Shown one piece after another: positions 1 to 39,857 of a stretch of DNA of 39,857 nucleotides. This DNA is from an uncultured Lachnospiraceae bacterium (GTDB lineage: Bacteria; Bacillota; Clostridia; Lachnospirales; Lachnospiraceae): NCBI GenBank assembly GCA_902781215.1, contig CACZIO010000030.1, positions 1-39,857 on the forward strand, read 5' to 3'. The notes beneath the pieces are model-generated. The model was not told where the DNA came from. It saw only the letters and a program-made list of their open reading frames with translations, and did no database searches. Each line of letters starts with the position of its first letter. The stretch's first letter is position 1. The translations under genes were made by a program, and so were the position numbers.

Positions 1-492
1 GACGGGATCCGGGAGTACTACGAAAGCCTGAAGATCCCTGTACCGGAGGAAGGCATAACTCCTTTGCAGGAATGGAACCGCGACAGCCGGTCCCTGGTAT
101 ACCTTGACGCCGGTGTCGTTGCCGAAGCCTTCCTGTACCACGAGAAGCGCAAGGTCGACAAGGGCGGCTGCATCAGCTTCCAGGGAAGGAAGTACGAGAC
201 AAAGACGTCCCTGATCGGGTTCACGGTCGAGATTGCCTATGATCCCATGGCTCCCGAAACCGTCACAGTGCACTATCCCGGCATCGTCCCTTTTCAGGCA
301 AAGCCTCTGGAGATCAGTTCCTACTGCGACCCGAAGCCTGCGCTCCCCGCGTCCATGCAGCCGGTGGAGCCGGAAACTTCCCGTTTCCTTGACGCACTGG
401 AAAAGAAATACAACGAGTCCATGCAGCAGCGGGCAGATGCCATCTCCTTCAGCAGCTACGGGAAGGAGGTGCTCTCAAATGGCAATGTTTGA
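1..492 (+). CDS. Mu-type DDE transposase, C-terminal part (5'-truncated by window edge)
   Basis: The reading frame is open from base 1 and stops with TGA at 490-492, giving 163 residues of a C-terminus. The visible part has the small beta-barrel region of Mu-type transposases (Mu-transpos_C-like, about residues 20-105, with GRKYETKTSLIG and the VTVHYPG stretch) followed by a helical tail (SRFLDALEKKYNESMQQRAD). In such enzymes the tail contacts the partner ATPase. The catalytic DDE core lies upstream of the window. The stop overlaps the start of the ATPase gene by 14 bp, so the two are translationally coupled. Assignment rests on the fold-like signature plus the neighbouring ATPase; I did not see the catalytic residues. 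Confidence 0.72.
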   Translation, partial: DGIREYYESLKIPVPEEGITPLQEWNRDSRSLVYLDAGVVAEAFLYHEKRKVDKGGCISFQGRKYETKTSLIGFTVEIAYDPMAPETVTVHYPGIVPFQAKPLEISSYCDPKPALPASMQPVEPETSRFLDALEKKYNESMQQRADAISFSSYGKEVLSNGNV

Positions 493-1306
493 ATCCTTCT
501 TTGAGATGGAGAACACCCCGTTTGGCAGAAATGTCCCGCCTGAATACCTTTACCAGCCTGACCATATATCGGAAGCGAAAGGGCGCCTGCGCTATGTGGC
601 GAAGGACCAGCTCTTTGCTGTCGTCACCGGCGATCCGGGATGTGGAAAGACGACCCTTATCCGTGATTTTGCGCAGGAGCTTCCGAAAGATGACTACATC
701 CTCCTGTACCTGTCTGACTCCAAGCTGACCCCCAGATGGCTTTACTCAGGCCTTCTGGACCAGCTCGGACTTGAGTCAAAGTTTTACCGCGGAGACGCAA
801 AGCGCCGGCTCCAGGAGGAAGTGGAGATCCTCCGGGGCGGGAGGAATAAAAAAGTCGTCTGTGTCCTTGACGAGGCCCATCTGCTGGAAAAAGAGACACT
901 GGAGGAATTCCGGTTCCTCCTGAACTACCGTTTTGACTCCATGAGCCCCATGGCTCTGATCCTTGTCGGCCAGACCGAACTCTGGGACCAGAAGCTCCGC
1001 CTGCAGAGATATGCCGCGATCAGGCAGCGCATTGACGTGAACATCGTCCTCAGGCACCTGGACAGGGCAGAAACGAACAAATATATCGAGTCCCATATGC
1101 GTTACGCCGGAGGGCGCCAGGATATCTTTACGGACAGGGCCCTCGACGAGGTCTATAAAGACTCTTCAGGGATCCCGAGGATGATCAACCGGATCTGTGA
1201 GAAGACCCTGATGTATGCTTCCCAGCAGCAGAAGCGGCTTGTTGACGAGCACATGGTGCGCTTTGTGTCTGAGCACGAGATGCTGAAGGGAGGTGATCTG
1301 CGATGA
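479..1306 (+). CDS. ExeA/TnsC-like AAA+ ATPase, transposition helper
   Basis: A 275-residue AAA+ ATPase beginning FESFFEMENTPFGR, the characteristic N-terminus of ExeA-type ATPases associated with transposases. Walker A is GDPGCGKTT (residues about 51-59), Walker B is VVCVLDEAH (about 122-130), and a sensor-like LVGQTEL follows. The C-terminal helical lid contains GIPRMINRICE, as in TnsC/MuB/IstB-like regulators. Its role would be to load onto target DNA and activate the transposase. The start at 479 is chosen because GGAAGGAGG lies 6-14 nt upstream; ATG at 485 is the alternative. It overlaps the transposase upstream and the next ORF downstream (ATGA), so all three form one operon. No internal damage is seen. 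Confidence 0.85.
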   Translation: MAMFESFFEMENTPFGRNVPPEYLYQPDHISEAKGRLRYVAKDQLFAVVTGDPGCGKTTLIRDFAQELPKDDYILLYLSDSKLTPRWLYSGLLDQLGLESKFYRGDAKRRLQEEVEILRGGRNKKVVCVLDEAHLLEKETLEEFRFLLNYRFDSMSPMALILVGQTELWDQKLRLQRYAAIRQRIDVNIVLRHLDRAETNKYIESHMRYAGGRQDIFTDRALDEVYKDSSGIPRMINRICEKTLMYASQQQKRLVDEHMVRFVSEHEMLKGGDLR

Positions 1307-1641
1307 CCATGGAGAAGCGCCTGTCAGCTAACAGGAACCTGTTTGATGAATACTCCGAGTTCCATGACCTCCTCACGGACACACTCTCTGCATTCGAAGA
1401 TCTTTATTACGAGATGGAAACCGCCATTGAGGACATCTCAGACAGCCTTGAAGATGCCAGGCACAGGCTGGATGACATCGACACAGCTTTCCGCAGGATA
1501 CAGTGCCGCAACAGGCTGAGGCAACGGAAACGCGTTCACTTTTATTCCCCTCCGGAGCCGATGAATTTTTCCTTCCGTTTCCAGAAACAGATAGTACCGA
1601 AAAGTAGAAGCCACGTCCTGTCTGGACAAGGGGGTGTGTAA
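1303..1641 (+). CDS. Small helical protein of the transposon operon, unknown function
   Basis: A 112-residue ORF that starts in an ATGA overlap with the ATPase stop codon and has a GGGAGG ribosome binding site inside the ATPase gene. The first 70 residues are acidic and probably coiled-coil (repeated DLLTDTLSAFEDLYYEMETA pattern). The last 40 residues are basic and Ser/Gln-rich. I recognise no family. Its position as the third gene of a transposase-ATPase element suggests an accessory role such as end binding or regulation, but this is guilt by association only. The stop lies just before a short palindrome (1628-1650). Confidence 0.6.
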   Translation: MTMEKRLSANRNLFDEYSEFHDLLTDTLSAFEDLYYEMETAIEDISDSLEDARHRLDDIDTAFRRIQCRNRLRQRKRVHFYSPPEPMNFSFRFQKQIVPKSRSHVLSGQGGV

Positions 1642-1650
1642 CACCCCTTG
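1628..1650 (+). terminator. Short GC hairpin at the end of the transposon operon
   Basis: CAAGGGGGTGT and ACACCCCTTG form a hairpin (one bulged G) spanning the stop codon region of the third transposon gene. There is no T-run after it, so it is at best a Rho-independent-like pause or mRNA 3'-end stabiliser. Confidence 0.3.
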
Positions 1651-1673
1651 ATCACCTGTTGGCACGGGAAGCG

Positions 1674-1761
1674 GACATGGTCAAGGAAGATCCTGTGTTT
1701 TATGCTCACGCCCCGGTTTTGGGGCGGGAGGGATAAATCACAGGATGTCCTTGACTATGTC
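1674..1761. repeat. Large imperfect palindrome near the transposon right end
   Basis: Left arm 1674-1703 (begins GACATGGTCAAGGA) and right arm 1733-1761 (ends TCCTTGACTATGTC) pair over about 28 positions with one G-T pair, one small bulge and one mismatch. The 29-nt loop contains a second hairpin, GCCCC-GGTTTT-GGGGC. It lies between the last transposon gene and the presumed terminus. It could be a cruciform or single-strand structure used in transposition, a structured RNA, or a transcription barrier. No protein-coding explanation fits. Confidence 0.75.
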
Positions 1762-1839
1762 AATGACCAGTGCCACTATTCGATCGCGTCTTGTAAAGAC
1801 AGCTAAAAGAGCAGAATGGCGACAATTGGTTTGATCAGT

Positions 1840-2199
1840 TTAGTGACGTATTAACGTATCAGCAACATCAGCAACACTGCTGCATTCGTTTTGAAGTGCT
1901 ATGATGACAAACTCATTCAATGATACTTTTCTTCTCCTGGCATAGTAGGCCGCAGCCCTGTGCAGCAGCGGAGGAATTCTCACATTGAACCGCCCCCGGT
2001 ATTCCTTATCCGGCTCTTTTCCGAATTCCTTGCACATCTGCAGGTAGTTGTCCACAGACTGGTGGAACATGGCTTCCAGTTCATCAACGGAGGTCCCGTG
2101 AAATCCAAGTGTATCATTCAAACCGAAAACTTCGCCGACAAACATCTTGTCTTCATCTGAATATTTAATATCTGCATGGTAGCCCTTGTACTCCATCAT
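1840..2199 (-). CDS. hicB: HicB-family antitoxin (HicB fold plus ribbon-helix-helix)
   Basis: 119 residues. The N-terminal half (YKGYHADIKYSDEDKMFVGE, then FGLNDTLGFHGTSVDELEAMF) is the degraded-RNase-H-like HicB fold that covers the toxin. The C-terminal half (RGRFNVRIPPLLHRAAAYYA ... SLNEFVIIALQ) is a ribbon-helix-helix DNA-binding domain for autorepression. Translation starts at ATG 2199 (or 2196) behind GGGAG, 4 nt after hicA, so the order on the transcript is toxin then antitoxin, as usual for hicAB. The likely operator is the palindrome at 2572-2602. The transposon ends just beyond the hicB stop codon. Confidence 0.9.
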   Translation of the reverse strand: MMEYKGYHADIKYSDEDKMFVGEVFGLNDTLGFHGTSVDELEAMFHQSVDNYLQMCKEFGKEPDKEYRGRFNVRIPPLLHRAAAYYARRRKVSLNEFVIIALQNECSSVADVADTLIRH

Positions 2200-2203
2200 G
2201 GTT

Positions 2204-2470
2204 TTAATCTCCCTTGTATTCTCCGATTTCCGTCACGAACCGTCTGATCATTTTAACCTGATAAGGATACAGTTCATTCTCCGGATGCGGTTCATCAAAC
2301 GCAATGATCCTTCCGGTTTCTACATGATAGAAACGAATCCCCGATCCTCTTCCTCCCTGCCCTTTGATGCATCCACATTGAGAGAGAAGTGCTTCCAGGT
2401 CATGTTTTGTAAAGTTGCGCGGCAGCTTTTTTTGAAACAGTTTCCGCAAAAGTTTTTTCTTCGAAGGCAT
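2204..2470 (-). CDS. hicA: HicA-family mRNA interferase toxin
   Basis: An 88-residue small basic protein with the double-stranded RNA-binding-like HicA fold: a Lys-rich N-terminus (PSKKKLLRKLFQ), a helix ending LLSQCGCIKG, then GGRGSGIRFYHVETGRIIAF and the EPHPENELYPYQVKMI stretch found in HicA proteins paired with RHH-type HicB antitoxins. In classical HicA the catalytic His sits in GSH; here that triplet is GSG, with a His four residues later (FYH), so the active site may be shifted as in this subfamily. The ribosome binding site is weak. It is co-transcribed with hicB from the promoter at 2606-2635. Confidence 0.88.
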   Translation of the reverse strand: MPSKKKLLRKLFQKKLPRNFTKHDLEALLSQCGCIKGQGGRGSGIRFYHVETGRIIAFDEPHPENELYPYQVKMIRRFVTEIGEYKGD

Positions 2471-2571
2471 TATTCATCCAGTTCCCGAATGTGCGAAATC
2501 CTGAGTTTTTCACCTGAAAAATAATAGTATAGTCATAAATGTCTATAAGCGATACGTCCATACATAGCGAC

Positions 2572-2602
2572 GATGGTGGTACTATTACTTAGTACCACCA
2601 TC
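2572..2602. promoter_or_regulatory. 13-bp perfect palindrome, probable HicB operator
   Basis: GATGGTGGTACTA (2572-2584) and its exact complement TAGTACCACCATC (2590-2602) are separated by TTACT. The palindrome begins immediately downstream of the -10 box of the hicAB promoter and covers the expected transcription start. This is where an autorepressing RHH antitoxin would bind. It could alternatively act as a hairpin in the leader RNA. Confidence 0.65.
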
Positions 2603-2605
2603 CCT

Positions 2606-2635
2606 ATTATATATCTCTCTGAATGGTCTCGTCAA
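2606..2635 (-). promoter_or_regulatory. SigA-type promoter of hicAB
   Basis: On the minus strand TTGACG (2630-2635) and TATAAT (2606-2611) are spaced by 18 bp, close to the vegetative consensus. The predicted start is at about 2599, inside the operator palindrome, leaving a leader of about 130 nt before hicA. Confidence 0.7.
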
Positions 2636-2652
2636 GCGCTCTCTGAGCGCTT
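2634..2652 (-). terminator. Hairpin downstream of the beta-repeat lipoprotein gene
   Basis: AAGCGCT (2634-2640) and AGCGCTT (2646-2652) form a 7-bp stem with a 5-nt loop, 10 nt after the lipoprotein stop codon. No clear T-run follows on the minus strand, and it overlaps the hicAB -35 box by 2 nt. It is a weak terminator candidate. Confidence 0.3.
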
Positions 2653-2661
2653 ATTCAGTTC

Positions 2662-4506
2662 TTATTCATTCGCCCCGCTGTCTTCAGTGCCTGTGCCGCC
2701 TGTAGTATCTGCATTTTCGGCCGCCTCCGCCTGATCTACACTGCCGCTCTTACTTCCCGGTTTGCCGGAAGGCTTCCCAGAGGGTTTTGCCGGGGGAGTC
2801 TTTCCATCCGTGGTCTGGCTGCCGGGGCCTCCGGCGCCGGACTCTCTGTCAGGCTTTGCGGGCGGGGTCGAACCGTCAGGACCCTGGCCGCCGGGGCCTC
2901 CGTCAGGGGCATTTCCATCAGGAGCAGCTCCGTCAGGGGCACCGCCGTTTCCGGAGCTGCTGGAAACGGTAAACTGGATGGCCTCACCGGTCGAGGCTGT
3001 GCCTTCCTCGTAGGTCTCATCGCCCACATGCAGGGTATAGCCGTTCAGGTCAATGGCGTCGGCGCCGCAGGTGAGACTGGTGATATAGGAGTCTCCGGTC
3101 AGGACCCATTTGGAACCGTCCTCGATCTCCACGTAGACGTTGCCCGCCGCGCCGTCGCTGTTGATGGCACCGGTGAAGGTGGAATTCTCTGTCAGGTAGA
3201 GGTTCAGCTCGGATACCTCGTCGACGACCATATCGCCGTTGATCTCCTGGTCCGCCGCTGTCAGGCTGATGTGTCCGCCGTTCGAGCCCTCACTGCCCCA
3301 GCCGGCCGCCTCCGCGCGCAGGAAGATCCCGTCCGCGTCATTGTTGACGATCTCCGCATTCCGGAGGTCGATCGTGGTCGACGTGTTGTTGACAAAGAAG
3401 ATGTCGCCGTTCTGGTTGGTCAGGCTGCCTCCGTTCATGGTGAAGGAGGAGGTGCCCTCCGCCGCGTCGCCGGACATGGACTGGTAGATCATGACTGCCT
3501 GATAGTAGTCGGACTTGTCACTGTTCTTGGTATTGTTGTCCGCCGTCAGGTCCACGTTGTTGAGGGTCACGGAGTTTTTGCCCTCCACGACGACGCCCTG
3601 GGAGGCGGTGGATTCCATCTGCGCGTTATTGACCGTGATATCGGCCGTGGAATAGATGACCGGAGAGCCTGTTCCGGAGGTTGTATAGGTGCCGCCTGTG
3701 ACGGTGACCGTACCGCCGCCGCGGTCGGACCGGATCGCCGCCGAGGAGTTACCGCTGGTCTCAATGGTCAGATTCTCTGCATTCATCGTCCCCCCGCCGG
3801 TCGTCATCAGGCCGCCGGAACAGTTGCCGCTTGTGGAGATATAGGAATCCGAGATATTGACCGTCGTGCCCTCTCCGTAGCTGAAGACGCCGTTGGCGTG
3901 TGTTCCGTTGGTCTCAATGACCATGTCCGTCAGATTCAATGTCCCGCCGTTGGTCGCGAAGATCGCCGCGTTGTCCCCGTAGAAATCCGCCTCGTCGCCG
4001 GAATCAGAGTCGCCGGTCTTGGTCACGGCCGTATTGGCATAGGACAGTTCCTCCCCGTCCGCCGTGATGGCATGGGCGCCGTTCTCCGCATTTTCGATCG
4101 TCTCGCTGACCGTGATGGAATCCTTCGCAGGGCCGGGCGTCACCTCTGCGCCTGCCGCGGCTCCATCCACAGCTTCCGTATTGTCTGCTGCTGTCCCGGC
4201 TGCCGCGCTGCCGTCTGTCGCGCCTGCAGCAGCTGCACTTGCGCCGCCGGTGCTGTCAGTGGCACTCTCATCCTGCCCATCCGTCTCTGCTCCTGATTCC
4301 GCCTCGTCTGTGTCCGATCCGTACGCGTCGGATGCAGCTGTCGTATTTTCTGCTGTACTGCTGACTGCGGCGCCGCCTGCTCCATTGGTACCGGAGGACG
4401 CGCCCGTTGAAGCCTGGCTGCAGGCCGTCGTGGCCGCCAGCATTGCCGCCAGCGTCATGCCTGTGATCACGATCCTGTATTTTTTCTTCAGTTCTGCTGC
4501 CTTCAT
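2662..4506 (-). CDS. Surface lipoprotein with beta-helix-like repeats and disordered tails
   Basis: 614 residues. There is a signal peptide with a Cys at residue 29 (LAATTAC, a slightly off-consensus lipobox). Residues 30-125 are low-complexity Ala/Ser/Thr/Gly/Asp. Residues about 130-515 form repeated short beta strands with Asn/Gly/Thr turns (ETNGTHANGVFSYGEGTTVN, NSSAAIRSDRGGGTVTVTGG and so on), like right-handed parallel beta-helix or adhesin folds. The last 95 residues are collagen-like Gly/Pro/Asp/Lys (GAPDGAAPDGNAPDGGPG, PSGKPSGKPGSK). The likely role is a cell-surface, possibly carbohydrate-binding or adhesive, protein anchored in the membrane, with spacers crossing the wall. ATG 4506 is preceded by AAAGGACAG. 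No LPXTG or enzymatic motif is seen, and the exact ligand is unknown. Confidence 0.75.
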   Translation of the reverse strand: MKAAELKKKYRIVITGMTLAAMLAATTACSQASTGASSGTNGAGGAAVSSTAENTTAASDAYGSDTDEAESGAETDGQDESATDSTGGASAAAAGATDGSAAAGTAADNTEAVDGAAAGAEVTPGPAKDSITVSETIENAENGAHAITADGEELSYANTAVTKTGDSDSGDEADFYGDNAAIFATNGGTLNLTDMVIETNGTHANGVFSYGEGTTVNISDSYISTSGNCSGGLMTTGGGTMNAENLTIETSGNSSAAIRSDRGGGTVTVTGGTYTTSGTGSPVIYSTADITVNNAQMESTASQGVVVEGKNSVTLNNVDLTADNNTKNSDKSDYYQAVMIYQSMSGDAAEGTSSFTMNGGSLTNQNGDIFFVNNTSTTIDLRNAEIVNNDADGIFLRAEAAGWGSEGSNGGHISLTAADQEINGDMVVDEVSELNLYLTENSTFTGAINSDGAAGNVYVEIEDGSKWVLTGDSYITSLTCGADAIDLNGYTLHVGDETYEEGTASTGEAIQFTVSSSSGNGGAPDGAAPDGNAPDGGPGGQGPDGSTPPAKPDRESGAGGPGSQTTDGKTPPAKPSGKPSGKPGSKSGSVDQAEAAENADTTGGTGTEDSGANE

Positions 4507-4733
4507 ATTTCTGTCCTTTCGTTTGATGTATTGCCTAAGATGTTATTCCTTGATGCCTGGGAAACCAGAAGGAATTTGGCGGCTCCGGATCTTCCGGTCA
4601 CCCCCCTTGTCCATGATCCTGTTTCCTCCGGTAATTCATTATTTCCTGTCGATGAAGCCATATTAACAGTCCAAGCTTAAGCGAAGCTTAGGAAGAAAAT
4701 TTTTTCAAATTTTTTTCTGCGCGCTGACATAGT
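4507..4733. other. Intergenic region with a small palindrome
   Basis: This is the upstream region of the lipoprotein gene. It contains AAGCTTAAGCGAAGCTT (4673-4689; AAGCTT arms) and AT-rich runs near 4698-4718 in otherwise GC-rich DNA. A promoter for the minus-strand lipoprotein is expected here but I could not fix convincing -35/-10 boxes. The AT-rich run marks the left edge of the degraded CRISPR-Cas remnant. Confidence 0.4.
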
Positions 4734-4961
4734 ACAAAGGCATGCACGTCAGATCACTATGTAACTATATCCAGAGATGACAGGAAACAGCTGGCGACTG
4801 TCGTATTGTGTGCTGTTGAACAGGATGGCCAGAAAATGTCCATACTTCAGTCCATTGACAAGGTTGTAGGGGAGTACCGCGCTTTCATTTTAGAAGAGAG
4901 CAACCGAATTCATTTACCGCATACGCTCCCTGTCGAAATCATTCCGCAAATAAAAGAATAA
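4734..4961 (+). pseudogene. cas1 remnant (C-terminal ~75 codons, type II-like)
   Basis: This open frame begins after a TGA at 4725 and has no start codon or ribosome binding site. It encodes a fragment ending at TAA 4959-4961. Its visible core (SRDDRKQLATVVLCAVEQDG, QKMSILQSIDKVV, then a tail rich in IHLPHTLPVEI) aligns by eye with the C-terminal helices of type II Cas1 (the NGKEMYLTNIISDYTKKVVK region of the Streptococcus protein). It lies 9 nt upstream of cas2, in the normal cas1-cas2 order. The rest of Cas1, including the catalytic Glu/His/Asp residues, is gone, so the adaptation integrase is dead. The assignment depends on the neighbour as well as on the sequence. Confidence 0.65.
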
Positions 4962-4970
4962 GGAAAAACG

Positions 4971-5303
4971 ATGAGAATTCTAGTGATGCTGAATCCAACT
5001 AATAAAAGAGGTACGAAGACCGCCTATACTGCTTTCCGAAAATTCCTGGCTTCCGACGGATACGTCCTCTGGGGTCCGGAGATTTATATGCGGGTCGTTA
5101 CGAACAGAAAAAGCGCAGATACACATATTCGCAGGCTGCAGGCTACTCATCCGGATACGGGGATGATCAGAGTACTGCGCCTTACCGAAAAGCAGTTTTC
5201 ATCCATGTTGAGCCTGACTGAAACCATCGATTTCCAGGAAGAAATAGTTGGTGCAAAGGAGATTGTTCAGGTATACTTTTACAAGGGGCGGAAAATGGAG
5301 TAG
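4971..5303 (+). CDS. cas2: CRISPR-associated protein Cas2 (type II-like), 3' end formed by a CRISPR repeat
   Basis: 110 residues with the ferredoxin-like Cas2 fold: MRILVMLNPTN (strand 1), YTAFRKFLASDGYVLWGPEI (helix 1 and strand 2), then GMIRVLRLTEKQFSSM, matching type II Cas2 (FRKFLLSEGF and ILTVTEKQFARM in Streptococcus). Cas2 is the central dimer of the Cas1-Cas2 spacer integrase. The normally conserved Asp of strand 1 (FD) is Asn here (LN), so nuclease activity is probably absent; that activity is dispensable for adaptation in systems tested. The last residues (FYKGRKME) are encoded by the CRISPR-like repeat at 5276-5311, whose internal TAG supplies the stop. With cas1 destroyed, the protein is probably an orphan. 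The ribosome binding site is AAGGAAAAA, weak. Confidence 0.88.
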   Translation: MRILVMLNPTNKRGTKTAYTAFRKFLASDGYVLWGPEIYMRVVTNRKSADTHIRRLQATHPDTGMIRVLRLTEKQFSSMLSLTETIDFQEEIVGAKEIVQVYFYKGRKME

Positions 5304-5311
5304 GATAAAAC
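5276..5311 (-). CRISPR. Solitary CRISPR repeat R1 (36 nt)
   Basis: 36 nt, read on the minus strand as GTTTTATCC...TGTAAAAG. The GTTTTA start, TAAAAG end and 36-nt length are typical of type II repeats. It is identical to R2 (6825-6860). It overlaps the cas2 3' end with no leader between, and no second repeat follows at spacer distance: the next 1513 bp carry a gene. The repeat identity with R2 plus the cas2 junction supports CRISPR origin. Confidence 0.7.
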
Positions 5312-5335
5312 CGAACGGGAGGAAGGGGAAAAAAG

Positions 5336-6985
5336 ATGAAGAGATCCAGATCTGTGCCGGTCCTGCTGCCTGTGCTTTTCATGGCGGCCGCCATGTCCCT
5401 TGCCGCAGGCGGATGCGGGCATCCGGACGCCGGCCTGAAGGAAGAGCCTGTCATGCCCGGATGGAACGAGACAGCAGCAGGCACTGTATATATGTATGAA
5501 GACGGGAAGCCTGCCAGAGGCCTGGTCAAGATCAGGGACAGGTATTACCTGTTCAATGAAGAGGGTGTCCTTTGCAGGGGAGGATGGAACGTGTACAGGG
5601 AAAAGAGGTACTATATCACTGCAGACGGCAGCTGTGCCGAAGGCCTGCTCGATATAGACGGGGACTTCTATTACTTCTATCCGGAAGATTATCCTGTCAG
5701 CAGGGACAGCGTATGCAGCGCTGCGGACGGCTGGGTCTACAGCGGCGGAAAGAGCCATTACTTTGAGGACTGCCGCCTGACGAACAAGGCCCCCTCCATG
5801 GACCTGTATGTATATGACTACGGGAATGACGACGGCGCTTACGGCGATGCGGTGCTCCTGTGTTCCGAAGGGCATTTCCTGCTCATGGACACCTGCTCCG
5901 AGGATGACGGCATCATCAGCTGGCTGGAAGAAAAACTGGACGGGAAGCCCTGCTCCATTTATGTCTCGCATTACCACGACGATCATATGGGGAACGTATC
6001 CGGCATCCTGAAGAGCGGGATCGATGTCGAAACGCTCTATATGCCGGATACTGGATATATGGACACAGACAGCGGACTGTTCAGCAAAGAAAAGGAAATG
6101 CTCGGGCAGATCATAGAAGACGCAGACAGGGAAGGCGTCAGGATCCAGTACCTGGATACAGGCACGGAATTTACCGCCGGGTCATGCGGCTTCGAAGTCC
6201 TCCTACTGAACAGGGATGCGGAGCATCAGGACCTTGCAGACCGTGACGCAGTCAACAGGTACATCAACAACTGCTCCCTTGTAACGAAGGTGACCTGCGG
6301 GGACATATCCTTCCTTACAGCAGGGGACATCGAAAAAGAGACTGAAGAAGAACTGATAGAAAAGAATGCGGATATAAATGCGCAGATCTTCAAGATGGAC
6401 CATCACGGCGGCAATACGTCGAACATTCCCGCCTTCATAAAGCGGGTCTCCCCCTGCATAGCTTTTTCGACGTTCCCTGGCAGCAGGGACCGGTTGCTCT
6501 GCTCCGGATGGGTCAACGAACCGGCAGAGACGGTGCAGGAATATGCGTCCCTCTTCAACACCAGATACAACGGGGACATCCACATAAGCGTACAGAACGG
6601 GCGCATCAGCGTCGACGGAGAGAGCCATATGAGGACCGGAAAGGTGGAGGCATATAATGCGGACACCGGAAAGATCGAAGATGCCGGGATAAGGCTCTGT
6701 GATACCGGAACAGTTCCGGACAGCGTATACCTGCTGCCGGAGGGATATTTCCCGGCAGACATGTGTCCGGGGCAGGACGCGGATCCTGCCCCGGAGCCGT
6801 CCTGTGCAGGCGGCCGGTCCTGCGCTTTTACAAGGGGCGGAAAATGGAGTAGGATAAAACCTGATCTGAGACATGGTCTGCCAAATATGAAAGACGGTTC
6901 CAGCCGGTTCAAGAATTATTTGAACCGGCGAGAACCGTCTCTTATGTTTTTTTATTGTGGTTTTCTTTTGCGGTTTTTCATTTAA
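5336..6985 (+). CDS. Lipoprotein with cell-wall-binding-like repeats and ComEC-type metallo-beta-lactamase domain
   Basis: 549 residues. The signal peptide ends in a lipobox-like AAGGC (Cys 27). Residues about 48-145 hold aromatic/Gly repeats (GLVKIRDRYYLFNEEGVL, GLLDIDGDFYYF) like choline/glucan-binding repeats. Residues about 155-420 are a metallo-beta-lactamase domain with SHYHDDHMGN (HxHxDH), LTAGDIE and MDHHGGNTS, closest to the ComEC/Rec2 extracellular nuclease-like type. It is predicted to be an extracellular membrane-anchored metallohydrolase; the substrate is unknown (nucleic acid or a phosphoester are guesses). ATG 5336 follows GGGAGGAAGGGG. The C-terminus is odd: from residue about 497 the frame runs through repeat R2 and then through a transcription terminator, so the natural 3' end was probably replaced. 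Confidence 0.8.
   Translation: MKRSRSVPVLLPVLFMAAAMSLAAGGCGHPDAGLKEEPVMPGWNETAAGTVYMYEDGKPARGLVKIRDRYYLFNEEGVLCRGGWNVYREKRYYITADGSCAEGLLDIDGDFYYFYPEDYPVSRDSVCSAADGWVYSGGKSHYFEDCRLTNKAPSMDLYVYDYGNDDGAYGDAVLLCSEGHFLLMDTCSEDDGIISWLEEKLDGKPCSIYVSHYHDDHMGNVSGILKSGIDVETLYMPDTGYMDTDSGLFSKEKEMLGQIIEDADREGVRIQYLDTGTEFTAGSCGFEVLLLNRDAEHQDLADRDAVNRYINNCSLVTKVTCGDISFLTAGDIEKETEEELIEKNADINAQIFKMDHHGGNTSNIPAFIKRVSPCIAFSTFPGSRDRLLCSGWVNEPAETVQEYASLFNTRYNGDIHISVQNGRISVDGESHMRTGKVEAYNADTGKIEDAGIRLCDTGTVPDSVYLLPEGYFPADMCPGQDADPAPEPSCAGGRSCAFTRGGKWSRIKPDLRHGLPNMKDGSSRFKNYLNRREPSLMFFYCGFLLRFFI
6825..6860 (-). CRISPR. Solitary CRISPR repeat R2 (36 nt, identical to R1)
   Basis: An exact copy of R1, 1513 bp further on, lying inside the 3' end of the metallo-beta-lactamase lipoprotein frame. 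No neighbouring repeat lies at 60-70 bp spacing; the next related copy is 151 bp away (R3). Identity over 36 nt between R1 and R2 implies recent common origin or gene conversion. Confidence 0.7.
6892..6953 (+). terminator. Rho-independent terminator (two-part stem plus T7)
   Basis: The outer stem AGACGGTTC (6892-6900) / GAACCGTCT (6932-6940) encloses an inner stem GCCGGTTCAA / TTGAACCGGC (6903-6912 / 6920-6929), followed by CTTATG and seven Ts. The stem uses the GAACCGTC core of the local REP family. It terminates transcripts from cas2 and the lipoprotein, although the lipoprotein frame still reads through it. Confidence 0.85.
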
Positions 6986-7011
6986 CCTCGTGTTATAGTG
7001 TCATAGCCTCT

Positions 7012-7048
7012 CTTTTACAAGGGGCCGAAAACGGAGTAGGAAAAAAAC
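7012..7048 (-). CRISPR. Degenerate CRISPR repeat R3
   Basis: 37 nt. It matches R1 with a few substitutions and one extra A in the terminal A-tract (CTTTTACAAGGGGCCG, then ACGGAGTAGGA). It sits 25 nt beyond the stop of the convergent cyclophilin gene. Decay relative to R1/R2 suggests the array is no longer maintained. Confidence 0.6.
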
Positions 7049-7073
7049 CAGGTAAATTTCATAACTGTTTCCT

Positions 7074-7745
7074 TCAGTCAATGACACGGACAGTCTCCAT
7101 CACCGGCTGGGCCTCCGGCGGAATCGTTCCGTTGTTGTCGATCGGAACCGCATCTTTTGCAATCTTTTCAGCGACCTCCATTCCCTCTGTCACATAGCCG
7201 AAGGCGGCATAGTCCCCGTCCAGGAAGGCGGCATCCGCCACGGTGATGAAAAACTGGGAGCTGGCGGAATCCGGATCCTGGGCTCTCGCCATGGAGATGA
7301 CGCCCTTTCCATGGCTGATCGGGTTGTCAAAGCCGTTGGAGGCGAATTCTCCCTCGATCGTCGCATCAGAGCCGCCGGTTCCGTTTCCGAGGGGATCTCC
7401 TCCCTGGATCATAAAGCCGTCCATGATCCTGTGGAAGGTGAGCCCGTCATAAAAGCCCTCCTCTGCCAGCTTCATGAAATTCTCTACTGTCTTGGGCGCG
7501 GCGCCGGCATCCAGGGCCAGGGTGATCGTCCCGTAGTCCTTGACCTTGATCTCGACATGATGGAGGTCGGCCGGGGCGATCGAGGCCTCCCCTCCGGCGG
7601 AAGCTGCAGCATCCGCCTGTGGATTATTTTTCTCATCTGATACCTGCCCTGTCCCGGACCCGCCCGCGGCAGACCCGCATCCGGCCGCCAGCAGCGCACA
7701 GCAGACCAGGGCCATGATCACTGCAGTCATCATCTTTTTCTTCAT
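7074..7745 (-). CDS. Cyclophilin-type peptidyl-prolyl cis-trans isomerase, lipoprotein
   Basis: 223 residues. The lipoprotein signal has LLAAGC (Cys 23), then a 35-residue Gly/Ser/Ala linker and a cyclophilin domain from residue about 62 to the end. Diagnostic motifs are FHRIMDGFMIQGGDP (catalytic Arg, Gln-Gly-Gly), GVISMARAQDPDSASSQFFI and AAFGYVTEGMEV. It would assist folding of exported proteins at the outer face of the membrane. ATG 7745 is behind AAAGAGAGG. The gene is flanked by the CRISPR-like repeats R3 (3' side) and R4 (5' side) and runs opposite to its neighbours, so it is a single-gene unit. No catalytic residue is missing by eye. Confidence 0.93.
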   Translation of the reverse strand: MKKKMMTAVIMALVCCALLAAGCGSAAGGSGTGQVSDEKNNPQADAAASAGGEASIAPADLHHVEIKVKDYGTITLALDAGAAPKTVENFMKLAEEGFYDGLTFHRIMDGFMIQGGDPLGNGTGGSDATIEGEFASNGFDNPISHGKGVISMARAQDPDSASSQFFITVADAAFLDGDYAAFGYVTEGMEVAEKIAKDAVPIDNNGTIPPEAQPVMETVRVID

Positions 7746-8095
7746 ATGAAACCTCTCTTTCTAATTTTCCATGTATAACAGGAATTCGTTTCCCATCCCG
7801 CTAAGTCCGGATTTGCGCGTCAGTAATGAGCAATGCCCCCTGGAGTGTTGGTACCCTCAGCCCTGCAGCCCCGGATTTTCTGAAACGAGGTGTCTTCCCT
7901 GTTGCACCCTGCTTAGTATAGCACGAAAAATGTTCCTTCCTCACAAAAGGGGCAGCCTCTTTTACAAAGGGCAGAAAATAGAGTAGGATAAAACAAAAGG
8001 GCATGTGAGGAGTATAACAGTACTTGACAGCGAAACAGATTTGTCCTCGAGATATATACAGAGGTTTTCTGAAAGAAAGAGGAGGCTGGGAACTC
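7746..8095. other. Intergenic region between cyclophilin and intramembrane protease genes
   Basis: 350 bp holding repeat R4 and upstream of it an imperfect partial copy of its middle (ACAAAAGGGGCAG at about 7943-7955). Divergent promoters are expected here. TTGACA at 8024-8029 lacks a -10 box at correct spacing (TATATA is 23 bp away). No small gene was convincing. Confidence 0.4.
7959..7994 (-). CRISPR. Degenerate CRISPR repeat R4
   Basis: 36 nt with three G-to-A changes relative to R1 (CTTTTACAAAGGGCAG, AATAGAGTAGGATAAAAC). It lies 102 nt upstream of the intramembrane protease start codon and is the last recognisable copy in the window. Confidence 0.6.
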
Positions 8096-8938
8096 ATGAT
8101 GGCAGGAACAGTACCGGTTTTATCGATCCTTTTTATGGGCCTTGCCCTGGTGATCTCCGCAGCGCTGCCGGTCGGACTCTGTATATATTTCCACAGAGCA
8201 AAAAAGGCCGCTCTCTTTCCCTTCTTCATCGGATGTGCAGCCATGATCCTGTCTGCCTTTGTGCTGGAGTCGCTCGCGCACAGATGCATTCTGAGTACAA
8301 ACGCGGGCGCGGTCATATTGGAAAATATCTGGCTGTACGGCCTGTATGGCGGTGCTATGGCAGGCCTGTTTGAGGAGACCGGAAGGTTCATCGCCTTTAA
8401 AACGATCCTGCGAAATCATCGGGATAATGATGCGAATGCCCTGATGTACGGTGCCGGCCACGGGGGAATCGAGGCCTTTGTCATCCTGGGGATCACCTCC
8501 ATCAACAACATCATTTATTCTGTTTTGATCAATACGGGAAGAACCGAGGTGCTGACTGGACCGCTCGCCGGTGATATGCGAAAACAGGTGGAAGCAGCCA
8601 TCCATGCGCTTATCACGACACCTTCCTGGTATTTCCTGATCGGGGGCGTGGAGCGCATTCTTGCGGTCATCCTGCAGATTTCTTTATCCGTGCTGGTCTG
8701 GTTTGCGGCAAAAAAGAAAAACCGGATCTATTATTATCCACTTGCCATAGTGCTCCATCTGATCGTGGACGCCGGCGCGGTGATCCTGTCCGGCAGGAAT
8801 GTATCCCCGCTTGTGGTCGAAGTCGTGGTCGCAGCTTTTACTGTGTTGTCTGTACTCATTGCAGGAAGGGTCTGGCAGGAAAACACAGACGGCGAACCAC
8901 AGGGACGGTTCTCTGGTTCCTTCTCCGGACGGCCATAG
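8096..8938 (+). CDS. YhfC-family (PrsW-like) glutamic-type intramembrane protease
   Basis: 280 residues with about seven to eight hydrophobic segments. Conserved family motifs are GLFEETGRF (Glu 93/94 and Arg 97, EExxR), GAGHGGIEA (His 122, Glu 126) and a late HLIVDAG, the three motif positions that form the proposed active site in the CPBP/PrsW/YhfC superfamily. It acts in the membrane; the substrate is unknown. ATG 8096 is chosen because AAAGAGGAGG lies 9 nt upstream; an upstream TTG (8024) has no ribosome binding site. The last residues (from about QENTDGEPQG) are encoded by a REP-like palindrome, indicating that an insertion rewrote the 3' end. Known relatives process anti-sigma factors or peptides, but here the role is open. 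Confidence 0.85.
   Translation: MMAGTVPVLSILFMGLALVISAALPVGLCIYFHRAKKAALFPFFIGCAAMILSAFVLESLAHRCILSTNAGAVILENIWLYGLYGGAMAGLFEETGRFIAFKTILRNHRDNDANALMYGAGHGGIEAFVILGITSINNIIYSVLINTGRTEVLTGPLAGDMRKQVEAAIHALITTPSWYFLIGGVERILAVILQISLSVLVWFAAKKKNRIYYYPLAIVLHLIVDAGAVILSGRNVSPLVVEVVVAAFTVLSVLIAGRVWQENTDGEPQGRFSGSFSGRP
8894..8920. repeat. REP-like palindrome (GAACCGTCCC family) inside the yhfC-like 3' end
   Basis: GAACC and GGTTC arms flank GGGACGGTTC, the reverse of the core GAACCGTCCC. The same core recurs at 8986-9037, 9607-9634 and 16410-16600, always at gene ends. Confidence 0.6.
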
Positions 8939-8985
8939 ACCCTCCCTGCTGCTCCAGCGGTGTTTTCCCCCTCGGAATTTCATCC

Positions 8986-9037
8986 GGGACCGGAGAACCA
9001 TCCCCATGGCCCCCCAAGAACCGTCCCCGTGGCACCC
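8986..9037. repeat. Two REP-like units in tandem
   Basis: The first unit is GGGACCGGAGAACCATCCCC then ATGGCCCC. The second is AAGAACCGTCCCCGTGG. Both carry the GAACCRTCCCC core found at 9607-9634 and are separated by a few bases. They lie between the protease gene and the RNA phosphodiesterase gene. Confidence 0.6.
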
Positions 9038-9097
9038 CAGAAAGAATATACAGGATGCACGGGAGCATTAATAGCACCAAAATTCTTATAAAAAGAT

Positions 9098-9607
9098 ATG
9101 AGACTATTTATTGCAATTCAGTTGAGTGACGCATGGAAAGAGGCACTGGAGGAGGCACAGGACGAGCTCTTCCACAGCGGGGTGACGGGAAACTATACGC
9201 CCGTGGAGAACGTGCATATCACCCTGGCCTTCATCGGAGACTATCCCGATCCGGATGAGGTGATGGAGGCCCTGGGAACGGTTGTCTTCCGGCCGTTTAC
9301 GCTGCGCCTGGGCGGCTTCGGTAATTTCGGCGACCTGTGGTGGGCCGGTGTCGCCCGGTCCGACGAACTAAAGGCCTGCGCGCGCAAGGTCCGCCATGCG
9401 CTGGCGCAGGCCGGCATCCCCTATGACCGCAAGCGCTTCTCTCCCCACATCACCCTGGTGCGGCGCGCCCACATAAAAAGGATGCCCGGCATTGAACTGC
9501 CGGACATCCCTATGAATGTCGATTCCATCTCCCTCATGCGGTCAGACCGCGGCAAACGGGGAATGATCTATACGGAGATCGGACGGATCATCGCCGGGGA
9601 ACCATAG
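9098..9607 (+). CDS. thpR: RNA 2',3'-cyclic phosphodiesterase (LigT/ThpR, 2H superfamily)
   Basis: 169 residues, a normal length. The two catalytic HxT motifs of the 2H phosphoesterases are present: VENVHITLAFIGDY (His 40) and RFSPHITLVRRA (His 117). The N-terminus MRLFIAIQLS is typical of the family. It hydrolyses 2',3'-cyclic phosphate termini of RNA to the 2'-phosphate (in vitro also a tRNA-fragment ligase in E. coli). The gene stands alone on the plus strand, convergent with the MBL hydrolase gene, with a REP palindrome in the 43-bp gap. The ribosome binding site (AAAAAGAT) is weak, so expression may be low. Confidence 0.93.
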   Translation: MRLFIAIQLSDAWKEALEEAQDELFHSGVTGNYTPVENVHITLAFIGDYPDPDEVMEALGTVVFRPFTLRLGGFGNFGDLWWAGVARSDELKACARKVRHALAQAGIPYDRKRFSPHITLVRRAHIKRMPGIELPDIPMNVDSISLMRSDRGKRGMIYTEIGRIIAGEP

Positions 9608-9634
9608 GGACCGGAGAACCGTCCCCGTGGTCCC
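9607..9634. repeat. REP-like palindrome between convergent genes
   Basis: GGGACC (9607-9612) and GGTCCC (9629-9634) are the outer arms; the inside is GGAGAACCGTCCCCGT with an alternative GGGAC/GTCCC pairing. It sits exactly between the two convergent stop codons and may act as a bidirectional 3'-end stabiliser. Confidence 0.65.
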
Positions 9635-9650
9635 TCCGTGCTTCCCGTTT

Positions 9651-10292
9651 TTATCTCCCGGGTACGCGCAGGACCACAATGCCCTCCGTCTCATCCGCGG
9701 GCAGGGTCAGGGTGCTGGTGTCCAGGCGGGTGACGGTTTCATTCCCGCAGAGGGTGAGGTATTTGTCCAGGGGGGCGATGACTTCGTAGCCGAAGTCTTT
9801 GCCGCTGTAGTGCATGGGGACGAGCATGCGGGGCGCCAGCTCCTGTACGAGGGCGTGGACATCCGCGGGCTCCATGGTAAAGAAGCCGCCGACGGGCATG
9901 AGCATGACGTCAATCCCTTTGAGCAAATCCTTCTGATCCTGGGCCGGGAGGCAGCCGATGTCGCCCATGTGGGCGATTCTATACTGGCCGTCGTCGAAGA
10001 TGCGGATGATGTTGTTGCCGCGCTTCGCGCCCTGCGCGTCGTCGTGCCAGGAGTGGATCTCCGTGACCCGGAAGGGACATGCCTTTCCGGACGCATCGGG
10101 ATTGATGCGGACACACTGGGCGGCGTTGTGGTCGTCGTGGCCGTGGCTGCAGAGCACTGCGTCCGCTGTCAGGCGCAGGGAGCCGAAGCCGGGGACATAT
10201 CCGTCCGCGTAGGGGTCCAGGACGATCGCATATCCGTTTTCCTCCAGTGTAAAGCAACTGTGCCCGTGCCAGGTAAGTTTCAACTCTGCCAT
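9651..10292 (-). CDS. MBL-fold metal-dependent hydrolase (UlaG/UPF0173-like)
   Basis: 213 residues, cytosolic (no signal). It starts MAELKLTWHGHSCF, the WxGHS(C/A)F opening of the UlaG-like branch. Metal ligands are CSHGHDDH (HxHxDH), IAHMGDIG (His/Asp) and MLVPMHYSGKDF (His). It is predicted to be a Zn- or Mn-dependent hydrolase of a small phosphoester or lactone; the substrate is not assignable. It belongs to a different MBL branch from the surface lipoprotein at 5336. ATG 10292 lies 6 nt after AAGGAGG. It is monocistronic and convergent with thpR. Confidence 0.88.
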   Translation of the reverse strand: MAELKLTWHGHSCFTLEENGYAIVLDPYADGYVPGFGSLRLTADAVLCSHGHDDHNAAQCVRINPDASGKACPFRVTEIHSWHDDAQGAKRGNNIIRIFDDGQYRIAHMGDIGCLPAQDQKDLLKGIDVMLMPVGGFFTMEPADVHALVQELAPRMLVPMHYSGKDFGYEVIAPLDKYLTLCGNETVTRLDTSTLTLPADETEGIVVLRVPGR

Positions 10293-10618
10293 TTTGACCT
10301 CCTTATTCTTTGCATCTCGGAACTTCCTGATGCTTTTTTAATGACTTTTGTCTATCTGACTTCTCCAATCATTCCAGAAATCAATCATTCCGGAAATCCA
10401 AAACCGTGTGCGCAGGCATCAGGAAGCACGCACCCTTCCGCAGCATGCCGGAGCACAAAGTGCGCAGGCATCGTTTTATGCCCTGCCCGGATACCCGCCC
10501 TGCGCGAATTCCCGGACGCTCATCTGATCCTGCCCTGCCTCGATGATGCGCTGCGGCCTCCGGTGTCGGCATGTCATTGCCGCCGCATTTTTTATCATGC
10601 ATGCCGCCCGATCCAGCA
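10293..10618. other. Gene-free stretch with short direct repeats
   Basis: No plausible gene. It contains an 18-nt direct repeat, ATCATGCATGCCGCCCGA, at 10594-10611 and 10618-10635 (the second copy enters the 3' end of the MATE remnant), and GTGCGCAGGCATC repeated near 10407 and 10458. The repeats look like decay or deletion footprints beside the collapsed gene. Confidence 0.5.
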
Positions 10619-10978
10619 TCATGCATGCCGCCCGACCTCGATGGTCAGGACGTTCAGCCCCATCAGGTTCTGGTAGCTGACCTGAGACGCCAGCCCGTGC
10701 ACGATGCGGGTCCCGATGTTTTTGTAGGGAGAATCCTCCCGGACCAGGGCCGCGCGCTCCTCCGGATTAAAGGGGATCCCGTTGTCCTTGATGCGCAGCA
10801 GAGAATAGTAGAGCCCTACCACACCGACCATTTCGGCCGCGATACACCTGGAGGCGACCACCCCGTCCACCAGGGAGTTGACCGAGCCCATGGCAACGAC
10901 CAGAACCTGGACCGGGAGCAGACTGAAGACCAGATGGAGCAGCAGCCTGTTTTCCTGCCTGCCTTTTTTGCGTTTCAT
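10619..10978 (-). pseudogene. Collapsed MATE-transporter/RsbW-like ATPase fusion gene
   Basis: 119 residues in frame. Residues 1-56 (VNSLVDGVVASRCIAAEMVG, VVGLY) match the N-terminal transmembrane start of MATE proteins. From residue about 57 the sequence jumps into the end of a GHKL/RsbW-type ATPase domain (LLRIKDNGIPFNPEERAA, the G1 box, then KNIGTRIVHGLA, the G2 box). Both halves align with the 597-residue MATE-ATPase at 30312-32105, including the order of its motifs, so about 470 residues have been lost by an in-frame internal deletion. The ribosome binding site (GGGAGG) survives, directly downstream of citrate synthase. Interpreted as a dead paralogue, though a short peptide could still be made. 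Confidence 0.75.
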
Positions 10979-10999
10979 TCAGAACCTCCCTGGGGCTCC

Positions 11000-12334
11000 T
11001 CACTCCAGCCGCTTCATGACGCTCATGTAGGCGGGGCGGAGGATCTTGCCCATGCCGACGATCTCCTCGAGCCGGTGGGCGCTCCAGCCGGTGATGCGGG
11101 CCAGGGCGAAAAAGGGTGTGTAGAGCTCGACGGGGATGCCGAGCATATCATAGACAAAGCCGCTGTAGAAGTCGACGTTGGGGCTGACGCCCTTGTAAAT
11201 CTTGCGCTCCGCGGCGATGACCCTGGGCGCGATCTCCTCGATCTTCTTGTAGAGCATCATATCGACTTCGCGTCCCTTTTCGACGCAGAGTCGGGCGACG
11301 AAGGCCTTGAAGATCCGCTCGCGGGGGTCGGAGAGGGAGTAGACGGCATGGCCCATGCCGTAGATCAGGCCCTGGTGGTCGAAGACGCTGCCCTTGATCA
11401 TCCGGGTCAGGTAGGCCTCGATCTCCTCGTCGTCGTTCCAGTCGCGGACGTTTTCGCGGATGTTGGCCATCATCTCCATGACCTTGATGTTGGCGCCGCC
11501 GTGCTTGGGACCCTTGAGGGAAGACATGGCCGCTGCGATGGTGGCGTAGGTATCGCTGCCGGAGGATGTGACGACACGGGTCGTGAAGGTGGAGTTGTTG
11601 CCTCCGCCGTGCTCCATGTGCAGCAGGAGGGCGGCCTGCAGGACCTTGGCCTCGGTCGGGGTAAATTTGCGGTCGGGGCGCAGCATCATGAGGATGTTCT
11701 CGGCCGTGGACATGTCCGGATCCGGCCTGTGGATGTACATGCTCTCCAGATTCTCATAGTGGTTGTAGGCCTGATAGCCGTAGATCGCCAACATGGGGAA
11801 GGTGGCGATCAGGTTAATGCTCTGGCGGATGACATTGGCCAGGTCTGTCTGCTGGGCGTATTTGTCATAGGACGCCAGGGTCAGGATACTGCGCGTCATG
11901 GAGTTCATGATGTCCCTGGTGGGCGCCTTCATAATGACGTCGCGCACAAAGTTGGTAGGCAGGTTGCGCGCCACGGACAGGACACGGATAAATTCCTTCT
12001 TCTGCTCTTCGTCCGGCAGCTCGCCGAAGAGGAGGAGGTAGGTCAGGACCTCGTAGGCATAGCGGTCGTCCGCGAAGTTTTTGACCAGGGTCTCGATGTT
12101 GTAACCCCTGTACCAGAGCTCGCCGTCGATGGGGACCCTCTTTCCGTCGATCTCCCGGAAGGAGTTGATCTCCGAGATATTGGTCAGGCCGGTCAGGACG
12201 CCCTTGCCGTTGATATCGCGCAGGCCGCGGTTGACCATATACTCCCGGAAGAGCTCATCCGGAATCGTGTCATTCTTGACAGTGGTGCCCATCTGTGTCC
12301 GGGCATATTCATATGTATTTCTGATAATCTCCAT
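11000..12334 (-). CDS. gltA: Citrate synthase
   Basis: 444 residues. It condenses acetyl-CoA and oxaloacetate to citrate, the entry to the oxidative branch that feeds 2-oxoglutarate/glutamate synthesis in anaerobes. Active-site signatures are LLLHMEHGGGNNSTF (first His region), GPKHGGANIKVMEM (His) and YGMGHAVYSLSDPR (His, Arg), with the conserved C-terminal FYSGFVYDMLGIP. The length and the N-terminal extension fit the longer Clostridia type. Start chosen at ATG 12334 (MEIIRNTYEY) because GAAAGGAGG lies 6 nt upstream; ATG 12370 would add 12 residues without a site. No aconitase or isocitrate dehydrogenase is adjacent. The downstream neighbour is the MATE-ATPase remnant. Confidence 0.96.
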   Translation of the reverse strand: MEIIRNTYEYARTQMGTTVKNDTIPDELFREYMVNRGLRDINGKGVLTGLTNISEINSFREIDGKRVPIDGELWYRGYNIETLVKNFADDRYAYEVLTYLLLFGELPDEEQKKEFIRVLSVARNLPTNFVRDVIMKAPTRDIMNSMTRSILTLASYDKYAQQTDLANVIRQSINLIATFPMLAIYGYQAYNHYENLESMYIHRPDPDMSTAENILMMLRPDRKFTPTEAKVLQAALLLHMEHGGGNNSTFTTRVVTSSGSDTYATIAAAMSSLKGPKHGGANIKVMEMMANIRENVRDWNDDEEIEAYLTRMIKGSVFDHQGLIYGMGHAVYSLSDPRERIFKAFVARLCVEKGREVDMMLYKKIEEIAPRVIAAERKIYKGVSPNVDFYSGFVYDMLGIPVELYTPFFALARITGWSAHRLEEIVGMGKILRPAYMSVMKRLE

Positions 12335-12827
12335 GAGAGCCTCCTTTCCATCATACATGTTTGCGGGCACCCGCCCATAACCACAAATATGCCAGGGCCC
12401 GCAGGCAGCCCTTCCGCCTCAGTCTGCGCAGGTCTTCAGGGACTTTTGCGAGCTGAAAAAAGCAGGCGGCGTCAGGGAATAATCATGGTGTCCGCCCGTC
12501 TGAAAACATCCGGGATCCACATCATGCAAGTCCGTATAAAGCGCATTCAATTAAAACATCCGATCAGCTCGGTGGTGACAGATGGAATAGAATTATGTCG
12601 AAAGAAGTGAACCTGGATGCGAAAACGATCAGCCCTGTAGACGGAGTTGAGCGCGGGCGTTTCCATCTGTTCGGAATTTTCATTATACAGGGCAGTGGCC
12701 TGTTCGTCAATGTATCTTTGTATACAAAATTGCGAAACATTTGTGAATTATCACATATATGAATGTTTGCGCGTCCGTTTTCCGTTCAATAAGCTTCTGT
12801 TGGTTCTTCTTGTATATAATCAAAGCC

Positions 12828-12858
12828 GCCGGGGCAGCCTCTGACGGGCCGCCCCGGC
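12828..12858 (-). terminator. Putative terminator downstream of metH
   Basis: GCCGGGGC (12828-12835) pairs with GCCCCGGC (12851-12858), an 8-bp GC stem. On the minus strand it is followed by GGCTTTGATTAT, a poor T-run. It is the only strong hairpin between the metH stop and the citrate synthase gene. Confidence 0.45.
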
Positions 12859-12873
12859 TTCTGCCGGTTCTCA

Positions 12874-12911
12874 GTTATCCGTTCTCCGTTATCCGTTCTC
12901 CGTTATCATTT
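12874..12911. repeat. 14-bp tandem repeat after metH
   Basis: GTTATCCGTTCTCC occurs twice in direct succession (12874-12887 and 12888-12901), followed by a partial third copy (GTTATCATTT). It lies just beyond the metH stop codon. Confidence 0.7.
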
Positions 12912-12919
12912 ATCACTTC

Positions 12920-15457
12920 CTACCCGAATACCTCCTCCGCGTAGTGCACGGTCGCCATGGCGTCCGGCGCGTAGCAGTCCGCCCCGATGGAGTCGGCATA
13001 TTCCTGTGTCATGACGGCGCCGCCGACCACGACCCTGGTGTCGGGCTTTTTTTCGCGGAGCTGGCGGATGGTCTCCTCCATGCTCACGACCGTCGTCGTC
13101 ATGAGGGCACTGAGGCCGACCAGGCGGATCTTCTCGCGCTGCGCGGTCTCCACAATGGTCTCCGGGGCGACGTCCTTGCCCAGGTCCAGGATGTCATAGC
13201 CGTAGTTTTCCAACATGACCTTGACGATGTTCTTGCCGATGTCGTGGATGTCCCCCTTGACGGTCGCCAGGATGATCCTGCCCCTGGCCTCGCGCTTTTC
13301 GTCCCGCATGGTCTCCTTGATGACCTCAAAGGCAGCCTTGGCGGCCTCGGCGCTCATGAGGAGCTGGGGCAGGAAAATGGTTCCCTTCTCAAAGCCCTTG
13401 CCGACGACATCGAGGGCCGGGATTAACTCCCTGTTGATGAGCTCCAGGGCAGGAAGGCCCTCCGCCAGCAGGGCGCTCGCCGCCTCGGCAGCCTTTTGTC
13501 CCATGCCCCGCCGGATGCTCTCAGCCAGGGACATGGCGCCGGATTTGTCCTGGTTTTTTCCGCCTGCTGCGCCGGGCAGGCCCGGGGCACCTGCATTTGC
13601 TCTTCCGCCGGCAGTTCCCTCAGGCACTGCAGCCAAAGTGCCGGGCGCAGCCGCCGCATCCCCCGCAGCGGTCCCGGCGCCGCCCGAAATGTTGGCTGAA
13701 GCAGGCCGGCGCACGATATTGGCGCAGGTGTCGATGTAGCCCATGCACTGGGGGTCCATGTCCGAGAGGGCCAGGAAGGCGCGGTAGGCCAGGATCATAT
13801 CCTCGTTGCCGGGGTTCATGATGGCGCAGGACAGCCCCATTTGCATGGCCATGGTCAGAAAGTGGGCGTTGATGACGGACCGCTCGGGCAGGCCGAAGGA
13901 AATATTGGAGACGCCCAGGATGGTGTGGCCGCCCAGCTCGTCGCGCACGCGGCGCAGGGTCTCGAGCGTGACCAGGGCCCCCTTCGTGTCCGAGGAGATG
14001 GTCATGGCCAGGGCGTCGATCACCACATCCTCGCGGGGCACGCCAAAGCGGTCCGCCGCCCGGTAGATCTTTTTCGCGATCTCGATCCGGCCGTCGGCGG
14101 TCTCCGGGATCCCGCCCTCGTCCAGGGTCAGGCCGACCACCACACCGCCGTATTTGGCGACGAGGGGGAGGACGGACTCCAGGCTCTCCCGCTTGCCGTT
14201 GACGGAGTTGACCATGGGCTTGCCGTTGTAGAGGCGCATGCCGCGCTCCATGGCCGCCGGGTCGGAGGTGTCGATCTGGAGCGGCAGGGCCAGGATGCTC
14301 TGCAGGCGGGTGACGACGGTCTCCATCATGCGGGGCTCGTCGATCTCCGGCAGGCCCACGTTGACGTCGAGGATGTGGGCGCCACTGTCCTCCTGGCGCA
14401 GGCCCTCCTCGAGAATGTACTCGATATTGTTGTCCCGCAGGGCCTCCTTGAACTTCTTTTTGCCGGTCGGATTGATCCGCTCGCCGATGATGAGCGGCTT
14501 TTTGCCGATCTCGACCGCCTGAGAATACGAAGAGACCACTGTGCGGTGTTTTCTGCTGACCGGGATAAAAGGAAGATTCCGGACCGCCTCCACGGTTCTG
14601 CGGATATGGTCCGGCGTGGTGCCGCAGCAGCCTCCGACGGCCTGCACGCCCATGGCGGCGATCTTTTTCATCCAGACGGCGAAGGTTTCAGGATCCACAT
14701 CGTAGACCGTCCGGCCGTTCTCACTGCGGGGCAGGCCTGCGTTGGGATTGACGAGGACGGGCACGGAGGCGGTCTCCACCAGCTGCTGGACGATCGGGAT
14801 CATCTGCTCCGGCCCCATGCCGCAGTTGACGCCAAGGCCGTCCACGCGCAGGCCCTCCAGCATGGCGACGGTGGATGCAACCGTGCCGCCGGTCAGGAGC
14901 TTGCCGCTGCCGTCGTAGACATTGGTGATCAGGACGGGCAGGTCGCAGTTCTCCTTGGCCGCCAGGACGGCTGCCTTGGACTCATAGCTGTCGCTCATGG
15001 TCTCGATCAGGACCAGGTCCGCGCCGGCCGCCGCACCGATGCGGACGACCTGGCCGAAGAGGTCCACGGCCCGCTCGAAGGGCAGGTCGCCGAGGGGCTC
15101 CAGCAGGCGTCCCGTCGGTCCGATGTCCAAGGCGATATAGGCGTCCCCGCGTCCGGTCCTGCGGCGCGCCTCCTGCGCCAGGGACACCGCTGCCTCGACG
15201 ATGGCGCGCAACTCCCCCTCATCCGGAAACTTGAGGGCATTGGCCCCGAAGGTGTTGGTGTTGAAAATATCACAGCCCGCCCGCAGGTATCCGCAGTGCA
15301 GGTCGATGATATCCTCCGGCCGGGTGAGGTTCCACCTCTCGGGAAGCTCCCCGCCCTGCAGGCCTTTTTCCTGCAGGATGGTCCCTGTCCCGCCGTCAAA
15401 AAACAGCCATTCTTTTCCCAGCCGCTCCAGCAAGGGTCTCCTGTTCACACCTGCCAT
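12920..15457 (-). CDS. metH: Cobalamin-dependent methionine synthase lacking the activation domain
   Basis: 845 residues. Domains: homocysteine S-methyltransferase (1 to about 300; Zn ligands in GVNCGMG and GGCCGTTP), pterin/methyl-THF binding (about 320-580; IIGERINPTGKKKF, then DVNVGLPEID), cobalamin cap (about 645-720) and B12 Rossmann domain (about 725-845; GDIHDIGKNIV gives the axial His, DxHxxG). It transfers the methyl group from methyl-THF via cobalamin to homocysteine. The AdoMet reactivation domain of E. coli MetH is absent; it is supplied by the separate gene at 15695-16375. An Ala/Gly/Pro-rich insert (about 590-645) separates the folate and cobalamin parts and is unusually long. 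ATG 15457 lies behind CAGGAG. Likely one transcript with the activation gene and metF. Confidence 0.95.
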   Translation of the reverse strand: MAGVNRRPLLERLGKEWLFFDGGTGTILQEKGLQGGELPERWNLTRPEDIIDLHCGYLRAGCDIFNTNTFGANALKFPDEGELRAIVEAAVSLAQEARRRTGRGDAYIALDIGPTGRLLEPLGDLPFERAVDLFGQVVRIGAAAGADLVLIETMSDSYESKAAVLAAKENCDLPVLITNVYDGSGKLLTGGTVASTVAMLEGLRVDGLGVNCGMGPEQMIPIVQQLVETASVPVLVNPNAGLPRSENGRTVYDVDPETFAVWMKKIAAMGVQAVGGCCGTTPDHIRRTVEAVRNLPFIPVSRKHRTVVSSYSQAVEIGKKPLIIGERINPTGKKKFKEALRDNNIEYILEEGLRQEDSGAHILDVNVGLPEIDEPRMMETVVTRLQSILALPLQIDTSDPAAMERGMRLYNGKPMVNSVNGKRESLESVLPLVAKYGGVVVGLTLDEGGIPETADGRIEIAKKIYRAADRFGVPREDVVIDALAMTISSDTKGALVTLETLRRVRDELGGHTILGVSNISFGLPERSVINAHFLTMAMQMGLSCAIMNPGNEDMILAYRAFLALSDMDPQCMGYIDTCANIVRRPASANISGGAGTAAGDAAAAPGTLAAVPEGTAGGRANAGAPGLPGAAGGKNQDKSGAMSLAESIRRGMGQKAAEAASALLAEGLPALELINRELIPALDVVGKGFEKGTIFLPQLLMSAEAAKAAFEVIKETMRDEKREARGRIILATVKGDIHDIGKNIVKVMLENYGYDILDLGKDVAPETIVETAQREKIRLVGLSALMTTTVVSMEETIRQLREKKPDTRVVVGGAVMTQEYADSIGADCYAPDAMATVHYAEEVFG

Positions 15458-15552
15458 TCCAATCGCTCCTGTTGTTTCTTTTTTCTTCTGCTGCTTCTAT
15501 GCTTTTGTCGTTTTGTACCGGCAGAAAACCTGTCTTCTCTTTTTGCCGGATT

Positions 15553-15590
15553 CAAGACTCGCTTGCGAGTCTTGCGCCCCGCGTGCGGGA
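15553..15590. repeat. Palindromic repeat, family P copy 1
   Basis: CAAGACTCGC-TT-GCGAGTCTTG is a perfect 10-bp-arm palindrome followed by CGCCCCGCGTGCGGG. Related sequences occur at 23541-23569 and 29034-29071, each between genes of the same strand. It lies in the 237-bp gap between metH and the activation-protein gene. Confidence 0.6.
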
Positions 15591-15694
15591 TGCCTATAAG
15601 GACATCATCTCCCGCAGCTGCCATTTTATGGCTGCATTTTCCATGCCGCCGGATTTTGCACGATTTGCAATATTCTGTGGCTTTGTCTCTATCT

Positions 15695-16375
15695 CTATAC
15701 CTTGTTCCGCGCAAAGGCGCAGTCCTGCGATTTCGTGCACTCCTCGCAACCGTGCAGGACGCAGCCCGCCTTTTCGCGCGACAGTCCCACGACCGCCGTG
15801 ACCGACTTGGAGGGCATCATCAGCATGCTCTCCGTCAGAGAGACCCCGATCTCCTTCTGCAAGCGCAGGATCCGCGCCAGGTCCTCCTGGAACTCAAGGG
15901 GAAAATCGCCGTACCCGGGCGAAAAGCGGGGCCGGCAGTAGAGTCCTTTTGCCGCCGCTGCCTGTATGATTTCCCCGTTCACCCGGTCGGTCCAGGCTTC
16001 GATCATGGCCGCTGCCGCGGCCTGCAGGATCACCGCCCGGCTCATATGCTTCACGCTCGCGCGCGCGATCAGCCTGTCCGGCCCCAGTCCCAGGGTCGTC
16101 CCCATCAAATAGACACTCTCACAGCCCCGCAGGTTCCGCATGAGGCTCCTGCTGCTGATCTCCATGCCCGCGATCCGCAGCACCGGGATCTGCGCCGCGC
16201 TGCCGCCCGCGGGATACACACTCTGTATGGGGTACTCACGGAAAATATATCTGGGCGTCACCGCCTCCTGCAAATCCTTCAGGCACTCGTCCACCAGCCG
16301 GACCACCGCCTCGTCAGGCATGTTTTTACGATATCCCAGATAACGATAGACTTCTCTCTTATCCGTTTCGATCAT
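15695..16375 (-). CDS. Methionine synthase activation protein (AdoMet-binding, MetH reactivation domain)
   Basis: 226 residues corresponding to the C-terminal activation domain of classical MetH, here a free-standing gene. Key motif: CRPRFSPGYGDFPLEFQ, equivalent to the RxxxGY AdoMet-binding segment. SVTAVVGLSREKAGC follows, and the Cys-rich tail CVLHGCEECTKSQDCAF is common in stand-alone versions. It would bind AdoMet and re-methylate oxidised cob(II)alamin on MetH, using an electron donor. ATG 16375 follows TAGGAG. It lies between metF and metH in the same direction; the gap to metF is filled with tandem REP elements, the gap to metH with a family P palindrome. Confidence 0.9.
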   Translation of the reverse strand: MIETDKREVYRYLGYRKNMPDEAVVRLVDECLKDLQEAVTPRYIFREYPIQSVYPAGGSAAQIPVLRIAGMEISSRSLMRNLRGCESVYLMGTTLGLGPDRLIARASVKHMSRAVILQAAAAAMIEAWTDRVNGEIIQAAAAKGLYCRPRFSPGYGDFPLEFQEDLARILRLQKEIGVSLTESMLMMPSKSVTAVVGLSREKAGCVLHGCEECTKSQDCAFARNKV

Positions 16376-16409
16376 GTTTTTCTCCTATCCGGAGACCGGT
16401 GAATCACCT

Positions 16410-16590
16410 GGGGAGAACCGCCCGGGACGGTTCTCCCGGTTCTTTTTTGCCGCCCGGAACTGAACCACACGGAGCGGTTTCCCGGTTCTTTTTGTACCGC
16501 ATAGAACCGTCCCAGACGGTTTTCCAGACGGTTCTCCCGTTCTTTTTGTACCACTCAGAACCGTCCCAAACGGTTTCAGGCAAGTTTCCC
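16410..16590. repeat. Cluster of tandem REP-like units
   Basis: GGGAGAACCG/CGGTTCTCCC (16410-16437) is followed by three units, each beginning GTTCTTTTT(T)G and carrying AGAACCGTCCCAGACGGTTT or a variant, starting near 16439, 16485 and 16537. The GAACCGTCCC core is the same as at 8894-9037 and 9607-9634. The cluster fills the space between metF and the activation gene and can fold into several alternative hairpins. Apparent reading frames within it are artefacts of the repeat. Confidence 0.7.
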
Positions 16591-16608
16591 GGATGATTTC
16601 CGCCGGTT

Positions 16609-17469
16609 TCACCACAGAGCGGAGAGGCTGTTCTGGATGGCGGCAGCGATCTCGGGCTTGTTCATGCTGTATACGTGGATATGGGTGACGCCGTTGGCGA
16701 TGAGGTCGACGATCTGCTCCGCGGCGTAGACCACGCCCGCCTGCTTCATGCTCTCCGGATCGTCGCCGAAGCGGTCGACCATGGTGCGGAAGCGCTGGGG
16801 AATCGTGGCGCCGGACAGGGCGACGCTGCGCTTGACCTGGCCGGGATTGGTGATGGGCATGATGCCGGCCACGATCGGCACCTCGATCCCGGCCTCGCGG
16901 ATCCGGTACATGAAGCTGTACATGGTCGCGTTGTCAAAAAACATCTGGGTCGTAAGAAAATCGCAGCCCGCATCCACCTTTTCCTTCAGGTGCATGATGT
17001 CCTCCGACTGGCGCTCGCACTCCACGTGTCCCTCGGGATAGCAGGCTCCGCCGATGCAGAAGCTGTCGTCGATCGACTTGATATCGTAGATCAGCTCCGA
17101 GGCATGGTTATAGTCAAACACGGTGCGCCCCTCTGCCGGGATGTCCCCGCGCAGGGCCATGATATTCTCGATTCCGTTCTCGCGGTAGTTCCGGATCATA
17201 CCGCGGACCATCTCCTTGGTCGAGGACACGCAGGTCAGGTGGGCCAGCACATTGGTCCCGTACTTCTGCTGCAGGTCCGCCGCGATCCGCGTCGTATGCT
17301 TGCTGGTGCCGCCGCCGGCTCCGTATGTCACACTCATAAAATCCGGCCGCAGGGCAGCGATCTGCTCGGTCGCCTGCTCTACCGTCAATATCCCGGCCTC
17401 CGTCTTGGGCGGAAAGACCTCAAAAGAAAGGGTGACTTCTTTTGTGTTGAGAATATCTATGATCTTCAT
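16609..17469 (-). CDS. metF: 5,10-methylenetetrahydrofolate reductase
   Basis: 286 residues, standard length. It reduces methylene-THF to methyl-THF, the methyl donor for MetH encoded downstream. Motifs: TLSFEVFPPKTEAG (N-terminal strand with catalytic Glu), SVTYGAGGGTSKHTTRIA, ALRGDIPAEG, FLTTQMFFDNATMY and GIMPITNPGQVKR, all typical of bacterial MetF (FAD-containing TIM barrel). ATG 17469 has AGGAGGT about 12 nt upstream. It is the first gene of the metF / activation protein / metH group. I saw no S-box, T-box or cobalamin riboswitch in the 478 bp upstream. Confidence 0.96.
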   Translation of the reverse strand: MKIIDILNTKEVTLSFEVFPPKTEAGILTVEQATEQIAALRPDFMSVTYGAGGGTSKHTTRIAADLQQKYGTNVLAHLTCVSSTKEMVRGMIRNYRENGIENIMALRGDIPAEGRTVFDYNHASELIYDIKSIDDSFCIGGACYPEGHVECERQSEDIMHLKEKVDAGCDFLTTQMFFDNATMYSFMYRIREAGIEVPIVAGIMPITNPGQVKRSVALSGATIPQRFRTMVDRFGDDPESMKQAGVVYAAEQIVDLIANGVTHIHVYSMNKPEIAAAIQNSLSALW

Positions 17470-17947
17470 ATCGCGACAATGACCTCCTGTTTATACATCT
17501 CTCTGCCTTATGTGCTTTTACGGGCAGACTGCATCCCGATTCTCAGAACCGGTACTAATTAGACTTTTTCCAGTATACACCATTTGCATCAAAAGATTCC
17601 ACCGTTTCGGCACGATTTGCCCATTGTTTTGCTAGGTATTTGCTGTAAGATGCTCTCGCCATCAAGGTTTTGCTGCTGTGCCGACGCCCTCGAAATCGAG
17701 GCGTTTTACGTGGCACCCCCACAAAACGAGCGGAACGGCGTTTTAACGCCGCATCTTCTTTTTGGCTCCGGAGGCACCTGGAACAGCGCCTCAAAGGAAA
17801 TCCCGGACAAAAAATTCAGACAAATCCCCACACAAATCCCGGAAGGGAATCTGAAAAAGGCACCGCCCGCCGGGACGATGCCTTTATTATCCTGAAAGTC
17901 GTCTGGAAGACCACCCGGGACAGTTCTCCCGGTGGTTTACTGCAACG
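17470..17947. other. 478-bp region upstream of metF
   Basis: It contains hairpins GGCGTTAAAACGCC (about 17735-17750) and ACCACC...GGTGGT (17911-17937, beyond the next lipoprotein stop). A minus-strand frame 17555-17662 (MARASYSKYLAKQWANRAET, 35 codons) has a lower-GC, protein-like composition. It has no ribosome binding site and no recognised relatives, and could be the truncated start of a lost gene. No riboswitch recognised. Confidence 0.4.
17911..17937 (-). terminator. Hairpin after the 17948 lipoprotein gene
   Basis: On the minus strand ACCACCGGGAGAACTGTCCCGGGTGGT pairs ACCACC/GGTGGT and GGGA/TCCC, starting 10 nt after the stop codon. The core again resembles the REP family (GAACTGTCCC). 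There is no T-run. Confidence 0.4.
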
Positions 17948-19873
17948 TTACTGCAGTGCCTTGAACATCTCCTCCGCAGTCAGGAGGTCGTCTTCGCCGC
18001 ATGTCACGGCGCGGGTGTCATCAAAGACAAAGGTGAGTCCGTCCCGGTAGCCGTTGCGGGAGATCTCCCCGCCGTCCCAGAAATACTGGTAGACCGGTGC
18101 GCCGTTCTCATCGGTCTGGAGGCGGGCAAAGTTCCGGTTTCCGTAGTGTCCCTGGGTCGAGACCCGGAGTCTGCCTCCGGTGATGCTGTAGATGGTGTCA
18201 TAGTAGAGGTTTTCGATGCCGGACGAGCTGCAGAGCAGGTTTTCGTGCTTCAGGTAGCGGAAGCTCCGGCGGTTGAGCCAGGTTTCCTCCAGCTTTCCGT
18301 TCCGGTAGACGACGACCGTCGCACCCTTTTCACTGGTGGCTCCCACCTGCACAAAGGCGGGGGTACGCCCCTCGTCCAGGCTGATCAGGGCATAGCCCTT
18401 ATATTCCTCCGGGTTCAGTCTCTGCAGGTGGTCCGCATAGGCCTCCTTCCAGGACTTCCAGCTCCGGTTCTTTCCGTCGGATTTCCCGGTCAGGTACTCC
18501 GTGACCATGGTAATCCCGGGCGATTCGACATCCCGATTGACGAGGTCTGTCTTCTCCCGGTTCAGGACCATGACCCCGTCCTCTGTCCCGTCGTAGACAC
18601 GGGCCTCGCGCACCTGGCCCTTGGCATTCCCGCTCTCTCCGGTTTTCTGATAGCTGCAGACAGTCAGGATATCGGTGCAGCCGTCTTCGTTATAATCTGT
18701 AAAATCCACGGCCTCCAGGCCGGCAAAGACACGGTCCGTACGCACGTTGCCGTCCTCCATCTCCCCCAGTGTCTGGATCAGCCATCCGTCCCTGACCAGG
18801 CCGAAGCTGATATCCGCTCCCGGGTTCGCCGCCGTGTCCGGATAAAAAGGAGCAAAAAAGACCTCCCCGACCGGCTCCAGGGTCCCCTGATAGGACTGGC
18901 TCTCGATCAGGTCCTTCTGGATCCAGAAGGTGTTGGAGCGGAAAAGATAGTCTTTCCCCGACGCGCGCAGGACCGCCTCATAGGTCGGCCTGTAATAAGC
19001 GGTCTTTTCCTCCGCCCCGCCGGACCAGGACTCCGGCTGATAGTGGATCACAAGGGTATCCCCCTGCTGCCAGCCATCTGTACATGTAACCCTGCGCTGG
19101 TTGGTGTCCCCGTGCTGGTGATAATAGGCCTTGTAGCGGTCCATATAGGTCCAGTTCTCCAGGGGCCGCGTACAGTCCTCCAGAGAGATCCCCGCCTTGC
19201 GGGTCAGCAGGTCCTCGATCTGATCCTCCGTCAGCTTCGTGACACCCGTGTGCAGTTCATCCTGCGAGATCTTCCTGAGATAGCGCTCGAGTTCCTTGCC
19301 TGAAAGCTCCTCCCGCGGATAGCCGGCGCCGCTGTAAAAGACCTGCTCCAGGTCGATGTCCTCGGGCCGCTCGTAGGCGGAGAGGAGAAAGCCGTAGCTG
19401 CTGTCCTCGTTCAGGTAGTCTTCGATCTTCTGCAGGGCGGCGCTGTCCAGACGGACCGGATTGGTCCAGGTCATGGCAGCTGCCGGATCCTCCGCGCCCG
19501 CAGCCGCGGAGGCCGCCGTCGCGGCGGCTGTATGCCCTGCGGAGGCCGTCGTCACAGATGCGGCGGCGCTTCCCGCCGGGGCGGCTGTCGAACCGGTGCT
19601 GCCTCCCGCACCGGCCATCGCTTCTGGAACTTCGACGGTACTGCCCGCCGCTGCAGCTGCCGCGGCACCTGTCTCTTCCAGGCCGGCATCATCTTCTGCC
19701 GCGGATCCGGCATCCTCCGTCTCCACGGCATCCTGCTCCTCACCGGAAGCACTCTCCGCCAGAATATTCTCTGTATTCTCCTCTTCTCCCCGTCCCGGTT
19801 CCGGTCCGCAGGCGGACAGGATGCAGGCCGCGGCAGCCACCGCCGCCAGAGCCGCATATATTTTCTTTTTCAT
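17948..19873 (-). CDS. Large lipoprotein of unknown function with disordered N-terminal linker
   Basis: 641 residues from ATG 19873 (MKKKIYAALAAV), chosen because GGAAAGGGAT lies upstream and the lipobox ILSAC follows at a normal distance; an earlier ATG (19927) would bury the signal. Residues about 25-130 are Ala/Glu/Gly/Ser-rich and probably disordered, crossing the wall. Residues 135-641 form a folded domain with many Trp/Tyr. VDFTDYNEDGCTDILTVCSY resembles an FG-GAP/VCBS Ca-binding loop (DYNEDGCTD), and further segments are predicted beta. I recognise no enzyme family. Probably a surface protein. It is transcribed alone; REP-like hairpin at its 3' end. Confidence 0.65.
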   Translation of the reverse strand: MKKKIYAALAAVAAAACILSACGPEPGRGEEENTENILAESASGEEQDAVETEDAGSAAEDDAGLEETGAAAAAAAGSTVEVPEAMAGAGGSTGSTAAPAGSAAASVTTASAGHTAAATAASAAAGAEDPAAAMTWTNPVRLDSAALQKIEDYLNEDSSYGFLLSAYERPEDIDLEQVFYSGAGYPREELSGKELERYLRKISQDELHTGVTKLTEDQIEDLLTRKAGISLEDCTRPLENWTYMDRYKAYYHQHGDTNQRRVTCTDGWQQGDTLVIHYQPESWSGGAEEKTAYYRPTYEAVLRASGKDYLFRSNTFWIQKDLIESQSYQGTLEPVGEVFFAPFYPDTAANPGADISFGLVRDGWLIQTLGEMEDGNVRTDRVFAGLEAVDFTDYNEDGCTDILTVCSYQKTGESGNAKGQVREARVYDGTEDGVMVLNREKTDLVNRDVESPGITMVTEYLTGKSDGKNRSWKSWKEAYADHLQRLNPEEYKGYALISLDEGRTPAFVQVGATSEKGATVVVYRNGKLEETWLNRRSFRYLKHENLLCSSSGIENLYYDTIYSITGGRLRVSTQGHYGNRNFARLQTDENGAPVYQYFWDGGEISRNGYRDGLTFVFDDTRAVTCGEDDLLTAEEMFKALQ

Positions 19874-20063
19874 TTCTTTATCCCTTTCCTGCAACACATG
19901 CTTTTCATGTGTATGAGGCATTTTCATGAGCCTCCACCCCCATGCGGTGCGGCAGCTCTTATGAATGTGGTCCTCTACTGCTTCGCTTTATAGAGGCAGT
20001 ACATGCTCTGCAGGCGCCAGACAGCAAAGGCCCGGTCCCGAACGTTGAAAAATGACAGCACAA

Positions 20064-21029
20064 TCACCCCTGCAGCACCCGGATCTCCTCTTCGGTCAGC
20101 TTCCGGAACTGCCCCGGCTCCAGGGCCGGATCCAGCCGGAGCGGGCCCATCGAGAGCCTCTTCAGGTACAGGACCTTTTTTCCGACTGCCGCAAACATGC
20201 GCTTGATCTGATGATATTTCCCTTCCCGTATCGTAACAAGGGTCTGTGTATATTCCGTGATTTCGGGTGAAAGATATCTTCCGGGATCCACAGGGATCAC
20301 CATCCGCAGTTCCTCAAACTCTTTTCCGGCAGTATTGCCCGCGGCCTGCTCTCCGGACCTTCCCCCCGGGACTCTGTCTCCGTCAGGTTTCTCCGCGCCT
20401 CCCGCAGCGTTTTTGCCATTCATGCTGACGATCATCAGCTCCGCGGGCAGGGCCCGGAAGGCATCCTGTGACCCCTCCGCGCCGACCTGCATGCCGTCTG
20501 AAAAAAGCCTGACATCCTCGTTTGTCACGGCCCCGCTGACCAGGGCGTAATAGACCTTGTCCACGTGCCGGCCCGGCGCCAGGAGCCTGTGGGCCAGCTG
20601 CCCGTCATCGGTGATGAGGAGCAGCCCCTCGGTGTCCGCATCAAGCCGTCCCACAGGGAAGATTCCCCGCCGGCGGACAGGCTCCGCCGTCTCAGTGACC
20701 GGATCGCGCAGCAGATCCAGGACGGTGCGCTGCGCCGCGTCCTCTGTCGCCGTGATCACGCCCGCCGGCTTGTTCAGCATGTAGTAGACCGAGGTCTCCC
20801 GGCCGACCCGTTCTCCGTCAAAAAAGATCTCATCCTCCGGCGTGATCTGCCTGCCGGGGTCCTTCTCCGTATGCCCGTTGACCGATACCCTGCCGGCGCG
20901 GACGGCCTTGCGGATCTCGCTGCGCGTCCCGTATCCCTCCTGCGCCAGGCGCTTGTCCAGGCGTTCCCTTACCGGCCTGCGGCCGGTTACTTTATCCTGA
21001 ACATTGTCTGTACGTTCATCTTTTTTCAT
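20064..21029 (-). CDS. RsuA/RluB-family pseudouridine synthase
   Basis: 321 residues. An S4 RNA-binding domain (about 22-80, RLDKRLAQEGYGTRSEIRKA, VSVNGHTEKDPG) is followed by the pseudouridine synthase domain with GRLDADTEGLLLITDDG (catalytic Asp), HVDKVYYALVSG and REGKYHQIKRMFAAVG. It isomerises uridine in rRNA; the spacing and GKYHQIKRM motif favour the RsuA (16S U516) group over RluB, but this is not settled. A Gly/Ala/Glu-rich insert at residues about 210-245 interrupts the domain, unusual for the family. The start codon at 21029 is directly preceded by AGGAAAG, which is the end of the structured leader element at 21030-21181. Confidence 0.92.
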   Translation of the reverse strand: MKKDERTDNVQDKVTGRRPVRERLDKRLAQEGYGTRSEIRKAVRAGRVSVNGHTEKDPGRQITPEDEIFFDGERVGRETSVYYMLNKPAGVITATEDAAQRTVLDLLRDPVTETAEPVRRRGIFPVGRLDADTEGLLLITDDGQLAHRLLAPGRHVDKVYYALVSGAVTNEDVRLFSDGMQVGAEGSQDAFRALPAELMIVSMNGKNAAGGAEKPDGDRVPGGRSGEQAAGNTAGKEFEELRMVIPVDPGRYLSPEITEYTQTLVTIREGKYHQIKRMFAAVGKKVLYLKRLSMGPLRLDPALEPGQFRKLTEEEIRVLQG

Positions 21030-21181
21030 ACTTTCCTACCATGCCGCTCGCAAGAGCGGCAGCCTGAGGAGAATTTCGCGAAGGCGAATTCTCCGAAGGA
21101 TCCACAGAGCTTTGGGCCGCCGCGCGGCACAAAGCTCTGAGAGCGAAAAATACTGTATCGACAGTATTTTTCGCTCTTTCC
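21030..21181 (-). ncRNA. Structured leader element, copy A (four hairpins)
   Basis: Four consecutive hairpins: 21043-21060 (GCCGCTC, GCAA loop), 21068-21094 (GGAGAATT arm), 21105-21139 (CAGAGCTTTG arms plus inner GCCGC/GCGGC) and 21140-21177 (17-bp perfect stem, ATCG loop). The element starts at the base next to the pseudouridine synthase start codon and is bounded by CTTTCCTAC(C/T)ATGCCGCTC copies at 21031-21049 and 21176-21194. Copy B at 27908-28061 has the same order, spacing, ATCG loop and linker (TTCTCCGA.G, GATC, ACAGA), but different paired bases in the stems. That indicates selection or inheritance of structure. Its role as a 5'-UTR regulator or mobile repeat is unresolved. Confidence 0.6.
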
Positions 21182-21205
21182 TACTATGCCGCTCCCTTTT
21201 TTATG

Positions 21206-21244
21206 AAAATGTGCAGCCGCATACAAGCATGCGCTGCACATTTT
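21206..21244 (-). terminator. Terminator of the histidine kinase/response regulator transcript
   Basis: AAAATGTGCAGC (21206-21217) pairs with GCTGCACATTTT (21233-21244), with an inner GCAT/ATGC pair, giving a stem that ends in a T-run on the minus strand, 32 nt after the response regulator stop. Confidence 0.7.
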
Positions 21245-21275
21245 ACATCCGGGTCATATCGCTCAGCACAGATCC

Positions 21276-21965
21276 TCAGATCTTAAAGCGGTAGCCCACA
21301 CCCCAGATGGTCTCGATGTACTGGGGATGGGAGGTGTCGAACTCGATCTTCTCGCGGATCTTCTTGATGTGGACGGTGACGGTCGCGATGTCTCCGACGC
21401 TGTCCATGTTCCAGATCCTGCGGAAGAGCTCATCCTTGCTGAAGACATGGTTGGGGTTCTCGGCCAGAAAGGTGAGCAGGTCGAATTCCTTGGTGGTAAA
21501 ATTTTTTTCCGTGCCGTCCACAAAGACGCGGCGGGCGGTCTTGTCGATCTTGAGGCCGCGGATCTCGACCACGTCATTGGTCTTCTGACCGGCGCCGACC
21601 AGGCGCTCATAGCGCGCCATATGGGCCTTGACCCTGGCGACGAGCTCACTGGGACTGAAGGGTTTGGTCATGTAGTCGTCCGCGCCCAGACCCAGGCCCC
21701 GGATCTTGTCGATGTCGTCCTTTTTGGCGGAGACCATGAGGATGGGGATGTCCTTCTGCTCCCGGATCTTGCGGCAGACATCGAACCCGTCGATGCCCGG
21801 CAGCATCAGGTCCAGCACGACCAGGTCAAAGTCCTTCTGCAGGGCGGCGGTGAGACCGCGGTCTCCGCGGGTCTCGATCTCCACATCAAATCCCGACAGC
21901 TCCAGATAGTCCTTCTCCAGGTCCGCGATCGCTTCTTCGTCTTCAATGATCAGAATTTTGCTCAT
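21276..21965 (-). CDS. OmpR/PhoB-family response regulator
   Basis: 229 residues from ATG 21965, which has AAAGGAG 6 nt upstream (ATG 21983 would add six residues). Receiver domain 1-120: acidic pair Glu 8/Asp 9, phosphoacceptor Asp 52 in VVLDLMLPGIDG, and Lys in ILMVSAKKDD. Winged-helix DNA-binding domain about 130-229, with FTTKEFDLLTFLAENPNHVF, TVTVHIKKIREKIE and IWGVGYRF. It follows the kinase gene by 32 nt on the same strand, so they form a cognate pair. The neighbouring upstream glycosylation genes are possible targets or operon partners, but this is inference. Confidence 0.95.
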   Translation of the reverse strand: MSKILIIEDEEAIADLEKDYLELSGFDVEIETRGDRGLTAALQKDFDLVVLDLMLPGIDGFDVCRKIREQKDIPILMVSAKKDDIDKIRGLGLGADDYMTKPFSPSELVARVKAHMARYERLVGAGQKTNDVVEIRGLKIDKTARRVFVDGTEKNFTTKEFDLLTFLAENPNHVFSKDELFRRIWNMDSVGDIATVTVHIKKIREKIEFDTSHPQYIETIWGVGYRFKI

Positions 21966-21997
21966 AGCTGCTCCTTTTTTCAAAACTGCCTGTCATT

Positions 21998-23494
21998 TTA
22001 TATTTCTTCCAGATCCTCCACGGACTCCACATCCGGATCATCCTGTTCCATATATTTGCGGATCACGATGTGCATGCAGGTCCCCTCGCCCTCCCGGCTG
22101 GTCGCCCAGATGTAGCCTCCGTGGTCCTCGATGATCTTGCGGACGATGGAGAGGCCGATCCCGCTGCCGCCCTGCCTGGAATTTCGCGAGGAATCGGTCC
22201 GGTAGAAGCGGTCGAAGATGTTGGGCAGGTCACGGGCGGCGATACCCTTGCCGTTGTCCTCGACCTCGATGCGGACGCTGTCGTGCTCGTCCAGGATCCG
22301 GAAATCGATCCGGCCCTTCTCCTTGTCCATGTACTTGACGCTGTTGCCGACAATGTTGTTGATGACCCGCTTCATCTGCTCGGGATCCGCGATGATCATG
22401 GTCTGCGGATCCACGAGATTGGTGTAGTTGAGCTCGATCCCGCGGGCGTCCATGTCCATCCCGATCTCCTCCACACAGTCGCCGAAATAGTCTCCGACAT
22501 TGAGGCGGTGGAAATTATAGGGTATGCGGTCGCTCTCAAAACGGGAATACAGGGTCAGCTCATCGATCAGGCGGTCCATGTCATTGGCCTTGTTGTAGAT
22601 GGTCCTGACGTATTTTTCCTGCTTCTCCGGCGTGTTGGCGACCCCGTCGATCAGGCCCTCGACATAGCCCTTGATGGAGGTGATGGGCGTCTTCAGGTCA
22701 TGGGAAATATTGCTGATCAGCTCCCGGTTGGCCCGCTCGCGCTCCAGCTTTTCGTCCGCGGACTCCTTGAGCCGCAGGCGCATGTCCTCATAATTGCGGT
22801 AGAGATCGCCGATCTCGCCCTCCTCCCCGGTCGACAGCGTGTAGGTGAAATTGCCGTCACGGATGTTGTTCATAGCGATATTGATGGCGCTGATCGGTGT
22901 AAAAATACTGCTCTCCAGCCACCTGACCAGCAGGAAGGCCGTAAAGACCAGGATGGTCAGCATGGAGACGATCAGGCCGCTCAGAAATTTTCCCGAGATC
23001 AGGCCCAGGATGCGGGTGACCACAAAGAGGCTCCCCTCGTCCCCGTTCTCAAAGCGGAAATCGACCTGGCGGACCATGAGATTTCTGTGGCCGGCATGGA
23101 TAAAGGCGTTCTCCTGCAGCCGGCCCGTCTGCGTCCCGTTGAAGCCCGGCAGACTGCTCAGGTCCATGGCCGCCATCTGCTTGTCGCTGGCGTAGTAGAG
23201 CTCCTTATTCCTGCGCACCGCCAGATAGAGGTTCCGCTCCCGGATCCGGCCGCTCAGCTCCTCCAGATATTTTATATCCTCCAGCTTCTCGGTGCCGGCC
23301 GCCGCCTCGCGCCCCAGCGCCTCCGCCTCCGTATCATAGTCGTCATAGTTTCCCACGATCGAGGTGTAGCCCTGCAGCTCTCCGCCCTCGCCCACGAGAT
23401 AATTCCCCAGTGCGGTGAAGGCGATCCAGAACAGGAGCATGGGCACCAGGATCACGGTGGAAAAGACGACCACCCTTCTTTTTCGAAATGTCAT
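21998..23494 (-). CDS. Membrane sensor histidine kinase
   Basis: 498 residues. TM1 about 8-32, extracytoplasmic sensor about 33-165, TM2 about 168-192, HAMP about 193-245, phosphoacceptor helix with SNISHDLKTPITSIKGYVEG (His 265), then the ATPase domain with N box (RVINNIVGNSVKYM), G1 (VEDNGKGIA), F (FDRFYR) and G2 (GSGIGLSIV). All canonical boxes are intact. It pairs with the response regulator immediately downstream. The sensor domain has no recognised ligand-binding signature. The C-terminal tail is acidic (DDPDVESVEDLEE). The signal is unknown; proximity to YfhO/GtrB suggests an envelope cue. Confidence 0.94.
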   Translation of the reverse strand: MTFRKRRVVVFSTVILVPMLLFWIAFTALGNYLVGEGGELQGYTSIVGNYDDYDTEAEALGREAAAGTEKLEDIKYLEELSGRIRERNLYLAVRRNKELYYASDKQMAAMDLSSLPGFNGTQTGRLQENAFIHAGHRNLMVRQVDFRFENGDEGSLFVVTRILGLISGKFLSGLIVSMLTILVFTAFLLVRWLESSIFTPISAINIAMNNIRDGNFTYTLSTGEEGEIGDLYRNYEDMRLRLKESADEKLERERANRELISNISHDLKTPITSIKGYVEGLIDGVANTPEKQEKYVRTIYNKANDMDRLIDELTLYSRFESDRIPYNFHRLNVGDYFGDCVEEIGMDMDARGIELNYTNLVDPQTMIIADPEQMKRVINNIVGNSVKYMDKEKGRIDFRILDEHDSVRIEVEDNGKGIAARDLPNIFDRFYRTDSSRNSRQGGSGIGLSIVRKIIEDHGGYIWATSREGEGTCMHIVIRKYMEQDDPDVESVEDLEEI

Positions 23495-23540
23495 ATATCC
23501 AAAACCGTCCTTATTTCCGCTTCCGGATCGCGATCCTGTT

Positions 23541-23569
23541 CAGGACTCGCCTGCGCGTCCTGCGCACCG
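23541..23569. repeat. Palindromic repeat, family P copy 2
   Basis: CAGGACTCGCCTGCGCGTCCTG then CGCACC. Same layout as 15553-15590 with exchanges in both arms (AAGACT/AGTCTT becomes AGGACT/CGTCCT). It lies between the glycosyltransferase gene and the histidine kinase gene. Confidence 0.5.
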
Positions 23570-23613
23570 GTCCCGCCGCTTGCAGAAAACGGGGGATCCC
23601 CCACTGAGATGAA

Positions 23614-24567
23614 CTACGCGATCCGTTTCACATCGTCCCGGCTGCTCTCACTGATGATGAAATGGGGGCGCTTTTTGACCTCCACATAGACTGTCGCCAG
23701 ATATTTGCCGATGATTCCCAGACACAGGAGCTGGATCCCGCCGATGAAGGTGATGATACAGGCGGTAGACGCCCAGCCGGCGACCGGATCTCCAAACAGA
23801 AGCTTGCGCACAATGATAAACAGAATGGCCAGGAAGGAGACCACGGTCATCAGGATCCCGAACCAGGAGGCGATGTCCAGCGGGACATGGGAAAAATTGA
23901 CGATCCCGTCCAGGGCGTAGCCGAGCAGGCCCCAGAAGCTCCACTTGGTCTCGCCGGCGACCCGCTCCACATTTTCATAGGGCATCCAGTAGGTCCGGAA
24001 GCCGATCCAGCCGAAGATTCCCTTGGAAAAACGGCTGGACTCACCCATGGCGACGATGGCCTCGACCATCTCCCGCTTCATCAGGCGGAAATCCCGGGCT
24101 CCGTCCACGATATCCGCCTCGGAGATCTTATTGATCAGGCTGTAGAACCTGCGGGCGAACCAGCTGCGGATGGGCGGCTCGCCCGCCCGGCTCACGCGCC
24201 GGGCCGCGACGCTGTCGTACTCCCCCGACTGCAGGATCCGGAACATCTCCGGCAGCAGGTCGGGCGGATCCTGCAGATCGGCATCCATCACGGCAGCATA
24301 ATCCCCCTGCACATGGCAGAAGCCCGCGTACATGGCCGCCTCCTTGCCAAAATTCCTCGACAGGCAGAAATAGCTGACGCGCGGGTCCTTTTTCGCGAGC
24401 TCGCGCATGACGTCGGCTGTCCCGTCCTTTGATCCGTCGTCGACCAGCAGGATCTCGAACCGGCAGTCCTCCATCTGCGCCATGACGCCCTCCATCGCCT
24501 GATGGAAGAGGGGCAGGGAGGCCTCCTCATTATAGCAGGGTACAATCACACTGATCAGGTCACTCAT
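23614..24567 (-). CDS. GtrB/DPM1-like family 2 glycosyltransferase (polyprenyl-phosphate sugar synthase)
   Basis: 317 residues from ATG 24567 (MSDLISVIVPCYNEE), with GATGGAG 6 nt upstream; the longer upstream frame is basic junk. The GT-A domain contains LLVDDGSKDGT, SRNFGKEAAMYAG and MDADLQDPPDLL (DXD metal site). Two C-terminal transmembrane segments are at about 232-257 and 268-292 (IASWFGILMTVVSFLAILFI, TACIITFIGGIQLLCLGIIG). It would transfer a sugar from a nucleotide donor to undecaprenyl phosphate on the cytoplasmic face. It lies 40 nt downstream of a YfhO gene, giving the CsbB/YfhO-type pair known from Bacillus. About 45% similar by eye to the paralogue at 34139. Confidence 0.93.
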   Translation of the reverse strand: MSDLISVIVPCYNEEASLPLFHQAMEGVMAQMEDCRFEILLVDDGSKDGTADVMRELAKKDPRVSYFCLSRNFGKEAAMYAGFCHVQGDYAAVMDADLQDPPDLLPEMFRILQSGEYDSVAARRVSRAGEPPIRSWFARRFYSLINKISEADIVDGARDFRLMKREMVEAIVAMGESSRFSKGIFGWIGFRTYWMPYENVERVAGETKWSFWGLLGYALDGIVNFSHVPLDIASWFGILMTVVSFLAILFIIVRKLLFGDPVAGWASTACIITFIGGIQLLCLGIIGKYLATVYVEVKKRPHFIISESSRDDVKRIA

Positions 24568-24607
24568 ACCGACTCCATCTTTTTTGCGCAGCAGTCCTGC
24601 GCAGTTT

Positions 24608-27600
24608 TTATTCCACTTCCGCAGGCAGCTCCCCGGAGGGTTCCTCCTCCCCGGTTTCCATGTCCTCCGCGGACTCCTCAATAGATTCCGCCGGCTCACT
24701 TTCCGTTTCCTGCTCCGCTTCTTCCGGCGCGCTGTCAATATCTTCCGCAGGAGTCTCTGTTTCTTCTCCTGCTGTCTCGTTCACTTCTTCCGCCCCGGTT
24801 TCCGCTTCCGCAGGCGTCTCCGCCGGCAGGCTCTCATAGCTGCCCTCGGGCACGTCCTCACGGCGCCGGTCGACGGCGTGCAGGATGGCCGAAACAATCG
24901 CATAGACGATCGTGAACAGGATGAGGAGGAGCAGTGTGCCCGCGGAAATAAAGGCGCCCAGATGCAGGCCGGGTGTCTGGTAGCGCAGCTCGATCTCGTG
25001 CGTCCCCGCCGCGAGCGGCAGGGCGCTGAACATGGTGTCCGCCTGCATCAGTTCTGTCCGCTGACCGTCGACATAGGCTGTCCAGCCCTCTGTCTTCGGG
25101 ATCTGCAGGCAGAGGATCCTGGGCGCGTCCACGGTGACCCTGCCCGTGATCCTGTCTGTCGCACAGCTGTCGCCCATCTCGTGAATGTCGAGGTCAGTCA
25201 TGGCCTGGGCGCGAAGCGCCTCTGCCATGGCGGGATATGCATCCATGGGCTGGCAGACGACTTCGATCGCGTCAAATGTATAGGTCCCCGCCGCCGGCAG
25301 TGACAGGCGGATCCTGTCCAGCGCCTCCGCGCGGTAGCGCATATTGACCACAAAGTCGGTCCGCCCGGTCGCCCAGGGGTCGCGCTCCGTCGTATAGCCG
25401 ATCTGTTTGGCGGTGCATTTTTTCTCTCCGGCAAAGCCGTCCACAGACATCAGGAGCTTGGGAGCGCCCGTTCTGCCCGCCGGCGGCGTGTAGTGCAGGC
25501 CGCGCACGTACAGGTAGGTCTCGCAGTCGGCCAGGCCCTCGAAGCGGAGCGTCACGGAGCCTCCGCCCTCCGCGGCTTCAAACCGCATGGGCTTCCCGTC
25601 GTCCATTGTCAGGTCCGCCTCTGTGATGATCTCCTTGTCGTACTCGATCTCCGCGGGGATCCACTGCTCCGAAAAGGCCGTCTGCGCCGTTCCCCGCTCC
25701 CCCGCCCGGCTGCTGTCCGCCGGCACGAGCTCCGTGAAGCCCTCCCCCGGATCCTGTTCCAGCACGACGCCCTGCAGGAGGGCCTGCTGGCGCTGGGGGA
25801 TATCCAGGCTATTGTATTCCGCCCTGCTCATCCAGCGGTCCGTTGTAAAGCCGAAGGGCAGCGCGTATTTGTTCTCATAGACCTCGCAGCTGTAGCGGGA
25901 GGCCGATTCGTTCTCCGGCCACAGGTCCTCATTGCTGTAGGAGAGGCCCTCCGCCTTCTCGTACCCGAAGGGGATGCCCTCCGGCGTATCCGAGAGGAAA
26001 TACCGGATTCCGACGATCTCGTTGAGCGCCGTCCGGTCATCCAGCGTATCGTACTGGTGGATCATGGAGTTGAGCTGGCCGGTCTCGCTCAGGAAACGGG
26101 ACACGTTCCAGTTGGACAGGCTCCAGTAATACTGGGTGTTGGATACACCGTGGAGAATGGATGTATTGTTTTCGGGGTCAAAGGTCGTATACCTGTAAAA
26201 AGGATCCGCCTCTGCCGCACCGCCGCTCTCTGCCGCCAGGCCGCTCCCCAGGAGCTCTGCCGCCGCGGCGGAATCTCTGGATGTCAGCAGGTCGATCTGG
26301 GCCCTGGACATATATTCCAGGACGCCCGCCCCCGCGGAGGGTGCATAGGTAAAGTATCCCGCCGCCGCGATCGTGACGATCACGCAGGCCAGGAGGACCG
26401 CACGCACACGGAGGGCATAGCTGTAGCGGCCGAAGCTGTACCGGCCCTTCTCCAGCATCATGACCCGGATGAGCAGGACTGCGGCGACACCGAACAGGGC
26501 AATGATCACAAACAGGGCGGATTCACGTGAAAACGTGTAGTGCCAGCCGACACAGGCCGCCGCAGCCAGCCCCAGCAGCACAAGGGCACCCAGAATCTGC
26601 CGGATGCCCGCCTCCGCGATCTCCGAGACCGCTGTGGCCGTCATGGTTCCGATCAGAAGGGCATAGGCCCACATCCACCGGTTGGCCGGGTAGGAGAAGC
26701 CGTTCAGCGCATAGCCGGCCGCCGGCGTCAGCAGGAGGGCTGTCAGGACGACCAGCGCCGCCTTCTGGTCCCGGTGCTTTCTCCACTGCGCGCAGATGAA
26801 CAGCACGCAGAATGCCGCCACCGCGCCGAATCCCATATAGGTCCAGGAATCCGCCAGCGCCGACGATCCGTTGCTCAGAAAGCTGTCCAGGAAATTCTGA
26901 TAGTATTTGACCGGCCACAGGAGCGGGATCGTCTTGTCGTCCGCCGCCCGCGGATCCTCCAGGAAACGCAGAACGACCGGCAGGAAGACAAAAGCCGCCA
27001 GCAGGGTCCCCAGCAGTCCGTACCAGACAAAGGAGAGACCGTCGAGGAGCACGCGGCCGAACTGCCGCAGCCCCCGCATCCACAGGGCCCGCCAGACCGC
27101 GTACAGGACTGTCATGAGCACGATCATATAGAAGAAGTAGAAATTGCTCACCGCTGTGAGGAAGACCATAAAGACGAACAGTCCCGGCTTCTTGCTGCGG
27201 AGGATCCGCTCACAGCCGATCAGCAGGAGCGGGAAGAAGATAAAGGGATTCAGGAAATAGTGGTGCCGCATGCCCGCGAGCGTGAAGCCGTTAAAGACAT
27301 AGACCAGGGCGCCGGCCAGGACTGCGACCCGCGATTTCCTGCCCAGATAGAAGTTGTAGGCACTGAAGGTGATGCCGGCCAGCCAGAACCGGACCATGAG
27401 CATGATGTCGTGGAAGGCCAGCAGGTATTTTTCCGGCAGGAAGACTGCCGGCAGGCTGAATGGATCGCCGATCACATAGTAGGCCAGCGTCGTGAACAGG
27501 TCCCCTCCGTAACCCATGCGCAGGGTAAAGGTGGGCAGACGGAATACACCGGTCTCCCGGAACTGCTGCAGGACCTCCCTGCCCCATCTGGCGAAAAAGA

Positions 27601-27907
27601 GGAGTCCGTAATAATGCTGGTTGACCCCGTCCGTCTTCCAGACGAAGCGGCGCTTTTTCAGCCAGAACCACACAAAGACGGCCGCCGCCGTCAGGCCGAA
27701 GAGCAGGGTATACCACGCGAAATAGACCAGGTAGTATTTCCAGCCCGGTCCCTTCTCCGCACGATCCTCATCGGCCCCGCCAGATACCGTCTCCTGCTCC
27801 GCCGCGTCTCCGGCTGCAGTTTCCATCACATCCGCAGCAGTCTCTGCGGCTCCGCCGTTCACGACAGCCACATCCTCCACCTGATTTTTATTATTTCTTC
27901 CTAACAT
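24608..27907 (-). CDS. YfhO-family multi-pass membrane protein (GT-C-like glycosyltransferase)
   Basis: 1099 residues. A charged 50-residue N-terminus is followed by about 12-14 transmembrane segments (about 60-545), with the family marker KTDGVNQHYYGLLFFARWGR in the first outer loop and NGFSYPANRWMWAYALLIG later. There follow a large extracytoplasmic region (about 545-995), one more TM (about 1000-1025) and an acidic Glu-rich cytoplasmic tail (ETETPAEDIDSAPEEAEQET and beyond). YfhO proteins are thought to transfer the sugar from polyprenyl phosphate to a surface acceptor such as lipoteichoic acid (shown for Bacillus YfhO with CsbB). ATG 27907 follows GAGGGAAG, which is the end of structured element copy B. 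GtrB lies downstream; no GtrA flippase is adjacent in this copy. Confidence 0.88.
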   Translation of the reverse strand: MLGRNNKNQVEDVAVVNGGAAETAADVMETAAGDAAEQETVSGGADEDRAEKGPGWKYYLVYFAWYTLLFGLTAAAVFVWFWLKKRRFVWKTDGVNQHYYGLLFFARWGREVLQQFRETGVFRLPTFTLRMGYGGDLFTTLAYYVIGDPFSLPAVFLPEKYLLAFHDIMLMVRFWLAGITFSAYNFYLGRKSRVAVLAGALVYVFNGFTLAGMRHHYFLNPFIFFPLLLIGCERILRSKKPGLFVFMVFLTAVSNFYFFYMIVLMTVLYAVWRALWMRGLRQFGRVLLDGLSFVWYGLLGTLLAAFVFLPVVLRFLEDPRAADDKTIPLLWPVKYYQNFLDSFLSNGSSALADSWTYMGFGAVAAFCVLFICAQWRKHRDQKAALVVLTALLLTPAAGYALNGFSYPANRWMWAYALLIGTMTATAVSEIAEAGIRQILGALVLLGLAAAACVGWHYTFSRESALFVIIALFGVAAVLLIRVMMLEKGRYSFGRYSYALRVRAVLLACVIVTIAAAGYFTYAPSAGAGVLEYMSRAQIDLLTSRDSAAAAELLGSGLAAESGGAAEADPFYRYTTFDPENNTSILHGVSNTQYYWSLSNWNVSRFLSETGQLNSMIHQYDTLDDRTALNEIVGIRYFLSDTPEGIPFGYEKAEGLSYSNEDLWPENESASRYSCEVYENKYALPFGFTTDRWMSRAEYNSLDIPQRQQALLQGVVLEQDPGEGFTELVPADSSRAGERGTAQTAFSEQWIPAEIEYDKEIITEADLTMDDGKPMRFEAAEGGGSVTLRFEGLADCETYLYVRGLHYTPPAGRTGAPKLLMSVDGFAGEKKCTAKQIGYTTERDPWATGRTDFVVNMRYRAEALDRIRLSLPAAGTYTFDAIEVVCQPMDAYPAMAEALRAQAMTDLDIHEMGDSCATDRITGRVTVDAPRILCLQIPKTEGWTAYVDGQRTELMQADTMFSALPLAAGTHEIELRYQTPGLHLGAFISAGTLLLLILFTIVYAIVSAILHAVDRRREDVPEGSYESLPAETPAEAETGAEEVNETAGEETETPAEDIDSAPEEAEQETESEPAESIEESAEDMETGEEEPSGELPAEVE

Positions 27908-28061
27908 ACTTCCCTCTATGTCGAAGCGCTCCTGCGCTGAGACACGCGAGGAGAAAGCCCGGAACGGGTTTCTCCGATGCGATCACAGAAGGTTTGCGGC
28001 GCTTCGACGCAAACCTCCGGAGTGAAAAAAACGCTATCGAGCGTTTTTTTCACTCTTTCCT
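27908..28061 (-). ncRNA. Structured leader element, copy B (four hairpins)
   Basis: Hairpins: 27925-27938 (AGCGC/GCGCT), 27950-27975 (GGAGAAA..TTTCTCC), 27990-28016 (AGGTTTGCG/CGCAAACCT) and 28021-28054 (15-bp perfect stem AGTGAAAAAAACGCT, ATCG loop). It fills the whole gap from the HD-protein stop codon to the YfhO start codon. Compared with copy A (21030-21181), hairpin order, ATCG loop, TTCTCCGA.G and GATCACAGA linkers and the flanking CTCTTTCCT and CATACTT.CCT are kept, while stem bases change on both sides of the pairs. Confidence 0.6.
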
Positions 28062-28062
28062 C

Positions 28063-28998
28063 TCAGATGTATTTTACGAGAACTTCCTTCTGGGTGATGC
28101 GGAAGTCCGACCTGGTTTCCGCCACGTCCCGGCAGTAATCCAGGGTCTCCTGGAGCTTCCCCCGCAGATCCTCGACCAGGTCCACAAACCTGGGCTCAAC
28201 GGGCCGGCAGTGCAGGACGACACAGTCCGGCAGGATCTCGACGGTCCGGATGGATTCATGCGTGCCGAAGGCGTCGATGTCCACCTGCCTGGTCAGCGTC
28301 GACGTGTCGAACAGGATCTCGGGATTTCTGTCCGCACCTACGTCCAGCTCATCCGCGAGCCGGATCACAGCGGAGAGATAGGCCGTGTGGATCATCCCGG
28401 ACGGCGTCTGGATATCCGGGTATTCCTTTTCATCGTAGAGATCTGTTTTCCTGTGCCCCCTGGATACCTGAATGATGGCAAACAGGAGGTCTTCCGAGGG
28501 GATATCGAACAGCCTGCTGTATTTTCGCAGGAATAATCCGCTGAGCTCATTGTGAAAAGCCCTTATGATATTCGGCGCATTCGTCTTCTTATGCGCCTCC
28601 AGCCAGGCCTTCAGTCTCAGTTTTCTGCGGAAGATCTCGAAATCCTTCAGACTGACGCCCATCCCGATATCGTGCAGATAGCAGGCCATGATGAGCACAT
28701 AGCATTCCGCCGCATTGAGCCTGTCAATGTAATCCCGCGCAAGTATGTTGGAAAAAGCCAGTACATCCATACTGTGCAGGATGGAGTGGTCCGTAAAATC
28801 CGGGAACCACGAAAAAAACGATTCCAGCATCCCGTGCAGGCTCACCAGGCTGTCCCGGAAGCTCTGATGCAGGTCCGGCGCCTCCCGAAGGAGCTTATGT
28901 TCCAGTGCAAACTGTTCCATTCTCTGTTCTCTGTCTTTTGTCTCTTTTTTTGCGGTGTATCGCGCCTGCCGGCATGGCCTTTTTACCAACTCAGCCAT
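28063..28998 (-). CDS. HD-domain metal-dependent phosphohydrolase
   Basis: 311 residues. The HD signature has TDHSILHSMDVL (His 71/75), YLHDIGMG (His 109-Asp 110), QVSRGHRKTDL (His) and AVIRLADELDVGADRNP (Asp), the order of metal ligands in HD phosphohydrolases. The late LADELD..DR.P motif resembles HD domains associated with GHKL-type ATPases. No DNA-binding or membrane part; the C-terminal 90 residues are a separate alpha/beta region. The substrate (cyclic nucleotide, nucleotide or phosphoprotein) is unknown. The start is uncertain: ATG 28998 or 28920, neither with a strong ribosome binding site. Third gene of the MATE-ATPase / STAS-kinase / HD set, so likely part of that signalling unit. 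Confidence 0.82.
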   Translation of the reverse strand: MAELVKRPCRQARYTAKKETKDREQRMEQFALEHKLLREAPDLHQSFRDSLVSLHGMLESFFSWFPDFTDHSILHSMDVLAFSNILARDYIDRLNAAECYVLIMACYLHDIGMGVSLKDFEIFRRKLRLKAWLEAHKKTNAPNIIRAFHNELSGLFLRKYSRLFDIPSEDLLFAIIQVSRGHRKTDLYDEKEYPDIQTPSGMIHTAYLSAVIRLADELDVGADRNPEILFDTSTLTRQVDIDAFGTHESIRTVEILPDCVVLHCRPVEPRFVDLVEDLRGKLQETLDYCRDVAETRSDFRITQKEVLVKYI

Positions 28999-29033
28999 GG
29001 CTTCAGGTTATAGGCTCACAGGCTCACAGGATG

Positions 29034-29071
29034 CAAGACCTGCCTGCGGATCCTGCGCCCTGCGTGATTCG
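29034..29071. repeat. Palindromic repeat, family P copy 3 (degenerate)
   Basis: CAAGACCTGCCTGCGGATCCTG then CGCCCTGCGTG. Preceded by the short tandem GGCTCACAGGCTCACAGG. It lies between the STAS-kinase and HD genes. It matches copies at 15553 and 23541 in layout, but with arm mismatches. Confidence 0.45.
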
Positions 29072-29081
29072 CACATATATA

Positions 29082-30269
29082 TCAGCCTGCCCCGACCTCC
29101 AGCGAGTCGACCTGGCCGGAGAGCTCCCTGATCCTGTCCAGGGTATGCGCGATCCTGACCTCGATCAGCTCCGGCAGGCCGATGTTGAATACGGCGACCA
29201 GGTAGAGGAAGCGGATGCAGCCGACAAGACTGATCTTTTTGCGCGCCGCCTCCAGCTCTTCCCTGCTCTTCCCTTCAAAGTAGTATTCCAGGGTCCGGTC
29301 GAAGACATATTGGCTCAGATCCGCGGGGATGCCCAGGAATTTTTCCGTGTTGTCCGGCTCGTCCTCGTTGAAAAGCACATAGGTCACATATATCCCCTGC
29401 AGGTCAAAGACCGGGTCGCCGGTGCTCAGGGTATCCATATCGATCAGGAGGGGCTCATCTTCACTGAGCATGACATTTTTCATCTGGATATCGCCGTGGA
29501 CTGCATGCAGATTTTCCTGCATGCCGCTCAGGAGCTCTCTCAGACGACCGTACAGGTCCTCCGGCATGTGCCCCTTCAGGTCGTCCAGATATCCCAGGAA
29601 AACATCCCTGGCCTCCGGCAGGACACCGGGGTCCATTTCTACCTCGTGGATCTGACGGAGAAGCCCGGCATATCTGCGGAGGAGCTCGTCCCTGTTTTCC
29701 GGCGCCTTGATCAGCTCGTCGTTAAAGGTGGTCGCCCTGAGCAGCTCAAAGACCGACCCGTACTTATCTCCGACCTTGACCATGTCGTAGGAGATCGCCG
29801 TCGGGATCCCCTTGATAAAGGCCTCCTTGGCCATATTCTGCTCGTTCTCGATCATGGCCAGGCTGTCGGGCACTTCATAGACCTTGACGATGGTATCGTC
29901 ATCGACCCTGTACACGGTACCCACGGCGCCCTGCCCGATGATCTCGCAGCCCTCGACCGAGACCTCGCGGAGCTTCCGCTTGATGTCCATGAGCATGTCA
30001 AAATGGGTCATCTGGAAGATATCATAGATCTCCGGATTCACGTTCCTGGCGATCAGCTTTTCACCCTTCTGCTGCTTGACATAGTAGAGCAGCACGCGCA
30101 GTCCCGCGCTCGAGATATACTCCAGGTCCTCCAGGTCGAGCAGGAGCTTCTTTCCTGGATTCGCGGACAGGATCTCCTGGATCCCGGTCTTCAGGGCATC
30201 GGCATTGTTGGATGTGATCTTCCCCTCCGGATAGACGACAATATAATCATTCTCAATGGTGTTTCTCAT
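29082..30269 (-). CDS. STAS domain fused to APH-like kinase (anti-sigma-antagonist-type protein)
   Basis: 395 residues. Residues 1-105 are a STAS domain: VVYPEGKITSNNADALKTGI, then LLLDLEDLEYISSAGLRVLL, where Ser 54 is at the phosphorylation site of SpoIIAA/RsbV proteins. Residues 106-395 are a protein-kinase-fold phosphotransferase of the aminoglycoside/choline-kinase type: Gly loop IIGQGAVGTVYRV, Lys 129 in TIVKVYEV, catalytic VHGDIQMKNVML (Asp 260) and metal site LLIDMDTLSTGDP (Asp 277). ATG 30269 follows ATGGAGGG. It is 42 nt downstream of the MATE-ATPase gene, whose ATPase is of the kind that phosphorylates STAS partners. I infer a partner-switch pair; the kinase substrate is unknown. 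Confidence 0.88.
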   Translation of the reverse strand: MRNTIENDYIVVYPEGKITSNNADALKTGIQEILSANPGKKLLLDLEDLEYISSAGLRVLLYYVKQQKGEKLIARNVNPEIYDIFQMTHFDMLMDIKRKLREVSVEGCEIIGQGAVGTVYRVDDDTIVKVYEVPDSLAMIENEQNMAKEAFIKGIPTAISYDMVKVGDKYGSVFELLRATTFNDELIKAPENRDELLRRYAGLLRQIHEVEMDPGVLPEARDVFLGYLDDLKGHMPEDLYGRLRELLSGMQENLHAVHGDIQMKNVMLSEDEPLLIDMDTLSTGDPVFDLQGIYVTYVLFNEDEPDNTEKFLGIPADLSQYVFDRTLEYYFEGKSREELEAARKKISLVGCIRFLYLVAVFNIGLPELIEVRIAHTLDRIRELSGQVDSLEVGAG

Positions 30270-30311
30270 TTTTTCCCTCCATTCCGGTGCGCTCTGCGCG
30301 ACGGGGCATTC

Positions 30312-32105
30312 TCAGTTGTTCTCCAGGTACATGAAGAGACAATTGCTGTTGAAGGTGTTGATGTAGCGTATATCCTTCGCCAGGGCCATCACCATCCGGA
30401 TCCCGATGTTGGACATCCGGTTGTCGTCCCTGTGGATCTCATTGAATTTCATGGGGTCAAACTCCTCGCAGTAGTCGCGCAGGCTGATCCCGATCCGGCC
30501 GCCGTTTGCGGAGATCCTGTAGTCCGCGCAGACGCTGCCGCCCCGCCTGGCCTTTCCGTGCCGGATGATGTTGCCGCCCATTTCCTCGACAAACAGGGCC
30601 ACCATGTTGGCGCCTCTTCCGTCCACACCGTGGGCGATGCAGAATTCATGGGCATGCTCGCTCTCTCTCACCACATCCTCCATGGTGGAGATGCGGGCGT
30701 AGATATTGTCCTCCTCCTTCCCGCCGAAGCCCTCCGGCAGGAACATGATGTCCTCCAGCTTTCGGGGAAGGCCCTTGCAGCGCACACAGACAATGACGAA
30801 AGCCAGCAGGAAGAGGATGATCTTGCCGACCGCCATCGAGGCCATGATCCCCCTCGACCCGAAGGCCATGCCCAGGATCCAGGCCGTCGCCACGGGGAGG
30901 AAGAAGCGCTCGGCGAAGCACAGGGTGTTGACGAGCTTCCGGTTCTGAATGCCCTGCAGGTAGTCCTGAAAGGCTTCGTTCAGGGCGTCCGGGACCAGGC
31001 TGATGGCCATGCAGCGGATACTGAATACGGACAGGGCGGTCACCTCCGGGTCACTGGTGTAGATCCGAGACACCAGGGGCGCGGCGATAAAGAGGATCAC
31101 CCCGACCACGGCCAGGAGCCGGATGCAGAGCAGCATGGCGTATTTGTAGGCCCGCTTGAGGCCGTCCAGGTCCTCCGCCCCGTAATACATGGAGGACATG
31201 GTCAAAAGCGTCCTGCCGATCCCGATGCTGATGCAGAACATCAGACTATTGAGGTCGGCCTGCATGCCCTTGGCCGCCACGGCGGCCGTGCTGACGGCCA
31301 CGACCAGGTTGATCCGGTTGGTCAGGATATCGCGGAGGATGGTGGCGAGCTTCTTGACAAAGGAGATCAGGCCGTTCTGCCCGATATCCCTGATGTGCGC
31401 CGCCTTCAGGCTCTTGAGCGACAGGCGGAAATAGCCCTCCTTTTTCACAAAGTGCATCAGCAGGACCAGGAGCTGCAGCCACATGGCAATGGACGTCGCG
31501 ACGCCCATTCCGAAGACACCGCCCTTGATGACCAGGGCGTTGATAAAGTCTCCCGCGATGTCCGTCAGGCACAGGACCGTCGCGGAGAGAGACACCAGCT
31601 GCTTGCCGTTGTCCATGACCATGAAGGGACTGAGGATCTGCACCATGATCACGGCGGGAATGCCGATCATATAGCCGTGCAGATACTCGAGCATGTGCTC
31701 GTAGAGCTCCGGCCTGCCCTTGTGGGACACGCCGCAGATCTGGAGCAGGGTCCCCGGAGAGATGGCGCTGAAAATGACAAAGGCCGCCGCGACCAGGATC
31801 CCGAACAGGAGCGAGAAGGTAAAGACCGCGTTCGCCTCGTCCCGGTCGCCCGTTCCCACCTTATTGGAGCAGACGATCTGGCCGCCGATGGACACGAAAC
31901 TGGCAAAGAGCAGCACGATGTTGACCAGGGGCCCCAGCAGGGCGACGGCCGAGTACTGGTCAGAGCCCAGAAAACGGCTCGTCACAATACCGTCGATGAT
32001 CGTCGCGACGACGCCTGTCATCTGGGTGAAGATCATGACGATCGCCGCCGTCAGGAACATGCTGGCGATGACATCCTTTTCTTTTTTGTTTCCGATAATG
32101 GGCAT
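30312..32105 (-). CDS. MATE transporter fused to RsbW/SpoIIAB-like ATPase
   Basis: 597 residues from ATG 32105 (MPIIGNKKEKDV), with GAAAGGAG 10 nt upstream; the frame continues 37 codons further without a site. Residues about 10-450 are 12 transmembrane helices of the MATE fold (TGVVATIIDGIVTSRFLG, VSIGGQIVCSNKVGTGDRDE, IGRTLLTMSSMYYGAEDLDG). Residues about 468-597 are a GHKL ATPase of the anti-sigma kinase type: N box FVEEMGGNIIRHG, a G1 position reading SLRDYCEEFDP (the usual Gly is Cys), and G2 MSNIGIRMVMALA. MATE proteins exchange Na+/H+ for drugs or metabolites; the fusion suggests that transport or substrate binding controls the kinase, or the reverse. First gene of the cassette; promoter at 32314-32342. 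A deleted paralogue lies at 10619-10978. Confidence 0.9.
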   Translation of the reverse strand: MPIIGNKKEKDVIASMFLTAAIVMIFTQMTGVVATIIDGIVTSRFLGSDQYSAVALLGPLVNIVLLFASFVSIGGQIVCSNKVGTGDRDEANAVFTFSLLFGILVAAAFVIFSAISPGTLLQICGVSHKGRPELYEHMLEYLHGYMIGIPAVIMVQILSPFMVMDNGKQLVSLSATVLCLTDIAGDFINALVIKGGVFGMGVATSIAMWLQLLVLLMHFVKKEGYFRLSLKSLKAAHIRDIGQNGLISFVKKLATILRDILTNRINLVVAVSTAAVAAKGMQADLNSLMFCISIGIGRTLLTMSSMYYGAEDLDGLKRAYKYAMLLCIRLLAVVGVILFIAAPLVSRIYTSDPEVTALSVFSIRCMAISLVPDALNEAFQDYLQGIQNRKLVNTLCFAERFFLPVATAWILGMAFGSRGIMASMAVGKIILFLLAFVIVCVRCKGLPRKLEDIMFLPEGFGGKEEDNIYARISTMEDVVRESEHAHEFCIAHGVDGRGANMVALFVEEMGGNIIRHGKARRGGSVCADYRISANGGRIGISLRDYCEEFDPMKFNEIHRDDNRMSNIGIRMVMALAKDIRYINTFNSNCLFMYLENN

Positions 32106-32215
32106 GCGTAAACAGCTCCTTTCGATGATATATCCGATTATTCCCGCTGACATTGCGTGTCCGGTTTCCCGGTAAAGCACGGGATTCCGGGGCGTGCCGC
32201 CCCGCGAAGATATCA

Positions 32216-32236
32216 CCAGTCACCGGACCGGTGATG
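32216..32236. repeat. Hairpin in the leader of the MATE operon
   Basis: TCACCGG-A-CCGGTGA (about 32220-32234) is a near-perfect palindrome inside the ~200-nt leader between the predicted transcription start and ATG 32105. A second GC hairpin (CGGGGCG/CGCCCCG, about 32188-32205) precedes it on the plus strand. Confidence 0.45.
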
Positions 32237-32313
32237 AAAAGCTGCTCTGTCTGCCGTATGTTCACCGGGAAAGCAGCATAAAAGCGGCAAGTCAGGATAG
32301 TAAGCCGAATCTT

Positions 32314-32342
32314 ATTATACCCGCTCAAGTTCCGTTTGTCAC
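32314..32342 (-). promoter_or_regulatory. Promoter of the MATE-ATPase/STAS-kinase/HD operon
   Basis: On the minus strand GTGACA (32337-32342) and TATAAT (32314-32319) are 17 bp apart, a strong SigA-type promoter. The predicted start is at about 32307, giving a 200-nt leader. Confidence 0.7.
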
Positions 32343-32380
32343 TTTCGTTATCACCGCGCTACAGGTCATAGCTTCTCCCT

Positions 32381-32517
32381 GTTACTGTTCACACCCTCTC
32401 GAGGGCGGAAGCAAAGCTTCGCATTGCAGTAACTTGCGTTCGCCCATTCTAAATTCGCTTCGCGAATGGGGCGAACGCCGTTCCACTCAGGTTTTTCGCG
32501 AAAATGCCGCGAAAAAC
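32381..32517. repeat. Hairpin cluster between divergent MATE operon and luxS
   Basis: GTTACTG (32381-32387)/CAGTAAC (32427-32433) encloses CCCTC/GAGGG and AGCTTCGC-type small stems. Next comes GCGTTCGCCCATTC (32436-32449) pairing with GAATGGGGCGAACGC (32464-32478, one bulge), then GTTTTTCGCG/CGCGAAAAAC (32491-32500/32508-32517, perfect). Similar in style to leader elements A and B but without their linkers. This fills most of the 632-bp divergent spacer between ATG 32105 and luxS. Confidence 0.55.
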
Positions 32518-32584
32518 GCCTCGAATTTCATAGCAGGCTGAACAGTCTGAACTTCTCCCTCATTGCTTCCTTTTTTTGTCTCTG

Positions 32585-32614
32585 TTAAAATAGAAAACTG
32601 TCAACCGGTATAAT
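32585..32614 (+). promoter_or_regulatory. Probable luxS-mtnN promoter
   Basis: TATAAT at 32609-32614 with TTAAAA 18 bp upstream (32585-32590). The -10 box is perfect and the -35 box weak. The leader to the luxS start is about 115 nt. Confidence 0.5.
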
Positions 32615-32737
32615 GCCATGACGCGCGTGAAGGATCTTCGGCTGACTGCGTATATCGGCGAATCGCAGTTCTCGCGCGGACTATATGACATCAAAATCAG
32701 CTTACCCGCATAGAACTTCAATATAAAGGAGGCCCTT

Positions 32738-33223
32738 TTGGAACTCAAAAAAATCACCAGCTTCACCATCAATCATCTCCTGCTGGAGCCCGGCATCTAC
32801 GTCTCCCGCGTCGATCACTACGGGGACGCCGCCATCACGACCTTTGACCTGCGGATGACCGCCCCCAACCGGGAGCCCGTCATGAACACGGCGGAGATGC
32901 ACACCATCGAGCATCTGGGCGCCACCTTCCTGAGAAATCACGAGACCTTCGGGGACAGGATCGTCTATTTCGGTCCCATGGGCTGCCGGACCGGTTTCTA
33001 CCTGCTCATGGCAGGCGAGTACAGCTCCCGGGACATCGTCCCCCTCATCACGCAGATGTACGAATTCATCCGCGACTACGAGGGCGAGATCCCCGGCGCC
33101 GCCGCCCGCGACTGCGGCAACTACCTGGACCAGAACCTGACCATGGCCCGCTGGCTGGCTGACCGCCACCTCAACCGGACCCTCTACGGCATCGACGACG
33201 CCCACCTGGTCTATCCGGAATAA
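32738..33223 (+). CDS. luxS: S-ribosylhomocysteine lyase (LuxS, autoinducer-2 synthase)
   Basis: 161 residues, normal length, starting at TTG 32738, 6 nt after AAAGGAGG. Metal ligands are His 55 and His 59 in HTIEH (Glu 58 the general base) and Cys 126 in ARDCGNY; the catalytic Cys 83 is in GPMGCRTGFYLL. It cleaves S-ribosylhomocysteine to homocysteine and DPD, the AI-2 precursor, in the cytosol. mtnN, supplying its substrate, follows 21 nt downstream. The homocysteine produced feeds MetH encoded at 12920-15457. Confidence 0.97.
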   Translation: MELKKITSFTINHLLLEPGIYVSRVDHYGDAAITTFDLRMTAPNREPVMNTAEMHTIEHLGATFLRNHETFGDRIVYFGPMGCRTGFYLLMAGEYSSRDIVPLITQMYEFIRDYEGEIPGAAARDCGNYLDQNLTMARWLADRHLNRTLYGIDDAHLVYPE

Positions 33224-33244
33224 TAAATGACAGGAGTAATCAAC

Positions 33245-33958
33245 ATGAAAATCGGAATCATCGGGGCCATGGACCTCGAAATCGAAAAGCTCACCACACA
33301 GGAAATGGCCTCTGAAGAGATCGTCGAAGCTGCCGGCATGCGCTTTCATGTCGGAAAGCTGGGCGGCACGGACGTCGTGATCGTCAAGAGCGGTGTCGGC
33401 AAGGTCAACGCCGCCATCTGCGCCCAGATCCTGATCGACCGCTTCGGGGTCACCCACCTGCTCAACACCGGGATCGCCGGCTCCCTCGACCACCGCATCA
33501 ACATCGGAGACATCGTCGTCTCCACCGACGCCGTCTATCATGACGTCGACGTCACCGCCTTCGGCTATGAGCCCGGCGTCATCCCCCAGATGGGGACGCC
33601 CAACGGGCTCAAGTCCTTCCCCGCCGATCCCACCCTGCGCAGCACCGCCATCGCCGCCTGCCGGGAGGCAGCGCCCGGCATCGGCATCTTCGAGGGCCGT
33701 GTCGTCAGCGGCGACCAGTTCATCTGCACCGCTGACCAGAAGCACCGCATCGTGGACACCTTCCATGCCCTGTGCACCGAGATGGAGGGAACCGCCATCG
33801 CCCACACCGCCTTTGTCAACGGCATCCCCTTCGTCATCCTGCGCGCCATCTCCGACAAGGCCGACGAGGAGGCCGACGTCACCTACGAGACCTTCGAACA
33901 CCAGGCCGCGGAGAACTGCGCCAACCTCGTGGCGCACATGGTGCGGAGCCTGGGCTGA
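33245..33958 (+). CDS. mtnN: 5'-methylthioadenosine/S-adenosylhomocysteine nucleosidase
   Basis: 237 residues from ATG 33245 (MKIGIIGAMDLEI), with AGGAG 9 nt upstream. Motifs: GIIGAMDLEIEKL (catalytic Glu region), LLNTGIAGSLDHRINIGDIV, VVSGDQFI, TEMEGTAIAH (substrate-ribose Glu) and RAISDKADEEA (catalytic Asp). It removes adenine from SAH and MTA, producing the S-ribosylhomocysteine used by LuxS. The pair forms a two-gene SAH recycling operon ending in the terminator at 34010-34056. Confidence 0.97.
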   Translation: MKIGIIGAMDLEIEKLTTQEMASEEIVEAAGMRFHVGKLGGTDVVIVKSGVGKVNAAICAQILIDRFGVTHLLNTGIAGSLDHRINIGDIVVSTDAVYHDVDVTAFGYEPGVIPQMGTPNGLKSFPADPTLRSTAIAACREAAPGIGIFEGRVVSGDQFICTADQKHRIVDTFHALCTEMEGTAIAHTAFVNGIPFVILRAISDKADEEADVTYETFEHQAAENCANLVAHMVRSLG

Positions 33959-34009
33959 TCCACCGGCAGCCGGCATGGTCCGCTGCAGGAGATTCTTCCG
34001 CCGCATTGA

Positions 34010-34056
34010 AATAAGCCAGAATCACCGATCGTGCCGGTGGTCCTGGCTTATTTTTA
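34010..34056 (+). terminator. Rho-independent terminator of luxS-mtnN (possibly bidirectional)
   Basis: ATAAGCCAG (34011-34019) pairs with CTGGCTTAT (34043-34051), with an inner CACCG/CGGTG pair, followed by TTTTATTTG. On the opposite strand the same stem ends TTATTTCAATG and may serve gtrB. Confidence 0.85.
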
Positions 34057-34100
34057 TTTGGATCTGTTTTATTTGGATCTGTTTTGTGCGGGTCTGTTTT
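34056..34100. repeat. Three 15-bp tandem repeats
   Basis: ATTTGGATCTGTTTT is present twice exactly (34056-34070, 34071-34085); a third copy reads GTGCGGGTCTGTTTT (34086-34100). It sits between the terminator and the gtrB stop codon. Confidence 0.75.
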
Positions 34101-34138
34101 GTGGTTTCCCGTCAGTAGAGACGATTTTTGTCCGGCAC

Positions 34139-35116
34139 TTACTTGTCCTGCCCCGGCATGGCTGCGCCGGGCCCCTGCGCGCTGTCCGCGCTGTCCAGTT
34201 CCTCCTTGACGATATAGACCGGCCGGCCCTTGGTCTCGGTATAATTCTTGGCCATGTACTGGCCCAGGATACCGATCCCCAGCAGCTGGATGCCGGACAG
34301 CATCAGGATCAGGCAGGCCAGGGTCGGGAAGCCGGCGACCGGATCGCCCCAGAGGATGGTCTTGACCACAATGACGATCAGGTAGAGGATCGAGAGGCAG
34401 AAGATGAAGAAACCGACCACCGAGGACATGATCAGGGGCTTATTGGAAAAGGCCACGATCCCGTCGAAGGCATAGGTCAGGAGCTTCCAGAAGTTCCACT
34501 TGGAGGTCCCGCTGGCGCGCTCCTCCACCTCGTAGGGCATATAGTAAGTCTCAAAGCCCACCCAGGCGAAGATTCCCTTGGAAAAACGGCATTTTTCCGG
34601 CATGGACAGGATGGCGTCCACCACCGGCCGGCGCAGAAGCCGGAAGTCACTGGCCGCCTGCATGATCTTCACATCCGTCAGGCTGTCCATGACCTTGTAG
34701 AAGGCCTTTTTGATAAATGAAATGAGGAAATTCTCCCTGCGCTCCTCCTGGTAGGCCGCGACCGCGTCATATTCCGGATGATCCTTCAGAATCTGCATCA
34801 TCTCCACGATATAGGACGGGTTCTGCTGCAGGTCCGCGTCGATGATGGACGTAAAGTCCCCCGTCGCGTGCTCCAGCCCGGCTAAAAGCGCTGCCTCCTT
34901 GCCGAAATTCCGCGAAAAGCTCACCACCCGGACCCGGTACTGCGCCCGCGCGCACAGGGCGCGGAGCTTTTCCACCGTCCCGTCCCTGCTCCCGTCGTTG
35001 ACGAAGATCAGTTCCGTCTCGGGCATCAGGTCTCCCAGTGCCTTCACGGTCTCATCGTAAAAAAGATCTATGTTTCCCTCTTCGTTAAAGCAGGGCACGA
35101 TTACGGATAAAAGCAT
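34139..35116 (-). CDS. GtrB/DPM1-like family 2 glycosyltransferase, second copy
   Basis: 325 residues. GT-A domain with MLLSVIVPCFNEEGN, VNDGSRDGT, SFSRNFGKEAALLAG and IIDADLQQNPSYI (DXD). Two C-terminal TM helices (about 232-255, 267-290). Predicted polyprenyl-phosphate glycosyl synthase on the cytoplasmic face. It is clearly paralogous to 23614-24567 (shared CRFSKGIFAWVGF, WNFWKLLTYAFDGIV layout). It follows gtrA by 8 nt and yfhO, giving the full three-component synthase-flippase-transferase set. The C-terminal tail (DSADSAQGPGAAMPGQDK) is low complexity. ATG 35116 has AAGGTG upstream. Confidence 0.94.
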   Translation of the reverse strand: MLLSVIVPCFNEEGNIDLFYDETVKALGDLMPETELIFVNDGSRDGTVEKLRALCARAQYRVRVVSFSRNFGKEAALLAGLEHATGDFTSIIDADLQQNPSYIVEMMQILKDHPEYDAVAAYQEERRENFLISFIKKAFYKVMDSLTDVKIMQAASDFRLLRRPVVDAILSMPEKCRFSKGIFAWVGFETYYMPYEVEERASGTSKWNFWKLLTYAFDGIVAFSNKPLIMSSVVGFFIFCLSILYLIVIVVKTILWGDPVAGFPTLACLILMLSGIQLLGIGILGQYMAKNYTETKGRPVYIVKEELDSADSAQGPGAAMPGQDK

Positions 35117-35124
35117 TTTACACC

Positions 35125-35535
35125 TTACTTCCTGTCCCGGAAGACAATGAAACGGCTGATGAAGTAGTTGCCGATCACGACCAGGACCTGGGTCGCCAGC
35201 TTCGCGATCATCTCATCCTGGTGCATGACATTGTAGATGAGGAAGACGCCGCCCACCTCAATCGCCATGGTCGCCAGCCTCGCGCCCACAAAGCGGACGC
35301 ACTCCGCCGCCAGCTCTCCGAAGCTGCTGCAGTGCGAGCGAAAGACGATCAGCTTGTTGGTGATATAGGCAAAAATAATTGCCACGATGATCGAAATGAT
35401 ATTGCTGACATTGACGTTGAGATGGATCACCCGGCACAAAAACGCGTAGACGACCAGGTTGACCAGGGTCGTACAGCCGCCGATGATCAGGTAGCGCATA
35501 CCCTCGGTATTCAAAAGACTCAGTATTTTTTTCAT
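35125..35535 (-). CDS. gtrA: GtrA-family membrane protein (lipid-linked sugar flippase candidate)
   Basis: 136 residues from ATG 35535 (MKKILSLLNTEGMRY), with GAGG 6 nt upstream; the frame extends 13 codons further without a site. Four transmembrane segments: LIIGGCTTLVNLVVYAFL, IISIIVAIIFAYITNKLIVF, LATMAIEVGGVFLIYNVM and LATQVLVVIGNYFISRFIVF, with the GtrA hallmark NKxxVF and a final FxxxRxxVF. GtrA proteins are proposed to flip undecaprenyl-phosphate-linked glycosyl residues across the membrane between GtrB synthesis and the outer transferase. Sits between yfhO and gtrB on one transcript. Confidence 0.93.
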   Translation of the reverse strand: MKKILSLLNTEGMRYLIIGGCTTLVNLVVYAFLCRVIHLNVNVSNIISIIVAIIFAYITNKLIVFRSHCSSFGELAAECVRFVGARLATMAIEVGGVFLIYNVMHQDEMIAKLATQVLVVIGNYFISRFIVFRDRK

Positions 35536-35643
35536 ATATTCCTCTTCATGACGTGCAGCCCGCCGGAGCGGCATGTCACGCTTCGCATGTGTATGAGGAC
35601 ACTATCGTGGAACAGCTCTCTTCCGGATTACAGAAGTTCCGGC

Positions 35644-38600
35644 TTATGCAGCCTTCCTGCGGCGCCTCCTGGCGCTGATCCACCTGCACACTATATCGAT
35701 CAGCAGCACGATCAGGGCTGCGGCGGAGATCACCATGCCCTCCCGGACGAAGGGGATCCTATAATTTAATTCGATCCTGTTCTCTCCATCGACAAGCGGG
35801 ATCGTGATCATGGTCCCGGCAACCATATCCGCCTGCACAGTCTCACCGTTCCTGGTAACCTGCCAGCCCCTGGACCAAGGCACCAGCAGGCAGACGCTCT
35901 GCCCCCGCCGGCCGCTGACGCGGCATGCGACATGGCCGTTCTCCATGGTCAGGTCTGTGACCTCGGTGCTGCGGATCCGGTCCGATACTTCCCGCAGGGC
36001 ATCCAGGTCCAGACCGAAGAACTGATAGTCCTTGAAGGTCAGGCCCTTCTGTGTCTGGAACACGACCGTCCGCACATCCGCGAATCCGCTTCCCTCCACA
36101 AGGCCCTGTGCCTGCGTGTCAAAAGCCTGTGCCGCCTGCAGCAGGTCCTCCTTGCGAAGCTCCATCTCGCTCTTCACAGGTTCCGCTGCCGCTGTCTGTG
36201 TGCCGGCTGCAGCTTTCCCATCTCCTGCTGCCGGCCCGGTTTCACCCGCAGCGTTCGCTGCCTCCGTTCTGGCAGCTGCCGCTTTTGCAGCTTCCTTTTC
36301 TCTCTTCTGAATTTCCTGGAGGCTGTTCCCGGACTCCGATTTCGCCTGCTCCCCGCGGCTCCGGATCAGGAAGGAGGCCGGCGAAGTCCAGCAGGCATAG
36401 CCGAAGGGCTCCGTCCCGTTGATCGACATGAGTCCGTCAAATTTCTCCGGCCACAGGAGGTTCCCGTAGGCCAGCCAGTTCCCCTCCGGCACGAAGACCC
36501 GGAAGAAGGACTTATTGCCCTCATTGTCCCGCGTCCAGGTCAGCGGCTTGAAGACTTCGGTCTCCCGCCCGCTCAGGGTCGAATACAGTTCGTTCTGGTA
36601 GACATAGGCGTTGTCATACCGCATGGTCGGCAGGTGTTCTCCGTCATAGACAAAGGCCATGGGCAGGGCAAAGGGGTTGCGGTAAACAGTCCGCCCGTTG
36701 AAGGGCTCGACCCCTTCGACAGGCTCCAGTCCCGCGACCGGCGTGCTCTCCAGCAGATATTTGACCCCCAGGAAGGAGTCCGCCGCCAGCATGGGGTCCC
36801 GGACGATCAGGATGCAGCCCGCCTCATCCCGGTAGCCCAGCTTCCACATCAGGTCCAGCTGGGCCCTCTCCGGGCTCGACGTATAGGCCGTATTGGACCA
36901 GTAGTTCTGGGCCAGGGAATCATTGAAATAGGACGTCATATCGTCGTCGTCATAATGCCACCTGGTCCGGTCCTGGGCGATCCGGTAATAACCGCCGTCC
37001 ACAGCCCGCAGCTGGGCCAGCTGCTTCTGGATCCCCGCCGAATATTCCATATAGAAGGGCTGGGTATCATCCGTATGCAGCTTCCAGATCAGATACGCGT
37101 TCGTCGTCAGCTCCGCACCGGTGACCGCGATCAGCAGAAGGCCCGCGATCAGCCTCACGGCGCGTCCCGCCCCGGCCTTTTTCACACTGACCAGGATCAG
37201 GACCAGAACGGACGCCGCCACCGCCGCAGCCGCCGTGGCGAACACAGCCTTGTGCATGAATACGATCTGCATCCCCTGTGCGCGCAGGTCAGCCAGGTGG
37301 ATCCCGTTGAGCTTGCAGACAGCCAGCGCATACAGGAGCGCCATGACCGGAAGTGCAAGCCTGGTCCACCGGTCCTGTTCCGCCCGGCTCAGATATGCCG
37401 CGGCACCAAAGAGCATGGAAAAAATGATCAGATAGCTGTAGCGGTACCAGTAGCTGTCCGCCCTCTTCATGAGCGAGAAGGCCAGCATGGCAGGCTCCCA
37501 GTGCAGCATCAGAAAGCAGACGCCGGCAAGTCCCGCGAATGCGATCTTATGACGAATCTTCACAGACGCGGAGAAGAAGAAGGCCGCCGCACATACCAGG
37601 GCAGCGCCCCCGCAAAACAGAGCCGCATGTCCCCTTGCGCTCTCCGTTCCGATGACATAGCCCCGGACAGACGAAAGAAGATCTCCGCTGATATCAAACA
37701 GGATCTTGAGGTCGTCGTACTGACCCTTGCCCTGTCTCATCGCGGCCACGGCCGGCAGAAAGATGGCGGCACTCAGCGCAACGCCCAGTCCCATTCCCCA
37801 GACATATCTGCAGAAGGAGACCACAAAATCCGTTACGCGCAGGAGGAATCCCGGTGTCTGTTTACGGCCATAGCCGGCATTTCCCTTTCTTCTGCGGGCA
37901 GCCACCCAGGCTGCATCCCCGCACTCCTCCAGGTCCAGCATGAAAAACTCGAAGAAAAACCAGATCCCGGAGAACAGGCAGGTCACGCCCGCAATGTACC
38001 AGTTGCACAGGATGCAGAAGCCGACCGCCAGCACCAGCCTCCACACAGTCCGCTTCCGCAGAACCTCGTAGACGCCGAGCATGATCAGGGGCATCATATA
38101 CAGGCCGTCCAGCCACATGATGTTGCTGCTCTGCGCGACCGAGTACTGCATGAGGGCGTAGCCCATGGACAGCACGACCACGAAGACCGGCCGGATCCTG
38201 TCCGCGAACCTTCTCTGCAGGTACCAGCAGAAGGTCGCGCCCGCCGTCGCCAGCTTCAGGGCCACCGCAATATTAAAGAACCTGTAGACCCCTTCTTTTC
38301 CAAAGAAGTACAGCAGGAAATTAAACGGCGAGGCCAGATAGTAGCTGAACAGTCCGAAGGTGCTGCCGCCCATCATATTGCTGAAGTCATAGGTCAGCGA
38401 CCGCGTCCCCCGCAGCACGTCCACATAATAGGTAAAGAAATCAATATACTGGATCTTGGCGTCATCGACGGCAACGGTCTTGTAGCCGAAGGGCTCCATG
38501 CCCAGGGCAGCATAAGCGATTCCGATCAGGACACATACCAGGCCAAAGGAAACGCAGCACAATAAAAAGCGCACAAACCACTTTCTGCGGGCAGGCCGGG

Positions 38601-38808
38601 CCATTTCGGCAGCCTTCTGCCGGCGGTCCCCGGTGTTCCCTGTGCTTTCCTTATCATCCGTTTGGTCCTGCTCCGCCGACTTCGGTTCTCCGTCATCAAA
38701 CGTCGGCCCAGCTGTTGTACTCTCCGAATCCATATTCCCGTTTGCGGGCTCAGCTGCCGCCGTCACAGGCATATCTTCAGTATTGTTTACGCTCAACTCT
38801 TCCGGCAT
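35644..38808 (-). CDS. YfhO-family membrane protein, second copy
   Basis: 1054 residues. Acidic, Glu/Asp/Thr-rich cytoplasmic N-terminus (about 1-70), about 13 TM helices (about 75-560), then a large extracytoplasmic part and a last TM near 1020-1040 ending in basic SARRRRRKAA. Family features include AKIQYIDFFTYYVDVLRGTR in the first outer loop, and RADSYWYRYSYLIIF. An Ala/Glu-rich insert (about 812-870; AAKAAAARTEAANAAGETG) interrupts the outer domain. Expected to transfer a sugar from polyprenyl phosphate to a surface polymer. Same order as gtrA-gtrB downstream. ATG 38808 lies behind TGGAG. Confidence 0.87.
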   Translation of the reverse strand: MPEELSVNNTEDMPVTAAAEPANGNMDSESTTAGPTFDDGEPKSAEQDQTDDKESTGNTGDRRQKAAEMARPARRKWFVRFLLCCVSFGLVCVLIGIAYAALGMEPFGYKTVAVDDAKIQYIDFFTYYVDVLRGTRSLTYDFSNMMGGSTFGLFSYYLASPFNFLLYFFGKEGVYRFFNIAVALKLATAGATFCWYLQRRFADRIRPVFVVVLSMGYALMQYSVAQSSNIMWLDGLYMMPLIMLGVYEVLRKRTVWRLVLAVGFCILCNWYIAGVTCLFSGIWFFFEFFMLDLEECGDAAWVAARRRKGNAGYGRKQTPGFLLRVTDFVVSFCRYVWGMGLGVALSAAIFLPAVAAMRQGKGQYDDLKILFDISGDLLSSVRGYVIGTESARGHAALFCGGAALVCAAAFFFSASVKIRHKIAFAGLAGVCFLMLHWEPAMLAFSLMKRADSYWYRYSYLIIFSMLFGAAAYLSRAEQDRWTRLALPVMALLYALAVCKLNGIHLADLRAQGMQIVFMHKAVFATAAAAVAASVLVLILVSVKKAGAGRAVRLIAGLLLIAVTGAELTTNAYLIWKLHTDDTQPFYMEYSAGIQKQLAQLRAVDGGYYRIAQDRTRWHYDDDDMTSYFNDSLAQNYWSNTAYTSSPERAQLDLMWKLGYRDEAGCILIVRDPMLAADSFLGVKYLLESTPVAGLEPVEGVEPFNGRTVYRNPFALPMAFVYDGEHLPTMRYDNAYVYQNELYSTLSGRETEVFKPLTWTRDNEGNKSFFRVFVPEGNWLAYGNLLWPEKFDGLMSINGTEPFGYACWTSPASFLIRSRGEQAKSESGNSLQEIQKREKEAAKAAAARTEAANAAGETGPAAGDGKAAAGTQTAAAEPVKSEMELRKEDLLQAAQAFDTQAQGLVEGSGFADVRTVVFQTQKGLTFKDYQFFGLDLDALREVSDRIRSTEVTDLTMENGHVACRVSGRRGQSVCLLVPWSRGWQVTRNGETVQADMVAGTMITIPLVDGENRIELNYRIPFVREGMVISAAALIVLLIDIVCRWISARRRRRKAA

Positions 38809-38968
38809 TGGTATTCTCCATGAAGCAGTGCTGTTTAAATCTTTTTACGACCCCGGACCTGCCGGTCCCACTCAAATCGTTCCGGCTGCTGCGAAGTCAA
38901 ATACAACTGTACACCATTTTATTAGACAAGATAAAGATTGGCAACCTTCCCTTTTCTCTCACAGCAAT

Positions 38969-39000
38969 AAAAAAGCTCCCATACAAATCTGTATGGAAGC
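38969..39000 (-). terminator. Rho-independent terminator of the tRNA operon
   Basis: On the minus strand GCTTCCATAC, loop AGATTT, then GTATGGGAGC form a 10-bp stem (one G-T pair) followed by TTTTTT. It lies 63 nt after tRNA-Phe. Confidence 0.92.
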
Positions 39001-39062
39001 GGAAATATCTCATCCCCGGACTCGTTCAAGTATCTTCAATAGGGCCATCGGGCAAAAAAAAG

Positions 39063-39135
<73 letters not shown>

Positions 39136-39139
39136 AAAG

Positions 39140-39213
39140 TAGCGGGGGGAGGATTTGAACCTCCGACCTTCGGGTTATGAGCCCGACGAGCTTCCAGACT
39201 GCTCCACCCCGCG
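39140..39213 (-). tRNA. Initiator tRNA-fMet (CAT)
   Basis: 74 nt. Anticodon stem TCGGG/CCCGA provides the three consecutive G-C pairs that mark initiator tRNA; loop CTCATAA. The first acceptor pair is mismatched, C1-U72 (most bacterial initiators are C1-A72). CCA is not encoded. 4 nt from tRNA-Phe. Confidence 0.93.
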
Positions 39214-39252
39214 TCATTATGAACGCCTGAACTCATGTCCCGGCGATTTGAG

Positions 39253-39334
39253 TGGATGGGGGTGGATTCGAACCACCGAAGTCACTGACAACAGATTTAC
39301 AGTCTGCCCCCTTTGGCCACTCGGGAACCCATCC
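39253..39334 (-). tRNA. tRNA-Tyr (GTA)
   Basis: 82 nt with a long variable arm (class II). Acceptor GGATGGG/CCCATCC, anticodon loop CTGTAAA, T loop TTCGAAT, discriminator A, no encoded CCA. Confidence 0.96.
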
Positions 39335-39348
39335 ATAAAAAGGAAAAA

Positions 39349-39421
39349 AGCCGATGATCGGACTCGAACCGATAACCTGCTGATTACAAATCAGCTGCTC
39401 TGCCAATTGAGCCACATCGGC
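39349..39421 (-). tRNA. tRNA-Thr (TGT)
   Basis: 73 nt. Acceptor GCCGATG/CATCGGC, anticodon loop TTTGTAA, discriminator T, T loop TTCGAGT, no encoded CCA. Confidence 0.96.
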
Positions 39422-39443
39422 AAATCCAACCGGTAAATTGTGA

Positions 39444-39516
39444 TGGGGCCTACAGGGCTCGAACCTGTGACCCCCTGCTTGTAAGGCAGGTGCTCTCCCA
39501 GCTGAGCTAAGACCCC
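39444..39516 (-). tRNA. tRNA-Val (TAC)
   Basis: 73 nt. Acceptor GGGGTCT/AGGCCCC, anticodon loop CTTACAA, T loop TTCGAGC, discriminator A, no encoded CCA (the sequence continues TCA). Confidence 0.96.
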
Positions 39517-39564
39517 GTTTAATTTATGCACCATTCCGCAAGGCGAAAACAGGCATAAAATAAG

Positions 39565-39638
39565 CGACCTGAACGGGACTCGAACCCGTGACCTCCGCCG
39601 TGACAGGGCGGCGTTCTAACCAACTGAACTACCAGGCC
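39565..39638 (-). tRNA. tRNA-Asp (GTC)
   Basis: 74 nt. Acceptor GGCCTGG/TCAGGTC, anticodon loop CTGTCAC, discriminator G as expected for Asp, no encoded CCA. First gene of the tRNA operon. Confidence 0.96.
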
Positions 39639-39669
39639 GTAGCACGCATTACTGCGCCACTGAAAATGG

Positions 39670-39698
39670 ATTATAGCATACCTTTTTGTATTTGTCCA
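39670..39698 (-). promoter_or_regulatory. Promoter of the tRNA operon
   Basis: On the minus strand TGGACA (39693-39698) and TATAAT (39670-39675) are 17 bp apart, upstream of tRNA-Asp. CTATTCGGTTTTGAAGG just before it resembles the spacer sequences of Firmicutes rRNA operons. The tRNA cluster can thus be transcribed independently of the 23S gene. Confidence 0.75.
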
Positions 39699-39779
39699 TA
39701 CCTTCAAAACCGAATAGAAAACAAATTTTTCATCTTTCATCAGGCACTGCTTATCTCAATCCCCGATCTAAAGAACCTG

Positions 39780-39857
39780 AGGATAAGCAACCGACCTATT
39801 AGTACGCGTCAGCTCCATACGTTACCGTACTTCCACCTCGCGCCTATCCACCTCGTC
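39780..39857 (-). rRNA. 23S rRNA, 3' end (partial)
   Basis: The minus strand reads AGGTGGAAGTACGGTAACGT, then GGAGCTGACGCGTACTAATA and GGTCGGTTGCTTATCC, which is the conserved 3'-terminal region of bacterial 23S rRNA (compare the Bacillus GGAGCTGACGAATACTAATC). The gene continues beyond the window. No 5S rRNA follows in the 140 nt before tRNA-Asp. Confidence 0.93.

Follow-up and report, generated by a model that had tools for sequence, protein, structure and literature searches.

A Lachnospiraceae gene cassette with a MATE-borne RsbW-type ATPase, a STAS-APH kinase and an HD-CE hydrolase: a candidate partner-switching module with an output other than a sigma factor

Described partner-switching systems and the studied cassette

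Partner switching is best known for freeing sigma factors. The closest described systems are SpoIIAB/SpoIIAA/SpoIIE and RsbW/RsbV/RsbU of Bacillus subtilis, with which the cassette studied here shares a GHKL serine kinase, a STAS antagonist with a serine loop and, in relatives, a PP2C phosphatase. The kinase fold, as modelled in a relative, matches 1tid and 1th8, and the STAS domain matches the solved structures of SpoIIAA (1auz) and TM1442 (1sbo). In contrast to these systems, the kinase of the cassette is carried by a transporter, the STAS domain is fused to an APH-fold kinase and an HD-CE hydrolase is added; no sigma factor was seen nearby, and no phosphatase gene was found next to the cassette.

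Partner switches acting without a sigma factor are exemplified by SiaABCD from Pseudomonas aeruginosa, where, according to the available part of PMC9239204, a PP2C phosphatase, a STAS-kinase and a STAS protein control SiaD, an enzyme acting in c-di-GMP metabolism. In SiaABCD the STAS protein is not joined to this enzyme, which makes c-di-GMP, whereas the present cassette has a STAS-kinase fusion and a transporter that carries the switch kinase. The third component belongs to the same HD family (PF24391) as the HD-CE proteins with an HSP90-like ATPase, and a GHKL ATPase is joined in two of the four larger proteins of this family that were scanned (L200, L201). In those systems HD-CE is N-terminal to the HSP90-type ATPase, whereas here it is short and either lies near the RsbW-type ATPase of the transporter or is fused C-terminally to it. 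The term "HD-CE" is absent from the available main text of PMC7159879. Fusions of the MATE-RsbW and STAS-APH types were not described in the literature searched, which takes in few subscription journals and includes the accessible parts of PMC7159879, PMC8256260, PMC11418112, PMC9239204 and PMC12934955.

Genes, motifs and signals of the cassette

The cassette comes from an uncultured Lachnospiraceae bacterium (GCA_902781215.1, contig CACZIO010000030.1); the whole analysed stretch of 39,857 nucleotides is further referred to as the window. Positions 28063..32105 hold three genes, all on the minus strand and separated by 42 and 83 bp. They encode a MATE-family transporter with a C-terminal RsbW/SpoIIAB-type GHKL ATPase (597 aa, 30312..32105), a STAS domain fused to an APH-fold kinase (395 aa, 29082..30269) and an HD-CE family HD phosphohydrolase (311 aa, 28063..28998). 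An earlier note, made from the letters of the window, had described three same-strand genes of these kinds behind one strong promoter and with no sigma factor nearby; this description is borne out, the promoter as a promoter-like site upstream of the cassette. The site, GTGACA-17-TATAAT, lies 5' of the MATE gene (32342–32314, minus strand) and is a consensus match only, in 11 of 12 positions; the pattern scan gave five promoter-like sites, with 2.2 expected in shuffles. On the 3' side of the HD gene, a 16-bp hairpin followed by a T-run (28020..28055, minus strand; z −4.5, equalled in 0 of 200 shuffles) is a likely terminator. This hairpin is absent from the listing of the pattern scan that gave the promoter-like sites. 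Ribosome sites of the GGAG type are present 5' of the first two genes, and none is clear 5' of the HD gene, for which alignment with L094 suggests Met 27 (28920) as the start. The seven scanned flanking genes (two at 23.6–27.9 kb and five at 32.7–38.8 kb) included neither a sigma factor nor an NRPS gene, and no SpoIIE gene adjoining the cassette was found among them or among the SpoIIE matches of the genome.

The transporter matched MatE with 86.8 bits in two stretches, corresponding to the two MatE halves, and its ATPase domain (30330..30662, minus strand) matched HATPase_c_2 with 32.4 bits at a cut-off of 27.4. On the minus strand this domain contains motifs that we take to be the N-box (VEEMGGN, 30555–30590), an altered G1 box (RDYCEEFDP, 30453–30479) and a G2-like box (SNIGIRMV, 30390–30413). 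An altered G1 box, which the earlier note would count against its reading, is indeed present: Gly is replaced by Cys (D-Y-C-E-E-F-D-P), though the Glu/Asn box EMGGN and the G2 box are kept. The same Cys is the commonest residue in 28 aligned MATE-ATPases (19 sequences; Gly in seven, other residues in two). The loss of the G1 Gly, together with that of the N-box Asn in certain MATE-ATPases (L034, L117), suggests binding without catalysis. In 200 genomes of the family, 28 of the 30 ATPase-domain matches listed had the MATE-ATPase architecture; a STAS domain was found within 3 kb of seven of these 28 genes (eight domains) and was absent for the other 21. A related ATPase-like domain is carried by SDF symporters, a second transporter family (hhalign 97%). 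The window's ATPase domain, used as a query against the sequences of solved structures, gave no match up to E 1.

The second protein matched STAS with 46.9 bits and APH with 52.1 bits. Its candidate phosphorylation loop YISSAGLR (30096..30119, minus strand) contains Ser 53 and Ser 54; the latter aligns with Ser of the TM1442 motif DSAGL and with Ser 57 of SpoIIAA, and the position of SpoIIAA Ser 58 is occupied by Ala. The APH catalytic residues are Lys 129 (within 29877–29894), the loop HGDIQMKN (29475..29498; HGD being residues 258–260) and Asp 277 of LIDMD (within 29427–29447), all on the minus strand. S53, S54, K129, H258, D260 and D277 are invariant in 14 sequences, and G259 is conserved at 90% or more. 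The APH domain matched the TIGR02172 paralog family at 88.1 bits, under the curated cut-off of 228.2; the literature search gave no paper mentioning this accession. In the genus of the window, a STAS-APH relative occurs in 25 of 61 genomes.

The third protein matched HD-CE (PF24391) with 118.4 bits at a cut-off of 27, and its metal-ligand residues H75, H109-D110, H182 and D216 are invariant in six sequences. It gave no match up to E 1 to HD_4, the small alarmone hydrolase domain, which is encoded by a neighbor gene in other STAS-APH loci. A sequence search of solved structures with this protein gave nothing up to E 1. Likeness of the HD-CE profile to cyclic-nucleotide phosphodiesterases was dropped as evidence, the matches having E 0.05 or worse, and the structure predicted for the HD-CE protein from the window sequence plus one relative (mean pLDDT 43.5) was left out of the fold search.

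Linkage and fusions in relatives

The neighborhoods of 80 named STAS-APH loci, the best 80 of at least 564 relatives, were surveyed. ATPase domains occurred near STAS-APH genes 34 times within 3 kb and never at 5–8 kb (421 kb and 273 kb examined; p = 4e-8, calculated as if the loci were independent, which they are not), and SpoIIE 27 times and never, respectively. The HD_4, PHP and SpoIIE models derive from neighbors of STAS-APH genes; independent evidence therefore comes only from their absence farther away. Eleven of these best 80 loci encode STAS, APH and ATPase as one protein. A model of one such natural protein (pLDDT 80.1, pTM 0.62) has an ATPase domain of the SpoIIAB fold (1tid_A, TM 0.78 by target length). 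Among the fold matches of the model, capreomycin and aminoglycoside phosphotransferases come first; they share the APH fold and catalytic residues with the window protein; the latter differs by its STAS tag, and identity is 12–17% in the matches listed.

Fusions were also found on the other side of the cassette. MATE, ATPase and HD form one protein in 11 of 23 HD-CE loci, and a MATE-ATPase is close by in six more; 14 of the 23 loci and nine of the 11 fusions come from one genus, the fusions spanning three genera only. In this count L122 and L266/L284, being one contig, were taken once, and the locus of G801 entered via its STAS-APH gene rather than via HD.

MATE-ATPase and STAS-APH share a locus in L034, L035, L161, L184, L185, L188, L194, L196 and L261, the STAS-APH gene of L196 being broken. 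All three parts stand side by side in L261 and L035. The row of L261 (NRPS, STAS, MATE-ATPase, HD-CE, STAS-APH, RsbW-like, SpoIIE) is a complete set, with identities to the window proteins of 68% for MATE-ATPase, 59% for HD-CE and 45% for STAS-APH. The exact gene order of the window was seen in no other locus, and in G135, G079 and G081 the three parts are not all together. In L184 the MATE-ATPase adjoins another enzyme, GH3, that is also tagged with STAS.

Co-occurrence was further assessed by the Fisher test in 199 genomes of different genera, one per genus and excluding that of the window. STAS-APH and MATE-ATPase occurred together in seven genomes vs 1.2 expected (p = 2e-5); the 15 genomes counted for MATE-ATPase include one (G199) accepted by its ATPase without a check of the MATE part. 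HD-CE co-occurred with STAS-APH, and likewise with MATE-ATPase, in four of five genomes (p = 1e-4 each).

The hydrolase next to STAS-APH is exchangeable. Among the best 80 of at least 564 loci, 17 adjoin an HD_4 enzyme of the RelA/SpoT-Mesh1 type, eight a PHP enzyme similar to 3',5'-nucleoside-bisphosphate phosphatases, and one an HD-CE enzyme, to which the window and L261 are to be added. HD_4 is fused to APH in L051 and L054 and to SpoIIE in L152, L155 and L186. At the same time, 31 of these best 80 loci stand alone: neither an ATPase nor SpoIIE occurs within 3 kb of them, nor a hydrolase within 1.5 kb. Of the 26 relatives that rank best for the window STAS-APH, 24 belong to these solitary loci, and a contig end cuts 16 of the 31 on one side.

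Thus the switch proposed in the earlier note gains support from co-occurrence and fusions and loses some from the altered G1 box. Its list of parts was right for the three genes and missed the SpoIIE-type phosphatase, the free STAS and RsbW proteins, the fact that different hydrolases can fill the slot, and the assignment of the third gene to HD-CE.

Possible output of the switch

We favor reading the cassette as a partner-switching module with an output other than a sigma factor, in which the transporter-borne kinase would toggle STAS-APH and the hydrolase would oppose it; the probability of this reading is roughly 0.48. The RsbW-type domain on the cytoplasmic tail of MATE would bind and/or phosphorylate the STAS tag at the Ser 54 loop, and a PP2C phosphatase of the SpoIIE type, whose gene adjoins in relatives, would reset STAS, acting in trans in the genome of the window. 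In that genome SpoIIE was matched four times, each time away from the cassette, and RsbW and STAS also occur as a free pair. Depending on its phosphorylation, STAS may keep the APH-fold kinase at the transporter or leave it free and active. The kinase is expected to phosphorylate a small molecule, possibly a transported one, and the HD-CE hydrolase, often covalently linked to the transporter-kinase, would remove or turn over the product. Hence the three-gene switch probably acts on chemistry and transport rather than on gene transcription.

The same parts would also suit self-protection and export, with APH inactivating the bacterium's own peptide or sugar product, MATE exporting it, the hydrolase reactivating it, and STAS and the ATPase only coupling the enzyme to the pump. 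We regard this as possible though doubtful. It agrees with the fold matches to drug phosphotransferases, which are, however, expected for any APH-fold kinase. An NRPS-type adenylation domain lies within 5 kb of MATE-ATPase in five of 41 rows, L261 among them (the rows count two places twice, L034 = L119 and L055 = L103), but in only two of the best 80 of at least 564 STAS-APH loci, and the scanned genes flanking the cassette include none for NRPS. In the genome of the window, a second set (STAS, carrier protein, AMP-ligase, MATE-ATPase) starts a large NRPS region with SpoIIE. Against self-protection stand the RelA/SpoT-type hydrolases alongside STAS-APH; a partnership of such hydrolases with drug kinases is not known.

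A classical switch with sigma output is a doubtful explanation. Here a sigma factor would be kept at the membrane by the MATE-borne ATPase and set free by STAS-APH, with transport and APH activity as inputs. ATPase, STAS and SpoIIE do form the textbook partner-switch set (PMC8256260, as far as its available part goes). In the second set (contig C21) a gene for a 144-aa protein with sigma-70 region 2 follows SpoIIE at about 1 kb, so the output of that set may be a sigma factor. On the other hand, no sigma factor was found in the seven scanned genes flanking the cassette, nor was one recognized, by eye and in part by Pfam scans, in the sequences representing the 30 largest neighbor groups, and the fusion partners of STAS are enzymes (APH, GH3). 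Finally, the cassette could consist of loose neighbors: a MATE pump whose ATPase tail is degenerate, an orphan STAS-kinase and an HD enzyme. The patchy distribution, the numerous solitary members and a gene order seen in no other locus would allow this, but chance adjacency of the three genes is unlikely, because L261 and L035 hold all three parts side by side, and the recurring fusions, full rows in other genera and genome-level co-occurrence also speak against it.

By a bolder and rather doubtful reading, STAS-APH proteins would be synthases of a nucleotide-like phosphorylated second messenger, switched by STAS phosphorylation, with the adjoining hydrolase slot destroying the messenger. The substrates of the HD_4 and PHP families are nucleotides bearing a 3' (or 2') phosphate; on this reading the product would therefore be a nucleotide phosphorylated at a sugar hydroxyl, with MATE-ATPase acting as its membrane receptor or exporter.

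Parts of partner switches are placed on transporters (MATE and, as a related domain, SDF symporters) and on enzymes (APH, GH3), repeatedly with a phosphohydrolase. If the proposed reading is true, they would serve gut and rumen Firmicutes as a general and exchangeable device for docking and phosphorylation, in transport as well as in small-molecule chemistry; the pairing of APH with a hydrolase would offer a direct route to a new phosphorylated metabolite.

Cassette genes and their surroundings

The window is the complete contig C30 (39,857 bases) of an assembly comprising 3.33 Mb in 132 contigs. All three cassette genes described in the earlier note are present on the minus strand: a MATE transporter of 597 aa whose C-terminus carries an RsbW/SpoIIAB-type ATPase domain (MATE-ATPase, 30312–32105), a 395-aa protein combining a STAS domain with an APH-type kinase (STAS-APH, 29082–30269), and a 311-aa HD protein (28063–28998) assigned to the Pfam HD-CE family (118.4 bits). 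They are separated by gaps of 42 and 83 bp. The earlier note proposed one strong promoter; a promoter-like site lies some 210 bases ahead of the first gene. The MATE-ATPase and STAS-APH genes each have a GGAG-type ribosome site; none is clear before the HD gene, for which the alignment with L094 (a locus with MATE-ATPase followed by HD) suggests Met 27 as the start. A 16-bp hairpin with a T-run lies 3' of the HD gene. The flanking genes are glycosyltransferase and YfhO on one side and luxS, nucleosidase, glycosyltransferase, GtrA and YfhO on the other; as noted earlier, no sigma factor is found among them.

The luxS and nucleosidase genes (32738–33958) are also seen in L263 (12964–14419), about 2.3 kb from a MATE-ATPase-HD fusion, and were not found in the other loci examined (265 in all, many short). 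This adjacency may be an old shared gene order. Another MATE-ATPase gene has left a 119-aa relic (10619–10978, minus strand), in which the middle is missing and the transporter start joins the ATPase end directly; it sits between a citrate synthase gene and a metallo-hydrolase gene.

Conserved residues and the structural model

In 14 STAS-APH proteins the residues S53, S54, G56, L57, R58, K129, H258, D260, N265 and D277 are invariant; K129, H258, D260 and D277 belong to the Lys, HGD and Asp residues that the earlier note called intact. The Ser 54 proposed as phosphorylatable shares this invariance, and its counterparts in the alignment are the DSAGL Ser of TM1442 and Ser 57 in SpoIIAA; the position of Ser 58, given as the SpoIIAA phosphorylation site in PMC11418112, is occupied by Ala 55. 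Hence phosphorylation of this STAS domain would have to hit Ser 54 or Ser 53. The HD ligands are invariant in six HD-CE sequences. The ATPase keeps the N-box and the G2 box, but its G1 box reads DYCEEFDP, with Cys replacing Gly. At this position 28 MATE-ATPases have Cys (19), Gly (7), Asp (1) or Tyr (1), and Gly is kept in all three STAS-APH-ATPase proteins of the same aligned set. Given the altered G1 box and the retained N-box and G2 box, ATP binding by the window's ATPase domain is plausible but not secure.

The natural STAS-APH-ATPase chain of locus L194 was modelled (10 alignment rows; pLDDT 80.1, pTM 0.62). Foldseek listed first capreomycin and aminoglycoside phosphotransferases (E 2e-8, TM 0.4–0.6 by target length) and also SpoIIAB chains (1tid_A: E 4e-7, TM 0.78 by target length, 20% identity).

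Co-occurrence and gene neighborhoods

Within a family sample of 200 genomes, one per genus and including the window's own, relatives of STAS-APH (E up to 1e-20), of the ATPase domain (1e-8) and of HD-CE (1e-10) occur in 17, 16 and 6 genomes, respectively; 28 of the 30 ATPase matches listed are MATE-ATPase proteins. With the own genome excluded, STAS-APH and MATE-ATPase occur together in 7 of 199 genomes (1.2 expected), and each is present in four of the five HD-CE genomes. They also share loci: in L034 two STAS-APH genes adjoin MATE-ATPase, in L035 STAS-APH lies on the opposite strand beside a MATE-ATPase-HD triple fusion, and in L097, as in L094, MATE-ATPase is followed by HD. The two fusions whose co-occurrence the earlier note asked to check do occur together. 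The complete set is found in L261 as seven consecutive same-strand genes: NRPS (1851 aa), STAS (101), MATE-ATPase (607), HD-CE (286), STAS-APH (397), RsbW-like ATPase (142) and SpoIIE phosphatase (528); identity to the window is 68% for MATE-ATPase, 59% for HD and 45% for STAS-APH.

The STAS-APH loci considered here are the best 80 of 564 relatives, from at least 598 pattern matches; their titles assign them to Clostridia, Erysipelotrichaceae, Selenomonas and Spirochaetes, mostly of rumen and gut origin. Among these best 80, STAS-APH-ATPase forms one chain in 11 loci, MATE-ATPase occurs in six and HD-CE in one. Examples of gene order are STAS, SpoIIE-ATPase, HD_4, STAS-APH, DUF218 protein, MATE-ATPase (L161) and SpoIIE, MATE-ATPase, STAS-APH-ATPase, PHP (L194). 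Counts within 3 kb of STAS-APH versus 5–8 kb away are 34 vs 0 for ATPase domains, 26 vs 3 for STAS, 7 vs 1 for MATE and 1 vs 0 for HD-CE; those for SpoIIE (27 vs 0), HD_4 (19 vs 0) and PHP (10 vs 0) are favoured near the gene because the models were built from such neighbours. In 31 of the best 80, ATPase and SpoIIE within 3 kb and a hydrolase within 1.5 kb are all absent; these solitary loci include 24 of the 26 best-ranked relatives, and in 16 of the 31 the sequence ends within 3 kb on one side. Seen from MATE-ATPase, 7 of 28 such genes have STAS within 3 kb (8 domains near, 0 at 5–8 kb). A 662-aa protein in L057 (7959–9944) joins STAS and an ABC ATPase with a degraded-looking APH part without the HGD motif.

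HD-CE matches were found in 9 of 392 genomes of the order and 14 of 79 of the genus of G722; with G801, these searches brought the HD-CE loci of this kind to 23 genomes, 14 of them from one genus. MATE-ATPase-HD is a single protein in 11, MATE-ATPase is close to HD-CE in six, including the window (with STAS-APH in between), and it is not close in six (G056, G081, G524, G646, G871, G801). In G524 the place of MATE-ATPase is taken by a divergent SDF symporter whose ATPase-like domain matches weakly, and in G801 (the contig of L122, from the window's genus) HD adjoins STAS-APH 0.6 kb from the contig end.

A candidate sigma-free partner switch

We favour, with moderate confidence, a partner switch without a sigma factor. 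The transporter-borne kinase and a PP2C phosphatase would control whether the STAS tag is phosphorylated, this would determine where the APH kinase is located or how active it is, and the HD-CE enzyme would turn over the kinase product. SiaABCD of P. aeruginosa, where such a switch controls an enzyme, is a precedent for the logic (PMC9239204). The own genome has four SpoIIE matches, one partial, and therefore a phosphatase is available in trans; a lone RsbW-STAS pair lies on another contig, C1.

Switch domains are also carried by other proteins. In L184 a GH3 ligase with a C-terminal STAS fusion (11472–13511) directly follows MATE-ATPase; the GH3 part shows weak similarity to the lyso-ornithine lipid synthetase model, with a score far under the cut-off. 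L097 has a free GH3, flanked by STAS and MATE-ATPase. In the SDF symporters of L098, L117 and L158 the N-terminal domain is a degenerate ATPase relative (hhalign probability 97%, E 1e-10; STAS, HD_4, APH and PHP controls at most 0.5%). These symporters, and that of L259 with a weak match only, lie near partner-switch or HD-CE genes. STAS thus tags enzymes, and the ATPase tags phosphatases as well as transporters, a pattern that a docking pair would be expected to show.

The main rival is a self-protection and export cassette, ranked so because of NRPS links in 5 of 41 MATE-ATPase rows and 2 of the best 80 of 564 STAS-APH loci. Contig C21 of the own genome carries a second MATE-ATPase, accompanied by STAS, a carrier protein and AMP-ligases. 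After it comes a reading frame of 5,999 codons or more, the first 3,000 of which encode an NRPS (condensation, adenylation and carrier domains), and SpoIIE lies further along; this region with switch genes spans about 1.7–36.9 kb (L244, L251, L249). Next comes a sigma factor acting in trans: a 144-aa sigma-70 region 2 protein is encoded about 1 kb after the C21 SpoIIE gene, which argues for a possible sigma output of this second set.

Different hydrolases fill the slot beside STAS-APH. An HD_4 gene lies on the same strand within 300 bp of STAS-APH in 17 of the best 80 loci; in eight of the 80 the neighbour is a PHP gene. The HD_4 neighbour is a member of the RelA/SpoT-Mesh1 hydrolase family (PDB 4yf1, E 3e-37; Mesh1 5vxa, E 2e-22), keeps the H, HD and ED residues and forms a fusion with APH in L051 and L054; the PHP neighbour reaches E 5e-32 against the model for 3',5'-nucleoside bisphosphate phosphatase, below the cut-off (111 vs 400 bits). 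HD-CE occupies the slot in the window, L261 and L122. SpoIIE-type phosphatase-HD_4 fusions adjoin STAS-APH in L152 (5224–7932), L155 (6602–7957) and L186 (6561–7925), titled as Spirochaetaceae or Treponema. Since different phosphohydrolases alternate beside one kinase, we infer that the two enzymes share one phosphorylated small molecule; that it is a new nucleotide-like messenger is possible, though not probable.

Partner switching and the domain families themselves are known. The papers searched gave no description of a switch kinase joined to a transporter, of STAS joined to an APH kinase or of hydrolases that alternate in one slot.
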